Counted from the stretch's first letter, positions 1-64,000 are shown. The stretch is 64,000 nt of DNA from Thioalkalivibrio sp. ALMg11 (GCF_000377905.1 NZ_KB898876.1:1-64000), one strand, 5' to 3'. Made by a program: numbers and translations. The notes: a model not told the origin generated them from the sequence alone.

Positions 1-202
1 GCCATTTGGAAACCGTTTGCGTCGACACCTTGTGCCGGGCCGCGATTTCACGCCCGGGAAGGCCTTCGGAACTGTCCAGGATCAGCTCCGCGCGTTGCTT
101 CTCGGCCGCTGGCGTTTTGCGGCGCCGTACCCACTGCTGCAGCTCGGCACGCTCAGAATCCGACAGGTCCAGCTTGATCGGTTTGCGACCACGTTGAGCC
201 AT
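1..202 (-). CDS. IS630-family transposase, N-terminal part (cut by window edge)
   Basis: Read on the minus strand from ATG at 202, the frame is open to the window edge (67 codons). It begins MAQRGRKPIKLDLSDSER and continues into a helix-turn-helix stretch, GREIAARHKVSTQTVSKW, typical of the N-terminal DNA-binding domain of IS630-type transposases, which resolve insertions at TA dinucleotides. The DDE catalytic domain would lie outside the window. The upstream 230-272 region is distinctly AT-rich against GC-rich surroundings, which fits an IS end. Whether the element is intact cannot be judged here. Confidence 0.7.
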   Translation of the reverse strand, partial: MAQRGRKPIKLDLSDSERAELQQWVRRRKTPAAEKQRAELILDSSEGLPGREIAARHKVSTQTVSKW

Positions 203-298
203 CACGCCCCCTCTTAAACGGAGATCAACCCATGGCCTATATTGTATAATGAACTATTGTTAAAGCACACTAGGCGACGGCCGGCCCGGGGTGGTGCC
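203..298. other. AT-rich junction upstream of the IS630-type transposase
   Basis: This short non-coding stretch lies between the transposase start and the stop of the diiron gene. Bases 232-272 are unusually AT-rich for this genome and contain TA dinucleotides. They probably hold the promoter and one terminal inverted repeat of the insertion sequence. The exact repeat cannot be defined because the other end is outside the window. Confidence 0.35.
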
Positions 299-1159
299 CT
301 ATCGCCAGTTCAGGACCAGGCCCTGGGCACGGAGGATTTGCAACGCGGGGTCGACACAGGTATCGATAAAGGCGGCGCGGCGTGGATTGTCGCGCGCCAG
401 ACGGCGGTAGTCCGGGCCCACGGGCAACCCCGCGAGCTGGTAGATATCCGCCGTGGGGTAGTAGAAGGCATGCACGAACTGGCGGAACACCCGTCGCATC
501 AGCGGGCGGTAGGCCGCCTTTTGCCAGGTCGGCAGGGTATCCAGATAACTCTCCAGCGTGTCCCGGGCATGCGCCATGTGGCGCGCCTCGTCGATCATGT
601 GGGTGGTCACGACGTCGTGCACTGTGGGGCTGATCTGATCGCGGCGCTGGTGAATCAGGCGATTCATCCGATCCGGGACCTCCTCGCCGATCATCACTGC
701 GATCCAGAAGATCGAGGACTCGAACGGGGCAAAGCGGCCGACCAGGGTGGCGAGCTTCGGTTTCGGGAAGCGCCGTTCCGGCAGCTCCAGCCCGCTACGG
801 CGCATGAACTCGATGAACATCAGGCTGTGGCCAGCCTCTTCGCGCAGCTCGTGCAGGCGGTAGTTGAGCCGGTCTAGCCGGCCGGTCGAGTGCATGGAGA
901 TGCGCGAGATGCGTTCCATGAACAGGCCTTCCAGCCACAGCGCGCCACTGATGAAATAGAGAAATTCGTACTGCGACAGGCGGCGCTTCTGCTCGCCGGA
1001 CAGCGCGGAATATTCCGGCGTGCCGAACAGCGAGATGGCCTCTTCCGGGATCCAGTAGTCCTCCGAAGACAGCGCATCCCAGCGAATCCGCGTGAGCGGA
1101 TCCTGGTACGGCGAGCTGTTGCGGCTCAAGTGATCGAGCAGCTCCTGGGAGGAATTCAT
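299..1159 (-). CDS. AurF-like diiron oxygenase family protein
   Basis: The protein is 286 aa from the chosen ATG at 1159; an upstream in-frame ATG at 1231 adds 24 low-complexity residues and is less likely. Ferritin-like diiron ligands are visible: LREEAGHS around E108/H111, GEE around 159-160, and IDEARHMAHARD around E191/H194/H197. This spacing matches the p-aminobenzoate N-oxygenase (AurF) family, which uses a carboxylate-bridged diiron centre and O2 to oxidise amines or related substrates. No signal peptide is seen, so it is probably cytoplasmic. It is divergent from the DUF1820 gene, with about 110 bases between starts. The substrate is unknown and there is no biosynthetic cluster around it to suggest one. 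Confidence 0.8.
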   Translation of the reverse strand: MNSSQELLDHLSRNSSPYQDPLTRIRWDALSSEDYWIPEEAISLFGTPEYSALSGEQKRRLSQYEFLYFISGALWLEGLFMERISRISMHSTGRLDRLNYRLHELREEAGHSLMFIEFMRRSGLELPERRFPKPKLATLVGRFAPFESSIFWIAVMIGEEVPDRMNRLIHQRRDQISPTVHDVVTTHMIDEARHMAHARDTLESYLDTLPTWQKAAYRPLMRRVFRQFVHAFYYPTADIYQLAGLPVGPDYRRLARDNPRRAAFIDTCVDPALQILRAQGLVLNWR

Positions 1160-1270
1160 CGTTGGCGTGCCGGGACCCATGCGGATAACGCCCGGAATCA
1201 TACCGACTCTGCCGCCCCGGACCAACGCCAACCCGTTGCAATCTGCGGTTGCTCCCCCATGATAGAGCGC

Positions 1271-1600
1271 ATGGACAAGAACCTACGGTACCGAATTAGT
1301 TTTCTGAACAACGGCAAAACGTACGAGCTGTACGCCCGCGACGTTTACCAGGACGAGCTTTACGGGTTCGTCACGATCGAGGGCCTGCTGTTCGGCGAGC
1401 GCACGCAAATGGTGGTGGATCCGTCGGAGGAGCGCCTGCGCACCGAGTTCGAGGGTGTGGAGCGTTTCCATGTGCCGATGCATGCGCTGATCCGGATCGA
1501 CGAGGTCACGGCGGTGGGCACCCCGCGCATTCACGATGCGGGCACCGCCGGTGGCAATGTGCACGCCTTTCCCGGGCTGCCGGGCAAGGGCGGTTCCTGA
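1271..1600 (+). CDS. DUF1820 family protein
   Basis: This small soluble protein of 109 aa begins MDKNLRYRISFLNNGKTYEL and matches the DUF1820 family, which is widespread in gammaproteobacteria and has no established function. An ATG at 1259 in the same frame is an alternative start; the 1271 ATG was chosen because the family begins close to the FxNxGKxYELYAR segment. The C-terminal tail (about 90-109) is Gly/Pro-rich. It is transcribed divergently from the AurF-like gene and precedes tRNA-Ser. Confidence 0.75.
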   Translation: MDKNLRYRISFLNNGKTYELYARDVYQDELYGFVTIEGLLFGERTQMVVDPSEERLRTEFEGVERFHVPMHALIRIDEVTAVGTPRIHDAGTAGGNVHAFPGLPGKGGS

Positions 1601-1696
1601 GCCCGCAAGCTGCTGTTTTGCGCCCGCTCCATTGCGCCGGTGCCGCGGCTGGTTTAGGATTCCGCGCTTCGTGACCGTCCAGCGGTTGCGGAAAAC

Positions 1697-1787
1697 GGAG
1701 AGGTGGCCGAGCGGTCGAAGGCGCACGCCTGGAAAGTGTGTATACGGTAACCCCGTATCGAGGGTTCGAATCCCTCCCTCTCCGCCA
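1697..1787 (+). tRNA. tRNA-Ser (anticodon GGA)
   Basis: A full cloverleaf can be folded by eye. The 7-bp acceptor GGAGAGG (1697-1703) pairs with CCTCTCC (1777-1783), followed by discriminator G and an encoded CCA (1785-1787). The anticodon loop CTGGAAA gives GGA. A long variable arm (GTATACGG/CCCCGTAT region) marks a class II tRNA, and the T-loop GGTTCGAATCC is canonical. A rho-independent terminator follows directly. Confidence 0.96.
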
Positions 1788-1796
1788 GATTCAAGC

Positions 1797-1821
1797 AAAG
1801 GGGCCCGAGTGGCCCCTTTTG
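1797..1821 (+). terminator. Rho-independent terminator of tRNA-Ser
   Basis: The stem AAAGGGGCC / GGCCCCTTT with loop CGAGT ends in a short T-run, ten bases after the tRNA CCA end. Confidence 0.85.
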
Positions 1822-2272
1822 CATTCTCGGCCGTGGCGTGTTGCTCGTTGGCGGTTGGGCATGGTTCATCAACCGATTTTTTCGATGTTTTTGATGCCTT
1901 CGGATGCGCCAGGCCGGCAGCGCTGAACTCCTTGCGCCTGCGGCGCCGATCAGAATTTCTATTTTGAATCGTCCGGCCTGACACGCCCTCCGCGAGGGGT
2001 TTATATCCGGATGGGTAGCTTGAGACAGGCGTTGTCTTATCGTGGTCGTTCGGTTTCACCATTGAGGCAGATCCAGCCCACCGTAGGATGCCGATGAGCG
2101 AAGCGAATCGCATCATGGCCCGTGCCGCCTCGGCGAACGGTGCGTTTCGCTCCGCTCAACAGCACCCTACCTGTGATCTCTCAAGCGCCTGCGTCTCCGT
2201 AGCGGGTCAGAGCACGGCAGGCGGCCGGACGAGGGCATCGTAAACGTCCGATGATGAGTCAGGACCGATCGG
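1822..2272. other. 450-bp intergenic region without a convincing gene
   Basis: No ORF with recognisable protein features or ribosome site is seen. The region holds the palindromic repeat described at 2083-2170. The rest appears to be spacer between the tRNA terminator and the convergent HNH gene. Confidence 0.6.
2083..2170. repeat. Palindromic repeat element (GTAGGrTGC-type)
   Basis: Two 32-base arms, 2083-2114 and 2139-2170, are imperfect inverted copies. The left starts GTAGGATGCCGATGAGCG and the right ends CGCTCAACAGCACCCTAC. The GTAGGGTGC/TGAGCGAAGCGAA vocabulary is that of small dispersed palindromic repeats common in proteobacterial genomes. The 24-base loop carries no ORF. Dispersal in this genome is inferred; only one copy was noticed in the window. 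Confidence 0.65.
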
Positions 2273-2599
2273 CTAGCCGCGGGGCTTGAAGCCGGGTGGG
2301 TGGCGGGCAATCCAGGTGACGAAATCGTGGACGACTGGTTCGTCCAGGAGTGCTTCGCGGTTATTCAGGCGTTCGGCCAGGGTCTGCTCGTCGAAGTGTT
2401 TGTGGATGTGGTCATGGCAGGGGCGGCAGACCCACAGGATGCGGCCCTCGCGTTCGGCGCGGGTGAAGCGCCGGCGGATGCGCTTGCGCCGGTGCTGCTT
2501 GCGCGGGATCAGGTGGTGGCGGGTTAGCGCGTCCATCGCGCGGCCACACAGTTCGCAGGCGGCTGCCGGTCCCCGTTCAGCCTCGCCGGATCCGATCAC
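2273..2599 (-). CDS. HNH endonuclease-like small protein
   Basis: The protein is 108 aa from a GTG start at 2599, which overlaps the TGA stop of the upstream membrane-protein gene (GTGA), indicating translational coupling. Zinc-finger cysteines frame an HNH core: CELCGRAM, then TRHHLIPRKQHRRK, then CRPCHDHIHKHF. These are the ββα-metal fold hallmarks of HNH nucleases. A longer open frame runs upstream into the neighbouring gene but has no conserved content. It may be a nuclease with a housekeeping or repair role; no restriction or toxin partner is adjacent. Confidence 0.72.
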   Translation of the reverse strand: MIGSGEAERGPAAACELCGRAMDALTRHHLIPRKQHRRKRIRRRFTRAEREGRILWVCRPCHDHIHKHFDEQTLAERLNNREALLDEPVVHDFVTWIARHPPGFKPRG

Positions 2600-3674
2600 G
2601 GCATCTGCAGGCGGCAGCGCGGCGGCGGCTGGGTGATGGCGTAGTCGGGCTGCGCCAGATCCATCAGGCAGGGGGCGCCTTCCGGGTCGACGATGCGCGT
2701 GCCGATGGCGCGGATCGCGTCCTGGCGCAGGCCGGTCTCGCGGACCTGGCGGCTGGTGATGGGCTGCCATTCGCCGTCGCGTTCCTCGGCGATCTCGAAG
2801 CCGAAGGGGAAGTAGCCGGGCGCGCCGAGGCGCAGGTCGGTGACCACCAGCCGGTCGGGTGCTTCGTCCTGCTCGGCGCGGTGGAAGCGCAGGAAGTCGC
2901 CGGCGAACCATTGCAGCCGCTGCCCGTCCTCCAGGGCCAGGGCCTCGTCCTGCAGGTGCGCGCCGCGTTCGAAGACCTCGAAGTCCGGGCGGATCGGCTG
3001 GTCGAAGATGCCCACCCAGGCCTCCAGAAACTGGTCATCATCCACGACGGTGACGCGCCACAGCAGCAGGTTGAACGGGGTAGGTTGCACTAGGCGTGGC
3101 TGGTCCTGCAGGTCCATCGCGATCAGGGTGGGCTGGATGCGGTGGTCGATCCAGGCCTTGAGCGCCAGCCCGGACCCGGCATAGGCGGTGGAGAGGACCA
3201 GTCCGGCCACCAGCAGCCTTGGGGCGAAGCGGTAGAACAGCGCGCCGATCGTGGCGACCAGGAGGGGCACGGTGTAGAGCGGGTCGATCACGAAGATCGA
3301 GGCTGTCCCCACCGGCCCGGCGAAGGGCCACAGGAGCTGGGTGCCGTAGGTGGTGAGCGCATCCAGCAGCACATGGGTGGAGAGCACCAGGAACAGGAAC
3401 CACCACCAGCGCCCGAAGCCGATATCGCGCGTGGCCGGGATCCGTGCGAGCAGGCCCGCTATGCCCGTCGCGACCAGTAGATGCAGCAGCAGGGAGTGGC
3501 TGAAGCCGCGGTGATGGATGAAATCGGAGACGTCATCCCCGTAGGCTATGAGCACGTCCAGGTCCGGGATAATGGCCACTACAGCGCCCAGCAGGACGGC
3601 CTGCGGCCCAGGCGTGATCCGAGGGTCAGGCCGCCGACAACGGCGCCCAGGCTGGCTTGGGTGACGGGATCCAT
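2596..3674 (-). CDS. YdjM/DUF457-type membrane-bound metal-dependent hydrolase, apparent frameshift
   Basis: The body encodes [20 protein letters not shown] and four or so membrane segments, then a soluble C-terminal half. This matches the YdjM (LexA-regulated inner-membrane hydrolase, DUF457) family, in which H-x-G-x-x-H-S residues bind metal. The family start MDPxTQ is present at 3674 ([19 protein letters not shown]...RLGRR), but that frame stops after about 31 codons. The rest ([19 protein letters not shown]) continues in another frame. Adding one G near 3605-3615 would restore the consensus LGRRAVLLGA. The alternative ATG at 3684 gives a non-family N-terminus. It may be a sequencing error or a true lesion. 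Its stop overlaps the HNH gene. Confidence 0.7.
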
Positions 3675-3756
3675 GCGGGAGCATTTCCTTTTTGGTGACG
3701 CGCTTGCGACTGGCGCGCGGCGCCCAAGTTCACGTGATCAGACCAGAGCGGCAAAC

Positions 3757-6700
3757 ATGACTCAAGCCGGAACCGACAACCAATGGCAGTTCTGGGTGGA
3801 CCGCGGCGGCACCTTTACCGATCTGGTTGCACGCGACCCGGAGGGCCGGCTGCATACCCGCAAGCTGCTGTCGGATAACCCGCGGGCCTATGCCGATGCC
3901 GCGGTGCAGGGCATCCGCGACCTCCTCGGACTGACCGCCGAGGCAGCGATCCCCGCCGGGATGATCCACGAGGTGCGCATGGGCACCACGGTGGCGACCA
4001 ACGCGTTGCTGGAGCGCAAGGGCGAGCCGACCCTGCTCGTGGTCACCGCAGGGTTGGAGGACGCACTAGCGATCGGGCACCAGGCGCGGCCGGACCTGTT
4101 TGCGCGCTTCATCCGCCTGTCACAGCCGATCTATGCGCGAGTGGCACCGGTACGCGAACGGGTGAACGCGGCCGGCGAGGTGCTGCAGCCAGTGGATCTT
4201 GATGACCTGCGTCCGCGCCTGCAGGCGGCGCTGGACGACGGTATTCGCGCGGTGGCCATCGTCTGCATCCACGGCTATCGCTATCCGGCGCACGAACAGG
4301 CCATCGCGGGGCTCGCGCGGGAGATGGGCTTCGCCGAGGTGGCGACCAGCCACGAGACCAGCCCTCTGATCAAGCTGGTGCCTCGCGGCGAGACCACGGT
4401 GGTGGACGCCTACCTGTCGCCCGTGCTGCGCCGCTATGTCGATCAGGTGGCCGGCGAACTGGGGGATGTGCCGCTGCGCTTCATGCAGTCGCATGGCGGG
4501 CTGGTGGACGCGGCCCGTTTTCGCGGCCGTGACGCAATCCTGTCCGGTCCGGCCGGCGGTATCGTCGGGGCGTTGAAGACCGCCGCGCCACTGGGGTTCG
4601 AGCGCCTGATCACCTTCGATATGGGCGGGACCTCCACCGATGTTGCGCATCTGGCGGGCGAGCTGGAACGCCGCCAGGAGAGCGAGGTGGCGGGTGCGCG
4701 TCTGCGTGTGCCGATGCTGGATATCCATACCGTGGCCGCTGGAGGAGGGTCGGTCTGCCGCTTCGACGGCATCCGCCTGCGGGTTGGGCCGGAGTCCGCC
4801 GGGGCGCAGCCCGGGCCGGCCTGCTACGGCCAGGGCGGGCCGTTGACGGTGACCGACTGCAACGTGCTGCTGGGGCGCCTGCGCCCGGCGTATTTCCCGG
4901 CCGTGTTCGGCCCCGATCGCGACCGGCCGCTGGACCCGGAGCCGGTTCGGAAGCAGTTCGACGAGCTGGCGGTTCAGGTCATGTCGATGACGGCTGAACG
5001 GGTGACGCCGGAGGCGCTGGCCGAGGGGTTGTTGCAGATCGCGGTGGAGCACATGGCCCAGGCGATCAAGACGATCTCGGTGCAGCGTGGCCACGACGTG
5101 TCGCGCTATGCCCTGGTCTGTTTTGGCGGGGCCGGCGGGCAGCATGCCTGCCGGGTCGCGGAGCAGTTGGGCATGCGCCACATCCTGTTCCATCCGCTGG
5201 GCGGCGTGCTGTCGGCCTACGGGATGGGGCTGGGGGAGCTGCGGGCCCTGCGCGAGCGCAGCCTGGAATGGCCCCTGGACGACGAGCATGCCGCGGCGAT
5301 CGAAGCCGCGCTGGATGATCAGGCCACGGCGGCGGCCGCGGCCCTGGCGGACCAGGGGGTGGAACCCAAAGCCATGCGCATCGAGCGCCGGCTGCATCTG
5401 CGGCTGGCCGGCTCGGACACCGCGCTGGAGGTCCCGGCCGGGTCCTCCGATGCGCTGATGGAGGCCTTCGCCGCAGCCTATCGCGGGCGCTACGGCTTTG
5501 CCCCGCCGGATCGCGAGCTGGTGGTGGCGGTCGCGGCGGCCGAGGCCATCGCGACTGCGGCGGAGGCGCCGCCGGATCGGTCACCGGAACCGATGGTCGA
5601 GGGTCCCGCGCCGGAGGCGGATACGGTCGCGATGGTGGTGGCGGGCGGGCTGCGCGACGTGCCCCTGTACCGGCGCGAGGCCCTGAGCCCCGGGATGACG
5701 CTGGCAGGCCCGGCACTGGTCATCGAGGCTACCGCGACGCTGGTGCTGGAGCCGGGCTGGAGGGGTCGGATCGAGCACGAGGGCTCGCTGTGCCTGGAGC
5801 GCGAGGCGGGCGCGGGTCGGCGGGTGCAGCCAGCGGACGCCGCGCCGGACGAGATCCCGCGCGATCCCATTCTGCTCGAGGTCTTCAACAATCGCTTCAT
5901 GGCGATTGCCGACCAGATGGGTTTCACCCTGCGCAATACCGCCCATTCGGTGAACATCAAGGAGCGCCTGGACTTCTCCTGCGCGCTGTTCGATGCACGT
6001 GGCAATCTGGTCGCCAATGCCCCGCACATGCCGGTGCACCTGGGGTCGATGGGTGCCAGCGTGCGTGCGGTGGTTACGGTGGCGGCCGGCGATCTGCGCC
6101 CGGGCGACGCCTGGGTGCTGAACGACCCCTACAACGGCGGGACCCACCTGCCGGACATCACCGTGGTTACGCCAGTCTTCGTCGGCCCCGGGGATGCGGT
6201 GACCGAGGACCCGCAGGCCGGGATTGAGCAGCCGGCCTTCTTCGTGGCCTCGCGCGGCCACCATGCCGATGTCGGCGGCATCACTCCGGGCTCGATGCCG
6301 GCCTTCTCCCGCCGGCTGGAGGAAGAGGGCGTGCTGATCCCGCCGACCCTGCTCGTTCGCGAGGGCCGCTTCGCGACCCCGGCGATGCGGACGCTACTGG
6401 CCTCGGGCGAGTGGCCGGCGCGCAACCCGGAGCAGAATCTGGCCGATCTGGAGGCCCAGGTGGCGGCCAACCGCAAGGGGCTGGAGGAGCTGGGGCGGCT
6501 GCTGGACGAATACGGTACGGGCACGGTGGCGGCCTACATGCAGCATGTGCAGGACAACGCCACCGAGGCGGTGCAGCGGCTGATTGCGGGCCTGGAGGGC
6601 GGCACGTTTAGCTATGCGCTGGATAACGGTGCCGAGATCCGGGTTGCCGTGATACCCGATCCGGGAGCGCGCCGACTGCGGATCGATTTCGCGGGGACCT

Positions 6701-7428
6701 CGCCGGCCCGCGAGGACAACTTCAATGCCCCGGGCTCCATCGTCCGTGCGGCGGTGCTGTACGTGCTGCGCACGCTGCTGGAGGACGAGATCCCCCTGAA
6801 CGATGGCTGCCTGGTTCCGGTGGACCTGGCGATCCCGGAGGGTTGTCTGCTGAACCCGGCGCCGCCCGCCGCCGTGGTGGCGGGCAACGTCGAGACCTCG
6901 CAGGTGGTGACCGATGCCCTGTTCGGTGCCCTCGGGGTGCAGGCCGCGGCCCAGGGCACGATGAACAACCTGACCTTTGGCGATGCCGAGCGGCAGTACT
7001 ACGAGACCATCGCCGGGGGTGCCGGGGCCGGTCCCGGCGAGGACGGGGCGAGTGCGGTGCAGACGCATATGACCAACTCGCGTCTGACCGATCCCGAGGT
7101 GCTGGAAAGACGTTTCCCGGTGCGGGTGGAGCACTTTGGCTATCGCCGAGGTTCCGGCGGCCGGGGGCAGCGCCGCGGCGGCGACGGTGTGATCCGGCGG
7201 CTGGGTTTTGATGTGGCGATGGAGGTTGTGCTACTGGCCAATCGGCGCCGCGTTCCTCCATTCGGACTGGCCGGGGGTGAGCCGGGGGCGCTTGGCGAGG
7301 ATGCCATCCTGCGCGCGGACGGCATGCGCGAGCCGATGGCAGGCTGTGATCGCCAGACGGTGGGCCCGGGGGATGCGGTGGAGATCCGGACTCCGGGGGG
7401 TGGCGGCTACGGGCGCGTCAGGGATTAG
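3757..7428 (+). CDS. 5-oxoprolinase / hydantoinase A+B fusion
   Basis: The protein is 1223 aa from ATG at 3757; the open frame extends further upstream into the antisense of the neighbour without conservation. The N-terminal half begins with [19 protein letters not shown], the nucleotide-binding signature of HyuA, and includes [11 protein letters not shown] about residue 290. The C-terminal half, from about 705 ([20 protein letters not shown]), is HyuB, with [18 protein letters not shown] and [17 protein letters not shown]. The single-chain arrangement and length match eukaryote-like 5-oxoprolinase, which hydrolyses 5-oxoproline to glutamate with ATP in glutathione turnover. Other hydantoinase-type substrates are possible. 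It is cytoplasmic and apparently monocistronic. Confidence 0.9.
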
Positions 7429-7449
7429 GCTCGCCGCAGCACGGGGACG

Positions 7450-7983
7450 TCAGTCGTCCCAGCGCTGCGGGACGCGCTGGATCTCATCGGTGTCGTATCC
7501 GAGCTCGGCGAGGTAGGCGAGGATGGCCTGGTAGTCGTCCTCGGGCATCTCCGGTTCGCGCGCCATGATCCAGACATAGTCGCGCTTGCTGCGGCCGATC
7601 ACCGTCTGGCTGTAGTCCTCGTCGAGATAGACGATCAGGAACTCGGCCTTGAACGGCCACAGGAATCGCATGCCCCATTCGGCGTTGTCCTTGCTGCGTA
7701 CGAAGCCTGTCGGGTTGTATTCGCGGCGCGGGCCGTCGAAGCCGCTCTTGTTGAACGAGAAGGTGGTGGCAATGGTGCCGTCGTCGTTCAGCGCGTACTG
7801 CTCCAGGGCGTTGTAGGCATCGCGCTCCAGTAACGTCGGGATGTTCGCGATCACGTACCAGTCGCCCATGTAGCGGTCGAGGTCGACGTGGTCCACGGTC
7901 GGCATCTTCTGCGGGCTGCTGCATCCGGTCATCAGGATCCCCAGTACCAGGCCCGCGCAAAGGGCCGCCAGTGTGCGTGTCAT
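7450..7983 (-). CDS. blc: Outer-membrane lipoprotein lipocalin (Blc-like)
   Basis: This 177-aa protein has a signal peptide ending in a lipobox, ILMTGC (Cys21). The lipocalin signature GDWYVIANIP lies near 42, and the family C-terminal segment with YVWIMAREPEMPEDDY follows. Blc lipocalins are outer-membrane lipoproteins that bind lysophospholipids or fatty acids and help envelope maintenance. The gene converges with the oxoprolinase gene, with about 20 bases between stops. Confidence 0.9.
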   Translation of the reverse strand: MTRTLAALCAGLVLGILMTGCSSPQKMPTVDHVDLDRYMGDWYVIANIPTLLERDAYNALEQYALNDDGTIATTFSFNKSGFDGPRREYNPTGFVRSKDNAEWGMRFLWPFKAEFLIVYLDEDYSQTVIGRSKRDYVWIMAREPEMPEDDYQAILAYLAELGYDTDEIQRVPQRWDD

Positions 7984-8080
7984 CGATGCATCCCAGAGGG
8001 GTTCGAAAGATGGACCGTGCCGCTGCGGAAAAGGTCCGGTGGGGTGGCAGGCCGCGTGCCAATCCGGTCCAAGGTTGGCC

Positions 8081-10189
8081 TCAGGCGGTCTGGCCGAGGC
8101 GCTGATCCATCAGGTGATCGAACAGCGATTCTTCCGGAATGATCTGGGCGCGACCGCTGCGGAATTCGTGCGCCAGACCCTGAATGCTGTGCTGGCGCTT
8201 GGCGCGTCCGGCGGCATCGGTGAACAGCAGGCGTCCGGCGTGACTGCCGCGCCAGACCAGCTTCATGCGCGTGACCCTGGTGCCGGCGGGGGAGGTGAAC
8301 TGGATCCAGGTGCCGGAGATCAGGTTGTCGGCATGCTCGACATGCTCGTCGTCGTGGTCGCGCATCAGGGACGGATCGTCGTCCGGGTGGCGCGGTGCAC
8401 TGCCGAAGATGGAACTCGGGCGGGCGCTGGTTCGCTTGCGCGTCGGCTCCGATCGTTCTTCGCTAGTGCCTGCCTTGTCGGTTTGCCCAGTCGGCGCCTG
8501 TTCGGCTGGTGCCTGCCGATCGGCGGTGGCGGAGCGGCGTTTTCCGGCGGCGACCAGGTGGGCGCTGACCAGGTCCTGCTTGATACGGGCGCGCTCCTCC
8601 TTCGATAGCGGGGCGCGATCGAGGAAGGCACGGATGCGGGCCAGGAGTGGTGCGGAGGCCTGGAAGTCCGGTTCCCGCTGCATCAGTCCCAGAAGCTCGT
8701 GCAGCAGGGCCATCCCGTCGCTGTCCGGGTCCGCGGCGTCCGGGGGCGCGTCACCGGATGCCGCGGCATCCGCCTCCGCGGTCTTCTGGGCGGTCATCAG
8801 GGGTACCCAGGCATCCATCAGTTGTTCGCGGGCCTCGTCGGGGATGTCCTGGCCCATGGAGATCACAGTGCGCTCCACCGTGGATTCGACGCTGTAGCTG
8901 ATCTCCAGCGTGCGTTCCTCCAGCTGTGCCTCAGCCTGTTCGCTCGCTGCCTGGTGGGCGATCTGTTCCTCGGCCGCGGCAAGTTCTTCCCGGAGCCGTT
9001 CCAGAGCCTCGTCAAAGGCCGCGCTGTCGCCCAGGCCACCGTTACGCACGCGCTCCACATTCGCGAACACCAGGCGGGTGAGCGGCAGCTGTCGGGCCTC
9101 GTCCAGGGGCAGGTCGGGGTCGATGCGCAGCGCGATGTTGAGCAGCAGGCCGGTCATCTGGCGCGCCGGGTGCATGCGATCGCGGAAGAAGTGGGTTTCG
9201 CGCATCGCGATGCGAACCAGTGGCAACTGAAGATCGGACAGCGGCTCGCGAAGGGCGGGGTTGAGGTCGTCCCGCTTCAGGATCAGATCGAACAGACCCT
9301 GCAGCAGATCCATGATGAACGGTTCCAGCGTGCTGGCTGGAGATGTGTTCAGCACGGTGGTGATGGCCTCGACCGGGCTGCCAGCAGGCATCTGTCCGGC
9401 TTCCGTCATGACTTCGCCGGCGACCGGTACCTGATACCCGAATTGGCCCCAGTTGCCCGACGCGGCGCCGGTCCCGGGCGAGTTGGCCCCCGGCGGGGCG
9501 CTGGTGGGGGCTGTTTGTCCCGCGTTGGTATCGCTGCGACCTGCCGGCCTGCGTGTCGTCTGGCGCACCTCGGGAACCGTGAAGCCGGCCGCGCGGAAGT
9601 CCTGCAGTAGCGCCTGCATTTCGGGCTGCATTTCCCGGAGCATGTCACGATCGAACCAGTGCAGGAGCAGCAGGCATTCGTCGGCGGACAGCGGGACGGC
9701 CTCCACAGCCTCGAGGAAGGCCTCGCCCAGTGCGTGGGGGTGCCAGGGCGCAGCTTCGGGCGGTGTGGCGAGGTCATAATCCCGGGTGACCGTCTCCAGC
9801 GCGTCGATCTCCTCGGACAGGCTGGAACGCGCGCTGTTGACGAGCTTGCGCAGGGCGACTTCGCGTTCGGTGTCGGCGTCATCCATCAGGGACAATTCCA
9901 GGCCGTCACCGGTGAGGTCGCCTGCGCCCTCTGTTTCGTCAACGGAGATCAGGGCCGCGTGTAGTCGCTCGCGGAAGTGTTGCCTGATCGTTGAACTACC
10001 CATCCGAACCTGTCGGGACAGGGCGAATTTCTGGGCCGCCCGCTGCGAATCGATGGCGCGTTCGGAGGCCTCCATCAGCCGGTCGTCGAGGTCATTCAGA
10101 AAGGCGTCGTGCCGCTCCTGGACCGCCTTGAAAAAAGGTGCCCAGATACGGTGGAGGGTGCGGGCCGGGATCCGTTGGGGTTGCGCCAT
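8081..10189 (-). CDS. DUF1631 family protein
   Basis: The protein is 702 aa. The N-terminal segment IWAPFFKAVQERHDAFLNDLDDRLMEASERA and the large helical body with a disordered linker (about 560-620) match the DUF1631 family. The C-terminal 80 residues (GTWIQFTSPAGTRVTRMKL onwards) look like a small beta domain of PilZ-like type. The function is not established. No membrane segment or signal peptide is evident. The gene is monocistronic. Confidence 0.82.
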   Translation of the reverse strand: MAQPQRIPARTLHRIWAPFFKAVQERHDAFLNDLDDRLMEASERAIDSQRAAQKFALSRQVRMGSSTIRQHFRERLHAALISVDETEGAGDLTGDGLELSLMDDADTEREVALRKLVNSARSSLSEEIDALETVTRDYDLATPPEAAPWHPHALGEAFLEAVEAVPLSADECLLLLHWFDRDMLREMQPEMQALLQDFRAAGFTVPEVRQTTRRPAGRSDTNAGQTAPTSAPPGANSPGTGAASGNWGQFGYQVPVAGEVMTEAGQMPAGSPVEAITTVLNTSPASTLEPFIMDLLQGLFDLILKRDDLNPALREPLSDLQLPLVRIAMRETHFFRDRMHPARQMTGLLLNIALRIDPDLPLDEARQLPLTRLVFANVERVRNGGLGDSAAFDEALERLREELAAAEEQIAHQAASEQAEAQLEERTLEISYSVESTVERTVISMGQDIPDEAREQLMDAWVPLMTAQKTAEADAAASGDAPPDAADPDSDGMALLHELLGLMQREPDFQASAPLLARIRAFLDRAPLSKEERARIKQDLVSAHLVAAGKRRSATADRQAPAEQAPTGQTDKAGTSEERSEPTRKRTSARPSSIFGSAPRHPDDDPSLMRDHDDEHVEHADNLISGTWIQFTSPAGTRVTRMKLVWRGSHAGRLLFTDAAGRAKRQHSIQGLAHEFRSGRAQIIPEESLFDHLMDQRLGQTA

Positions 10190-10359
10190 GTCGGTTCAGC
10201 AGCTGAGATCAAGGCTGCCAATCTAGCACCCCGGCAATCAAAGGTGTCAGTCACCCGCGACCTTTCCCTGCCCTGACGGGGAACCGCATGTCGGGCCCCG
10301 GGTCAACGAGGTTGATGTTGATTCATTCGCACGTTGGCGTTGATCCTTTTATCTTTCTA

Positions 10360-10390
10360 CTAGCCCCGGCGCGGCGGGCGCCGGGGCTAG
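10360..10390. repeat. Perfect 13-bp stem hairpin
   Basis: CTAGCCCCGGCGC (10360-10372) is exactly complementary to 10378-10390 across a 5-base loop. It sits between the divergent DUF1631 and methyltransferase genes, preceded by a T-rich tract (10346-10359) and lacking a T-run after it on either strand. It could be a transcription-factor site, an RNA leader hairpin or a repeat. The 10190-10468 gap otherwise shows only TTGAT-containing short repeats near 10310-10345. Confidence 0.5.
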
Positions 10391-10468
10391 GCAGCACGCA
10401 AGACCGACTCGGGAACCAAAGTGCGAATGGGTCCGTGTCTCCCTGAATATCGCAACAGAGGCCGACAG

Positions 10469-11506
10469 ATGCAGCGGATGATCGAATGGGCGGAACAGGG
10501 ACGGGTGCCGGACCCGCTGGTGCGGGCGGGGATTCGTCGGCTGCTGGCCGCGCGGCTGCGCGCGAGTGGGGCCCCGGCCGAGGAGGCGATGGAGCGGCGT
10601 TATGCGTTGATCGAGGCGATGCGCGCCGCGCCCGTGGCGTTGTCCACCGAGGTTGCCAACGAGCAGCACTACGAGGTTCCGACCGAGTATTTCGAGCGCT
10701 GCCTCGGGCCGTGGCTGAAATACTCCTGCGCCTGGTGGCCGGAGGGCGTGGACGACCTGCGTGGCGCCGAGGCGGCCATGCTGCAGCTGACCTGCGAACG
10801 GGCGGGCCTCGAGAACGGGCAGCGGGTCCTGGAGCTGGGCTGTGGCTGGGGTTCGCTGTCGCTCTGGATGGCGGAACAGTACCCGAAGTCGCGCATCGTC
10901 TCGGTGTCCAACTCGGCGACCCAGCGGGCGTCGATCGAGGCGCGGCGGGATGCGCGCGGGCTGGAAAACCTGACGATCATCACCGCGGACATGAACACCT
11001 TCGCGCCGGAGCAGACCGGGTTCGACCGGGTGGTCTCGGTGGAGATGTTCGAACATATGCGCAACTGGCCCGAGTTGCTGCGGCGCGTGGCGACCTGGCT
11101 GCGCCCGGGCGGGCAGTTGTTCATGCATGTCTTCGCCCATCGCGAGTTCGCCTACTTCTTCGAGAGCGAGGGCGAACACGACTGGATGGGGCAGTACTTC
11201 TTCCGCGACGGGCTGATGCCAGCGGATGACCTGGCGCGGCATTTTCAGGAGGATCTGCGGGTGGTGCGCCAGTGGCGGGTGAACGGCCACCACTACGCGC
11301 GCACCCTGAACGCCTGGCTGGCGCGCCAGGACGCCGCGCGGGACGAACTGATGCCGTTATTCGAACAGACCTACGGCGAGCAGGACGCGGCGTTGTGGTT
11401 TCAGCGCTGGCGGATGTTCTACATGGCCTGCGCCGAGCTGTTCGACTATCGCGGCGGGAACGAGTGGTTCGTGTCGCATATCCTGTTTCGTCGGCCGGAA
11501 GGTTAA
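10469..11506 (+). CDS. SAM-dependent methyltransferase, CFA-synthase-like
   Basis: The protein is 345 aa from ATG at 10469, with AGAGG about 10 bases upstream. The central SAM-binding motif LELGCGWGSLSLWMAEQYP, followed by MNTF, SVEMFEHMRNW and LFMHVFAHREF, matches the cyclopropane-fatty-acyl-phospholipid synthase superfamily. EVPTEYFERCLGPWLKYSCAWW is a substrate-domain signature. Such enzymes transfer a methyl or methylene group to unsaturated acyl chains. The downstream DUF1295 gene starts three bases after its stop, so the two probably act together on membrane lipids. Confidence 0.8.
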   Translation: MQRMIEWAEQGRVPDPLVRAGIRRLLAARLRASGAPAEEAMERRYALIEAMRAAPVALSTEVANEQHYEVPTEYFERCLGPWLKYSCAWWPEGVDDLRGAEAAMLQLTCERAGLENGQRVLELGCGWGSLSLWMAEQYPKSRIVSVSNSATQRASIEARRDARGLENLTIITADMNTFAPEQTGFDRVVSVEMFEHMRNWPELLRRVATWLRPGGQLFMHVFAHREFAYFFESEGEHDWMGQYFFRDGLMPADDLARHFQEDLRVVRQWRVNGHHYARTLNAWLARQDAARDELMPLFEQTYGEQDAALWFQRWRMFYMACAELFDYRGGNEWFVSHILFRRPEG

Positions 11507-11509
11507 CGG

Positions 11510-12283
11510 GTGGCGGGATGGGGCATGTTCCTTGCCGGGCTTGCCGCGGTGCTGGCTCTGATGACGGCGGTCTGGGCGGCGAGCGTGCTGCGGCGCGACG
11601 CGAGCCTGGTGGATCGCTACTGGGGTCTGGGTTTCGTGCTGGTCACGCTGGTGTGGTGGGGGCTGGCCGGGTGGCCCCTGCTGGGGCTGTGGATCGTGAT
11701 CCCGGTGCTGCTGTGGGGGCTGCGGCTGTCCGCCTTCATCACCTGGCGCAACTGGGGCCACGGCGAGGACGGGCGCTACACGGACATGCGCGCGGGCCGC
11801 AGCGAGCGTGCCTTTGCCGTGCGCAGTCTGGTCACGATCTTCTGGCTGCAGGGCGCACTGGTGGCGGTGATCGGCCTGCCCATGCTGGCCGTGGTGCGGG
11901 CCGACGCGCTGGGGTGGCCGCTGGCCGTGGCCGGTCTGCTGTTGTGGGCGGTGGGGCTTTTTTTCGAGGCGGTGGCGGATGCGCAGATGGCACGTTTTCG
12001 CGCCGATCCGGGCAATCGCGGGCAGGTGATGGATCGCGGCCTGTGGCGTTTTAGTCGCCATCCCAACTATTTCGGCGAGATTGTGGTCTGGGTCGGGTTC
12101 GCCCTGCTGGCCCTGGCTGCGGGCGGCTGGTGGGCTGTGCCCTCCGTGGTGTTGATGATCCTGCTGATCCTGCGTGTGTCCGGCGTCACGTTGCTGGAAA
12201 GTCGTCTGCATGAATCCCGACCCGGTTATGCTGACTACGTGCGCCGCACCAACACGCTGATCCCGGGCCCACCGCGCAGCTGA
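11510..12283 (+). CDS. DUF1295 family membrane protein (steroid 5-alpha-reductase-like)
   Basis: This 257-aa protein starts at GTG 11510, three bases after the upstream stop. It is highly hydrophobic with about six or seven membrane segments. The C-terminal signature DRGLWRFSRHPNYFGEIVVWVGF is that of DUF1295 and related isoprenylcysteine methyltransferase/5-alpha-reductase-fold enzymes. It is frequently found beside CFA-synthase-like methyltransferases. A role in modifying or reducing membrane lipids is inferred from this pairing. Confidence 0.82.
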   Translation: MAGWGMFLAGLAAVLALMTAVWAASVLRRDASLVDRYWGLGFVLVTLVWWGLAGWPLLGLWIVIPVLLWGLRLSAFITWRNWGHGEDGRYTDMRAGRSERAFAVRSLVTIFWLQGALVAVIGLPMLAVVRADALGWPLAVAGLLLWAVGLFFEAVADAQMARFRADPGNRGQVMDRGLWRFSRHPNYFGEIVVWVGFALLALAAGGWWAVPSVVLMILLILRVSGVTLLESRLHESRPGYADYVRRTNTLIPGPPRS

Positions 12284-12415
12284 TGCGGCGGCAGGAATTA
12301 TCCCGCACCCTTGCTGCGCTTTCCCCGTCCGCGCTATAAAGCGCACGTCCTGTCCGACCGGTGGTCGGGCGCCTCTCCCGTAGCCGCCGTAACCGCAAGC
12401 GAGTCGATCGATCCG

Positions 12416-13186
12416 ATGAGTGCGAACCCGAGTTCCGTCCAGGCCATTGAATTGAAGGGGCGCATGATGCTGGTCTCGGTGCTGCGCGTGTACCAGACCG
12501 ATCCGCGGGTTCTGGGCGAGGCGCTGGCCGCGCGGCGCGAGGAGGCCCCGGATCTGATGCGCGACATGCCGATCGTGCTCGATCTGGAGGCGGTGGCCGA
12601 GAGCCCGGAGTCCGACCTGCAGGCAACCATCGAGCGCGTGCGCGCCGAGGGCTTCAAACTGATCGGCCTGCAGGCCGGCGCCGCCGCCGAGCGCCTGCAG
12701 AGCTATGCCGAACTGTTCGATGTGCTACCGGTGCTGCAACTGGGTGGGCGCGGCGGCGCGCCCACCGGCGAGGTACCGCTGGAGGACGAGCCCCCGGCGC
12801 CGGACAAGGCCGTCGAGCCCGAGGAGGAACGTCCGCCGACCGCCGTGGCGGCGGTCCACAGCTCGACTCGTATCGTCGATCAACCGGTGCGCTCCGGGCA
12901 GCAGATCTACGCCCGCGGGGGGGACCTGATCGTGACCGGCGCAGTCTCGCCAGGGGCCGAACTGCTGGCGGACGGGCACATTCACGTGCTGGGCCCGTTA
13001 CGTGGGCGTGCGCTGGCCGGGGTGCGCGGCCTGGTGACCGCGCGTATCTTTTGTCGGCGCCTGGACGCCGAGCTGTTGTCCATCGCCGGACATTACCGGA
13101 TCGCCGAAGACATCACGGAAGCCGAACGCGGCGAGAATCGGCTGGTGACACTGGACGACGAAAGCCTCAAGATCGCGGAGATATGA
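12416..13186 (+). CDS. minC: Septum site-determining protein MinC
   Basis: The protein is 256 aa from ATG 12416. The N-terminal domain (IELKGRMMLVSVLRVYQTDP) is the FtsZ-antagonist domain. An acidic/proline linker (about 120-150) follows, then the C-terminal beta-helix with YARGGDLIVTGAVSPGAELL and GRALAGVRG, which dimerises and binds MinD. It is first in minCDE. Together these block Z-ring formation at the cell poles. Confidence 0.95.
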   Translation: MSANPSSVQAIELKGRMMLVSVLRVYQTDPRVLGEALAARREEAPDLMRDMPIVLDLEAVAESPESDLQATIERVRAEGFKLIGLQAGAAAERLQSYAELFDVLPVLQLGGRGGAPTGEVPLEDEPPAPDKAVEPEEERPPTAVAAVHSSTRIVDQPVRSGQQIYARGGDLIVTGAVSPGAELLADGHIHVLGPLRGRALAGVRGLVTARIFCRRLDAELLSIAGHYRIAEDITEAERGENRLVTLDDESLKIAEI

Positions 13187-13277
13187 TCGGCCACCTGCCG
13201 GTCACGAATGACAGGAACCCGTCCACACGCCCCGGGAACGCCGGGCGCGTGCAAGACGACAAGGAGCTACCGCCAAC

Positions 13278-14087
13278 ATGGCACGTATCGTAGTGATTAC
13301 CTCCGGCAAGGGCGGGGTGGGCAAGACCACCACCTCGGCCGCGATTGCCACTGGCCTGGCCCAGCGCGGTCACAAGACCGTCGTGATCGATTTCGACGTC
13401 GGTCTGCGCAACCTCGATCTGATCATGGGCTGCGAGCGGCGTGTGGTGTACGACTTCGTCAACGTGATCAACGGCGATGCGAACCTGAAGCAGGCCCTGA
13501 TCCGCGACAAGCGTGTGGAAAACCTGTACATCCTTCCCGCCTCGCAGACCCGCGACAAGGATGCCCTGAGCCAGGATGGCGTGGAGCGCGTGCTGAACCA
13601 GCTGTCCGAGGACTTCGATTACATCGTCTGCGACAGCCCGGCCGGGATCGAGCGCGGGGCGCTGATGGCCGCCTACTTCGCCGACGAGGCGATCGTGGTG
13701 ACCAACCCCGAGGTCTCCTCGGTGCGCGACTCCGACCGCATCCTCGGCATCCTGGCGAGCAAGACGCGCAAGGTGGAGCAGGGCGGCGAGCCGATCGAGG
13801 GCAAGCTGCTGCTGACGCGTTACTCCGCCGAGCGCGCCGAACGCGGCGAGATGCTGAGCATCGAGGACGTCGGCGAGATCCTGGCGATCGAACTCCTGGG
13901 CGTGATCCCGGAATCCCAGGCGGTGCTGAATGCCTCGAACGCCGGACAGCCGGTGGTGCTGGACGAAGAATCCGACGCAGGGCAGGCCTACCAGGACGCG
14001 GTGGACCGGTTCCTGGGCGAGGAACGCCCGCTGCGCTTTGTCGATGTACCGAAGAAGGGCTTCTTCGGACGCCTGTTCAAGGGTTGA
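13278..14087 (+). CDS. minD: Septum site-determining ATPase MinD
   Basis: This 269-aa protein has the deviant Walker [13 protein letters not shown] at the N-terminus, the switch motif [16 protein letters not shown], and a C-terminal amphipathic tail ([11 protein letters not shown]) that binds the membrane. A purine-rich AAGGAG lies upstream. MinD recruits MinC to the membrane and oscillates with MinE. Confidence 0.97.
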
Positions 14088-14089
14088 TC

Positions 14090-14347
14090 ATGGGGATTTT
14101 CGATTACTTCCGTCAGCCGCGGCAGAAGAGCGCCAGCGTTGCCAAAGAACGCCTGCAGATCATCGTGGCGCGCGAGCGTGCGGCGCGCTCCGGGCCCGAC
14201 TACCTCCCGGCAATGCAGCAGGAACTGCTGCAGGTGATCCGCAAATACGTTCAGGTGGACGACGAGGCTGTGCAGATGAGCGTTGACCGCGAAGGGGACT
14301 GCGAGGTCCTCGAGCTGAACATTACCCTGCCGGACGACCAGGACTAA
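14090..14347 (+). CDS. minE: Cell division topological specificity factor MinE
   Basis: This 85-aa protein starts two bases after the minD stop. The MinD-activating segment [12 protein letters not shown]-like ([18 protein letters not shown]) and the dimerisation domain [11 protein letters not shown] are present. MinE stimulates MinD ATPase and restricts division inhibition to the poles. Confidence 0.97.
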
Positions 14348-14351
14348 CGCG

Positions 14352-15359
14352 ATGAAAGTTCTTGTGACCGGCTCGGCCGGATTTATCGGCAGCGCCCTCA
14401 GCCTGCGCCTGCTGGAGCGCGGCGACGAGGTGATCGGCGTCGACAATCTGAACGACTACTACGACGTCTCGCTGAAGGAGGCGCGCCTGGCGCGCACCCA
14501 GGACCACCCGAACTTCACCGAGGTGCGCGAGGACATCGCCGATCGCGCCGCGATGGAGCGGGTGTTCCGCGAGCACCGCCCGGAGCGGGTGGTGAACCTG
14601 GCGGCCCAGGCCGGCGTGCGCTATTCGCTGGAGAACCCGGCGGCCTACGTCGACACCAACCTGGTCGGTTTTGGCAACATCCTGGAAGGCTGCCGGCACA
14701 ACGGCGTCGAGCACCTGGTCTATGCCAGCTCCAGCTCGGTCTACGGCGCCAACACCACCATGCCGTTCTCGGTGCACGACAACGTCGATCACCCGCTGAG
14801 CCTGTACGCTGCCAGCAAGAAGGCCAACGAGCTGATGGCGCATACCTACAGTCATCTCTACGACCTGCCGGTGACCGGGCTGCGCTTCTTCACCGTCTAC
14901 GGCCCCTGGGGCCGCCCGGACATGGCGTTGTTCATGTTCACCAAGAAGATCCTGGCGGGCGAGCCGATCGACGTCTTCAACTACGGCCACCACCGGCGCG
15001 ACTTCACCTATATCGACGACATCGTCGAGGGCGTGATCCGCACCCTGGATCACGTGGCCCCGCGCAACCCCGACTGGAACGGGGCCGAGCCCGACTCCGC
15101 CACCAGCGCGGCCCCCTACCGGCTGTACAACATCGGCAACCACGAGCCGGTGGAATTGATGCGCTACATCGAGGTGCTTGAGGACTGCCTGGGCAAGAAG
15201 GCCGAGAAGAACCTCCTGCCGCTGCAGCCGGGGGATGTCCCGGACACCTATGCCGATGTCGAGGCCCTGCGCCAGGACGTAGGCTATGCCCCCGCGACTG
15301 TGGTCGAAGACGGCATTGCGCGCTTCGTCGAGTGGTATCGCGAGTACTACCGCGTTTGA
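14352..15359 (+). CDS. NAD-dependent UDP-sugar epimerase (UDP-glucuronate 4-epimerase-like)
   Basis: This 335-aa short-chain dehydrogenase/reductase has the NAD motif [10 protein letters not shown] at the N-terminus, the catalytic YAASKKANE, and [19 protein letters not shown], typical of the CapI/LpsL UDP-glucuronate 4-epimerase group. This would supply UDP-galacturonate for surface polysaccharides. It begins four bases after minE, so it may ride on the min transcript although functionally unrelated. Confidence 0.87.
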
Positions 15360-15532
15360 TTTCCAGCCCGCGGCCACCCGGCCGCGCGGTCCTTGGTCCC
15401 GCTCGTTTGTCGGACCCTTCCTTGCCTGTCGTTCAGGGTCAGTCCCGTGGCCCGTTCACGGAAGTCGTGCGCACCAGGAACCTGTAGCCGGTCGGTGAGT
15501 CCACCGGAGACATCGATGCAAGGAGACAAGGC

Positions 15533-16207
15533 ATGAGCCAGACCATTTTGATCGTAGTCACCAGTCACGGCGAGATCGCGCCCGGTCAGGCGACGGGCCT
15601 GTGGTTCGACGAGTTCGCCGAGCCCTATGATCGCTTCCGCAAGGCGGGTTTCGAGGTCAAGGTAGCCAGCCCGAAGGGCGGCCCCGTGCCGCTGGACCCC
15701 AAGAGCCTGGAGTCCAGTCATTTGGGTCCGGCGGCGGTGGCCGCTCAGGAGGCCCTGGACGACACCATAACGCTCGACGCGGACACGAACCACGGGGCCT
15801 ATGCGGCGATCTTCTTCCCCGGCGGCCACGGGACCATGTTCGACCTGCCGGACAATCCGCATGTGCAGCGCCTGGTCGCGGAATTCATGGAGAACGACAA
15901 AGTGGTTGCCGCGGTCTGCCACGGGCCGGCCTGCCTGGTCGGCGCGATGCTGGCGGATGGCAGTTCCGCGGTGAAGGGGCGCAAGGTCGCGGCCTTCACG
16001 AACAGCGAGGAGAAGGCGGTCCAGCTGGACACTGCGATGCCGTTCCTGCTGGAGGACAAGCTGCAGGAACTCGGCGGCGAGGTGGATACCGCCGACGATT
16101 GGGCCGATCACGTGGTGGTGGACGGCAAGCTGGTGACCGGGCAAAACCCGCAGTCCAGCAAGAGTGTCGCCGACGCGATCGTGCGACTGCTGCGCGAAAC
16201 GGGTTGA
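15533..16207 (+). CDS. DJ-1/PfpI family protein, Hsp31-like glyoxalase/chaperone
   Basis: This 224-aa cytoplasmic protein has the nucleophile elbow AVCHGPACLVG (Cys129-His130), an FFPGGHGTMFDLPD loop, and WFDEFAEPY carrying the conserved glutamate near 27. This is the Hsp31-like type 1 glutamine amidotransferase fold; relatives detoxify methylglyoxal or repair glycated targets. AAGGAGA lies just upstream of ATG, and a strong terminator follows. Confidence 0.85.
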   Translation: MSQTILIVVTSHGEIAPGQATGLWFDEFAEPYDRFRKAGFEVKVASPKGGPVPLDPKSLESSHLGPAAVAAQEALDDTITLDADTNHGAYAAIFFPGGHGTMFDLPDNPHVQRLVAEFMENDKVVAAVCHGPACLVGAMLADGSSAVKGRKVAAFTNSEEKAVQLDTAMPFLLEDKLQELGGEVDTADDWADHVVVDGKLVTGQNPQSSKSVADAIVRLLRETG

Positions 16208-16220
16208 GCACCTGAATCCG

Positions 16221-16247
16221 GCCGAGGCGAATGCCTCGGCTTTTTTT
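16221..16247 (+). terminator. Rho-independent terminator
   Basis: Stem GCCGAGGC (16221-16228) pairs with GCCTCGGC (16233-16240) and is followed by seven T's. It ends the Hsp31-like transcript. Confidence 0.92.
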
Positions 16248-16303
16248 GATCCCGGATGTGAATCAGGTTCAAAAACCGTCGCTGGTTCGATATGCTGCGT
16301 TCC

Positions 16304-17065
16304 ATGAGTACAGTGGATCGCAAGAAGCGCGAGCGCGAGGCGCGCGAGGCGCTGTTCATCGAGCGGGCGCACGAGCGCATCCGCGAGGAGGGCCTGCTGG
16401 CCCTGCAGATGTCGAAACTGGCGGCAGACTGCGAGTACGCGACGGGCACGCTGTACCAGCACTTCGAATCCCGGGAGGACCTGCTGGCGGCGGTGGCGGC
16501 GCGCACCACGCTGCAGCGGGCCGCGCGTTTCCGGGCGATCCCGGAGCTGGCGCTGAGCACCCGTTCGCGCATGCTTGCGATCGTGCTGACCGACATCGAT
16601 TTCGCCGCGCAAAACCCCGACTACTATCGCCTTACCCAGTACCTGGTGACCGAGGTGGTCTGGGCGAATGTGTCGGCTCCGCGCCGCACGGCATTGCTGG
16701 AGGCCGGGAAGCCGATCAGCGAGGCGGTGCATGCGGTGGTGGCCGAGGCGCGCGAACGCGGCGATCTGCCCCCGGCCCGCGAGATCTCCGAGGAGGAGAT
16801 GGGGTTGGGCCCCTGGGCGCTGAACGTGGGCATGCAAAGCCTCGCCAATGCGCGGGGCCTGCTGGATGCCTACGACATCCACCGGCCCTATGACCACCTG
16901 ATTCGGCATTTCCACGCCCTGATGACCGGCTGGCGCTGGGAGCCGCGTCTGGACCCGGACGAGCCCACGGTTGTGCGCGCGGAGACCGAGCGCGTGCGGG
17001 CGGTCCTGCGCGATGCGGGTCTCGGCGATTCAGGCCTGGCCTCGAGCTCTGCAGCGGCGGGCTAG
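16304..17065 (+). CDS. TetR-family regulator of the RND operon
   Basis: The protein is 253 aa from ATG 16304; ATG 16292 is an in-frame alternative. The N-terminal HTH includes LQMSKLAADCEYATGTLYQHF and the following EDLLAAVAAR. The C-terminal ligand domain is helical, with a tail of about 50 residues. It stands immediately upstream of, and in the same direction as, an RND adaptor and pump, so local autorepression and efflux control are likely. The operator was not identified. Confidence 0.85.
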   Translation: MSTVDRKKREREAREALFIERAHERIREEGLLALQMSKLAADCEYATGTLYQHFESREDLLAAVAARTTLQRAARFRAIPELALSTRSRMLAIVLTDIDFAAQNPDYYRLTQYLVTEVVWANVSAPRRTALLEAGKPISEAVHAVVAEARERGDLPPAREISEEEMGLGPWALNVGMQSLANARGLLDAYDIHRPYDHLIRHFHALMTGWRWEPRLDPDEPTVVRAETERVRAVLRDAGLGDSGLASSSAAAG

Positions 17066-17124
17066 TCCGCCGATCACAATTCATGATGCCGGCGGGGATG
17101 GCCCACCGGATCCGGGAGACCCTG

Positions 17125-18234
17125 ATGAAGCGTTTCATCCTCATGCTGGTGGCGGTGGCCATCGTGCTCGGCGGTATTTTCGGCTTCAAGGCCTTTGTCG
17201 ATCAGCAGATCGCAGAGTACTTCGAAGATATGCCGGAGCCCGTGGTGACCATCAACGCCGCCGAGGTGTCGACCGACTCCTGGACCCCGCAGGTGCGTGC
17301 CATTGGGAGCCTGGAGGCGGTGCAGGGCGCGACCCTGAGCTTCGAGACGCAGGGCATTGTCCAGGCGATTCACTTCGAAAACGGGGCGCGGGTCGAGGCC
17401 GGCGATCCGCTGGTGGATCTGGATACCACGCTGGACGAGGCCGAGCTCGACAACCTGCGTGCCGGCGAGCGCCTGGCGCGCCGCGAGCTGGAGCGCGCCA
17501 GGGGCCTGATCGAGCGCAACGACATCTCGGATTCGGAATTTCAGCGCCGGGTGGCCGAGGCCGAGCAGGCCCAGGCCTCGGTGAAGGCGCAGGAGGCCCG
17601 CATCCGGCAGAAGAGTCTGCGCGCGCCGTTCGCTGGCGAGCTGGGTATCCGTGAGGTGAGCGTCGGCCAGTTCGTTGGGCCCGGGGATCCGATCGTGGTG
17701 CTGGAGGCGCTGCAGCCGCTGTATGTGAATTTCACCCTCCCGGAGCGCCGCTTGGGCGAGATCGCCCTGGGTCAGGACGTCCGTGTGGATGTGGATGCCT
17801 TTGGCGAAGCATTCACCGGCGAGGTGACGGCCATCGAACCGCGGGTCCGCGCGGCCTCGCGCATGTTCCGCGTGCAGGCCGTCCTGGGCAACGAACAGGG
17901 TCGCCTGCGTCCGGGGCAGTTCGCCCGGGTGACGCTGGATCGCGGGGAGTCCGAGGAGGCGGTGGTCGCGCCGCAGACCGCGATCCGCTTTGCGCCCTGG
18001 GGGCAATCGGTATTCGTGATCGCGGAGGACGACGAAGGCCAGCTGCGGGTGGAGCAGCGCCTGATCGAGACCGGCGCGCGCCGCGGTGATCTGGTGCAGG
18101 TCCTTGACGGGCTGGAGCCGGGTGAACGTATCGCGGCCAGTGGCCTGCTCAAGCTGCAAAACGACTCCCCGGTCGAGATCACCGAGGATGCCCAGCCCGA
18201 CGCCGAGCGCGACCCGCGCCCGGCGAACCGCTAG
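17125..18234 (+). CDS. RND efflux periplasmic adaptor (membrane fusion protein)
   Basis: The protein is 369 aa from ATG 17125 (GGGAG upstream); an in-frame ATG at 17083 is less likely. An N-terminal membrane anchor (FILMLVAVAIVLGGIFGF) is followed by the lipoyl domain, a coiled-coil hairpin (about 105-165, ERLARRELERARGLIERN) and beta-barrel (RAPFAGELGIREVSVGQFV). It bridges the inner-membrane RND pump to an outer-membrane channel, which is not encoded next to it. Confidence 0.9.
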   Translation: MKRFILMLVAVAIVLGGIFGFKAFVDQQIAEYFEDMPEPVVTINAAEVSTDSWTPQVRAIGSLEAVQGATLSFETQGIVQAIHFENGARVEAGDPLVDLDTTLDEAELDNLRAGERLARRELERARGLIERNDISDSEFQRRVAEAEQAQASVKAQEARIRQKSLRAPFAGELGIREVSVGQFVGPGDPIVVLEALQPLYVNFTLPERRLGEIALGQDVRVDVDAFGEAFTGEVTAIEPRVRAASRMFRVQAVLGNEQGRLRPGQFARVTLDRGESEEAVVAPQTAIRFAPWGQSVFVIAEDDEGQLRVEQRLIETGARRGDLVQVLDGLEPGERIAASGLLKLQNDSPVEITEDAQPDAERDPRPANR

Positions 18235-18249
18235 ACCGGGGTCGCTGGC

Positions 18250-21200
18250 ATGCGCTTTACCGATATCTTCATCCAGAAGCCGGTGCTCGCCACGGTGGTG
18301 AGTCTGTTCATCCTGTTGTTCGGGGTGCGCGCGGTGTTTGACCTGAACGTGCGCCAGTTCCCCGAGGTGCAGAACGCGGTGGTGACTGTCAGCACCGCGT
18401 ATATCGGCGCGGATGCCGACCTGGTGCAGGGCTTCATCACCACGCCGATGGAGCGCGAGGTGGCCGAGGCCGAGGGGATCGATTACCTCGTTTCCACCAG
18501 TCGCGCGGGGATCAGCATCGTCGAGGCCCACCTGGAGCTGGACTACGATCCCAACGTGGCCCTGACGCAAATCGCGGCCCAGGTGGACAAGATTCGCAGC
18601 GACCTGCCGGCGGAGGCCGAGGACTCGGTGGTGGATCTGTCCGTGGGGCAGGACGTGGCCGCAATGTACATGTCGTTCTACTCCGAACGGCTGTCCAACA
18701 ACCAGACCACCGATTACCTGATCCGCGAGGTGCAGCCGGAACTGGCGACCATCAACGGCGTGCAGCGGGCCGAGATCCTGGGTGCCCAGAGCTTTGCGAT
18801 GCGCGCCTGGCTGGATGCCGATCGCATGGCGGCCTTCGGCGTGACCGGGCGCGATGTGCGCGAGGCATTGCAGCGCAACAATGTGCTATCCGCCGTGGGT
18901 CAGACCCGCGGCTCCATGGTCGGGCTGGCTTTGACCGCGGATACGGATCTAAGCCGGCCGGAAGACTTCGAGCAGCTGATCCTGTTCGACGCCGACGGTG
19001 ACCTGGTGCGCCTGAGCGATGTGGCCGAGGTCGAGCTGGGCTCGGAGAACTACGACACCTCGGTGCGCTTCAATGGCGAGGCGGCCACCTTCGTCGGCAT
19101 CGAGATGGCGCCGGACGCCAACGCCCTGGACGTGATCGCGGAGGTGCGCCAGGTGTTCGACGAGCGCATCCTGCCGCGCCTGCCATCGGGGCTGGAAGGC
19201 GAGATCGTCTACGACTCCACGGACTACATCCAGAGTGCGATCGACGAGGTGCTGGTGACCATCGGCCTGGCGCTGGGGATCGTGCTGGTGGTGATCTACC
19301 TGTTCCTCGGCTCGCTGCGTAGCGTGATCATCCCGGCCGTGGCGGTGCCGCTGTCGCTGGTGGGCACCTTCATGCTGATGCTGCTGATGGGATTCTCGCT
19401 GAACCTGCTGACCCTGCTGGCAATGGTGCTGGCCATCGGCATCGTGGTGGATGACGCGATCATCATGCTGGAGAACATCTCCCGCCATATCGAGGAGGGG
19501 ATGTCGCGCATGGATGCGGCGATCCAGGGGGCGCGCGAACTCGCCTGGCCGATCGTGGCGATGTCGACCACGTTGGTGGCGGTGTTCCTGCCGCTGGGGT
19601 TCATCGGGGGGCTGACGGGTACGCTGTTCGTCGAATTTGCCTTCACCCTGGCGGCGACGGTGGTGATCTCCGGCATTGTCGCGATCACGCTGTCGCCGAT
19701 GATGTGCTCGAAGATCCTGCGCGATGGCGCCACCGAGAAGCGCGGGCGAATCGAGGGCTGGCTGGATACGCGCTTCGACGGGCTCCAGCAGCGCTATCGC
19801 CGGCGTCTGCACGGGGCACTGAATGATCGTTTCACCATCGCGGTGTTCGGCGCCATCGTTCTGGTGTCCTGCTACTTCCTGTTCGTGACGTCGCAGACCG
19901 AGCTGGAGCCGCCGGAGGACCAGGGCTTTGCGTTTTCCATCATGGAGGGCGATGCCTACATGGGCCTGGACTGGCTGGAGCGCAACACGGCGCTGACCGA
20001 CCAGTTCCTGGACGAGATCCCGGAACTCGAGAACATCTTCATCGTGAACGGTTTCGGTGGCGGCCCGGGCATCGCCGGTGCCGGCAACCAGGCCCTGGGT
20101 GGTTTCGTCCTCGCACCCTGGGATCAGCGTGACCGGGATACCGAGACCATCCTGCAGGAGGAGCTACAGCCACGCCTGGACCGCATCCCGGCGCTGGAAG
20201 TATTCGCGATCCAGCCGCCGCAGCTGCCGACCCCGGGCGACGGCGCTCCGGTCAGCGTGGTCCTGGGCTCCACCGGTTCGTTCGAGGAGCTGGAGCAGTT
20301 CGCCAGCGAGATCATGCAGCGGGCGATGGCGACCGGGCGCTTCATCTTCATGGATTCCGATCTCGACTTCGACCAGCCGCAGGTGGATCTCAAGATCGAC
20401 CGCGAACGCGCCGCGCAGCTCGGGATCGACATGGCCACGCTCAATGCGGATCTGGCGACCATGCTGTCTGGCGGGTTTGCCGGGCGCTTCGCGATGGAGA
20501 ACCGCAGCTATCGCGTGATCCCCCAGGTGCAGCGCAGTGAGCGCCTGAATCCGGAGCAGCTGGAGGAGCTGTTCACCCGCACCCGCGATGGCGAGCCGAT
20601 CCCGCTGTCCAGCATCGTGACGCTGGAGGAGACGGTCACCCCGCGCTCGCTCAAGCGCTTCCAGCAACTCAATGCCGTGACCCTGTCGGGCGTGCCGCGG
20701 CCGGGCGTGACCCTGGGCGAGGCCCTGGACATCGTCGACCGGATTGCCGCCGACGTGCTCCCGCCGGATGTCAGCGTCGACTACGCCGGACAGTCGCGCC
20801 AGCTGAAGGCCGAGGGCAGTGAGCTGGTGATCACCTTCTTCTTTGCCCTGCTGGTGATCTTCCTGGTCCTGGCCGCCCAGTTCGAGTCGTTCCGCGACCC
20901 GTTGATCATTCTGACCACGGTGCCGATGTCCATCGCCGGGGCGCTGATCTTCATCAGCCTCGGGGTGACCTCGCTGAACATCTATACCCAGGTGGGCCTG
21001 CTGACCCTGATCGGCCTGATCGCCAAGCACGGCATCCTGATCGTGGAGTTTGCCAACCAGCTGCAGCGCCAGGGCCGGACGCTGCGCGAGGCCATCGAGG
21101 AGGCTGCCGCGCTGCGCCTGCGGCCGATCCTGATGACCACCACCGCGACCGTAGTGGCGATGGTGCCGTTGCTGATGGCTGCTGGGGCTGGGGCCGGCTC

Positions 21201-21345
21201 GCGCTTCGCGATGGGCCTGGTGATCGCCAGCGGCATGGCGATCGGGACGCTGTTCACGCTGTTCGTGGTGCCCGCCGTGTATCTGTATCTCGCGCGGGAT
21301 CACCACGCCGCCGCCAGCGGAGAACCGGCGACCGCGACTTCGTGA
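18250..21345 (+). CDS. RND-family multidrug efflux transporter
   Basis: This 1031-aa proton-driven pump has the start MRFTDIFIQKPVLATVVSLF, the TM4 proton-relay motif VVDDAIIMLENISRH, two large periplasmic loops and 12 predicted TM segments. It resembles MexK/MexF-type hydrophobe/amphiphile efflux pumps. It starts 15 bases after the adaptor gene in an operon with it and TetR. An outer-membrane TolC partner would have to come from elsewhere. Confidence 0.93.
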   Translation: MRFTDIFIQKPVLATVVSLFILLFGVRAVFDLNVRQFPEVQNAVVTVSTAYIGADADLVQGFITTPMEREVAEAEGIDYLVSTSRAGISIVEAHLELDYDPNVALTQIAAQVDKIRSDLPAEAEDSVVDLSVGQDVAAMYMSFYSERLSNNQTTDYLIREVQPELATINGVQRAEILGAQSFAMRAWLDADRMAAFGVTGRDVREALQRNNVLSAVGQTRGSMVGLALTADTDLSRPEDFEQLILFDADGDLVRLSDVAEVELGSENYDTSVRFNGEAATFVGIEMAPDANALDVIAEVRQVFDERILPRLPSGLEGEIVYDSTDYIQSAIDEVLVTIGLALGIVLVVIYLFLGSLRSVIIPAVAVPLSLVGTFMLMLLMGFSLNLLTLLAMVLAIGIVVDDAIIMLENISRHIEEGMSRMDAAIQGARELAWPIVAMSTTLVAVFLPLGFIGGLTGTLFVEFAFTLAATVVISGIVAITLSPMMCSKILRDGATEKRGRIEGWLDTRFDGLQQRYRRRLHGALNDRFTIAVFGAIVLVSCYFLFVTSQTELEPPEDQGFAFSIMEGDAYMGLDWLERNTALTDQFLDEIPELENIFIVNGFGGGPGIAGAGNQALGGFVLAPWDQRDRDTETILQEELQPRLDRIPALEVFAIQPPQLPTPGDGAPVSVVLGSTGSFEELEQFASEIMQRAMATGRFIFMDSDLDFDQPQVDLKIDRERAAQLGIDMATLNADLATMLSGGFAGRFAMENRSYRVIPQVQRSERLNPEQLEELFTRTRDGEPIPLSSIVTLEETVTPRSLKRFQQLNAVTLSGVPRPGVTLGEALDIVDRIAADVLPPDVSVDYAGQSRQLKAEGSELVITFFFALLVIFLVLAAQFESFRDPLIILTTVPMSIAGALIFISLGVTSLNIYTQVGLLTLIGLIAKHGILIVEFANQLQRQGRTLREAIEEAAALRLRPILMTTTATVVAMVPLLMAAGAGAGSRFAMGLVIASGMAIGTLFTLFVVPAVYLYLARDHHAAASGEPATATS

Positions 21346-21659
21346 GGTCCGGGCAGGCCGTGCCCGGGGTGCTGCCTGCGGCCGGTAACGCGGGCTTGTA
21401 CCCTGCATCGCGCCAAAGGCATGCATCGGCTACGGTCTTCGACTACAATCGACAACCGCAATCCGTCGCGGTCGGCGTCCCGACGCCTGACTGCAACCTT
21501 GCGAACCCGAACCCCCGCCGGTCAGCGGCCCTCCCGCTGCCCGGCTTTTATATAAACGATAGTCTATCGGTCGCATCTAGATTATTTATTTGTTATTAGT
21601 GATTGCCCTCCCTAATCTAGGCGACCATCACGATTAACCAACGCGTAGGAGAAGGCCAC
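21346..21659 (+). promoter_or_regulatory. Carboxysome/RuBisCO operon control region
   Basis: This 314-base gap precedes cbbL. From about 21545 it turns AT-rich and holds two symmetrical elements. One is a 13-base palindrome, CGATAGTCTATCG (21557-21569). The other is an inverted repeat with arms 21569-21584 and 21613-21626 (GGTCGC..CTAGATTA / TAATCTAGGCGACC), separated by a T/A-rich stretch. These are plausible CbbR (LysR-type) sites overlapping the promoter, with a TATAAA at 21551. The -10/-35 choice is uncertain. The SD AGGAGAAGG lies just before the cbbL ATG. Confidence 0.65.
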
Positions 21660-23084
21660 ATGTCTGCCGCCAAGAAGTACTCCGCGGGCGTCAAGGATTA
21701 CCGCGAAACATACTGGATGCCCGAATACACGCCGCTGGATACTGACCTGCTGGCGTGTTTCAAGATTACCCCGCAGCCCGGTATCGACCGCGAAGAAGCT
21801 GCCGCCGCCGTGGCAGCCGAGTCCTCCACCGGTACCTGGACCACGGTGTGGACCGACCTCTTGACCGACATGGATTACTACAAGGGTCGGGCGTACATGA
21901 TCGAGGACGTCCCGGGAGACGACGAGTCCTTCTACGCGTTCATCGCCTACCCGATCGACCTGTTCGAAGAAGGCTCCATGGTGAACGTGTTCACCTCCCT
22001 GGTCGGTAACGTGTTCGGCTTCAAGGCCGTGCGTATGCTGCGCCTGGAAGACGTGCGCTTCCCGATCGCCTACGTGAAGACCTGTGGCGGTCCGCCCATG
22101 GGTATCCAGGTTGAACGTGACCGCCTGAACAAGTACGGCCGCCCGATGCTGGGCTGTACCATCAAGCCGAAGCTGGGCCTGTCCGCGAAGAACTACGGCC
22201 GTGCCGTGTACGAGTGCCTGCGTGGTGGTCTCGACTTCACCAAGGACGACGAAAACGTCAACTCCCAGCCGTTCATGCGCTGGCGTGACCGCTTCGATTT
22301 CGTCCAGGAAGCGACCGAAAAGGCCGAAGCCGAGACCGGCGAGCGCAAGGGTCACTACCTGAACGTCACCGCGCCGACCCCGGAAGAGATGTACAAGCGT
22401 GCCGAGTACGCCAAGGAAATTGGCGCACCGATCATCATGCACGACTACATCACCGGCGGCTTCTGTGCCAATACGGGCCTGGCCAACTGGTGCCGCGACA
22501 ACGGCATGCTGCTGCACATCCACCGTGCCATGCACGCGGTTATCGACCGTCATCCGAAGCACGGTATCCACTTCCGTGTGCTCGCCAAGATCCTGCGTCT
22601 GTCCGGCGGTGACCACCTCCACACCGGCACCGTGGTCGGCAAGCTGGAAGGCGACCGCGCCGCGACGCTTGGCTGGATCGATCTGCTGCGTGAATCCTTC
22701 ATCCCGGAAGACCGCTCGCGCGGCATCTTCTTCGATCAGGACTGGGGTTCCATGCCGGGCGTGTTCGCCGTGGCCTCCGGTGGTATCCACGTCTGGCACA
22801 TGCCGGCCTTGGTCGCCATCTTCGGCGACGACTCCGTGCTGCAGTTCGGTGGCGGCACCCTGGGCCACCCGTGGGGCAATGCTCCGGGCGCGACCGCCAA
22901 CCGTGTGGCCGTCGAGGCCTGCGTCCAGGCCCGCAACGAGGGTCGCGAGATCGAGAAGGAAGGCAAGGAGATCCTGACCCAGGCCGCCCAGCACAGTCCC
23001 GAACTGAAGATCGCCATGGAAACGTGGAAGGAAATCAAGTTCGAGTTCGACACCACCGACAAGCTGGACGTCCAACACAAGTGA
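21660..23084 (+). CDS. cbbL: RuBisCO large subunit, form IA
   Basis: This 474-aa protein has family-typical length. Signatures include [39 protein letters not shown] (carbamylated Lys and Mg-binding Asp/Glu), and the C-terminal [13 protein letters not shown]. It is the first gene of the carboxysome operon and fixes CO2 to ribulose-1,5-bisphosphate inside the shell. Codon use is more biased (AAG, GGT, CGT) than in neighbours, as expected for high expression. Confidence 0.98.
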
Positions 23085-23092
23085 TCGTCCGT

Positions 23093-23122
23093 GTGCGGGC
23101 GGCCTGAGTGGGCCGCCCGCAC
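23093..23122 (+). other. Intercistronic hairpin cbbL-cbbS
   Basis: A perfect 12-bp GC-rich stem, GTGCGGGCGGCC (23093-23104) with 23111-23122, and a 6-base loop lie in the 69-base cbbL-cbbS gap. There is no T-run, so it is more likely an mRNA-stabilising or processing structure than a terminator. Confidence 0.7.
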
Positions 23123-23153
23123 CTTCAGAGAACAAGCGCATAGGATTAACGAC

Positions 23154-23486
23154 ATGTCCGATATTCAGAACTTCAAGCCGGTGCAGAAGTACGAGACCTT
23201 CTCCTACCTGCCCGAGATGAACGCCGATCAGGTTCGCCGTCAGATCGAATACGCCATTGCCCAGGGCTGGAATCCGGCGGTCGAGTACAGCGAAAAAGAA
23301 CACGCCATGTCCAACTACTGGTACATGTGGAAGCTCCCGATGTTTGGCGAGCAGTCCGTCGAGACCGTGCTGAGCGAGATCGAGCAGTGCCGCCGTGCCA
23401 ATCCCGGCATGATGGTCCGCTTCCTCGCCTACGATAACTACGCCCAGAGTCAGGGCACGGCCTTCGTGGTCGACCGCGGTCGCTAA
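23154..23486 (+). CDS. cbbS: RuBisCO small subunit
   Basis: The 110-aa form IA small subunit has [20 protein letters not shown] at the N-terminus, then [14 protein letters not shown] and [13 protein letters not shown]. It assembles with CbbL as L8S8 and is bound by the CsoS2 N-terminal repeats for encapsulation. It is flanked by strong hairpins on both sides. Confidence 0.98.
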
Positions 23487-23497
23487 GGACCCGGTAC

Positions 23498-23525
23498 CTG
23501 CCGGGTCCGCCTTCGGGCCCGGCAG
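23498..23525 (+). other. Intercistronic hairpin cbbS-csoS2
   Basis: CTGCCGGGTCCG (23498-23509) pairs with CGGGCCCGGCAG (23514-23525), twelve pairs with one G-U, across a CCTT loop. The following sequence is TTCAGTAAAG, not a T-tract. It lies where RuBisCO message should exceed shell message, consistent with a 3' stabilising or attenuating element. Confidence 0.7.
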
Positions 23526-23575
23526 TTCAGTAAAGCGTTATTTACCGTTGCTGCCGCCAACTGTAAGGAAGTGCC

Positions 23576-26500
23576 ATGAGTAATCCGACATCTGCGTCTG
23601 AAGGTCTCTCGGGGCGTGAACGTGCCCTGGAACGGCGCAAAGCCATGTCCCGTAATGGCAAGGCTGCCGTCAAGTCGACCGGTCAAACCAAGGGGAGCAG
23701 CCGCTCCGCCGTGGCTGCGCGGGACGCGCGCCAGGCGAAACCGGACCCTGTCCCGGCGCCCCAGACGCGGGAGCGGGAAATGCACTCCAGTGAATCCTCG
23801 TCGCAGGTCTCCGTCGAGACCCGCGACACCACCCCCGAGCGCCGGCCCGATCCGGGCGCGCACGCGGGTGCCTCCAGTGGTCGCCAGGTAGCCCTTGAGC
23901 GGCGCCAGAAAATGGCGCGCCAGGGCAAGAAAGCCGTGGGCCGAACCAATACCCGTGCGCAGGCTGCGGGTGGCATGGCCCCCGCCGGCGCTGAGCGTTC
24001 GCGCCAGCTGGAAGCGCTGGCCCAGTCGCAGAACGTCGAGGTCGATTGCTCGAACATGAGCGGTCGCGAGATCTGCCGCCTGCGGCGTCAGGCGCTTTCC
24101 ACGGAAGGCAAGAAAGCCGTTGCGCCGGAACCGCGCCGTGGGGATCGCATCAAGGGATCGGAGCCGGTGGCTGCTGCGACCCAGGAATCCAAGAAGGATT
24201 GCGGCTGCGGCTGCAAGGGCGAGAAGGCCGAGCGCGATGCGTCGGTAAACAGCGCCCCGAGCCGCGACTCCGCGATGGTCGAAAGCGGCCTGGACCAGCT
24301 GTGCGACAAGGTCGAATCCGGGGGTGAGGCCGCTGGCCCGCACCCGATGATCTCCGAGGTTCGTGCGATCTGCATGGCCCGCCGCGATGCCATGGCGCAA
24401 AACGGCAAGCAGGCCCTGCGCCGTCGCTTCAACGGCGGTCAGGCCCGCGGCACCCTGCCGCAGGAAGGTGCCTGGAAGGCCTCCAAGCGCAAGGGTATGT
24501 CCACTCGCGAAGTGGCTCGCCAGCGCCGCGACGAACAGTGCAAGCTGGGCCGTGGCTCCTCCGAGCCGGGTCGGCCCTGCGGTCGGCCACGCCCCGTCGA
24601 GGGCGATGTGCCGCCGAAAGTTGAAGAGGGCACCACGCTCGCCGGCAGCCACGTCAGTGGCACGCAGGTCGAGCGGACCTCCGGCGTTACCGGCACCGAG
24701 GCGGGCAGCTGCTCGTCGGTCACCGGGACCGAATACCTTGGGGTGGAACATTACGAGCGTTACTGTGGCGTGTCCCCCGCAGGCAATCCGCCGAAGGTGG
24801 GCGCTTCGCACACGGCGCACGGCCAGTCCGTCAGTGGCACCGAGGTCGGTCGTTCGACCCGCGTGACCGGCGACGAGCGTGGGGCCTGCGAGACGATCAC
24901 CGGCACCGAATACCTCAGTACCGAGCAGTACGAAGGCTTCTGCGGCACGCGTCCGCAGGCCGGGCCGGCCCGAACCAGCGTGATGGTCACCCGTCAAGGG
25001 GAAGGCGTATCGGGCACCTCGGTCGGGCGTAGCCCGAGCGTTACCGGCGACGAAGCCGGCTCTTGCCGCGATGTGACCGGTACCGAGTACCTGAACACCG
25101 CGGCCAGCGAGGTTCCCTGTAACACGGGAAAGTCGAACGGGGCGCCGGCGAAGGTCGGCGTGATGCACACGCTTCGCGGTCGTGAATTGACCGGGCCTGA
25201 AGTCGGGCGCTCCATCAACGTGACCGGTAACGAATATGGCAGCTGCAAGCCGGTGACCGGGACCGAGTATCTCGGCACCGAGCAGTTCCAGGGCTTTTGC
25301 GGTACTCGCCCGGAGCCGGCCCCGGCCAAGGTCCAGGAGTCGCACACCATGGATGACCAGAGCGTGACCGGAGTGGCCGTGGGCCGCAGCCAGCACGTGA
25401 CCGGCGATGAGCGCGGCTCCTGTGCCTCGCTGACCGGTACGCCGTACTACAACAAGTCCGACTTTGGTGAACTGTGCGACCGCCCGGACGCCGGCGGTGT
25501 GCCCAAGGTTGGTGTGATGCACACCCTCCGGGGTCGGGAGGTTTCGGGCACCCAGGTGGATCATTCGATCCACGTCACGGGAGACGAATATGGCGGCTGC
25601 AAGCCGATCACCGGAACTGAATACGCCGGTTCTGAGCATTACGACGCTTTCTGTGGCGGTCAGCGCCCGGAAGCCAGTCCGGAGAAGGTGACTGTGGGCC
25701 GTACCTGGAACCAGCAGATTGTTTCCGGCTCCGCGATCGGGCGTTCCTCGCGGGTGACCGGTGACGAGTACGGTTCCTGTAAGCCAATCAGCGGCACCGC
25801 CTATATCGGTCCGGATCAGTACGATCAGTTCTGCGATACGCAGGATTCGAAGGAGGCCGGGACCCGTGTGGCCGAGCGCCAGTCCACGCCGGGGCACTCG
25901 CTGTCCGGCAGCCAACCGGGCTACGACAAGCGCGTGACCGGTACCGAACGTGGCGCCTGTCAGGACGTTTCCGGTTCCCCGTACGTGGGCGGCAAAGAGT
26001 TTGCCCAGAGCTGCACCAGTGCGGCGAGCAGTCTGCATCCGCGTCTGCGCCCGGAGGGCATGGGCACGCAGGCGGCTCCGGCTCAGCCAGCGCCACAGGA
26101 ATCCGCTCGCCCGATGCCCAACGCCGGTTTCAGTGTGGACACGCCGGCGCGGGTCGCCGCGGAGCGTCGTGAACGCGTGACTGGCACGGCCTATGGCACT
26201 AGCGGAAGCCTGACCGGTTCGATCAACAAGGCGATGGGTCTGGTCTCCGGCACCGAAGAGTTCCGTTATGGCGCCAGCAAGCAGTCCGTGGCCGCGGAGC
26301 CGGTGGAAGAAGCGGAGAAGGTCGGTGCCAACCGGGTGACGCTGAACGGCAGCAGCAATGGCGTCTCCATTACCGGCGACGACTGGGGGCGCGGTGACCA
26401 CGTGACCGGGACCGAGGGCCTCTCGACGCGCCGCAACCAGACGCAGAAGGGCAACCCGCGTGGTGAAGGCCGCAGCGCTTATATCAATCGGGAACTCGAG

Positions 26501-26593
26501 CGCAAGGAAGCGCCCCCGAGCAGGATCACGGGTTCCTCCGGGAACAGCGACGCCGGTTCTCTGGTGACGCTGTCCGGCGGGGCGCGCGGTTAA
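23576..26593 (+). CDS. csoS2: Carboxysome scaffold protein CsoS2
   Basis: This 1005-aa intrinsically disordered scaffold is longer than the about 870 aa familiar from Halothiobacillus. The N-terminal region has four or so RuBisCO-binding helices (ALERRKAMSRNGKAAV, ALERRQKMARQGKKAV, CRLRRQALSTEGKKAV, MARRDAMAQNGKQAL) and a Cys-rich DCGCGCKGEK. The middle region, from about 361 to 810, has eight repeats of the type SGTxVGRSxxVTGDExGSCxxVTGTEYL with paired cysteines. The C-terminal region from about 850 carries variant repeats and ends in SRITGSSGNSDAG. It links RuBisCO to the shell. A -1 slippery heptamer lies at codons 517-519. Confidence 0.97.
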   Translation: MSNPTSASEGLSGRERALERRKAMSRNGKAAVKSTGQTKGSSRSAVAARDARQAKPDPVPAPQTREREMHSSESSSQVSVETRDTTPERRPDPGAHAGASSGRQVALERRQKMARQGKKAVGRTNTRAQAAGGMAPAGAERSRQLEALAQSQNVEVDCSNMSGREICRLRRQALSTEGKKAVAPEPRRGDRIKGSEPVAAATQESKKDCGCGCKGEKAERDASVNSAPSRDSAMVESGLDQLCDKVESGGEAAGPHPMISEVRAICMARRDAMAQNGKQALRRRFNGGQARGTLPQEGAWKASKRKGMSTREVARQRRDEQCKLGRGSSEPGRPCGRPRPVEGDVPPKVEEGTTLAGSHVSGTQVERTSGVTGTEAGSCSSVTGTEYLGVEHYERYCGVSPAGNPPKVGASHTAHGQSVSGTEVGRSTRVTGDERGACETITGTEYLSTEQYEGFCGTRPQAGPARTSVMVTRQGEGVSGTSVGRSPSVTGDEAGSCRDVTGTEYLNTAASEVPCNTGKSNGAPAKVGVMHTLRGRELTGPEVGRSINVTGNEYGSCKPVTGTEYLGTEQFQGFCGTRPEPAPAKVQESHTMDDQSVTGVAVGRSQHVTGDERGSCASLTGTPYYNKSDFGELCDRPDAGGVPKVGVMHTLRGREVSGTQVDHSIHVTGDEYGGCKPITGTEYAGSEHYDAFCGGQRPEASPEKVTVGRTWNQQIVSGSAIGRSSRVTGDEYGSCKPISGTAYIGPDQYDQFCDTQDSKEAGTRVAERQSTPGHSLSGSQPGYDKRVTGTERGACQDVSGSPYVGGKEFAQSCTSAASSLHPRLRPEGMGTQAAPAQPAPQESARPMPNAGFSVDTPARVAAERRERVTGTAYGTSGSLTGSINKAMGLVSGTEEFRYGASKQSVAAEPVEEAEKVGANRVTLNGSSNGVSITGDDWGRGDHVTGTEGLSTRRNQTQKGNPRGEGRSAYINRELERKEAPPSRITGSSGNSDAGSLVTLSGGARG
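25126..25132 (+). other. Candidate -1 ribosomal frameshift site in csoS2
   Basis: GGGAAAG lies in X_XXY_YYZ phase (codons ACG GGA AAG, residues 517-519). Ten bases downstream a small hairpin is possible (CGCCG 25143-25147 with CGGCG 25156-25160). After slippage the new frame stops at TGA 25183-25185, adding 17 residues and giving about 536 aa. Programmed -1 frameshifting that makes CsoS2A and CsoS2B is established for Halothiobacillus; its use here is inferred. Confidence 0.5.
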
Positions 26594-26617
26594 GGACAGG
26601 AGAGGACTCTGAACGTC

Positions 26618-28165
26618 ATGGTGCGTGGTCGCCGCAAAAACAGCTCCATGGGCTCGCGCTTCGCGAAGTCCCGGGTTGCGGCTGCGCGCGCGGCGGTGCC
26701 GAGCTCTGCGGCGGCGGTATCCGCTGTGCCGGCCTGTGAGTCTTCCGTGCCGGAGGGGACGCGCGAGCTGACGGCGGGTCATGCGTTGGCGGATGTCCCG
26801 ATGAACGAGCGGTTGCACGCCTTCGAGCAGGGGTTCCGGGAGCGCTTCGCGCAGCTGGTTCCGGTGCTGAAGGAGGTGCATGCGCTGCAGCACGAGCGCG
26901 ACTTCGAGGCACGTGCGCAGGCGATCGTCGAGGAGCGCCTGGGGTATCAGCTGCCGCAAAAGGCGCTGGAGGATGCCTGGATCAACGATCTGGATACGCG
27001 CGAACTGTATCTGCACGGGACGTTCGAGCTGTTTGATCAGGTGGTCAACGAATACTGGGCCGGCCGTGATGACCTGGTCGCCGAAGCGGAAAGCGCAATT
27101 GCGTATTTCCTCGACTGCGACTTCCACGAAGTGGACATCTCCCCGTGCTCGGACGGCCGACTGCTGGGGTTGCGCCGCTTCATCCTGCGGCTTCCTGATC
27201 TCGCGGTGCGAGTGAAGAGTTACGCCGGGGCGCAGTTCGACATCGAAGAGGATGTACGTCACTGGACCAAGCGCGAACTACTGCGCTTCCGTGAGGGGCG
27301 GCCGACCACGGCCGATGTCCCCAGCCGCTATCTGAAGATTGCGGCTTACCACTACAGTGGCGCGGATCCGCTGCATCAGGGATGCGCGGCGCACGGCAAC
27401 AGCGAGCGCGATGCGGCGGACGGTGCCCTGCACCAGCTGCGCGCGTTTCGTCAGGCGATCGAGAACACCTACTGCTGTGGGGCCTCGGTCGACACGCTGC
27501 TAATCGGGGTGGATACCGATACGGATGCGATCAAGATCCACATCCCGGACGCGGACACACGGATGAGCCTGTATCGCTTCGTGGAAAGCGCGGAGTTGTA
27601 CCGGGCGACGCAAGGGCTGGACGACCAGACCGCATCGCTGCGGGTGTATCAGGCGATCCAGGACACGATTCACCAGCAGGGCTGGGGGCGCGGTAACGGC
27701 GCGCCGCACGAAGGAATGCTGCGCCTGATCTCGCGGCTGCTGCTGAGCAATATTTCGCAGCTGGATTATGTGGCGCGCTATCACGGAGGCCATTACGCCG
27801 ATGTCGGCCACCGCGAGCGCGTGATTATCGTCGGTCAGGAGATCGAGGAGATGCAGGTTCGCAACTTCGCGTACTTCGCTCACCTGGAGACGATGGAAGA
27901 GGGCGCCGAGGGGATGGATGTCGGCGTGAACAAGATTTTTCGCAAGCTGAATGTCGAGCGCGGCCTGCCGATTCCGGTGGTGGTGCATTACCGCTACGAC
28001 CGCAAGGTGCCGGGATCGCGGGAGCGGGTCGAGGCGCGTTGTCGCCGAATTCGCAACACGATCATGGATCGCTATCGCGACCTGGCTGAAAAGGGCCTGA
28101 TCGGCTGCCACATGGTGATCCGCGACAAACGCAGCGGAAGCCGTCTGGAACCACTGGCCGCCTGA
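26618..28165 (+). CDS. csoSCA: Carboxysomal carbonic anhydrase CsoSCA
   Basis: This 515-aa beta-like carbonic anhydrase (epsilon class, formerly CsoS3) converts bicarbonate to CO2 in the carboxysome lumen. Zinc-site residues align with the family: Cys177-x-Asp-x-Arg181 in DISPCSDGR, His245 in AAYHYSG and Cys256 in LHQGCAAHG. The N-terminal ~50 residues are Ala/Ser/Arg-rich and disordered, as in the RuBisCO-binding tail of the family. AGGAGAGG is upstream of ATG 26618; ATG 26648 is an alternative. Confidence 0.97.
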   Translation: MVRGRRKNSSMGSRFAKSRVAAARAAVPSSAAAVSAVPACESSVPEGTRELTAGHALADVPMNERLHAFEQGFRERFAQLVPVLKEVHALQHERDFEARAQAIVEERLGYQLPQKALEDAWINDLDTRELYLHGTFELFDQVVNEYWAGRDDLVAEAESAIAYFLDCDFHEVDISPCSDGRLLGLRRFILRLPDLAVRVKSYAGAQFDIEEDVRHWTKRELLRFREGRPTTADVPSRYLKIAAYHYSGADPLHQGCAAHGNSERDAADGALHQLRAFRQAIENTYCCGASVDTLLIGVDTDTDAIKIHIPDADTRMSLYRFVESAELYRATQGLDDQTASLRVYQAIQDTIHQQGWGRGNGAPHEGMLRLISRLLLSNISQLDYVARYHGGHYADVGHRERVIIVGQEIEEMQVRNFAYFAHLETMEEGAEGMDVGVNKIFRKLNVERGLPIPVVVHYRYDRKVPGSRERVEARCRRIRNTIMDRYRDLAEKGLIGCHMVIRDKRSGSRLEPLAA

Positions 28166-28182
28166 CGCACACGGGAACGGGA

Positions 28183-28434
28183 ATGAAGATCTGCAAGGTT
28201 GAGAAGACGCTGGTTTCGACCAACCGCATCCGCGATCTGGGGCACCGGCCGTTGCTGGTGGTTCAGGAAAAGGCGGGTGGGCCGCGCACCGTGGCGGTCG
28301 ATGCGGTCGGGTGCGTGCCCGGGGACTGGGTCATCGTGGTGGGCAGCTCGGCGGCGCGCGAAGCGGCCGGTGACAAGTCCTACCCGAGTGACGCGACGAT
28401 CGTCGGGATCATTGATTACTGGGAGGAGCAGTAG
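28183..28434 (+). CDS. csoS4A: Carboxysome pentameric vertex protein CsoS4A
   Basis: This 83-aa BMV/EutN-CcmL-type protein has MKICKVEKTLVSTNRIRDLGH, VAVDAVGCVPGDWVIVVGSSAAREA and TIVGIIDYWEE. Pentamers cap the icosahedral vertices. It starts 17 bases after csoSCA. Confidence 0.95.
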   Translation: MKICKVEKTLVSTNRIRDLGHRPLLVVQEKAGGPRTVAVDAVGCVPGDWVIVVGSSAAREAAGDKSYPSDATIVGIIDYWEEQ

Positions 28435-28438
28435 CTCC

Positions 28439-28771
28439 ATGGAAATCATGCAGGTGCAGGATGAACTGGTGGTGACCCGTCGCGTCGACGGGTTGAGCAC
28501 TATTTCCCTGCGCGTGCTGGTCGACCAGAAGGGTGCGCTGAGTGTGGCCGTGGATCCGGTTGGGGCGCATCCGGGAAACTGGGTGTTCACCATCAGCGGG
28601 TCGGCCGCGCGGCTCGCGCTGGACGACAACACTATCCAGACCGATCTCACGATCGGCGGCATCATCGACCACTGGGACGATGGTGGTAAGAAGACGGAAG
28701 GGTCGAAGGACGTGGCAGGACAAGACCAGACCGATGCACAGCGCTCTGCTGGTTCCCGCAAGGCGGCGTGA
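28439..28771 (+). CDS. csoS4B: Carboxysome pentameric vertex protein CsoS4B, with C-terminal tail
   Basis: The EutN/CcmL fold (MEIMQVQDELVVTRRVDGL, HPGNWVFTISGSAARLAL, GGIIDHWDD) occupies the first ~82 residues, the usual family length. About 28 further polar residues (KKTEGSKDVAGQDQTDAQRS and more) follow before the stop, for 110 aa total. The tail looks disordered and could extend outward from, or into, the vertex pore. It starts four bases after csoS4A. Confidence 0.93.
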   Translation: MEIMQVQDELVVTRRVDGLSTISLRVLVDQKGALSVAVDPVGAHPGNWVFTISGSAARLALDDNTIQTDLTIGGIIDHWDDGGKKTEGSKDVAGQDQTDAQRSAGSRKAA

Positions 28772-28816
28772 GCGTCATTTTTGTTTTAAAAAACCGTAAA
28801 TCCAGGAGAGAAGACA

Positions 28817-29116
28817 ATGGCAACTGAACGTTTTGGTGTGGCGCTGGGCATGATCGAGACCCGTGGTCTGGTGCCGGCGATTGAAGCGGCCGATGCAATG
28901 ACCAAGGCCTCCGAAGTGCGTCTGATCGGTCGCCAGTTCGTCGGTGGCGGCTACGTGACCGTGCTGGTCCGTGGCGAAACCGGTGCCGTGAACGCCGCTG
29001 TGCGTGCCGGTGCGGATTCCTGCGAGCGCGTGGGTGACGGCCTGGTGGCCGCGCACATCATCGCCCGCGTGCATTCCGAAGTGGAAAGCATCCTGCCCGA
29101 GCAGGTTGAAAAGTAA
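28817..29116 (+). CDS. csoS1C: Carboxysome hexameric shell protein (CsoS1C-type)
   Basis: This 99-aa BMC-domain protein has GVALGMIETRGLVPAIEAAD, RGETGAVNAAVRAGADSCER and a short acidic C-terminus. Hexamers tile the shell facets with central pores for metabolites. An AT-rich leader (28780-28799) and an AGGAGAG site precede it, so an internal promoter is possible. It shares a 77-base identical run with the next paralogue. Confidence 0.95.
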   Translation: MATERFGVALGMIETRGLVPAIEAADAMTKASEVRLIGRQFVGGGYVTVLVRGETGAVNAAVRAGADSCERVGDGLVAAHIIARVHSEVESILPEQVEK

Positions 29117-29147
29117 ATCATCAGTAACGCTTGATAGGAGTTGAGTA

Positions 29148-29441
29148 ATGGCTAGCGAAAACTTTGGTGTGGCCCTCGGCATGATCGAGACCCGTGGTCT
29201 GGTGCCGGCGATCGAGGCCGCGGACGCAATGACCAAGGCCTCCGAGGTGCGTCTGATCGGGCGTCAGTTCGTGGGTGGTGGTTACGTGACCGTGCTGGTC
29301 CGTGGCGAAACCGGTGCCGTGAACGCCGCTGTGCGTGCCGGTGCGGATTCCTGCGAGCGTGTCGGTGACGGCCTGGTGGCTGCGCACATCATTGCTCGCG
29401 TCCATTCCGAGGTGGAAAACATCCTCCCGGAAAAGCCGTAA
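29148..29441 (+). CDS. csoS1A: Carboxysome hexameric shell protein (CsoS1A-type)
   Basis: This 97-aa BMC-domain protein is nearly identical to the preceding one. Differences are confined to the first few residues (ASENFG) and the last few (SEVENILPEKP). It is a major facet protein. Assignment among CsoS1A and CsoS1C rests on gene order. A strong terminator-like hairpin follows. Confidence 0.95.
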   Translation: MASENFGVALGMIETRGLVPAIEAADAMTKASEVRLIGRQFVGGGYVTVLVRGETGAVNAAVRAGADSCERVGDGLVAAHIIARVHSEVENILPEKP

Positions 29442-29458
29442 CTCACGGCGGCCGAACC

Positions 29459-29491
29459 CCGTCGGGCCCGGATCGGGCCCGACGGCTTTTT
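29459..29491 (+). terminator. Strong intrinsic terminator/attenuator within the carboxysome operon
   Basis: A perfect 12-bp stem, CCGTCGGGCCCG (29459-29470) with 29474-29485, a 3-base loop and then C-TTTTT (to 29491). It stands between csoS1A and csoS1B, so part of the transcription should end here and lower expression of csoS1B and downstream assembly genes. Confidence 0.88.
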
Positions 29492-29507
29492 CATGAAGAG
29501 GTAGATG

Positions 29508-29822
29508 ATGGCTAACGAAATTTCTGGTGTGGCTCTTGGCATGATCGAGACCCGTGGTCTGGTCCCGGCGATCGAAGCCGCGGATGCGATGACCAAGGCC
29601 GCCGAAGTGCGCCTGATCGGTCGTGAATTTGTCGGTGGCGGTTACGTGACCGTACTGGTCCGTGGTGAAACCGGTGCCGTGAACGCCGCTGTGCGTGCGG
29701 GCGCGGATTCTTGCGAGCGTGTGGGCGACGGCCTGGTGGCTGCGCACATCATTGCTCGCGTGCATTCGGAAGTGGAAGGCATCCTGCCGACGGCACCGAC
29801 TGCCGGCGGTTCGGCCAGCTGA
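29508..29822 (+). CDS. csoS1B: Carboxysome hexameric shell protein (CsoS1B-type)
   Basis: A third BMC paralogue, 104 aa from the second of two adjacent ATGs (29505 or 29508). The core is almost identical to the others, but a short C-terminal extension (TAPTAGGSAS) marks the CsoS1B type, a lower-abundance shell component. It follows a strong hairpin, in keeping with lower expression. Confidence 0.94.
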   Translation: MANEISGVALGMIETRGLVPAIEAADAMTKAAEVRLIGREFVGGGYVTVLVRGETGAVNAAVRAGADSCERVGDGLVAAHIIARVHSEVEGILPTAPTAGGSAS

Positions 29823-29832
29823 GGCGACATCC

Positions 29833-30255
29833 ATGTCCGATCCACGGATCGTGGGGTACCTGAACCGGGCGGTGGCACACGAGCTGTCGGCGGTGCAGCA
29901 ATACCTGGCCCAGGCGCGGTTGACCGCGATGTGGGGGATGACTGACGCAAGCGACTGCCTGCGTCGGGACGCCCAGGAAGAGCTGGATCATGCGGATCGC
30001 TTCATGACTCGCATGTTCCACTACGGGGTGGTGCCGAACGGCAGCCAGCTGGCGCCGGTGCGGCTTGGTCGCTCCATGGCCGAGCTTTTGGCGCGCTCGC
30101 GCGAGCTGGAGATGGAGGCGATTCGTCTGTATGACGAAGCGGCCGTCTATTGCCGACGCGTAGGCGCGGTGGATGATGCGGCGCTGTTCGAGAGCATCCT
30201 CGAGGATGAGCTGGAACACGTGCGCGAGATCGATGCCCAGGGCAGCACCGCGTGA
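29833..30255 (+). CDS. Carboxysome-associated bacterioferritin-like protein
   Basis: This 140-aa four-helix ferritin-like protein has ferroxidase-type ligands: E17 (AHELSAVQQY), E50/H53 (EELDHAD), E93-E95 (ELEMEAIRLY) and E126/H129 (EDELEHV). The equivalent gene is a regular member of cso operons; its role in iron or redox handling near the carboxysome is not firmly known. It starts 10 bases after csoS1B. Confidence 0.88.
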   Translation: MSDPRIVGYLNRAVAHELSAVQQYLAQARLTAMWGMTDASDCLRRDAQEELDHADRFMTRMFHYGVVPNGSQLAPVRLGRSMAELLARSRELEMEAIRLYDEAAVYCRRVGAVDDAALFESILEDELEHVREIDAQGSTA

Positions 30256-30290
30256 CGAGTGCGGACGCGGCAACAAAAGCGGAGTAGGCA

Positions 30291-30572
30291 ATGGCGGATA
30301 CCGATCTCGTGGTTCCGGCCGGGTGGGAACCCGGCAAGGGGACCTCGGCGTCCATGAGCAAGCAGTTCACGTTCGACCGCTACGGCATCACGCGGAAATT
30401 TCTCGACCACGTGGCCGAGTTGTCGGAGCAGGACGGTTATCATCCGAACATCAGCTTCGGGACGACCTACGTGAACATCACCATCGACGCCCGTGACGGC
30501 GAACAGCTCGGGGAAGGCGACAAGGCCTTCGCCCTTGAAGTCGACCGCCTGGCCGATGCCACTACCGGCTGA
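30291..30572 (+). CDS. RuBisCO assembly factor acRAF (PCD-like)
   Basis: This 93-aa protein of the pterin-4a-carbinolamine dehydratase-like fold has FDRYGITRKFLDHVAELSEQDGYHPNISFG and TYVNITIDARDG. In cso loci this paralogue acts as a RuBisCO assembly chaperone rather than a dehydratase. Position between bfr and mcdA matches known operons. Confidence 0.9.
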   Translation: MADTDLVVPAGWEPGKGTSASMSKQFTFDRYGITRKFLDHVAELSEQDGYHPNISFGTTYVNITIDARDGEQLGEGDKAFALEVDRLADATTG

Positions 30573-30631
30573 GCCGGGGCATTCTTGACGGGCCGGGGCG
30601 ATCCCGGTCCCCTTCCGCAGGAGGCTGTTGC

Positions 30632-31267
30632 GTGGGTTCGAGGGTAATCGCGGTAGTCAATCAGAAGGGCGGTACCGGCAAGACCACCCTGACCATGAAC
30701 CTGGCGGCCGGCCTGGCCCGGCGTGGCCGTACGCTGGTGGTGGATGCCGACCCGCAGGGCTCGGCCGGGCAATGGGCGCGCATGGCCTCCGAGGATCGCC
30801 CGTTTGCGGCCTCGGTGTTTGCGGTCGCCGGACCCCTGGATCGCGAATTGAAGGCCCTGCGCAAGGACTACGACTACATCGTGGTGGATTGTCCGCCGAC
30901 GCTCGAGGGCGGTGCCGTCACCGGCGCCCTGGCGGCGGCCGACGAGGTCCTGATCCCGGTGCTTCCGTCGCCGGTGGATCTGTGGGGCAGTGTGCGTATG
31001 GGGCGCGGGCTCGAAGAGGCCAAGCTCAAGAATCCCGCCCTGCGCCCCTACATCGTGATCAATCAGCTCGAAGTCCGCAGTGCGCTGTCGCGTGCCATGA
31101 AACACGCACTGATGGAGATCGACATCCCCGCCCTGGAGCAGTCACTGCGCCGGCGGGCCATATATCGGCGTTCTGCGCTGGAAGGCTGTTCCGTCTTTGA
31201 TCTGGGCAAGCCGGGCGACGCGGCGGCGGCGGAGATCGAAGCCATCATCGAGGAGGTGTCGCAATGA
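30632..31267 (+). CDS. mcdA: Carboxysome-positioning ParA-type ATPase McdA
   Basis: This 211-aa protein starts at GTG 30632 with GCAGGAGG upstream. The deviant Walker A NQKGGTGKTTLTMN and Walker B-like DYIVVDCPPTLEGG show a ParA/MinD-family ATPase. In alpha-carboxysome operons this protein forms nucleoid gradients that space carboxysomes along the cell. It overlaps mcdB by four bases (ATGA), giving coupled synthesis. Confidence 0.92.
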   Translation: MGSRVIAVVNQKGGTGKTTLTMNLAAGLARRGRTLVVDADPQGSAGQWARMASEDRPFAASVFAVAGPLDRELKALRKDYDYIVVDCPPTLEGGAVTGALAAADEVLIPVLPSPVDLWGSVRMGRGLEEAKLKNPALRPYIVINQLEVRSALSRAMKHALMEIDIPALEQSLRRRAIYRRSALEGCSVFDLGKPGDAAAAEIEAIIEEVSQ

Positions 31268-31656
31268 GCAATGTGCAAGACAAGCTGGCAGCGGGCGTGC
31301 GCAGCGCGCGCGAGGACCAGGACAAGGACAAGACCCCGGACACCACGGCCAAGGCTGACGCGCCGGCCGCGGCAGAGAAGGACACCAGCCAGGAGCCGGC
31401 GAGCAGCAGCCCGCAGGCTGCTGCGAGTACCAAGGCGGCCGCCACCAAGAAGGCGGCGACTACTACCGGCAAGGCTACGGCCCGCAAGGGCACCACGGCG
31501 CGCAAGAAGCCGGCAGCCACGAGGAAGACGGGTACGACCGCCCAGTCTACCCAGGCCAAGGCAACCCCGGCCGGCAAGAAGCCGGCTGCGAAGAAGGCGG
31601 CGAAGGCGAACAAGAGCGGAAACGCGTTGCATCCGGATCGGGTCTGGCCCGACTGA
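31264..31656 (+). CDS. mcdB: Carboxysome-positioning adaptor McdB (alpha type)
   Basis: This 130-aa protein is almost wholly low-complexity, rich in Ala, Lys, Thr and Ser, and ends in the conserved tail ALHPDRVWPD. This disordered, phase-separating profile with a terminal Trp-containing motif matches alpha-McdB adaptors that sit on carboxysomes and stimulate McdA. It overlaps mcdA by four bases. Confidence 0.87.
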   Translation: MSNVQDKLAAGVRSAREDQDKDKTPDTTAKADAPAAAEKDTSQEPASSSPQAAASTKAAATKKAATTTGKATARKGTTARKKPAATRKTGTTAQSTQAKATPAGKKPAAKKAAKANKSGNALHPDRVWPD

Positions 31657-31672
31657 GGCCCTGCGTGCCGAT

Positions 31673-31699
31673 GGCCGGGGCTTGCGCCCCGGCCTTTCT
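31673..31699 (+). terminator. Weak attenuator hairpin mcdB-cbbQ
   Basis: GGCCGGGG (31673-31680) pairs with CCCCGGCC (31687-31694) across CTTGCG, followed by TTTCT. The U-run is imperfect, so partial termination before cbbQ is likely. Confidence 0.65.
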
Positions 31700-31716
31700 G
31701 ATTGAGGAGTCGAAAC

Positions 31717-32520
31717 ATGCAGGACGAACTACGCGATCACCTGATCACCGAGGAGCCCTACTATCAGTCCACGGCGGACGAGGTGGAGCTGTACGAGGCT
31801 GCCTATTCGGTGCGCATGCCGATGATGCTCAAGGGCCCCACGGGCTGCGGCAAGACGCGCTTTGTCGAGCACATGGCGTGGAAGCTGCGCAAGCCGCTGA
31901 TTACCGTTTCGTGCAACGAGGACATGACCGCCTCGGATCTGGTCGGCCGCTATCTTCTGGATGCCAACGGCACGCGCTGGCAGGACGGTCCGCTGACCCA
32001 GGCGGCCCGCCACGGGGCGATCTGCTACCTCGACGAGATCGTCGAGGCGCGCCAGGACACGACGGTGGTTATTCACCCGCTGACCGACAATCGTCGCATG
32101 CTGCCGCTGGAGAAGAAGGGTGAGATGGTCGAGGCGCATCCGGATTTTCAGGTGGTCATCTCCTACAACCCGGGCTATCAGAGCCTGATGAAGGACCTGA
32201 AGGAGTCGACCAAGCAGCGCTTCGGCGCGCTGGACTTCAACTACCCGGATCACGAAACCGAAACGCGCATTGTGGTCCACGAAGGCGGGGTCAACGAGGA
32301 CATGGCCAGCAAGCTGGTCAGCGTCGCAGAACGCGCGCGCAATCTGAAGGGCCACGGGCTGGACGAGGGGATCTCGACCCGCATGCTGGTGTACGCCGCA
32401 TCGCTGATCGCCAAGGGCGTCGCGCCGTTGGCCGCCTGCCGCATGGCCCTGGTGCGTCCGATCACGGACGATCCGGACATGCGCGACGCCCTCGACTCCG
32501 CCGTCACGACGTTCTTCTAG
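31717..32520 (+). CDS. cbbQ: RuBisCO activase AAA+ subunit CbbQ
   Basis: This 267-aa MoxR-type AAA+ ATPase has Walker [13 protein letters not shown], Walker B-like [14 protein letters not shown] and a sensor region [17 protein letters not shown]. It forms hexamers that work with CbbO to remove inhibitory sugar phosphates from RuBisCO. GAGGAGTCG lies upstream of ATG 31717. Confidence 0.95.
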
Positions 32521-32538
32521 GCGCTTGCGCCGGATACG

Positions 32539-34860
32539 ATGAGCATCCATCTGGAGGAATACCAGGACCTCCTCGAGGACCTCGGGGGGCAAGCTTCCGA
32601 GGTCCTCGAGGCCTCGTGGCAGGAGGCGACGCGTGCCTTCAGTACGGGTGGCCTGAAACGATACTACCTGGAAGGCGCGCGCAGCCTGCACTCCCTGGGG
32701 CGGGGTTCGGAGATGGTTGTTGCCTTCGTCCAGGAGGCGCCGGATCTGGCGCAGGAACTGGGCGAGGACGCGGTCGGCGAGCTGGTGAGCTCGGCGATCA
32801 AGATGTACTCCAAGACCAGTGGCGCGGTTATTACCCTGCTGATCTCCACCAGCCCGATCGCGGCGCGGCGCCTGGGCGACCTGCGCCTGTTCGGGGGATA
32901 TCTGCGCCTGGTCGACAACCTGCTGGGGCAGGCGCCGCGCGGCGTTCGGCCCATGCTGGAACACCTCGACGAGTTGCTTTCGCAATTGACGCTGGGCGGG
33001 TTGCGCCGTTGGGCGACCTGGGGCGGACAGGCGCATCGCACCGACCTCGAGGCACAGATTGCCTACTTCGGTCTGGAATCGCCCGAGTCCCGCTCGGTGC
33101 TCCAGAAGGAGCGCCGTGGCACCCTGTTTGTGGATGTGCAACGCCGCATCAACCTCTATCTGCGTTCGCTCTGGGCGCGCGACTTCTTCATGCGCCCGAC
33201 GAGTGGCGACTTCGAGTCGCGCGAGGGCTACAAGCCCTATATCGAGGGGTTCACGATCTTCCTCCCGGACGCATTCGACGACTGGGAGGGTCTGACCGGG
33301 CTGGATCTCTACCGCGCTGCCGCGGCCCATGCGGCGGCCCATGTGGTCTACACCCGCGAGATGCAGCCGGAAGAGGCCCCGCGTGGGGTGATCGGTGTGC
33401 TGACCGAGCTGTTCGAGGATGCACGCGTGGAGGGCCTGGCGACGCAGGGCTTCCCCGGCCTGCGCAACCTGTGGACGCCCCTGCATACGGCCACCCCGGA
33501 GGACGGCGAGGCGCCGCAGGCGCTGCTGTCGCGAACCGCGCGCGCCCTGCTGGACCCGGATTACCGCGATGACCACGCGTTTGTCGGCAAGGCCCGGGCG
33601 GCCCTGGCCGGGCGGGCGGACGACCTCGAGGCCCCGGGGCTGGCGGTCGAGCTGGCCGAGGCCCTGGCGCCGGAGTTTCCGGAAAAGGGCTACATGAATC
33701 CGCGCCAGGTTGCCCCGGATGTGGTCTACCGCGATGACAACCGGTACATCTGGGCCTTCGGCCGCGAGGAAGAGGACTTCGAGACGCTGATGGCGGGCGG
33801 CGCCAATCAGGAGCGGGTGTATGTCTCGCTGATGGAGATGCTCAACACCCTGGATGTACCCGGAGCTGGCGATGATGCCCAGCTGATCATGGTGCTCGCG
33901 ACCGAGTTCTTCCGCGACAGCGAGGACGAGAGCATCAATCAGCAGGAGGGCAAGGAGCCGATCTCGCTGCCCTACCACTACCACGAGTGGGACTACCAGA
34001 TGCAGCTGGAGCGGCCGCACTGGGTCACCCTGCTGGAACGGCGCCCGCAGAAGGGCGACGTGGCCGAGATCGACGCGATCAACGAAAAGCACAAGCCACT
34101 GATCTCGCGCCTGAAGTTCTTGATCGAGGCGATGCAGCCGCAGGGCGTCCAGCGCCTGCGCAAGCAGGCCGAGGGCGACGAGCTGGACTTGAACGCGCTG
34201 GTCGATGCGCAGATCGATCTGCGCATGCGGCGCCAGCCCGACGAGCGCATCTACGTGCGCAACGTCCGCCAGGTGCGCGATCTGTCCGTGCTGGTGCTGC
34301 TGGATCTGTCCGAGTCCACCAACGAGATGGTCCAGGGTACGGACACCAGTGTGGTACAGCTGGCGCGCGAGGCCACCGCACTCCTGGGCGGGGCAATCTC
34401 CAAGATCGGCGATCCCTTCGCCATCCACGGATTTGCCTCGGATGGGCGCCACGACGTCGAGTATTACCGCTTCAAGGACTTTGGCGCGCCCTACGACGAT
34501 CATGCCCGGGCACGACTGGCCGGGATGAAGGGCCAGCTCTCCACCCGTATGGGCGCGGCCGTCCGGCATGCCGGGCATCTTCTGCAGCAACAGGGCACGC
34601 AGAAGAAGCTGTTGCTGATCGTGACCGACGGCGAGCCGGCGGATACCGATGTGCGCGACCCGCAATATCTGCGTCAGGACGCGAAACGTGCGGTGGAAGA
34701 GGTGGGCAAGAACGGCGTCTACAGCTTCTGTATCAGCCTGGACCCGAAGGCCGACGAGTACGTCGAACGGATCTTCGGGGCACAGCACTTCATGGTGCTG
34801 GATCGTATCGAACGGCTCCCGGAAAAGCTGCCGATGCTGTACGCCGGTCTCACCCGGTAG
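32539..34860 (+). CDS. cbbO: RuBisCO activase adaptor CbbO
   Basis: This 773-aa protein has a C-terminal von Willebrand factor A domain with MIDAS motif VLVLLDLSESTNEM (about 590) and a second metal-site VTDGEPADTD. The N-terminal two-thirds is helical and family-typical. It docks CbbQ to RuBisCO through an acidic residue on CbbL. It starts 18 bases after cbbQ, and its stop lies two bases before a large inverted repeat. Confidence 0.95.
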   Translation: MSIHLEEYQDLLEDLGGQASEVLEASWQEATRAFSTGGLKRYYLEGARSLHSLGRGSEMVVAFVQEAPDLAQELGEDAVGELVSSAIKMYSKTSGAVITLLISTSPIAARRLGDLRLFGGYLRLVDNLLGQAPRGVRPMLEHLDELLSQLTLGGLRRWATWGGQAHRTDLEAQIAYFGLESPESRSVLQKERRGTLFVDVQRRINLYLRSLWARDFFMRPTSGDFESREGYKPYIEGFTIFLPDAFDDWEGLTGLDLYRAAAAHAAAHVVYTREMQPEEAPRGVIGVLTELFEDARVEGLATQGFPGLRNLWTPLHTATPEDGEAPQALLSRTARALLDPDYRDDHAFVGKARAALAGRADDLEAPGLAVELAEALAPEFPEKGYMNPRQVAPDVVYRDDNRYIWAFGREEEDFETLMAGGANQERVYVSLMEMLNTLDVPGAGDDAQLIMVLATEFFRDSEDESINQQEGKEPISLPYHYHEWDYQMQLERPHWVTLLERRPQKGDVAEIDAINEKHKPLISRLKFLIEAMQPQGVQRLRKQAEGDELDLNALVDAQIDLRMRRQPDERIYVRNVRQVRDLSVLVLLDLSESTNEMVQGTDTSVVQLAREATALLGGAISKIGDPFAIHGFASDGRHDVEYYRFKDFGAPYDDHARARLAGMKGQLSTRMGAAVRHAGHLLQQQGTQKKLLLIVTDGEPADTDVRDPQYLRQDAKRAVEEVGKNGVYSFCISLDPKADEYVERIFGAQHFMVLDRIERLPEKLPMLYAGLTR

Positions 34861-34862
34861 GG

Positions 34863-35130
34863 AGTACCGTGACCCCTCGAGTTCGACGCAACCAGCGAGT
34901 CGCTGCCCGGTCAGATGCAAGGCGCGCTTGCGCAGGAAGGATGGGTCTCCTTTCCAGCAGGCGCAACGCCACAGATGGCCGGTCAGCGACTCGCCCGGAG
35001 GGAGCTCCCATGAAGCGCCATGACGGCGTTACGGCGCTTGACAAGGACCGGGCCATTGCCTGCGCGCCGCGCCTTGTCCTGGCGCTTCATGGGAACGCTG
35101 GTTGCGTCGAACTCGAGGGGTCACGGTACT
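34863..35130. repeat. 268-bp nested inverted-repeat (cloverleaf-like) element
   Basis: Outer arms 34863-34897 and 35096-35130 are perfect 35-base inverted repeats (left starts AGTACCGTGACCCCTCGAG). Inside lie two more hairpins. One has arms 34898-34905 and 34984-34991 (AGTCGCTG/CAGCGACT, extending imperfectly). The other has perfect 15-base arms 35006-35020 and 35080-35094 (TCCCATGAAGCGCCA). The element fills the whole gap between the cbbO stop and the cbbR start, and its right arm holds the only SD-like run (GAGGGG) for cbbR. It may be a MITE-like insertion or a structured regulatory RNA. Confidence 0.9.
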
Positions 35131-35133
35131 AGC

Positions 35134-36168
35134 ATGGCCAGGAAAGGGACCGGCACGACACCGCAGAAGGAATCCGGCCTTCCGCAGGTGATGCTGAAAT
35201 CCGAACTGCCGGCGCACCTGATCCGGCACGCCACCCTGCGCCAGCTGCAGGTGTTCGAAGCGATCGTGCGCCTGGGTAGCTTCACCCGCGCGGCGGAAGA
35301 GCTCTATCTGACCCAGCCGACCGTCTCTATCCAGATCAAGAAGCTCGCCGGGGCCCTGGGCCTGCCGCTGTTCGAGTACGTTGGGCGCAAGGCCTTCCCG
35401 ACCGAGGTCGGGCTGCTGCTGTACGACACCTGCCGCGAGATGCTCGGCGCGCTGACCAACCTGGAGATGAAGCTGGCGGAGATGCACGGGCTCAAGCGGG
35501 GGCGGCTGCGTCTGGCGGTCATCACCACCGCGCAGTATTTCGCACCGACCATCCTCGGGCAGTTCGCCAGGCGTTATCCGGATATCGAGCTGTCGCTGGA
35601 GGTCAGTAACTTTGACCGCGTGTTGCAGCGGCTGGCCAACAACGATGACGACCTGTACATCATCGGGCACGTACCCGAGCGGCTGACCGACATCGCGGTC
35701 TACCCCTTCGCCCCGAATCCGCTGGTGGTGATGGCCAGCCGCGACCACCCGTTGGTCGGGCAGCGCAACATCCCGATTGAGCGCCTGGAACAGGAGACAT
35801 TCCTGATGCGCGAGCCGGGCTCCGGTATCCGCGAGGCGACGTTGAAGCTGTTCCAGGAACACGGCATCAGCCCGACCGTGCGCATGGAGCTCGGTTCCAA
35901 CGAGGCGATCAAGCAGGCGGTGATCGGCGGTCTCGGGATCGCGGTGCTGTCGCTGCACACCCTCAGCGCGGAGGGGGCGGGCGGCCCGGTGGCACTGCTG
36001 GACGTGGAGCACTTCCCGATCCACCGCCAGTGGCACATCGTTCACCCCAGGCAGAAGGTCCTGTCGGTCGTCGCGCAGACCTTCCTCGACTTCGCCATCC
36101 AGGACGAGGCCCGCGTACGTGGCCAGGTCGAGGACCTGTTGGCCGCGTTCAAGGCGCAGGCCAGTTGA
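35134..36168 (+). CDS. cbbR: LysR-type regulator, CbbR-like
   Basis: The protein is 344 aa from ATG 35134. The N-terminal winged HTH has LRQLQVFEAIVRLGSFTRAA and LTQPTVSIQIKKL, followed by a LysR effector domain (VITTAQYFAPTILGQFARRYPDI). CbbR proteins activate cbb operons in response to metabolites such as RuBP or NADPH. An N-terminal extension of about 30 residues precedes the HTH. Its downstream, same-strand position after cbbO is unlike the common divergent arrangement upstream of cbbL. Confidence 0.88.
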   Translation: MARKGTGTTPQKESGLPQVMLKSELPAHLIRHATLRQLQVFEAIVRLGSFTRAAEELYLTQPTVSIQIKKLAGALGLPLFEYVGRKAFPTEVGLLLYDTCREMLGALTNLEMKLAEMHGLKRGRLRLAVITTAQYFAPTILGQFARRYPDIELSLEVSNFDRVLQRLANNDDDLYIIGHVPERLTDIAVYPFAPNPLVVMASRDHPLVGQRNIPIERLEQETFLMREPGSGIREATLKLFQEHGISPTVRMELGSNEAIKQAVIGGLGIAVLSLHTLSAEGAGGPVALLDVEHFPIHRQWHIVHPRQKVLSVVAQTFLDFAIQDEARVRGQVEDLLAAFKAQAS

Positions 36169-36259
36169 GGGACGCTGTCGCGAGCATGACAGGCCCTGGA
36201 GGCTCCCTTACAATTCATCGTCTATCCGGCCGGGGACGGCCGAACTCGGAGATCCGTCA

Positions 36260-36826
36260 GTGACCACGAGCAGCCGGCCGCGCATCAGCGGCACCCAGTT
36301 CATCAACGCCGATCAGGCGCCGCGTTCACGTCTGAGCCTGAGCGCCTCGCATCGCGATCAGCACCACCCGGTCACCGGGACCGGTGGCGACCCCCGGTTC
36401 GGCGCGATCGATACCCCGGCCAACGAGAGCTGCGTGGTCTGCGCGCCGGCGACCCGTCGGCTGGCCGAGGAACTGTTCGAGGGCTGGAACGCCGCCCTGC
36501 AGACCGGCGATGCGCGCAAGGTCGCCGAGCGCTACGCCGACGATGCCGTCCTGCTGCCGACGGTCTCCAATGTCCCGCGTACCAGCCATGCAGAGATCCA
36601 GGACTACTTCGAGCACTTCCTGGAGAAGAAGCCTCACGGCACGATCAACACCCGTAACGTGAAGCTCGGCTGCAACAAGCTGACGGATGCCGGTACCTAC
36701 ACCTTTCGCGTGACGGATGGCGGTGAGACCAAGGAGGTCCCCGCGCGCTACACCTTCGTCTACGAGAACCGTGACGGGGAATGGAAGATCGTCCATCACC
36801 ACTCCTCGATGATGCCGACCGCCTGA
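36260..36826 (+). CDS. DUF4440/CaMKII-association-domain-like protein with CsoS2-like N-terminal motifs
   Basis: The protein is 188 aa from GTG 36260 (GGAGA upstream). Residues ~63-188 form a SnoaL/NTF2-like domain of the SgcJ/EcaC type (LFEGWNAALQTGDARKVAERY, ending WKIVHHHSSMMP), usually oligomeric with an unknown ligand. The ~60-residue N-terminal extension is Arg/Ser-rich and disordered, with RISGTQF (8-14) and VTGTGGD (38-44), short motifs resembling the CsoS2 middle repeats. It follows cbbR by 91 bases. A carboxysome cargo role is an inference from these motifs and position. Confidence 0.75.
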   Translation: MTTSSRPRISGTQFINADQAPRSRLSLSASHRDQHHPVTGTGGDPRFGAIDTPANESCVVCAPATRRLAEELFEGWNAALQTGDARKVAERYADDAVLLPTVSNVPRTSHAEIQDYFEHFLEKKPHGTINTRNVKLGCNKLTDAGTYTFRVTDGGETKEVPARYTFVYENRDGEWKIVHHHSSMMPTA

Positions 36827-36894
36827 AGAGGGTGTCTCCCCGGTCCGGAGGCCTTTCGGGCCTCGGGCACCGCTTTAAGGTGAGTTGACTGTTC

Positions 36895-38718
36895 TCAACG
36901 CTCTCGGCTTCGCTCCAGCGCCCGCGCGAGCTTGATGCCGCTCGAAATCAGGCCGACGTGGCTGAATGCCTGCGGGAAGTTGCCGAGGAAAGCGCCGCTG
37001 GCCGGGTCGATCTGTTCCGGGAGCAGACCCAGCGCATTGGTGCGGTCGCACAGGGAGTCGTACAGCGCCTGGGCCTCCTCCAGCCGATCCTGCCCGACCA
37101 GATTGTCGACCAGCCAGAAGCTGCACAGGACAAACGCACCCTCGTGCCCAGGCAGCCCGTCCGGCGACTCCTCCGGCAGGTAGCGGTACAGCAGCCCGTT
37201 CCCTGCGCCCAGGCGCCGGATGATGGCCTCTGTGGTGGCGACCATCTTCGGATGATCCGCGGGGATAAGGCCGCGTCCCGGTAGTGCCAGCAGGCTCGCG
37301 TCGACGCCGCCGCCGCCCAGATGCTCGGTCAAGGTCTGGAGTTCGGGGTCCCAGGCCTGTTCGATGATTGCCTCGCGGATCTGTCGCGCCTCGGAACGCC
37401 AGAGGGCGCTGTCGCCTTGCACGCCGTTGCTCTCGGCCAGTTCGGCCCCGCGCTCCAGCGCGACCGCGCACAGGGCGGCGGAGTAGGTAAAGGGTCGTCC
37501 GGCCGTGCGGACCTCCCAGATACCGTGGTCGGGGTTTTTCCACTCCGTGTTGGCCGACTCGACCAGGCGCCGCAGGCGTTCCCACAGGTGATCGTCCAGC
37601 GTGCCGCCCCAGCGTACCCAGCGATAGGCGCAATCGAGGATCTCCCCGAACACGTCATGCTGACGCTGCTCGACCGCGCCGTTCCCCCAGCGCACGGGCC
37701 CCGAACCGCGGTAGCCCTCCAGTTCGGGATCGCTCCGCTCCGGCTGCGGGAGGTGGCCATCCACGTCATACAACACCCGGGGCCAGCCCGCGCGATCAAC
37801 GGCGTCCAGGGCCCAGCCGATAAATCCGGCGGCCTCGTGGGTCATGCCGATATCGCTCATCGCGTACACCGAGAAGGCCGCATCGCGGATCCACGCGTAG
37901 CGGTAATCCCAGTTGCGCGGTCCGCCGATCGCCTCCGGCAGGGATGACGTCGGTGCCGCAATCATGGCCCCGGTCGCGGTGTAGTCCATCTGCTTGAGGG
38001 TGACAGCCGAGCGGCGGACGAGGTCCTCGCGAGGCCCTTCATAGCTGAAGTGCGTCATCCAGCGTCGCCAGACCAGCAGGGTGGCCTCGAGCAGTTCCTG
38101 CGGGGTGCGGGGCTGGAACCGATGTGTATGCGGCCCCCACCCGAGGAGCACGTGATGCTGCTCCCCCGCCTCCAGTTCATGCAGGCTGTCCTCCCCCTCC
38201 AGGGGCAGGGACGAACTCAGGGCCAGTTCCAGGTCCGGTTGGCGGTGCAACGACAGGCCCAGGCCAGCCCCGTGCGCATACACATCCGCACCGCCCCGGG
38301 GTGCGACGCGGACCCGCAGGCGTACCCGACCCTCCAGCACCTCGATCCGGCGAAGCAGCTCGTTCCTTCCGGCGGGTGCGTCTTCGGAGAGGTCGGCCCC
38401 TGCGCGCAGGGGCAGGCAGTCGGTCACCCGGACGCGCCCCTCGGGGCCGGCCATCTCGGTAATCAGGACGGCGGTATCCGGAATATAGCGCTGGTGCGAG
38501 GTGACCAGTGGTTCCGGGGCGACGGTGAAGGCGCCGCCGCGCTGGTGGTCCAGCAGCGCACAGAACAATGGCTCCGAGTCAAAGCGGGGGACGCACATCC
38601 AGGGGATCGCCCCGTCGCGGCCCACCAGGGCGGCGGTCGTGCAGTTTCCGATCAGGCCGTGTTCCTCGATCGGCAGGTAGCCGTCAATGCGTTGTACGGG
38701 GCGGTCGGATACCGTCAC
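36895..38718 (-). CDS. Glycoside hydrolase family 15 protein (glucoamylase/trehalase-like)
   Basis: The protein is 607 aa from GTG 38718, which overlaps the treZ stop (GTGA). An N-terminal beta domain (DGYLPIEEHGLIGNCTTAALVGRDG) is followed by the (α/α)6 catalytic barrel with the signature GGPRNWDYRYAWIRDAAF. Relatives include glucoamylases and bacterial trehalases. Being third in a treY-treZ operon, it may trim glucan ends or hydrolyse trehalose. It is cytoplasmic, with no signal peptide. Confidence 0.9.
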   Translation of the reverse strand: MTVSDRPVQRIDGYLPIEEHGLIGNCTTAALVGRDGAIPWMCVPRFDSEPLFCALLDHQRGGAFTVAPEPLVTSHQRYIPDTAVLITEMAGPEGRVRVTDCLPLRAGADLSEDAPAGRNELLRRIEVLEGRVRLRVRVAPRGGADVYAHGAGLGLSLHRQPDLELALSSSLPLEGEDSLHELEAGEQHHVLLGWGPHTHRFQPRTPQELLEATLLVWRRWMTHFSYEGPREDLVRRSAVTLKQMDYTATGAMIAAPTSSLPEAIGGPRNWDYRYAWIRDAAFSVYAMSDIGMTHEAAGFIGWALDAVDRAGWPRVLYDVDGHLPQPERSDPELEGYRGSGPVRWGNGAVEQRQHDVFGEILDCAYRWVRWGGTLDDHLWERLRRLVESANTEWKNPDHGIWEVRTAGRPFTYSAALCAVALERGAELAESNGVQGDSALWRSEARQIREAIIEQAWDPELQTLTEHLGGGGVDASLLALPGRGLIPADHPKMVATTEAIIRRLGAGNGLLYRYLPEESPDGLPGHEGAFVLCSFWLVDNLVGQDRLEEAQALYDSLCDRTNALGLLPEQIDPASGAFLGNFPQAFSHVGLISSGIKLARALERSRER

Positions 38719-40502
38719 TGGGTCACTCCTTCGACATGAAATGTGGGTAAGGCGGGCATGGCGGATCGCTCTTGCTCCAGGATGACAACGGACTCGCCGG
38801 GCAGGTCGAGGCGGTCGGGTCCCACGACGATACCCGCATCGGATTGCAGCAGGGTGTGCAGGTCCGCGGCCGCCGGGCATTCCAGGCGTTGCGGAGCAGG
38901 TTGCAGGTTGCACGCCACCAGCAGTCCCGGCCGGCGCATCATCAACCAGCGCCCGGCCTCGTCGAAACTCGCTTCGACCGCATCCAGCCGGTCATCGCCG
39001 AATGCCGGGTGGCTGCGCCGCAGGGCGATCAGGGATCGGTACCATCGCAGGATTCCGGCGTGGCGTTCGCGTTCGCGCTCGCCCCAGTTCAGCCTGGATC
39101 GTTCGAAGGTCTCGCGGGATTGCGGGTCCGGAATCCCGTCCGTATCCCGGCTGAAGGCCGCGAACTCGCGCTGGCGGCCTTCGGTGACCGCGCGCCCGAG
39201 GTCGGCGTCCGTGTGATCCGTGAAATACAGGAACGGGGTCTGCGCAGCCCATTCTTCCCCCTGGAACAGCATCGGCACGAAGGGGCTGGTCATCACCAGC
39301 GCCGCCCCGATCTTCAGCAGGCCGGGGGAGAGCAGATGGCTGATGCGCTCCCCATTGGGTCGGTTGCCAATCTGGTCGTGGTTTTGCAGGCAGCCGATGA
39401 AACGTCGCCCCGGCAGATCGGATGCCGGGCGGCCGTGGATACGGCGGCGGTAGCGGGAGTATCGGCCGTCGTAGGCCAGGCCGCGCGTCAGTACCCGGGC
39501 CAGATCGGCGAGGCGGCCGAAATCCGCGTAGTAACCGTCGGACTCCCCGGTCAGCAGCGCATGCAATGCGTGGTGGAAGTCTTCGTTCCACTGCGCATCG
39601 AGTCCGTAGCCGCCGGCTTCGACCGGCCACGCCACGCGCGGGTCGTTGCGGTCGTTCTCCGCGATCACCACCAGATGCCGCCCCAGTTCCCCCTCGAGGC
39701 GCTGCACCTCGGTGGCGAGTTGTTCCAGGAAATGGATGGCCGAGGTATCGACGATCGCGTGTACCGCGTCGATGCGCAGGCCGTCGATGTGGTAGTCACG
39801 CAGCCACATCAGGGCGTTGTCGATGAAGAAGCGGCGCACGCTGTTGCTGTCGGGGCCGTCGAGGTTCACGGCGTCGCCCCACGGGGTTTGGTAGTGGTCG
39901 GTGAAATAGGGGCCGAACTGCGCCAGGTAGTTGCCGTCCGGCCCGAGGTGGTTGTAGACCACGTCCAGCAGCACCGCGATGCCGCGGCGGTGGCAGGCAT
40001 CCACCAGCCGTTTCAGGCCGTCGGGGCCCCCGTAGGCGTGGTGCGGAGCATACAGGTCGACCCCGTCGTAGCCCCAGCCGCGCGCGCCGGGAAACTCCGC
40101 CACTGGCATCAGTTCCAGGTGGGTGATGCCGAGTTCGACCAGATGGTCGAGCCGGTCGATCACGCCGTCAAAGCGGCCCTCCGGGGTGAAGGTGCCGACG
40201 TGGATCTCCTGGATGACTGCCGCAGCCAGCGGCGGCGCCTGCCAGCCGGCGTCGTTCCAGGCGAAGCGGGAATGGTCCAGCCAGCGCGACGGGCCATGCA
40301 CGCCCTGCGGTTGCCAGGCGGAACGCGGATCGGGAAACGGGCCGTTGCCGTCGACGCGGAAGGCGTAGTCGCTGCCGTGCACCAGTCGCTCGGTGTCCAG
40401 TGACCACCAGCCGTCCGCCCCACGGTCCATCGGCAAATAACTGCCGTCGCACTCCAGCTCGACCTGGATCGCCTCTGGCGCCCACACCCGCACGGTCGTC
40501 AT
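38715..40502 (-). CDS. treZ: Malto-oligosyltrehalose trehalohydrolase
   Basis: This 595-aa GH13 enzyme has an N-terminal beta-sandwich (VRVWAPEAIQVELECDGSYL) then a TIM barrel with DYHIDGLRIDAVHAI (nucleophile Asp), VVIAENDRND (acid/base Glu) and CLQNHDQIGNRP. It releases trehalose from the malto-oligosyltrehalose made by TreY. It overlaps treY by four bases (ATGA) and the GH15 gene by four (GTGA). Confidence 0.95.
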   Translation of the reverse strand: MTTVRVWAPEAIQVELECDGSYLPMDRGADGWWSLDTERLVHGSDYAFRVDGNGPFPDPRSAWQPQGVHGPSRWLDHSRFAWNDAGWQAPPLAAAVIQEIHVGTFTPEGRFDGVIDRLDHLVELGITHLELMPVAEFPGARGWGYDGVDLYAPHHAYGGPDGLKRLVDACHRRGIAVLLDVVYNHLGPDGNYLAQFGPYFTDHYQTPWGDAVNLDGPDSNSVRRFFIDNALMWLRDYHIDGLRIDAVHAIVDTSAIHFLEQLATEVQRLEGELGRHLVVIAENDRNDPRVAWPVEAGGYGLDAQWNEDFHHALHALLTGESDGYYADFGRLADLARVLTRGLAYDGRYSRYRRRIHGRPASDLPGRRFIGCLQNHDQIGNRPNGERISHLLSPGLLKIGAALVMTSPFVPMLFQGEEWAAQTPFLYFTDHTDADLGRAVTEGRQREFAAFSRDTDGIPDPQSRETFERSRLNWGERERERHAGILRWYRSLIALRRSHPAFGDDRLDAVEASFDEAGRWLMMRRPGLLVACNLQPAPQRLECPAAADLHTLLQSDAGIVVGPDRLDLPGESVVILEQERSAMPALPTFHVEGVTQ

Positions 40503-43222
40503 GGCATGGGCTCCTCGCGTTCGAGCAGCGCGACCGGAAACGCTCCGAGGATCTCCGCCACCGGCCGTTCGCCGCCTTCCAGCGTCTCGCCGGACAGGCG
40601 GTTATGCCAGTTGCCCGGCGGCAGCGGGAGCCGGGTGTCGCGCCAGTCGTCCGCCAGCCCGAGGACCAGGCGCGGCACCAGCACCAGCGCTCCCGCGCCG
40701 CGCTGGTAGGCCACCGCATGCGTGGTACGCTCGCCGTTGGCCCGCAGCGGGGTGTAGGCGGCATCCGGGCGGAACCATTCCGGGTGGCGACGGCGCAGGG
40801 CCAGGGTCTGGTGCACCACCCACTGCTTGGGCAGGCCCTCGTCGGCGCGGGCAATGATCTGCGCCGGCGACAGGTGTGCCAGTTCCTCCAGCAGGCGGGC
40901 CCGCGTTGCGAAGTCCACCGGGCGGCGGTTGTCCGGATCGACCAGGCTCAGGTCCCACAGCTCGCTGCCCTGGTAGAGGTCCGGGATCCCCGGCGCGGTG
41001 AGCTTGATCAGGGTCTGCGCCAGGCTGTTGCTGCGGCCGGGGCCGACCAGCGGCTGCAGGAACGAGTCCAGTGCCTCGCAAAAGCCGGGGTCTTCGAGCG
41101 TGTCGGCCACGAAATCGCGCAGCGCCTGCTCGTAGTCCGCCTGGGGATGGGTCCAGCTGTTGTGCTGCTTGGCCTCGCGGGTGGCCTTTTCCATGTAGGC
41201 GGTCATGCGTTCGGCGTCGATCGGCCAGGCGCCGATCAGTGTCTGATAGTAGAGGTATTCGGTGGCCGGGTCCGGCCATTCGCCCGTGCGGTGGCGGGCG
41301 TTGTGGCGCATCCAGCGACGCACGCTCTGTGCCCATGCGCCCGGAATTTCGGACAGCAACACCAGGCGGGCGCGTACGTCCTCGCTGCGTTTGCTGTCGT
41401 GGGTCGAGGTCGCCAGCATCGCCTCGGGATGGCGGCCTTGGGCCTGGGCGGTAGCGTCGTGGAACGCGTCCACCGACATCCCGAAGTGGTCCGGGTCGCC
41501 GCCGACCTCGTTGAGCGCTGTCAGCCGGGGGAAACGGTACAACGCGGTGTCCTCCACGCCCTTGGCCATCGTCGGCCCGGTCAGCTGCTGGAAACGCAGG
41601 GCGAGCTCGGTCTCGCGCTCGCCGGGGATGCGCAGGAGCAAAAGGTCGCGCAGGAACTGCAGAAGCTCTTTGTCCAGCTCTGCGCGATGCTCGGTGGCCT
41701 GCTCGATCGCAGTCTCCACGCAGCCGACGTCGGTCATGGTCACCCCGCCTTCGCGCGGGCTCACGTAGGAGCGGTAGACCGGGAAGCAGGCGGCCACCTC
41801 CAGCAGGGCGAGGTAGAGCTCGTGGCGGGTGTAGTCGCGATGGCGGCGGTGGCGTTCGCAGATGTCCACGAACAGCGAACTCAGACGGTTGAGTTCGCTG
41901 CCGAGCAGATCCTTCAGCACCTGCCGCTTGGAGTCGTAGACCAATTCCGGGTAGTCGGCCTCCACGCCGGCCAGTTCCTCGAACAGCCGCGTCAGCGGCG
42001 CCTCGCCGGCCGGGTCCACGAACAGCCCCTGCACGCGGTTGAGGAAGTCGTAGCCGGTGGTGCCAGCGATCGGCCAGTCGTCGGGTAGCGACTCGCCCGG
42101 CTCGAGGATCTTCTCGGCGACGATCCAGGTATCCGGGCAGGCGCGGCTCAGCTGGCTAAAGTATTGGGCGGGATCGCGCAGGCCGTCCGGATGGTCGACC
42201 CGCAGGCCGTGCACCGAGCCTTCCTCCACCCAGCGGACCGGCAGGGCATGCACGGCTCGGAACACCTCCTCCTGCTCCTGGCGTAGCCCGGCCAGGTCGT
42301 TGATGTCGAAGAACCGGCGGTAGCCCAGGTCGCGGCCGGCGGTGCGCCACCAGGCCAGGCGGTAGTTCTGCTTCTCGATCAGCGCGTCCAGGGCATCGGG
42401 ATCGGTGTTGATCCGCTCCACCTCGGCCTGGAGCGCCTCGGCGGCTCCCGAATCCTGGCGGGTGATGTCGTCCAGCAGCTGGCGGATCACATCCTGGTCG
42501 CGGTGGCGCCGTTCCGCCGAATCGCGCGCGGTCAGGTGTGGCTGCGGCAGGCGTGCGCAGGATTCGGCGAGAAAGCCGAGCCGTTCGATGCACGTGGCGC
42601 GATAGGCGCGGTCGAGCAGATCGTTGAGCGAGGACGGGTCGAGCGGAAAGCGGTGCTCGTAATAGGCAAGCCCGAACAGCCCGTCGGCGTACTGCAGGCG
42701 AATCTCTCCGGCCTCGAGGACGCGTCCGTAATGATCGCCCAGCACTGGCAGCAGGACCTTGTTCGGCCAACGTTCTTCCGAGGACTCCCAGTCCACGTCG
42801 AAATACATCGCAAACGGGCTGGCGGGGCCGTTTTCCAGAACATCCCACCACCACGGGTTCTGGTCCCCGGCGACCGCCATGTGGTTGGGCACGATGTCCA
42901 GCACCAGCCCCATCCCGGCGGCCTCCAGCGCCGCGCCCAGGCGCTGGCGCGCCGCCTCGCCGCCGAGCTCCTCGTTCACCCGCGAGGGGTCGACCACGTC
43001 ATAGCCGTGGGTGCTGCCACGCACCGCCTGCAGGATCGGCGACAGGTAGACATGGGACACACCCAGCCGCGCAAGGTAGGGAACTACATTCGCGGCGTCG
43101 TCCAGCGTGAAGCCCGGGTGCAGTTGCAGGCGGCAGGTGGCGATCCGCTCGGGCTGCGCGCGCTGCTCTCCGCGTCCGTTCGCGGACCCCGTTCGTCCTG
43201 TGTTGCCGAAGGATGCCTGCAT
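40499..43222 (-). CDS. treY: Malto-oligosyltrehalose synthase
   Basis: This 907-aa GH13 enzyme begins after a ~25-residue variable tail with TCRLQLHPGFTLDDAANVVP and SPILQAVRGSTHGYDVVDPS, typical of TreY. It rearranges the reducing-end glucose of alpha-1,4-glucans into a trehalose unit. With treZ this is the glycogen/maltodextrin route to trehalose, a compatible solute or stress protectant. It is first in the operon; a debranching enzyme (treX/glgX) is not in the window. Confidence 0.95.
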   Translation of the reverse strand: MQASFGNTGRTGSANGRGEQRAQPERIATCRLQLHPGFTLDDAANVVPYLARLGVSHVYLSPILQAVRGSTHGYDVVDPSRVNEELGGEAARQRLGAALEAAGMGLVLDIVPNHMAVAGDQNPWWWDVLENGPASPFAMYFDVDWESSEERWPNKVLLPVLGDHYGRVLEAGEIRLQYADGLFGLAYYEHRFPLDPSSLNDLLDRAYRATCIERLGFLAESCARLPQPHLTARDSAERRHRDQDVIRQLLDDITRQDSGAAEALQAEVERINTDPDALDALIEKQNYRLAWWRTAGRDLGYRRFFDINDLAGLRQEQEEVFRAVHALPVRWVEEGSVHGLRVDHPDGLRDPAQYFSQLSRACPDTWIVAEKILEPGESLPDDWPIAGTTGYDFLNRVQGLFVDPAGEAPLTRLFEELAGVEADYPELVYDSKRQVLKDLLGSELNRLSSLFVDICERHRRHRDYTRHELYLALLEVAACFPVYRSYVSPREGGVTMTDVGCVETAIEQATEHRAELDKELLQFLRDLLLLRIPGERETELALRFQQLTGPTMAKGVEDTALYRFPRLTALNEVGGDPDHFGMSVDAFHDATAQAQGRHPEAMLATSTHDSKRSEDVRARLVLLSEIPGAWAQSVRRWMRHNARHRTGEWPDPATEYLYYQTLIGAWPIDAERMTAYMEKATREAKQHNSWTHPQADYEQALRDFVADTLEDPGFCEALDSFLQPLVGPGRSNSLAQTLIKLTAPGIPDLYQGSELWDLSLVDPDNRRPVDFATRARLLEELAHLSPAQIIARADEGLPKQWVVHQTLALRRRHPEWFRPDAAYTPLRANGERTTHAVAYQRGAGALVLVPRLVLGLADDWRDTRLPLPPGNWHNRLSGETLEGGERPVAEILGAFPVALLEREEPMP

Positions 43223-43481
43223 CGACCTCCGCCCCGAAGGCAGACCGGCCGGGAAGTCCGACCGCTAATCCGAATATGGACCAGATTTCGGACGAAAGGA
43301 ATGCGCACTCCTGCGCAACCTCTCAACAATGGAGGCATCGGTGCCGGGATAGGCCGCCTGACCGGGACCTGCGATCGCCGGTGGGGTTGGCTGGCCCATC
43401 GCTGCCGTTGCATTATTTTCGGTCTGTTGGGCGCGCACCCGCCTGACCACCTGACGTGTCGAGTTGGAGAAGGCTGCCGGA

Positions 43482-43796
43482 ATGATCAAGGAGTCGGACT
43501 GGAAGCGGTTCAGCCAGTTGAAGGAAACCGCGCTGGATCGTTACTGCGAACGAGCCCTGGCCGATTGTCGGGCGACAATGGAACAGGAGGACCGGTCGAA
43601 CCACGAACGCTTTCTGGATCTGTACCAGCAATTGCACGAAGCGGACAAACGGCTGGAATTCATCTTCGATGGCCACGCCCGTTCGAAGGCGCTTGATCAG
43701 TTCGCGTGCATGCGGCGCGAAGGGCTGATCGAGGATTCGGAGCTGGAAGGGTTTACCGAGGAATTCGTGGAGAAGACCCGGCCGCTGGCCTGGTAG
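43482..43796 (+). CDS. Small conserved-looking hypothetical protein
   Basis: The protein is 104 aa from ATG 43482, preceded by GGAGAAGG with good spacing; an upstream in-frame ATG at 43464 is less likely. It is highly charged and probably all-helical (DWKRFSQLKETALDRYCERA, HEADKRLEFIFDGHARS). There are no membrane segments or recognised domain. It is divergent from treY across 259 bases that show no other gene. Confidence 0.65.
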   Translation: MIKESDWKRFSQLKETALDRYCERALADCRATMEQEDRSNHERFLDLYQQLHEADKRLEFIFDGHARSKALDQFACMRREGLIEDSELEGFTEEFVEKTRPLAW

Positions 43797-44116
43797 TTGC
43801 CGCCCCCGGCCAACCCCCAACGTGCAGGCGCCTGCCCCGCAGGCGAAGCGACACGGAATGACGAGCGCCACGTACCAGCCGGGACGGATATGCCTTCACC
43901 ACCGTTCCACAGCATCGCTCTGACCCCGGCGCTGCGCAGATGACTTGGGCGATACGCGGACCGTCCCGTCCACCGCTGCGATCCTGTTCGTCCTACTGCC
44001 GGCCGGGGCGATGGTCTTCGGGCTGATTGCTGTCTCCTGGTTATCGCGGCCGCCCGCGTGACGCCCTTGGCAAGGCAGGGGCGCTCATAAGTTCGCGTCC
44101 CCCGGGGCCGGAAACC
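43797..44116. other. Intergenic region, possible tiny hydrophobic ORF
   Basis: Between the small hypothetical gene and the ettA terminator no gene of normal size is supported. From TTG 43945 a frame encodes a short hydrophobic peptide of about 37 residues (core AAILFVLLPAGAMVFGLIAV), ending at TGA 44058-44060. It has no ATG and no clear SD, so it is recorded only as a possible small membrane protein. Confidence 0.25.
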
Positions 44117-44140
44117 AAAAGGCCCGGCGGGTGCCGGGCC
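44117..44140 (-). terminator. Rho-independent terminator of ettA
   Basis: On the minus strand GGCCCGGC / GCCGGGCC (44121-44128, 44133-44140) with a 4-base loop is followed by TTTT. It lies 12 bases past the ettA stop. Confidence 0.9.
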
Positions 44141-44151
44141 TTCGGGGTGGA

Positions 44152-45819
<1,668 letters not shown>

Positions 45820-46022
45820 GGTGCTCCTGAGGTGAATGCGGTTTGGATAGGGTGCGGGCCGGGTCGCCGGCAGCTTGTTTGTGCACTTTACCATCAGGCG
45901 CCCGCGGATTTGTGTCCCCGGGTGTCCGGCGGGCCCCCCTTGCACTGGACTTGTTAAAGCTTGTGGGGAAGTGGGCGGCGTACTGCGCGCATGGGGCATG
46001 GGCGACCATTTCCGGTTAAGAT

Positions 46023-46036
46023 GTGACCGCGGTCAC
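46023..46036. promoter_or_regulatory. Perfect 14-bp palindrome upstream of the polysaccharide operon
   Basis: GTGACCGCGGTCAC is followed by seven T's (46038-46044). It lies 77 bases upstream of the first gene of the 46-52 kb operon, in the 294-base gap shared with divergent ettA. The size and symmetry suit a dimeric repressor or activator site; a loop of two bases would be too tight for a normal terminator. Confidence 0.5.
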
Positions 46037-46113
46037 GTTTTTTTGACGAGTGGCTGGCTGGTAGCTTGGCGCGCAGCGGGGGGCCGGAGATGGGGTTGGT
46101 ATCAGGGAATTCG

Positions 46114-47535
46114 ATGGCGGAGCAGCCGGAACAACAGACAAGAGAGCCCCTTCGGATCGTGGTGTTCTCTCGTCGCGCCGGATTTGCCGACGGGCTGGGC
46201 ACGAACCTGCCGAGCCAGCAGCATGCGGCTTACGAGGAATTGGCATCAACACCCGAATCCGGGGCGCGGACCGGCTTTGTCGTGGACCTGGAATCGTTGC
46301 CCGAGCCGCTGGAGCTGATTCGCGCGCTGCGGCAGCACCCCGAATGGCGAATGCAGTTAATTTGGACCCGGGGCGACGCCGGACCAGAGAGTCGAGCCCT
46401 GACAGACGGGGCCTTCGAGACGGTGGACAACCCGGGTGAACGTATCGAGACGTGCAGCGGCCGATTGCTGACCGCGAACGGAGGCCAGCCCGCACGCAGT
46501 CAGGATGACGTCTTGCTGACACTTCTGTGGAGCCACCCGCACATGAGCCTGCAGCCGGTGCGCGACTGGTCCGCCCCAGAGCTTTACCGCTACCCTTTGT
46601 TGGATGTGCTTCTGGAGGAGGACACCCCGGAGTTCTGGCTGCGGGGTTTGAAACAGCGGCGCTTGGTGGAGGGCCAGGAGCTGGTGGATCGCGTTCGCCT
46701 GTGCCCGGGGTGCCGCCATGGACACCTCAGTTTCGTGGATGTCTGTCCCGAATGCGACTCGCTGGATATTCGCACCGAGCCCGGACTGCACTGCTTCAGT
46801 TGCGGGCACGTGGCGCCGCAGCGGCTGTTCCAGGACAACGGGATGCTGAGTTGCCCGAACTGCCACGCGACCCTGCGGCATATTGGCGAGGATTATGACC
46901 GGCCGCTGGAGAATCATGTTTGCGGCGGCTGTCAGCACATGTTTATGGAAGGGCGTGTTCTGGCGCGCTGCATGGCCTGCGGCCAAGCCCATGACCCGGA
47001 TGCCCTGGAAGCGCTTGGAGTGTATCGCTACCGGTTGTCCGAGGCCGGCCGGCTGGTCGCGCGTACCGGCGACATCGGGGATTTGTACGGCGTCTTCGAT
47101 GAGATCAATTATGTTTCACCGGAGCACTTCGAGTTCTTCTTCGACTGGACGCTGAAACTTCGGGAGCGCCACGAAGAGATCCGGTTTGGCCTGATCCTGC
47201 TGCACCTGAACGGGTTGGCGCGGGTGATCGATACCCTGGGCCATGGTCGTGGCGCGGCCTTGGTGGATTCCTTCGCTGAGCGGGTCAAGGCACTAGTGCG
47301 CACAACTGATCTGGTGACGCGAACGGCAGATGATCGCATCTGGTTGTTGCTGCCGCAGACGTCGGCCGACGGGGTGGATGTATTGGCTGGCCGCCTGTCC
47401 CGGCTAATGGAAGACAGTGTAGAAGGGACTGCCCTGGATCGCTTGGGGCGGGTTTATCACGAGTCCTCGATCGGCATGAGCGAGGCCGAGGACGCAGCGG
47501 CCGTAATGGCCCGCCTGGTTTCGCGCTCGCAATGA
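46114..47535 (+). CDS. TackOD1 zinc-ribbon protein with degenerate GGDEF domain
   Basis: The protein is 473 aa from ATG 46114 (AGGGA upstream); TTG 46066 and ATG 46090 are in-frame alternatives. An N-terminal receiver-like region is followed by a TackOD1-type zinc-ribbon domain with CPGCRHGH, CPECDS, CFSCGH, CPNCHATL, CGGCQHMF and CMACGQAH. The C-terminal third (VSPEHFEFFFDWTLKLRERH onwards) has the GGDEF fold, but the signature is replaced by TADDRIWLLLP, so no cyclase activity is expected. It may sense or bind c-di-GMP or a partner and regulate the downstream GT2 synthase, which it overlaps by ATGA. Confidence 0.8.
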   Translation: MAEQPEQQTREPLRIVVFSRRAGFADGLGTNLPSQQHAAYEELASTPESGARTGFVVDLESLPEPLELIRALRQHPEWRMQLIWTRGDAGPESRALTDGAFETVDNPGERIETCSGRLLTANGGQPARSQDDVLLTLLWSHPHMSLQPVRDWSAPELYRYPLLDVLLEEDTPEFWLRGLKQRRLVEGQELVDRVRLCPGCRHGHLSFVDVCPECDSLDIRTEPGLHCFSCGHVAPQRLFQDNGMLSCPNCHATLRHIGEDYDRPLENHVCGGCQHMFMEGRVLARCMACGQAHDPDALEALGVYRYRLSEAGRLVARTGDIGDLYGVFDEINYVSPEHFEFFFDWTLKLRERHEEIRFGLILLHLNGLARVIDTLGHGRGAALVDSFAERVKALVRTTDLVTRTADDRIWLLLPQTSADGVDVLAGRLSRLMEDSVEGTALDRLGRVYHESSIGMSEAEDAAAVMARLVSRSQ

Positions 47536-48869
47536 CCGGTGTGCTGGAATTCCTGGCGCAGATCGTCGAGATACTCGGTGGGCTGTTTCACGAGACGAAT
47601 GCGCTCGCGTTGGCCTACATGTTCATCCCCTTCGTGGTGTTTCTGGAACTGCCCCTGAACCTGATGATCTGGTTGGGGGTGCTGCGCTACTACACGCGGC
47701 GAATCTACGCGGTTCCGACCCGCTACCCCTATACCCCGAGGGTGACCTGCATCATCACGTGTTACTCGGAAGGGGGGGGCGTGCGGGGAACGGTGCGCTC
47801 CATGCTTGAGCAGGTCTACCCGGGGCAGATCGAGATCATCGCGGTAGTGGATGGGGCCGACCAGAATCCGGCTACGCTTAGCGCCCTGCGCGCGATGGAA
47901 CCCGAGGTCGAGCGATATGCCAGCCGGAAGCTGGTAGTGGTGCCAAAGACGCCGCGCGGCGGACGGGTTTCGTCTCTGAACGCCGGTTTGCAGATGGCGC
48001 GCGGGGAGATCCTGCTGGCGGTGGACGCCGATACCTCTTTTGACAACACGATGGTGACCGAAGCGGCTGGGCATTTTCGAGATCCCAATGTGATCGCGGT
48101 GGCCGGTTCATTGCGGGTCCGCAATTGGCACGACAATCTCCTGACGCGTTTCCAGGCGCTCGAGTACATGATCACCATCCACCTTGCCAAGGTCGGGCTC
48201 GGAGAGTTTCACGGTATCAATAACATTTCGGGTGCGTTCGGTGTGTTTCGGACCGAGATGGTGCGCAAGATCGGGGGCTGGACGACCGGCTCGGCCGAGG
48301 ATCTCGACCTGACCCTCAGGCTCAAACAGTACTTCGGTCGCTACCCGGGCTTTCGCATCGCGTTCGAGCCGAGGGCCATGGGGCATACCGATTGCCCGGC
48401 GACCTGGAAGGGCTTCCTGCTCCAGCGCCTGCGCTGGGACGGCGATCTTTTCTACATGTACATGCGCAAGCACCGCGCAGCGTTTTCCGTGCGGCAAATG
48501 GGGTTCTGGAACGTGCTGTTGGGACTCTGGTACGGGATGTTGTTCCAGATGATCATGCCGGTGTTGATCGTGCTGTACACCCTTTGGCTGGTGGTCATGG
48601 TGGCGCCGGTGGTGGTGGTGGCCACCTTCATCATCATCATGGGCCTGTACGCCGTACTCACGGCACTCATGTACATCACCGCCTTGGTGTTCATCTCCGA
48701 ACGGCGGGGACGGGACCTTCGCTTGGCCTGGTTGATCCCGTTGTTCCCGTTCTTTGCGATGCTCATGCGGGTGTGGTCGCTGGTAGCCATCATCAACGAA
48801 TGGTGGCGCCACTCCAGTCAGGAATCCTCCATGGCACCCTGGTGGGTGCTGCGCAAGAGCAAGCGTTGA
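47532..48869 (+). CDS. Processive family 2 glycosyltransferase (exopolysaccharide synthase)
   Basis: This 445-aa membrane protein has an N-terminal TM region and a cytosolic GT2 domain with VTCIITCYSEGGGVRGTVRS, AVDADTSFD, the acceptor acid in SAEDLDLTLRL and the processive motif QRLRWDGD (QxxRW). Three or four C-terminal TM segments follow (MLFQMIMPVLIVLYTLWLVV). This layout matches cellulose/PNAG/alginate-type synthases that couple polymerisation to inner-membrane translocation. The sugar is unknown. No PilZ domain is fused. Confidence 0.88.
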   Translation: MTGVLEFLAQIVEILGGLFHETNALALAYMFIPFVVFLELPLNLMIWLGVLRYYTRRIYAVPTRYPYTPRVTCIITCYSEGGGVRGTVRSMLEQVYPGQIEIIAVVDGADQNPATLSALRAMEPEVERYASRKLVVVPKTPRGGRVSSLNAGLQMARGEILLAVDADTSFDNTMVTEAAGHFRDPNVIAVAGSLRVRNWHDNLLTRFQALEYMITIHLAKVGLGEFHGINNISGAFGVFRTEMVRKIGGWTTGSAEDLDLTLRLKQYFGRYPGFRIAFEPRAMGHTDCPATWKGFLLQRLRWDGDLFYMYMRKHRAAFSVRQMGFWNVLLGLWYGMLFQMIMPVLIVLYTLWLVVMVAPVVVVATFIIIMGLYAVLTALMYITALVFISERRGRDLRLAWLIPLFPFFAMLMRVWSLVAIINEWWRHSSQESSMAPWWVLRKSKR

Positions 48870-48870
48870 C

Positions 48871-50952
48871 ATGACCATACGATCCACATTGTTGGCCGCA
48901 GTCTGGCTGGCGGGCTTGGCCGCCGCCGGTGGTGTGCAGGCCGGAGACACCTTGCCGGGGTTGCTGGAGGAAGCACCGCAGGCCCCCTTGCTCCTGGCGG
49001 AACAGGCCGAGGTCGAACGCGCGCAGGCACAACAGGATCGCCAGTACGAAACGCACGGCTGGGAACTGTTCGGCAGCGCGGGTGGCGGCACTTTCGACGA
49101 GCCGGTCGCCGCCGGAATCAACCGGCGTTATACGGGTACGCGGGCCACTGTCGGCGTCCAACGGCCGCTGTTGGGCAGTGACGAACAGCAACGGCGAGCT
49201 ATCTGGCAGGCCCGGGGCGAGGCCGGTGCAGCGGCCTATCGCTACGAACAGCAGTTGCAGGAGGTTCGCCGTGACATCGGCGAGCAATACGCCCGGATCT
49301 GGCACGCGCAGCGTGCGCAGGCGCTCAGCAGCGCCATGCTCTCGGTGGAAGGCGAACTGGAACGTTCGCTGCAAGATCGGCGCGATCAGCAACTGATGCG
49401 CGATGACGAGATCGGGCGGTTGCAGCAAGGTCTCGACGTTGCGCGTCTGGATGCCGACCAGTCCGCGATTAGCGAGGACGAGGCGCGGCTCGAACTTGAG
49501 GGCTTGCTGGGCCGGCAGGTCTCTCTGCCGCGTGCCCCGGCATGGTTTGATCCGCAACGGATGACCTGTCCGCTGCAGGAAACGGACGGGGCGCCGGGCG
49601 TGCGGGCGGTCGAGGCAGAGCTCGAATCCGCGGTCGAACGCGAACGCCTGACCCGTTTCAATGCGCTGCAGTCCAACCTGCAGCTGCGCTACACGTCGAC
49701 CTACGAGGACGACGTCAGCCGCATGGGCAGCGGGCTGGAGTTTGTCTGGACCGTCTCCATCCCGTTGCGAGCTTTCGGCGGCGAGAGTCCTCTGCGTCGC
49801 GAGTTGCAGGCCGAGCAACGGCGCCTGCAACACCTGCGGGCCGCTGCCCAGGGCGCGGCGCTGCAACGTCAGGATCTGGCCGAGCGGCGCCTCGAGGTGC
49901 ATCAGCGTCGCCTGCAGGCTGTGACAGCCGAGCTGAAGCGTGCCGAGCGCAGTCTCCGCGTCGCACAAGAACGTACCGACGATGCGCTGGCCGTGCCTTG
50001 GGAGGAGTTGTTGCCGGCGCGTGCGGAATACTATCGCGCCGCCCGGGCCCGGCTGGATGCCACGCTGGAAATCTGGCTGGCACAGATTGCCTGCGACCAG
50101 TTCGTAACCGAGCAACCTCGAAGGCTGGAGCGAGTGGCGCAGGCGCGGCAGGTGCTGGGCGCGAGTGTCGAGGCAATAGCTTCCCTTGGCGGCCCGGTTC
50201 GTATCTATCTGTGGCAAAGCGCGCCGGTCATCGCGGGGCGTGATCCCGCCTTCTGGCCGGTGCTCGAACGTGCGGCCGTAGAGCACATTTGGTTGTCCCT
50301 GGACGGCGACCAGATCGGGCGGTATGTCTCTTCCGCGGACCCTCTGGAACGGTTCATCCGTGAGGCGCGCCGGCGTGGGGTATCCGTCGGCCTGTTGCTG
50401 GGTGAACCGACCTGGACCCTGCCCGAACACCGCAAGGATCTGGTGGCGATCATTGAATCTCTGGCGCATGTCGATTTTGCCGACCTGCATCTCGACATAG
50501 AGATCGATCAACTCAATCGCTATGTTCACGACCGCGACTGGTTGCTGGAGGAGTGGCTGCAAACGGTGGCGGCCGCTGCCAATGCCTCCCCCTGGCGCGT
50601 CGGGATTAGTGCCCATCCGCGGGACTTCGGTGACCCGGATCGTTGTCTTGGCTGCGAATTCGCCGAGCGCGGCGTAGATGAAATCGCGCTGATGACCTAT
50701 GCCACCCGTCCGCAGACGCTGGAAGCGCAATTGGAGCCAATCTTGCAGCGCGGGGCCGGAGTTGACTGGGTGCTGGCGCAAAGCGTGGAGCGCGCGTTGC
50801 CACCGGAGAACAGCTGGTTCCAGCATGGCTGGAACGCCATGCAATCGGGGCTGAATGCCGCACTCGAACCACTTGGGCGTCGGGAACTACCGATTGCGAT
50901 CCAGAGCTATTCCGATTTGAAGGATATGTGGGCCGATGAAGATTCGCTTTGA
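48871..50952 (+). CDS. TolC-like outer-membrane protein fused to a glycosidase-like domain
   Basis: This 693-aa protein has a signal peptide ending near ...GVQAGDT (about 25). Residues ~30-425 form a TolC/OEP-type alpha-helical coiled-coil repeat with two similar halves. From ~435 a second domain begins (GPVRIYLWQSAPVIAG), with HLDIEIDQLNRY, WRVGISAHPRDFG and EIALMTYATRP, which has the layout of a TIM-barrel glycosidase of GH18-like type. The fusion would put a polymer-trimming or -guiding domain on the export channel. It starts one base after the GT2 stop and overlaps the HlyD gene by 17 bases. Confidence 0.75.
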   Translation: MTIRSTLLAAVWLAGLAAAGGVQAGDTLPGLLEEAPQAPLLLAEQAEVERAQAQQDRQYETHGWELFGSAGGGTFDEPVAAGINRRYTGTRATVGVQRPLLGSDEQQRRAIWQARGEAGAAAYRYEQQLQEVRRDIGEQYARIWHAQRAQALSSAMLSVEGELERSLQDRRDQQLMRDDEIGRLQQGLDVARLDADQSAISEDEARLELEGLLGRQVSLPRAPAWFDPQRMTCPLQETDGAPGVRAVEAELESAVERERLTRFNALQSNLQLRYTSTYEDDVSRMGSGLEFVWTVSIPLRAFGGESPLRRELQAEQRRLQHLRAAAQGAALQRQDLAERRLEVHQRRLQAVTAELKRAERSLRVAQERTDDALAVPWEELLPARAEYYRAARARLDATLEIWLAQIACDQFVTEQPRRLERVAQARQVLGASVEAIASLGGPVRIYLWQSAPVIAGRDPAFWPVLERAAVEHIWLSLDGDQIGRYVSSADPLERFIREARRRGVSVGLLLGEPTWTLPEHRKDLVAIIESLAHVDFADLHLDIEIDQLNRYVHDRDWLLEEWLQTVAAAANASPWRVGISAHPRDFGDPDRCLGCEFAERGVDEIALMTYATRPQTLEAQLEPILQRGAGVDWVLAQSVERALPPENSWFQHGWNAMQSGLNAALEPLGRRELPIAIQSYSDLKDMWADEDSL

Positions 50953-51982
50953 CAGCAGTGACCGGCGCCAAGCCGGACAGGACGGTGGTCTCAAGGTCCG
51001 CTACGGGCCGGCTCGACGGGCCGCGTTTCGCCTGCGCTGGTACTTGATTCTGCTGCTGGTTGCGAGCCCGGTGCTCTATTTTCTGTATTCGCTGATCAGT
51101 GATCAGCTGTCCACCGAGGTGCCGGCGATGATCTGGTACCCACAGCATCAACTGCTAGCTCGGGTACCCGGTTTTGTCGATTCGGTGGAGGTTGATCGCT
51201 GGGAGCGTGTGAGCCGAGGCGACACGGTAGTGGTGCAGCGGAGCCCGGAACTGGAGAGCAAGCTGCGTCAGATCGAGATAGACCTGGTACAGCTGCGTGA
51301 GCGGGTCGCCCATACGCACCGTGAGCGCCAGGCGGACCTGAACCATCGGATCGGCCTGTTGAAGGACAACTTGGGAGATGTGCGCGGGCATGAGGCGCGC
51401 CTCATGCGGCTGATCGATCGCCGTTCGGCGTCCCAAGGGGAAATGCTGCCGGTGCGAACCGAGCGCGCACGCATCGAAGAGCGCTTGGCGGAACTCGAGG
51501 GCGAGCTGCAGCGGCTCCCGCAGGCAGACTCGGTGGAGACCTGGCCCGACACCCTCCAGGTTCGCTACGACCAGCTCCAGTCCGAGCGCTCCGAACTGCA
51601 ACAGGAGCGGGCGCTGCTGGTGAAGGAGGCCGATCTCGACGGGGTGATCACCGAACTCTTGGCGGAGCCCGGCCAGTTCGTGACCGTGGGAACCCCGTTG
51701 TTGCGCTACAGCGGCACCCGGCTGCGGATTGTGGCGTACATCGAGCCGCGCCATCTGGAGCGCCGTATCGTGCCGGGCCGCGAGGTGGCCCTGATTCTAC
51801 CGGACCGTACACACCGGGCCGCTGTGGTGTGGGATACGGTGGGTGCCGCCGACCGCCTGCCGGCCGAGCTGCGCACCGGTATTGGCGATGGCCAGAGCGC
51901 CGTGCCGGTGATCGTCGAGCCGGAAGAGGCCCTTCCGGAGATTTGGCGCGTGGATCGACTGCCGGTGCGTGTGAAATTCTGA
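50936..51982 (+). CDS. HlyD-like membrane fusion protein of the polysaccharide operon
   Basis: This 348-aa protein has a short basic cytosolic N-terminus, one TM segment (YLILLLVASPVLYFLYSLIS) and a biotinyl-lipoyl-like domain split by a coiled coil (about 100-220, ELESKLRQIEIDLVQLRERV). A beta-barrel segment (LVKEADLDGVITELLAEPGQ) follows. It probably connects the GT2 synthase to the TolC-type channel, as Alg44- or HlyD-type periplasmic proteins do. Its ATG lies within the preceding gene. Confidence 0.83.
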   Translation: MKIRFDSSDRRQAGQDGGLKVRYGPARRAAFRLRWYLILLLVASPVLYFLYSLISDQLSTEVPAMIWYPQHQLLARVPGFVDSVEVDRWERVSRGDTVVVQRSPELESKLRQIEIDLVQLRERVAHTHRERQADLNHRIGLLKDNLGDVRGHEARLMRLIDRRSASQGEMLPVRTERARIEERLAELEGELQRLPQADSVETWPDTLQVRYDQLQSERSELQQERALLVKEADLDGVITELLAEPGQFVTVGTPLLRYSGTRLRIVAYIEPRHLERRIVPGREVALILPDRTHRAAVVWDTVGAADRLPAELRTGIGDGQSAVPVIVEPEEALPEIWRVDRLPVRVKF

Positions 51983-52154
51983 TCCGCCGGGCGGTGCGAT
52001 TCGGTTTATCGGGCGTCAAACAGGGGCGGATGTATTTCCCGCGTGTTCTCTCCGCCGGCAAGCCCTTTCCTGTGGGGCCTGAACCCGGAGCGATCAACTT
52101 AACGAGACCGCAAGTGTCCACGGCAAAAGACTAGACCGGACCCCAGCGGCGTAG

Positions 52155-52295
52155 GTGCGACTGCGGCTCCGTTATCTCATCCCGCCTGGATTTGGGTTCA
52201 TCAAGCCGGGGCTCGACGAGTATTGGCGCGAAAAGGCTGAATACCCGGGATTTGGAATGGCGCGTGCTCGACGCAAACTGCTACCATTGATGTAA
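52155..52295 (+). CDS. Possible small basic ORF coupled to haem oxygenase
   Basis: A 46-aa frame from GTG 52155 ends in TAA that overlaps the haem oxygenase start as TAATG. It encodes a basic/aromatic peptide (PPGFGFIKPGLDEYWREKAE, then ARARRKLLPLM). No SD or family is recognised. It could be a leader peptide coupling translation, or the tail of a lost gene. The remaining 51983-52154 gap shows nothing else. Confidence 0.3.
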   Translation: MRLRLRYLIPPGFGFIKPGLDEYWREKAEYPGFGMARARRKLLPLM

Positions 52296-52903
52296 TGACA
52301 AGGTATCAACGGGGGCGCGTGCACCAGGCCTTGCGCAGGGGCACGGCGGCAGCGCACAAGGCGCTGGATCATCACCGGTTGATGCAGCGGCTGACAAGCA
52401 GTGATCTCACCCGCGAGCAGTACGCTGAATCGCTCGCGGCCATGTGCCGACCGCACGCGCGACTGGAGCGGTGGGTTCATGAAAGCCGCCATCATTTTGA
52501 GTCGGGACTTGAGCTGTCGCCACGTCTCGAGCGACTGGAAGCAGACCTGTTCGAGTTGGGCCAGCCCGCTCCCGTTCCCCCGGCCTCGCAGACCCCGCCA
52601 GACCCTTCGGGCGGACGTGCGGCTTGGTGGGGCCGGGTTTACGTGCTGGAGGGGTCGCGTCACGGCAGCGCGGTGATTGCCAGGTGCATCCATTCCAGTC
52701 TGGGCGATACCGCGCCTTGCCGTTTCTTCGGGGAGGCCATGGTGCCCGGCGCCTCCAGGACCTTGCTGGCGATGCTCGAGCGCGAGCTGGAAGATCATGA
52801 CGCTCTCGAGCAGGCTGTAGTGGGGGCCCGAGAGGCGTTCGCCATCTACCAGGCCGAACTGGAGACCTTCGATAGCCGCAAAGATGCCGTCGAAATGCGC
52901 TAA
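52295..52903 (+). CDS. bphO: Bacterial haem oxygenase (BphO-like)
   Basis: This 202-aa protein has the proximal-haem histidine in TAAAHKALDHH (H21) and the distal helix motif WGRVYVLEGSRHGSAVIAR. It converts haem to biliverdin, the chromophore of the phytochrome encoded 41 bases downstream. The pairing is a classic bphO-bphP unit. Confidence 0.88.
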   Translation: MTRYQRGRVHQALRRGTAAAHKALDHHRLMQRLTSSDLTREQYAESLAAMCRPHARLERWVHESRHHFESGLELSPRLERLEADLFELGQPAPVPPASQTPPDPSGGRAAWWGRVYVLEGSRHGSAVIARCIHSSLGDTAPCRFFGEAMVPGASRTLLAMLERELEDHDALEQAVVGAREAFAIYQAELETFDSRKDAVEMR

Positions 52904-52943
52904 ATTAACCGCCCGCAGCAACTCCCCGAAGGAGATGAAGGAT

Positions 52944-54971
52944 ATGGACGAGCCGGAACTGGAAGCCGCGCTCGAGGCTTGCGAGCGCGAGCCGGTGCAT
53001 ATCCCGGGAGCGATTCAGCCGCACGGTGCGCTGATTGCCATGGACGAGCAGCTCCAGGAGGTTCGCCAGGTTAGCGCCAACCTCGAATCCATCCTCGGTA
53101 TGCGGGTGGCGGATGCGTTGGCCATGACACCCGAGCGGCTGTTCACTCGCCGCTGGCTCGATCAGATCCGCACCCAGCTTGAGTCCCCGAACCGTTACGG
53201 TGCGATGATCGTGTCGCTGCGGATCCGCGGCCGGTCACAGCGGTTTCGCCTGCTCTCGTATCGCAGCGGTGCGCGGGTGGTGGCCGAATTCGAACCGATT
53301 TCCGGCAATCCCGAGCGCTGGCTGTTCGGCGCCATGGCCGACTGGCAGACGGAGCTGTCCGGTCATACGACCCGTGACGGGCTGCTGCGGGCGCTCACCG
53401 CCCTGGTGCGCGAACTGGCCGGCTACGATCGGGTGATGATCTATCGGTTCGACGAGGACTGGAACGGCAGCGTTGTCGCCGAAAGCCTGGCCGACGGCGC
53501 CGACAGCTACCTCGGCCACCACTTTCCGGCCAGCGACATTCCTGCCCAGGTGCGGCAGCTCTACAGCATCAAGCGCGTGCGCGACATCCCGGATGCAACG
53601 GCCGAAGCGGTGCCGCTGGTGCCGGCAAGCGACCCGGTCGACGATTCAGCCCTCGACCTCTCGCACGGCATTCTGCGTGCCGTCGCACCGATCCATGTCA
53701 CCTACCTGGCCAACATGGGTGTGGTCGCCTCGATGTCGATTGCACTGCATCTGGATGGTCGGCTGTGGGGGTTGTTGGCCTGCCATGCAACGTCACCCAA
53801 TATCCTGTCGCCGGCGCTGCGTGATGCCCTGCGTGCCATGGTGCAGACCGCCTGCTTTCAGCTCGAATTGATCCAGGCACGCGAGGAAGCCGTGCTGATT
53901 CAGCGGGCCAACGACAGCCGCGACGTCCTGGTCGACGAACGTGGCGAGTTTCCCGAGCCGGAAGAACTGCTGGCGCGACACGGCAAGGACTGGCTGCAGG
54001 TCTTCCGGGCGAGTGGCGCGGTGCTGGCCGCCGGCGATCAGAGCGCCGGCGTGGGCACTGTGCCGGATGCCGAGTCGATCAATGGCATTGTCGCCTGGTT
54101 GAGCCAGCATCACTCCAGTGAGCTGGCCTGGTCGTCGAACGAGCTCGGCGGGACCGAGCTGGGAACGTTCTGTGAACCCGCCCGGGCCGCGGGCTTGCTG
54201 GCGGTACCGCTGCCGATGCGGAATCCGCGTGACGCCTGGCTGCTGTTCTTTCGGTCGGAGAAGGCCGAAACCCGCATCTGGGCGGGCAATCCCGACAAGA
54301 CCATCGACCGGCAAAGTGGCCGACTGTCGCCGCGCGAGAGCTTCGCTTCCTGGAAGGAAATCGTGCGCGGACAAAGTGCCCGGTGGCGATCGGTGGAACT
54401 GCGTGCGGCGACCGACCTGGCCAGCGATCTCGCGGTGCTGATCGCGGCCGGCGAAATCAGTCAGCTCAACCAGCGGCTCGAGCGCCTGGCTACCCGTGAC
54501 CATCTCACCGGCCTGTGGAATCGCTATCGCATGGAGGGGGCGATCGAACAGGAGGTTGCCGCGGCCGAACGCTACGGTCGACCTTGCGCGCTGCTCATGT
54601 TCGATATCGACCATTTCAAGCGTTTTAACGACACCTGGGGACACGATGCCGGCGACGAGGTGCTGGTGAGAATTGCAACGACTGTCTCGACCCAGATGCG
54701 CGACACCGATCTCGCGGGTCGCTGGGGGGGTGAAGAATTCCTCGTACTGGCCGCCAACACCGATCTCGAGGGTGCGGCGCGTCTGGCGGAACGGCTGCGC
54801 GCGGCGATCGCGGCCCTGGAGATCCGCGACTATGGCCATGTGACTGCCAGCTTCGGCGTGGCGGTATACCGGGAGGGCGATCAGAGCCGCGACATCGTCA
54901 AGCGCGCGGACCTCGCCCTGTATGCCGCCAAGGAGGGCGGACGCAACCGAGTCGAAGTCAGCGCCGACTGA
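52944..54971 (+). CDS. bphP: Bacteriophytochrome diguanylate cyclase
   Basis: The protein is 675 aa from ATG 52944 (AAGGAG nine bases upstream; ATG 52935 abuts it). The PAS domain carries the biliverdin-binding Cys13 ahead of EPVHIPGAIQPHGAL. The GAF domain has HHFPASDIPAQVRQLY and PIHVTYLANMGV, followed by a PHY domain. The C-terminal GGDEF domain has an intact active site RWGGEEF (593-599) and an I-site RDTD (586-589), so it should make c-di-GMP under product feedback, gated by red/far-red light. No histidine kinase or EAL domain is attached. Confidence 0.95.
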   Translation: MDEPELEAALEACEREPVHIPGAIQPHGALIAMDEQLQEVRQVSANLESILGMRVADALAMTPERLFTRRWLDQIRTQLESPNRYGAMIVSLRIRGRSQRFRLLSYRSGARVVAEFEPISGNPERWLFGAMADWQTELSGHTTRDGLLRALTALVRELAGYDRVMIYRFDEDWNGSVVAESLADGADSYLGHHFPASDIPAQVRQLYSIKRVRDIPDATAEAVPLVPASDPVDDSALDLSHGILRAVAPIHVTYLANMGVVASMSIALHLDGRLWGLLACHATSPNILSPALRDALRAMVQTACFQLELIQAREEAVLIQRANDSRDVLVDERGEFPEPEELLARHGKDWLQVFRASGAVLAAGDQSAGVGTVPDAESINGIVAWLSQHHSSELAWSSNELGGTELGTFCEPARAAGLLAVPLPMRNPRDAWLLFFRSEKAETRIWAGNPDKTIDRQSGRLSPRESFASWKEIVRGQSARWRSVELRAATDLASDLAVLIAAGEISQLNQRLERLATRDHLTGLWNRYRMEGAIEQEVAAAERYGRPCALLMFDIDHFKRFNDTWGHDAGDEVLVRIATTVSTQMRDTDLAGRWGGEEFLVLAANTDLEGAARLAERLRAAIAALEIRDYGHVTASFGVAVYREGDQSRDIVKRADLALYAAKEGGRNRVEVSAD

Positions 54972-55189
54972 ATCCGAACCTAGAGGCATGTGGGCGTTAG
55001 CCTTGGCGGGTCGAACCATGCTCGATAACGAGAAGACGTGTACGAAACGGGGATGACGCGGGGTTTATTCGCGCTTGCAGCCGCGACGTTTTGCCGTCGA
55101 ATGGCACCCTCGGGAGTGAACCCATGCCAGGCGGGGCCGGGGCGGCAGGCCGACCCGATTGGGCCGCTGCGGCGTCTCGGGGGAGGCGT

Positions 55190-57898
<2,709 letters not shown>

Positions 57899-58055
57899 GC
57901 GTCTCCCAGCGATGTGATGGCGGCAGGGCCCGCCCGGATTTTTCTATCATGCTCCGGGCAAGCCGCGCTGTCAGGCCATTGGCCGTGCGTCCGGGCGGAA
58001 TTTTCCCACCGTTGATGAGTCTATTCTTCCACGATAACCACCAAGGAGGTTCCCC

Positions 58056-58958
58056 ATGTCTCGCTGGATCGCAACGACCGCCCTCACGGTTGCCGGACTG
58101 TTCGCCATCCCGGCCATGGCCGCGGAGAAGGTCACGCTGGCACACGATGATTTGACCCTGGTCGGGCACATGAAGGAAGGCATGGGTGCGAGTCCCTCCG
58201 ACGGCGTGGTCCTGATGCTGCACGGCACCCTGGCGCATGGGCGCATGGAGGTGATGGCGGGGGTGCAGGACCTGCTGGCCGACCATGGCCTGAACTCCCT
58301 GTCGATCAACCTGAGCTACGGCATCGATGCACGTGAAGGGATGTTCGAATGCGACGCCCCGGTGCGGCACGGGGTGGATGACCACCTGCAGGAGATCAGT
58401 CTGTGGCACGAGTGGTTGCAGGACGAGGGCTACGGCCCGGTGACCCTGTTCGGCCACTCCCGTGGCGGTAATCAGATCGCTCGCTACCTGACCGAGCGCG
58501 ATCCGGACGGAATCCGTGCTCTGGTGCTGGTGGCGGCCTCCACCTTTGACGAGGATGAGGCAGCGGCCGACTTCGAGGACCAAAGCGGCCTGCCGCTACA
58601 GGTGATGCTGGACCGCGCCCGCGAGCTGCAGCGCATGAACCAGGAAGAGACCCTGATGGAGGATGTGCGCTTCCTCTACTGCGAGGAACTGGATGTCACC
58701 CCGCGCGCCTTCCTTGGGTACTACGAGCCGACCAGCCAGAACGACACGCCCTCGGTGATCCGCGGGATGCAGATCCCGACGCTGGTGATCGTGGGTTCCG
58801 AGGACGACGTGGTGCCGGACCTGTCGCAGAAGATCGAGGCGGTGAAGGGCAGCGGCGACATCACCCTGATGACCGTGGACGGTGCGGGCCACTTCTTCCG
58901 CGACTTCTTCGCCGATGACGTGGCCGATTTCACCACGGACTTTATCGATCAGAACTGA
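58056..58958 (+). CDS. Periplasmic alpha/beta hydrolase
   Basis: This 300-aa protein has a signal peptide (MSRWIATTALTVAGLFAIPAMA) cleaved near 22. The nucleophile elbow is LFGHSRGGNQIARY, the oxyanion strand is VVLMLHGTLAHG, a catalytic Asp lies in VIVGSEDDVVPD and a His in DGAGHFFRD. It is an esterase-like enzyme of unknown substrate. AAGGAGGT is ideally spaced; a terminator follows. Confidence 0.85.
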   Translation: MSRWIATTALTVAGLFAIPAMAAEKVTLAHDDLTLVGHMKEGMGASPSDGVVLMLHGTLAHGRMEVMAGVQDLLADHGLNSLSINLSYGIDAREGMFECDAPVRHGVDDHLQEISLWHEWLQDEGYGPVTLFGHSRGGNQIARYLTERDPDGIRALVLVAASTFDEDEAAADFEDQSGLPLQVMLDRARELQRMNQEETLMEDVRFLYCEELDVTPRAFLGYYEPTSQNDTPSVIRGMQIPTLVIVGSEDDVVPDLSQKIEAVKGSGDITLMTVDGAGHFFRDFFADDVADFTTDFIDQN

Positions 58959-58993
58959 TCGGTAAGCCCTCAAGAAAAAGTCGGCGCTAGTGC

Positions 58994-59029
58994 AAGGCCG
59001 GCCCGGGATTTCCCCGGGCCGGCCTTTTT
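58994..59029 (+). terminator. Rho-independent terminator
   Basis: GGCCGGCCCGGG (58996-59007) pairs with CCCGGGCCGGCC (59013-59024), followed by TTTTT. It ends the hydrolase transcript facing the convergent antiporter operon. Confidence 0.92.
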
Positions 59030-59047
59030 CGTGCCCGTGGTAGGGGG

Positions 59048-60766
59048 CTATCCGACCAGCAGCGTCAGGTAGAGCCCGAGCATCGCGGCGGAGAACAGCA
59101 GCCCGATGGTCTCCCATCGGGTCAGGACGCGTTCGGCGTCTTCCAGGCGCTGGCGCAGTTTCAGGCGCAGCACCCGCAGGCGTGCCGGCATCCGGCGCGG
59201 CCGGGGTGGTGGCAGGGCCAGGTTTCGGTGGGTACGGTGGGCGGCACTCCAGGCGGCCTCGGCCAGGACGGCCAGATCGCCCTCCGGCACGCGCGGGGTC
59301 TCGCGGTCGCGGATCAGGCGATAGGCGATACCGGCGAGGACGAGTCCGAGAACGACCGGCCACAACAGGGTCAGGCCATACAGGTCCCGTGGCTCGACGG
59401 GCAGGCCGTCGGGCCCTCCGACCAGGACCCCGAGCGGGAGCAGCAACGCCATCGGTGCAAGACTGCCCCAGGCCCACCATCGGTGCCGGTCGAGCCCATC
59501 GGCGGGTGTTTGCAGTCCGGCCTGCCAGCGCCAAAGGAAACGCAGCAGCAGCACGGTGGTGCCCGCCGCGGCGAGGGTCAGCAGCAACTCCGTATGTGCC
59601 AGCCAGCCGGGCAGCGCGTCGGGTGCCAGTGGGCCCTTTAGCGTGTTCTTGGCCAGCGCGCCGCTGGTGAAAGGCAGCCCGGCCAGGGCCAGGGCCGGTA
59701 ACAGGGCGAACAGGACAAAGGCGGCGCGGGCCAGTGGCGTGGCCGGCCACTGGTGCTGCATGCCCGCCGTCAGGAACAGGGCCCCCTTCGCCAGCCCGTG
59801 ATGAACGGCGTACAGCGTCACGGCGGCCAGCAGCCAGCCGCGTGCCTCCGGCAGCAACAGGGCCAGCCCGATGCCAACCGTCATCAGCCCCATCTGCGAG
59901 ATGCTGGAGTAGGCGAGGATGGTCTTCGGCCGCACCTGCAGCACGCCGACCAGGACCCCGAGGAAGGCCGCCGCCAGGCCCAGCAGGACCAGGGTCTCGC
60001 CCAGCACCGCATGGCCGATGGCGTCAATCGGCAACAACCGCATCCAGCCCAGCAGCCCGGCCTTGATCATGGCCCCGGAGAGCACGGCGCTGGCCGGCAC
60101 CGGGGCCGCCGGGTGGGCCAGGGGGAGCCAGAAGTGCAGCGGCAGGATGCCGGCCTTGATCCCCAGGCCCAGGACCAGCAGTACGAGGGCCCAGCCCTCG
60201 GGGCGGGCCGTCGCCATGGCCGCGAGGCTGGATTGCCCCGCGGCGTGGACGGCCAGGAGCAGGCCCGCGAGCAGCAACACCTCGCCCAGCACCGCAAGGA
60301 TCAGGTACACCCGCCCGGCGCGCCACGCCTCTGGCTTCCCGGAGTGGACCACCAGCCCATAGGCGGAGAGGCTCATCAGGGAAAAGAACAGATAAAACGA
60401 AGCCGCGTCCTGCGCGAGAATCAGGCCCAGGTTGCCGGCGAGTGCCAGCAGCCAGAACACGTAAAAGCGCTCGCGTCGGGCGTCGTCATGCCGCTCGCCG
60501 AGGGCGAACAGCCCGGCCGCCAGCCACAGGCCCGCGGTCAGGGCCAGAAACGCCCGCCCGGTCGGGTCGACGGCCAGATGAGTCCCCATCAGCAGGCTAT
60601 CGAAGGTTGCCTCCAGCCCGGTCGGGGCCAGCGCGGCGAGCAGCAGCCCGGGGAGTGCGGCCCAGGGCACGAGGCGGTTCAGCCGCACCTGCCCCGGGCG
60701 CAGGCCGATGAACACGGCCAGCAGCAGCGGCAGCAGCGGGACCGCGAGCAGGAGGGCGCCGCTCAC
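59048..60766 (-). CDS. Mrp/NuoLM-type antiporter subunit (third large subunit)
   Basis: This 572-aa, ~14-TM protein of the proton-antiporter/complex I large-subunit family has LMSLSAYGLVVHSG, PLHFWLPLAHPAAPVPASAVLSG-type conserved lysine and histidine helices, and KTILAYSSISQMGLM. It overlaps the preceding gene by ATGA. The tail after ~480 is soluble and arginine-rich (PPPRPRRMPARLRV) before a last TM. Confidence 0.85.
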   Translation of the reverse strand: MSGALLLAVPLLPLLLAVFIGLRPGQVRLNRLVPWAALPGLLLAALAPTGLEATFDSLLMGTHLAVDPTGRAFLALTAGLWLAAGLFALGERHDDARRERFYVFWLLALAGNLGLILAQDAASFYLFFSLMSLSAYGLVVHSGKPEAWRAGRVYLILAVLGEVLLLAGLLLAVHAAGQSSLAAMATARPEGWALVLLVLGLGIKAGILPLHFWLPLAHPAAPVPASAVLSGAMIKAGLLGWMRLLPIDAIGHAVLGETLVLLGLAAAFLGVLVGVLQVRPKTILAYSSISQMGLMTVGIGLALLLPEARGWLLAAVTLYAVHHGLAKGALFLTAGMQHQWPATPLARAAFVLFALLPALALAGLPFTSGALAKNTLKGPLAPDALPGWLAHTELLLTLAAAGTTVLLLRFLWRWQAGLQTPADGLDRHRWWAWGSLAPMALLLPLGVLVGGPDGLPVEPRDLYGLTLLWPVVLGLVLAGIAYRLIRDRETPRVPEGDLAVLAEAAWSAAHRTHRNLALPPPRPRRMPARLRVLRLKLRQRLEDAERVLTRWETIGLLFSAAMLGLYLTLLVG

Positions 60767-62283
60767 AGCCCGAACTCCGGCAGGGAATAGTCGCGCCGTA
60801 CGATTAGGCTGACCCAGCCCAGCGGGCTCAGCTCCAGCCCGGCGAACAGCCCGACCAGCAGACCCAGCGCGGCGGTGAAGACCACCGGAAACAGCAGCAT
60901 CCAGTGGGTCTCGAAGCGGGTCGGCCCGGCCTGCGCCTGCAACGGTTCATGCCACGGCTCGCGGCGCTCGCCGAGCCATCCGCGGATCACCGGCGGCAGG
61001 AAATAGGCCGCGTTCAGCAGGCTGCTGAGGATCAGCACGCCGAGCACCCAGGGCATGCCGGCCTCCAGCGCCCCCAGCCCCAGGTGCCACTTGGTCACGA
61101 ATCCTGCCAGCGGCGGCAGGCCGATCATGCCCAGCGCCCCCAGGGTGAAGGCGAGCATGGTCAGCGGCATGCGCCGGCCGACCCCGTCGAGCTCGCTGAT
61201 GCGGTGGATGCCGAGGGTCTCGGCGAAGTTGCCCGCACAGAAGAACAGGGTGATCTTGGTGATGCCTTGATGAACCAGGTGCACCAGCCCGCCGATGATC
61301 CCCAGCGGCCCGGCGAGGGCCACGCCCAGGATGATGTAGGAGACCTGGCTGATGGTGGAGAAGGCCAGGCGCTGTTTCAGGTCGTCTGTGCGCAGGGCCT
61401 GGATGGAGGCGTAGACAATGGTGATCGCCGCCACCACCAGCAGCCCGGCGGTCAGACCCAGTTCGATCGCCAGCTCGGTCCCATACACGTCATTGACCAC
61501 GCGGATGATGCCGAAGGCCCCGGCCTTGACCACGGCCACCGCGTGCAGCAACGCGCTGACCGGCGCCGGCGCGACCATCGCGATGGGTAGCCAGGAGTGC
61601 AGCGGCACCAACGCGGCCTTCACCCCGAAGCCGATCATCAGCAGCACGAAAAGGATCTGGAGGGTGGTGGCGTGTGTATCTGCGAGGCCGTCCAGGTACC
61701 CGCCCGGGGTGAAGCCCTCGGCACCCGCCAGGAGCGTGAGCCAGACGATGGCCGTGAACAGCACCAGCCCGCTGGTCAGGGTGTAGGCGAGATAGAGCCG
61801 GCCGGCGCGCAGCGCAGCCGGGGTGCCGCGGTGGACCACCAACGGCCAGGTCGCAAGCGTCAGAATCTCGTAAAAGATCAGGAAGGTGACCAGATTGCCC
61901 GACAGGGCGATGCCTACCGTGGCGCTGACGCACAGCGAGAAGAACCCGAAGAAGCGACTGCGCCGGGGCGATCCTTCCAGATACCCGATCGCGTAGATCG
62001 TGGTGACGAACCACAGCACCGCCGACAGGCTGGCGAACAGCAGTGACAACGAGTCCGCGGCCAGGACCAGATCGATACCCGGCATCAGCGGGAGGCTGAA
62101 ATAGTACTCGTCGCCGCGTAGCACCCCGTCCAGCAGGACCGCGACCAGCGCCAGCTTGGTGCCGGCACCGCCCAGGTTGAGCGCGGTGCGCAGGCCCTGG
62201 CGATGCTCGGGCAGGAAAAAGATTGCGATACCCGGCCCGAGGGAGCTGAACAGGATCGCGAGCAGCAGCCAGCCGCCGTCCAT
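60763..62283 (-). CDS. Mrp/MnhD-like antiporter large subunit
   Basis: The protein is 506 aa from ATG 62283, overlapping the upstream stop by ATGA. ALVPLHSWLPIAMVAPAPVS and LKQRLAFSTISQVSYIILG are the family signatures, with 12-14 TMs. It would translocate Na+ or H+ as part of a multi-subunit Mrp complex, useful in alkaline or saline conditions. Confidence 0.88.
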   Translation of the reverse strand: MDGGWLLLAILFSSLGPGIAIFFLPEHRQGLRTALNLGGAGTKLALVAVLLDGVLRGDEYYFSLPLMPGIDLVLAADSLSLLFASLSAVLWFVTTIYAIGYLEGSPRRSRFFGFFSLCVSATVGIALSGNLVTFLIFYEILTLATWPLVVHRGTPAALRAGRLYLAYTLTSGLVLFTAIVWLTLLAGAEGFTPGGYLDGLADTHATTLQILFVLLMIGFGVKAALVPLHSWLPIAMVAPAPVSALLHAVAVVKAGAFGIIRVVNDVYGTELAIELGLTAGLLVVAAITIVYASIQALRTDDLKQRLAFSTISQVSYIILGVALAGPLGIIGGLVHLVHQGITKITLFFCAGNFAETLGIHRISELDGVGRRMPLTMLAFTLGALGMIGLPPLAGFVTKWHLGLGALEAGMPWVLGVLILSSLLNAAYFLPPVIRGWLGERREPWHEPLQAQAGPTRFETHWMLLFPVVFTAALGLLVGLFAGLELSPLGWVSLIVRRDYSLPEFGL

Positions 62284-63767
62284 CAGGGGGCCCCCGGCGT
62301 CAGTGCGAGCGTGTTCAGGGTCAGCGTGCCGGCCAGCCCGGCCAGCGCCGCGATCGTGGCCAGGCCCAGGGGAACCCAGTCCATCCACGGCGAGACCGTC
62401 TCGCCGGCATCTTCGCGTCCGCGGTGAAAGGTCGGGGCCACCATCCGCAATATGTAGGCCGCCGCCAGCAGGCCGCCGCCGGCGATCGCCAGCACCCACA
62501 GCACGCCGATCACGCTGCCGGCCAGTACGGTTCCCAGACCGGCCTCCAGCAGCAGGTACTTGGCGATGAAGCCGCCAGTGAACGGCAGCCCCATCAGGCT
62601 GACGCCGGCCAGCCCCAGGGCGAAGACCGTGCGCGGCCGCGCCCGCAGTACATCGCCGAGATCGGCCAGCCGATCATGCCCGGCGGCGTGCTGCAGCGTG
62701 CCGGCCGCCAGGAAGACCGAGGCCTTGGCCAGCGCGTGGACGACCGCGAAGAACACCACCACCCGCCAGGCACCCGGATCTACCAGCATCAGCGGGAAGG
62801 CCACCAGCAGATAACCGAACTGGGCCACGGTGGAATAGGCCACGATCGATTTGAGGCGGCCGGCGCGCAGGGCCTGCAGCGAGCCCCAGACCAGCGCCGC
62901 CACGCCCAGCATCCCGACGAGGATGCCGAAGGCCGGGGTGGCCAGCGGGGCGAACACGCCCATCCACAGACGCAGGATCAGGTAGAACGACCCGGTGACC
63001 ACCAGCCCGGAGAGCACCGCGCTGACCGGCGCCGGGGCCGAACCGTGGGCCGGCGCCAGCCAGACATGCAGCGGGAACAGCGCAGCCTTGAGCATCAGCC
63101 CGGCGGTCATCAGCACGGCGGCCATGCGCTCGGTCGGGCCCGCCTCGGTGCGCGCCTCCAGCAGGACCAGGTCGAGGACCCCGTGCTCCCCGAACAGCAG
63201 CACCACCCCCATCAGGAAGCTCAGCGAGCCGAGGATGTTGACCAGCAGATAGCGCACCGCGCCGGAGACCGCGGCGGCCGTTCCGGTGAAGGCGACCAGC
63301 GCCACCGCCGACAGTGAGACCACCTCCAGCGTGATGTACAGGTTGAAGGCATCGCCGGAGAGAAACAGCATGTTCAGGCCGGCCCACAGCCAGAGCCACA
63401 ACGGCCAGAATTGGCGCCGCTCGATGCGATCATGCACATAGCCCAGGCTGTAGAGGCTGGTCGCGAGCCCCACGACGGCCGTCAGCACCAGCAGGGTCAT
63501 GGACAACCCGTCCAGATGCAGCATCAGGCCCAGCGGGGCCTCCCAGCCACCCAGCGCCACCCGCGTGGCGGCGGCCTCCGGATCCGGCCCTGCGTTCAGG
63601 AACAGCGCGCTCAGGCCCAGCACCCAGGCCGTGACCGCGAGCGCCCCCAGCAGGCCGATGCGATGGGCCTGGCGCGGCCAGGCCGTTGCCAGTATCGCCA
63701 CCGCCAGTGACAGCGCGACTAGCCCGGCGATCGCCCCCGGGAGCAGCTCGGCATCGGCCGGGATCAC
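62283..63767 (-). CDS. Mrp/MnhD-like antiporter large subunit
   Basis: This 494-aa, ~14-TM protein has ALFPLHVWLAPAHGSAPAPV and LKSIVAYSTVAQFGYLLVA, matching MnhD/NuoN-type antiporter subunits. It overlaps both neighbours by four bases, so three large antiporter subunits are translated as one coupled series. Confidence 0.9.
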   Translation of the reverse strand: MIPADAELLPGAIAGLVALSLAVAILATAWPRQAHRIGLLGALAVTAWVLGLSALFLNAGPDPEAAATRVALGGWEAPLGLMLHLDGLSMTLLVLTAVVGLATSLYSLGYVHDRIERRQFWPLWLWLWAGLNMLFLSGDAFNLYITLEVVSLSAVALVAFTGTAAAVSGAVRYLLVNILGSLSFLMGVVLLFGEHGVLDLVLLEARTEAGPTERMAAVLMTAGLMLKAALFPLHVWLAPAHGSAPAPVSAVLSGLVVTGSFYLILRLWMGVFAPLATPAFGILVGMLGVAALVWGSLQALRAGRLKSIVAYSTVAQFGYLLVAFPLMLVDPGAWRVVVFFAVVHALAKASVFLAAGTLQHAAGHDRLADLGDVLRARPRTVFALGLAGVSLMGLPFTGGFIAKYLLLEAGLGTVLAGSVIGVLWVLAIAGGGLLAAAYILRMVAPTFHRGREDAGETVSPWMDWVPLGLATIAALAGLAGTLTLNTLALTPGAP

Positions 63768-64000
63768 GAGGGTCGATCCTCGCCGGAGGACGGATCGGCG
63801 GGGCTACCGTCGGCGTGATGCGTCTCGCGCGAGATGTCTTCCACCGGGACGTCGTCGTCCGGTGGGCCGGGGAGCATGACCGCGTGGCCGGTCAGTCGGG
63901 TCAGGTGTACCACCAGGGCGAGGGCGAAGGCGGTGGCGCTGACCGCAACCACAATGCCGGTCAGGGTCAGGGCCTGCGCAACCGGGTCCGGCGGTCCCTC
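63764..64000 (-). CDS. MnhC/NuoK-like antiporter small subunit, C-terminal part (cut by window edge)
   Basis: The frame is open to the window edge. The TM segment DPVAQALTLTGIVVAVSATA is the conserved C-terminal helix of MnhC/MrpC (NuoK-like). An unusual acidic hydrophilic tail of about 45 residues (PPDDDVPVEDISRETHHADG) follows. The upstream start and the rest of the Mrp operon (MnhA/B, E-G) lie beyond the window. Confidence 0.85.
   Translation of the reverse strand, partial: EGPPDPVAQALTLTGIVVAVSATAFALALVVHLTRLTGHAVMLPGPPDDDVPVEDISRETHHADGSPADPSSGEDRPS

Follow-up and report, generated by a model that had tools for sequence, protein, structure and literature searches.

The four adjacent genes at positions 46114–51982 of Thioalkalivibrio sp. 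ALMg11 raise the question of whether they encode one machine that makes and exports a polysaccharide, and whether this machine belongs to a system that already has a name. The window, i.e., the whole stretch of 64,000 nucleotides analyzed here, belongs to contig 6 of the 3.04 Mb genome. An earlier note on this DNA had described four genes joined by an ATGA overlap, a 1-base gap, and a 17-base overlap, and the gene calls and Pfam matched this layout exactly. All four lie on the plus strand and encode a TackOD1-GGDEF protein, a GT2 glycosyltransferase, a fusion of a TolC-type channel with a glycosidase-like domain (TolC-GH), and a HlyD-type adaptor; the 4-base ATGA overlap is at the TackOD1-GGDEF/GT2 junction, the gap between GT2 and TolC-GH, and the 17-base overlap between TolC-GH and HlyD. 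In five other Thioalkalivibrio species, all four genes were found in unchanged order, with identities of 56–94%, and among 30 genomes of the genus the operon was either complete (6 genomes) or missing, with TackOD1, GT2, and TolC-GH agreeing genome by genome. This conserved order and all-or-none occurrence indicated that the four reading frames are not due to chance. Promoter and terminator scans gave only chance-level results. We consider it likely that the operon is a complete c-di-GMP-gated, synthase-dependent exopolysaccharide secretion system.

The first gene (46114–47535, 473 aa from the ATG at 46114, with a TTG at 46066 as the alternative start) encodes the proposed c-di-GMP receptor. 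Its TackOD1 domain (46495–47037) was recognized by Pfam as PF18551 with 204.7 bits against a cut-off of 32 (1.2e-60), and a GGDEF domain was also matched (1.4e-12). The homologue alignment contained 11 Cys columns conserved at ≥80%, and the domain was named in archaea for a region with 11 conserved cysteines and an obscure function (PMC5847659). The GGDEF domain had been called degenerate in the earlier note, and this proved right for the catalytic site only: the GG[DE]EF motif of active diguanylate cyclases was absent from the window protein, which has ADDRI at this place, and from every homologue covering the site, where the sequence differs from group to group, but the RxxD five residues upstream was kept in all homologues covering the region. 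In the window it reads RTTD (47299–47310), a predicted c-di-GMP I-site. PelD and BcsE, which also have a degenerate GGDEF and a retained RxxD, are proven c-di-GMP receptors (PMC8461298). As the GGDEF motif is lost but the RxxD is kept, the protein is, judging from its sequence, probably a c-di-GMP receptor as in PelD. Public records of Aeromonas caviae and Plesiomonas do annotate it as a diguanylate cyclase; a working enzyme is nevertheless highly improbable, with GG[DE]EF kept by no homologue and ADDRI in its place here, and the annotation is probably wrong. Stand-alone genes for TackOD1-degenerate GGDEF proteins with the RxxD and no GT2 neighbor were observed at two loci (L060, 8914–10263; L046, 8624–10015), and it is possible that these have other targets.

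The second gene (47532–48869) encodes a protein of 445 aa with membrane spans at both ends, and its identity as a GT2, claimed beforehand, was borne out by the Pfam match to Glyco_tranf_2_3 (3e-19). The SAEDLD and QRLRW motifs and three strong hydrophobic segments correspond to the ED, QxxRW, and membrane-span features of a predicted processive synthase. The best curated match was PgaC_IcaA (NCBIfam, 9e-43), followed by NodC (1e-20), and PgaC_IcaA was likewise the nearest for the GT2s of the four relatives tested. The score for PgaC/IcaA (TIGR03937) was 146.8 bits, about a third of the cut-off of 422.3, and that for the cellulose synthase CelA/BcsA (TIGR03030) was 18.9 bits, against a cut-off of 699.1. 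The fourth gene (50936–51982) encodes the periplasmic adaptor of the HlyD type, which has a single membrane span at its N-terminus and a PF13437 (HlyD_3) match of 27.2 bits over a cut-off of 22.2. In the four operon proteins, Pfam detected neither a PilZ domain nor a polysaccharide deacetylase domain (PF01522, CE4), and three PF01522 matches were found elsewhere in the same genome. Gene calls and Pfam revealed no acyltransferase and no ABC or MFS pump in the operon.

The third gene (48871–50952) encodes the fusion, and its product of 693 aa is about 250 aa longer than a TolC. The channel part (48871–50170), which begins with a signal-like segment, matched PF02321 (TolC/OEP) with 24.8 bits over a cut-off of 22 and resembled OprM, OprN, and CmeC in Foldseek. 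The C-terminal 250 residues had no Pfam match, a query with the single fusion sequence found nothing of use among solved structures, and the barrel of one relative (L054) as the sole query had no match. However, a profile of 13 homologues retrieved 10yv_A, a putative glycosidase deposit from Cellulomonas fimi, with an E value of 2.6e-7, together with a weak match to a GH18 chitinase. In agreement, the alignment-based model of this domain (50191–50949; pLDDT 88, pTM 0.88) showed eight alternating strands and helices, i.e., a (beta/alpha)8 barrel. After re-ranking, Cwp19 was its nearest fold (Z 18.3), followed by a chitinase of family GH18 (17.4), a putative one (17.3), and the glycosidase domain of PgaB (16.6). 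A model of the full-length fusion, in which the TolC part was of low confidence, gave nearly the same list. Foldseek alone placed unrelated barrels on top (isocitrate-lyase-like, MTHFR), so that the GH18/PgaB-like assignment was decided by re-ranking and motifs, and its margin over other glycosidase barrels is modest. That the C-terminal domain has a fold of carbohydrate-active type, a point set beforehand as a test, was thus upheld by the eight-stranded barrel and the 10yv_A profile match.

In GH18 enzymes, strand 4 ends at the catalytic Glu and strand 6 at a substrate-binding Tyr. The corresponding places here hold HLDIE (50488–50502; D542, E544) and MTY (50692–50700; M608, Y610). HLDxE was present in 26 of the 26 fusion frames checked, and one more relative (L051), whose fusion is broken by a frameshift, has NLDLE instead. 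Against the GH18 motif DxxDxDxE, the window protein has A-H-D-E for D-D-D-E, keeping the last two acids (D542 and E544) on strand 4. The claim that a channel and a glycosidase-like domain are fused was thus confirmed, with the OEP match over its cut-off, the barrel fold at the C-terminus, and both kept in relatives. The fused channel had also been regarded as unusual; the fusion is real, but it is a regular component of an operon found widely, not an oddity of this strain. Since the termini of TolC are established to be periplasmic, the barrel is expected on the periplasmic side.

Taking the computed gene order, co-inheritance, domain folds, and motifs kept or lost as observed, we infer how c-di-GMP binding, the polymer, the complex, and the barrel, with its activity and periplasmic site, would fit together in the export of a polysaccharide. 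In the proposed mechanism, c-di-GMP would dock at the RxxD of the catalytically dead GGDEF in the soluble TackOD1 protein, which would then contact the GT2 and switch it on. The GT2 would polymerize an activated sugar, probably HexNAc by analogy with PgaC, its closest relative, and thread the chain across the inner membrane. The HlyD adaptor would reach across the periplasm and connect to a TolC-type channel in trimeric form, the two standing in place of the usual porin, and the GH18/PgaB-like barrels on the periplasmic C-termini of the channel would act on the chain at the point of export by cutting, trimming, or clearing it, a role modeled on the hydrolase domains of PgaB and PelA. The substrate is probably a HexNAc polymer, because three soft pointers lead there: the proximity of the GT2 to PgaC and NodC, that of the barrel to GH18-type enzymes and PgaB, and one locus (L074) where a TolC-GH gene lies beside a deacetylase.

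Other readings of the same parts were also weighed. As the barrel retains two of the four acidic residues of the GH18 motif and no more, it may bind sugar rather than cut it. It is possible, although we doubt it, that it is no enzyme but a collar that binds sugar or has a structural role, which would be compatible with the rest of the proposed mechanism; concanavalin B, a chitinase-like protein without known activity, is also close in fold (Z 15.8). Against this, D542, E544, M608, and Y610, the expected GH18-type active-site positions, vary little or not at all in a family whose remaining sequence falls to 17–30% identity. A second reading concerns the polymer, which could be a beta-glucan, either cellulose-like or mixed-linkage. 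The rhizobial BgsA/BgsB system consists of a GT2 plus a membrane-fusion protein. A similar part list is also found in the cyanobacterial XcsA/XcsB/TolC model, with the separate endoglucanase XcsC (PMC12430437). This reading is unlikely, with a GT2 that scores far higher for PgaC_IcaA than for CelA, no PilZ domain detected in the four operon proteins, and a barrel nearest to GH18-type and PgaB hydrolases.

It is also conceivable, but distinctly improbable, that the GT2, whose second-best curated match is NodC, works like that enzyme and forms a short oligosaccharide or a glycolipid, which HlyD and TolC export with no biofilm polymer involved. HlyD/TolC pairs often carry small cargo, which would suit this reading. 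Without an acyltransferase or an ABC or MFS pump, however, the GT2 itself must translocate the product, which fits a processive synthase, and a glycosidase domain at the exit suits a chain. We retain the c-di-GMP-gated exopolysaccharide system as the preferred reading.

A search for the same four-gene synteny, suggested in the earlier note, showed that it recurs in the genus, in another family, in another class, and on an A. caviae plasmid. TackOD1 was over the cut-off in 19 of 369 gammaproteobacterial genomes. Sampling across the class gave 18 full TackOD1 loci, the window included; GT2 and HlyD genes adjoin TackOD1 in 16 of these, and the TolC-GH fusion is also present in 10, in two gene orders: TackOD1-GT2-TolCGH-HlyD (type A) and TolCGH-HlyD-TackOD1-GT2 (type B). 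Type C loci, with GT2 and HlyD and no TolC-GH, make up about a third (6/18), which means that some of these systems do without the fused channel. At one of these loci (L049, 12471–13382), the next gene encodes a GH16 glycosidase, perhaps a stand-in for the missing hydrolase. In one other family, TackOD1 was found in 33 of 198 genomes, and all 12 loci examined (L072, L073, L091–L100) had the four genes in type A order; with L044, also a four-gene locus, at least 13 genomes of that family carry the set. With the barrel profile, type B loci were also recovered from another class within the phylum. In the trees of GT2 and of TackOD1 alike, type B was separated from A and C with full support, and the remaining groups matched closely, indicating that the genes travel together. 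The alignment showed a GLDGD variant in the type B GT2 group.

The complete four-gene set was also found on the mobilizable 29 kb A. caviae plasmid pKAM329_3 (L080, 7944–13766), and its GT2 is 94% identical to that of a locus of the other family (L093). On the plasmid, the operon adjoins ParA, toxin-antitoxin, and recombinase genes. A plasmid search with the type B fusion gave no match. A related genome (G008) has the same flanking genes, for an ABC-F protein and a heme oxygenase, and no cassette between them; this slot is an exchangeable locus. Its place in G008 is taken by a 339-aa membrane protein that by eye is a cation exchanger (L106, 4547–5566). Among individual loci, a type B one with all four genes (L057, 5904–11664), counted in the 16 above, has several frame breaks or frameshifts, either from sequencing error or from decay, L079 gave a weak barrel match of 36 bits, and L074 (6646–10736) has a TolC-GH gene with no TackOD1 or GT2 nearby, adjoining a gene for a 650-aa polysaccharide deacetylase (PF01522, 1.8e-11).

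Downstream of the operon, also on the plus strand, lie a heme oxygenase gene (bphO, 52295–52903; PF01126, 2e-6), probably not a part of the machine, and, overlapping it, a gene for a PadC-type bacteriophytochrome diguanylate cyclase (52884–54971; best PDB match 5llw, 1e-141). A Thioalkalivibrio PadC has been studied (PMC6433076). The pair occurs in three of the 30 genus genomes, two with the operon and one without. As a machine part, the cyclase was rejected, being present beside two of the six Thioalkalivibrio cassettes and in one genome that lacks the cassette; it is a possible red-light source of c-di-GMP for the operon.

Whether this synteny had been described under a named polysaccharide was also set beforehand as a test, and open-access full-text searches returned no such system and no paper naming this gene set. 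A survey of synthase-dependent systems covers five polymers, and HlyD and TolC do not appear in it (PMC7112194). One of the closest known systems is the PNAG system PgaABCD, which is activated by c-di-GMP (PMC8461298), supplies the nearest curated GT2, and has the PgaB barrel hydrolase, of the same fold type, in its periplasmic export path. However, the operon here has no deacetylase or PgaD, its GT2 is far under the PgaC cut-off, TolC and HlyD stand instead of the PgaA porin, and the proposed receptor, TackOD1-GGDEF, is a protein on its own. The Pel system (PelA-G) shares a degenerate GGDEF receptor with a kept RxxD (PelD; PMC8461298) and a hydrolase, PelA, acting before export (PMC12022489), but it has the soluble GT4 PelF, PelE/PelG, and the PelB/PelC export complex, and PelD carries a GAF domain and membrane helices where TackOD1 stands here. 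The XcsA/XcsB/TolC cellulose model also combines a GT2, a HlyD-type adaptor, a TolC-type channel, and a glycosidase (PMC12430437), whereas its synthase bears PilZ, its channel lies outside the operon, and its glycosidase is a separate endoglucanase. The zetaproteobacterial sfz stalk cluster, which is c-di-GMP-linked and has a GT2 for an exopolysaccharide, was ruled out as the identity of the operon, since its gene set differs: it has the BcsB-like Sfz1 and a GT2 fused to an EpsE-like domain, with no mention of TolC or HlyD (PMC8250860). The single parts are of known kinds; what appears to be undescribed is how they are combined, together with the channel-glycosidase fusion and the use of TackOD1 in a receptor. 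We see an even chance that the operon represents a further class of synthase-dependent system beside cellulose, acetylated cellulose, PNAG, alginate, and Pel, in which a synthase gated by a TackOD1 zinc-ribbon/GGDEF protein works with a HlyD/TolC conduit that resembles a tripartite pump and bears its own glycosidase, and which has spread between families as one cassette.

If this is right, a sizeable share of gammaproteobacteria would have an unrecognized biofilm-polymer machine, in operons that are currently annotated only as "diguanylate cyclase, glycosyltransferase, TolC, HlyD". TolC-type conduits are usually linked to drugs and proteins; here, one would be used for a polysaccharide, with a processing enzyme fused in. 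The TackOD1 domain (PMC5847659) would gain a testable role, and the location on a mobilizable A. caviae plasmid shows that the operon can move.
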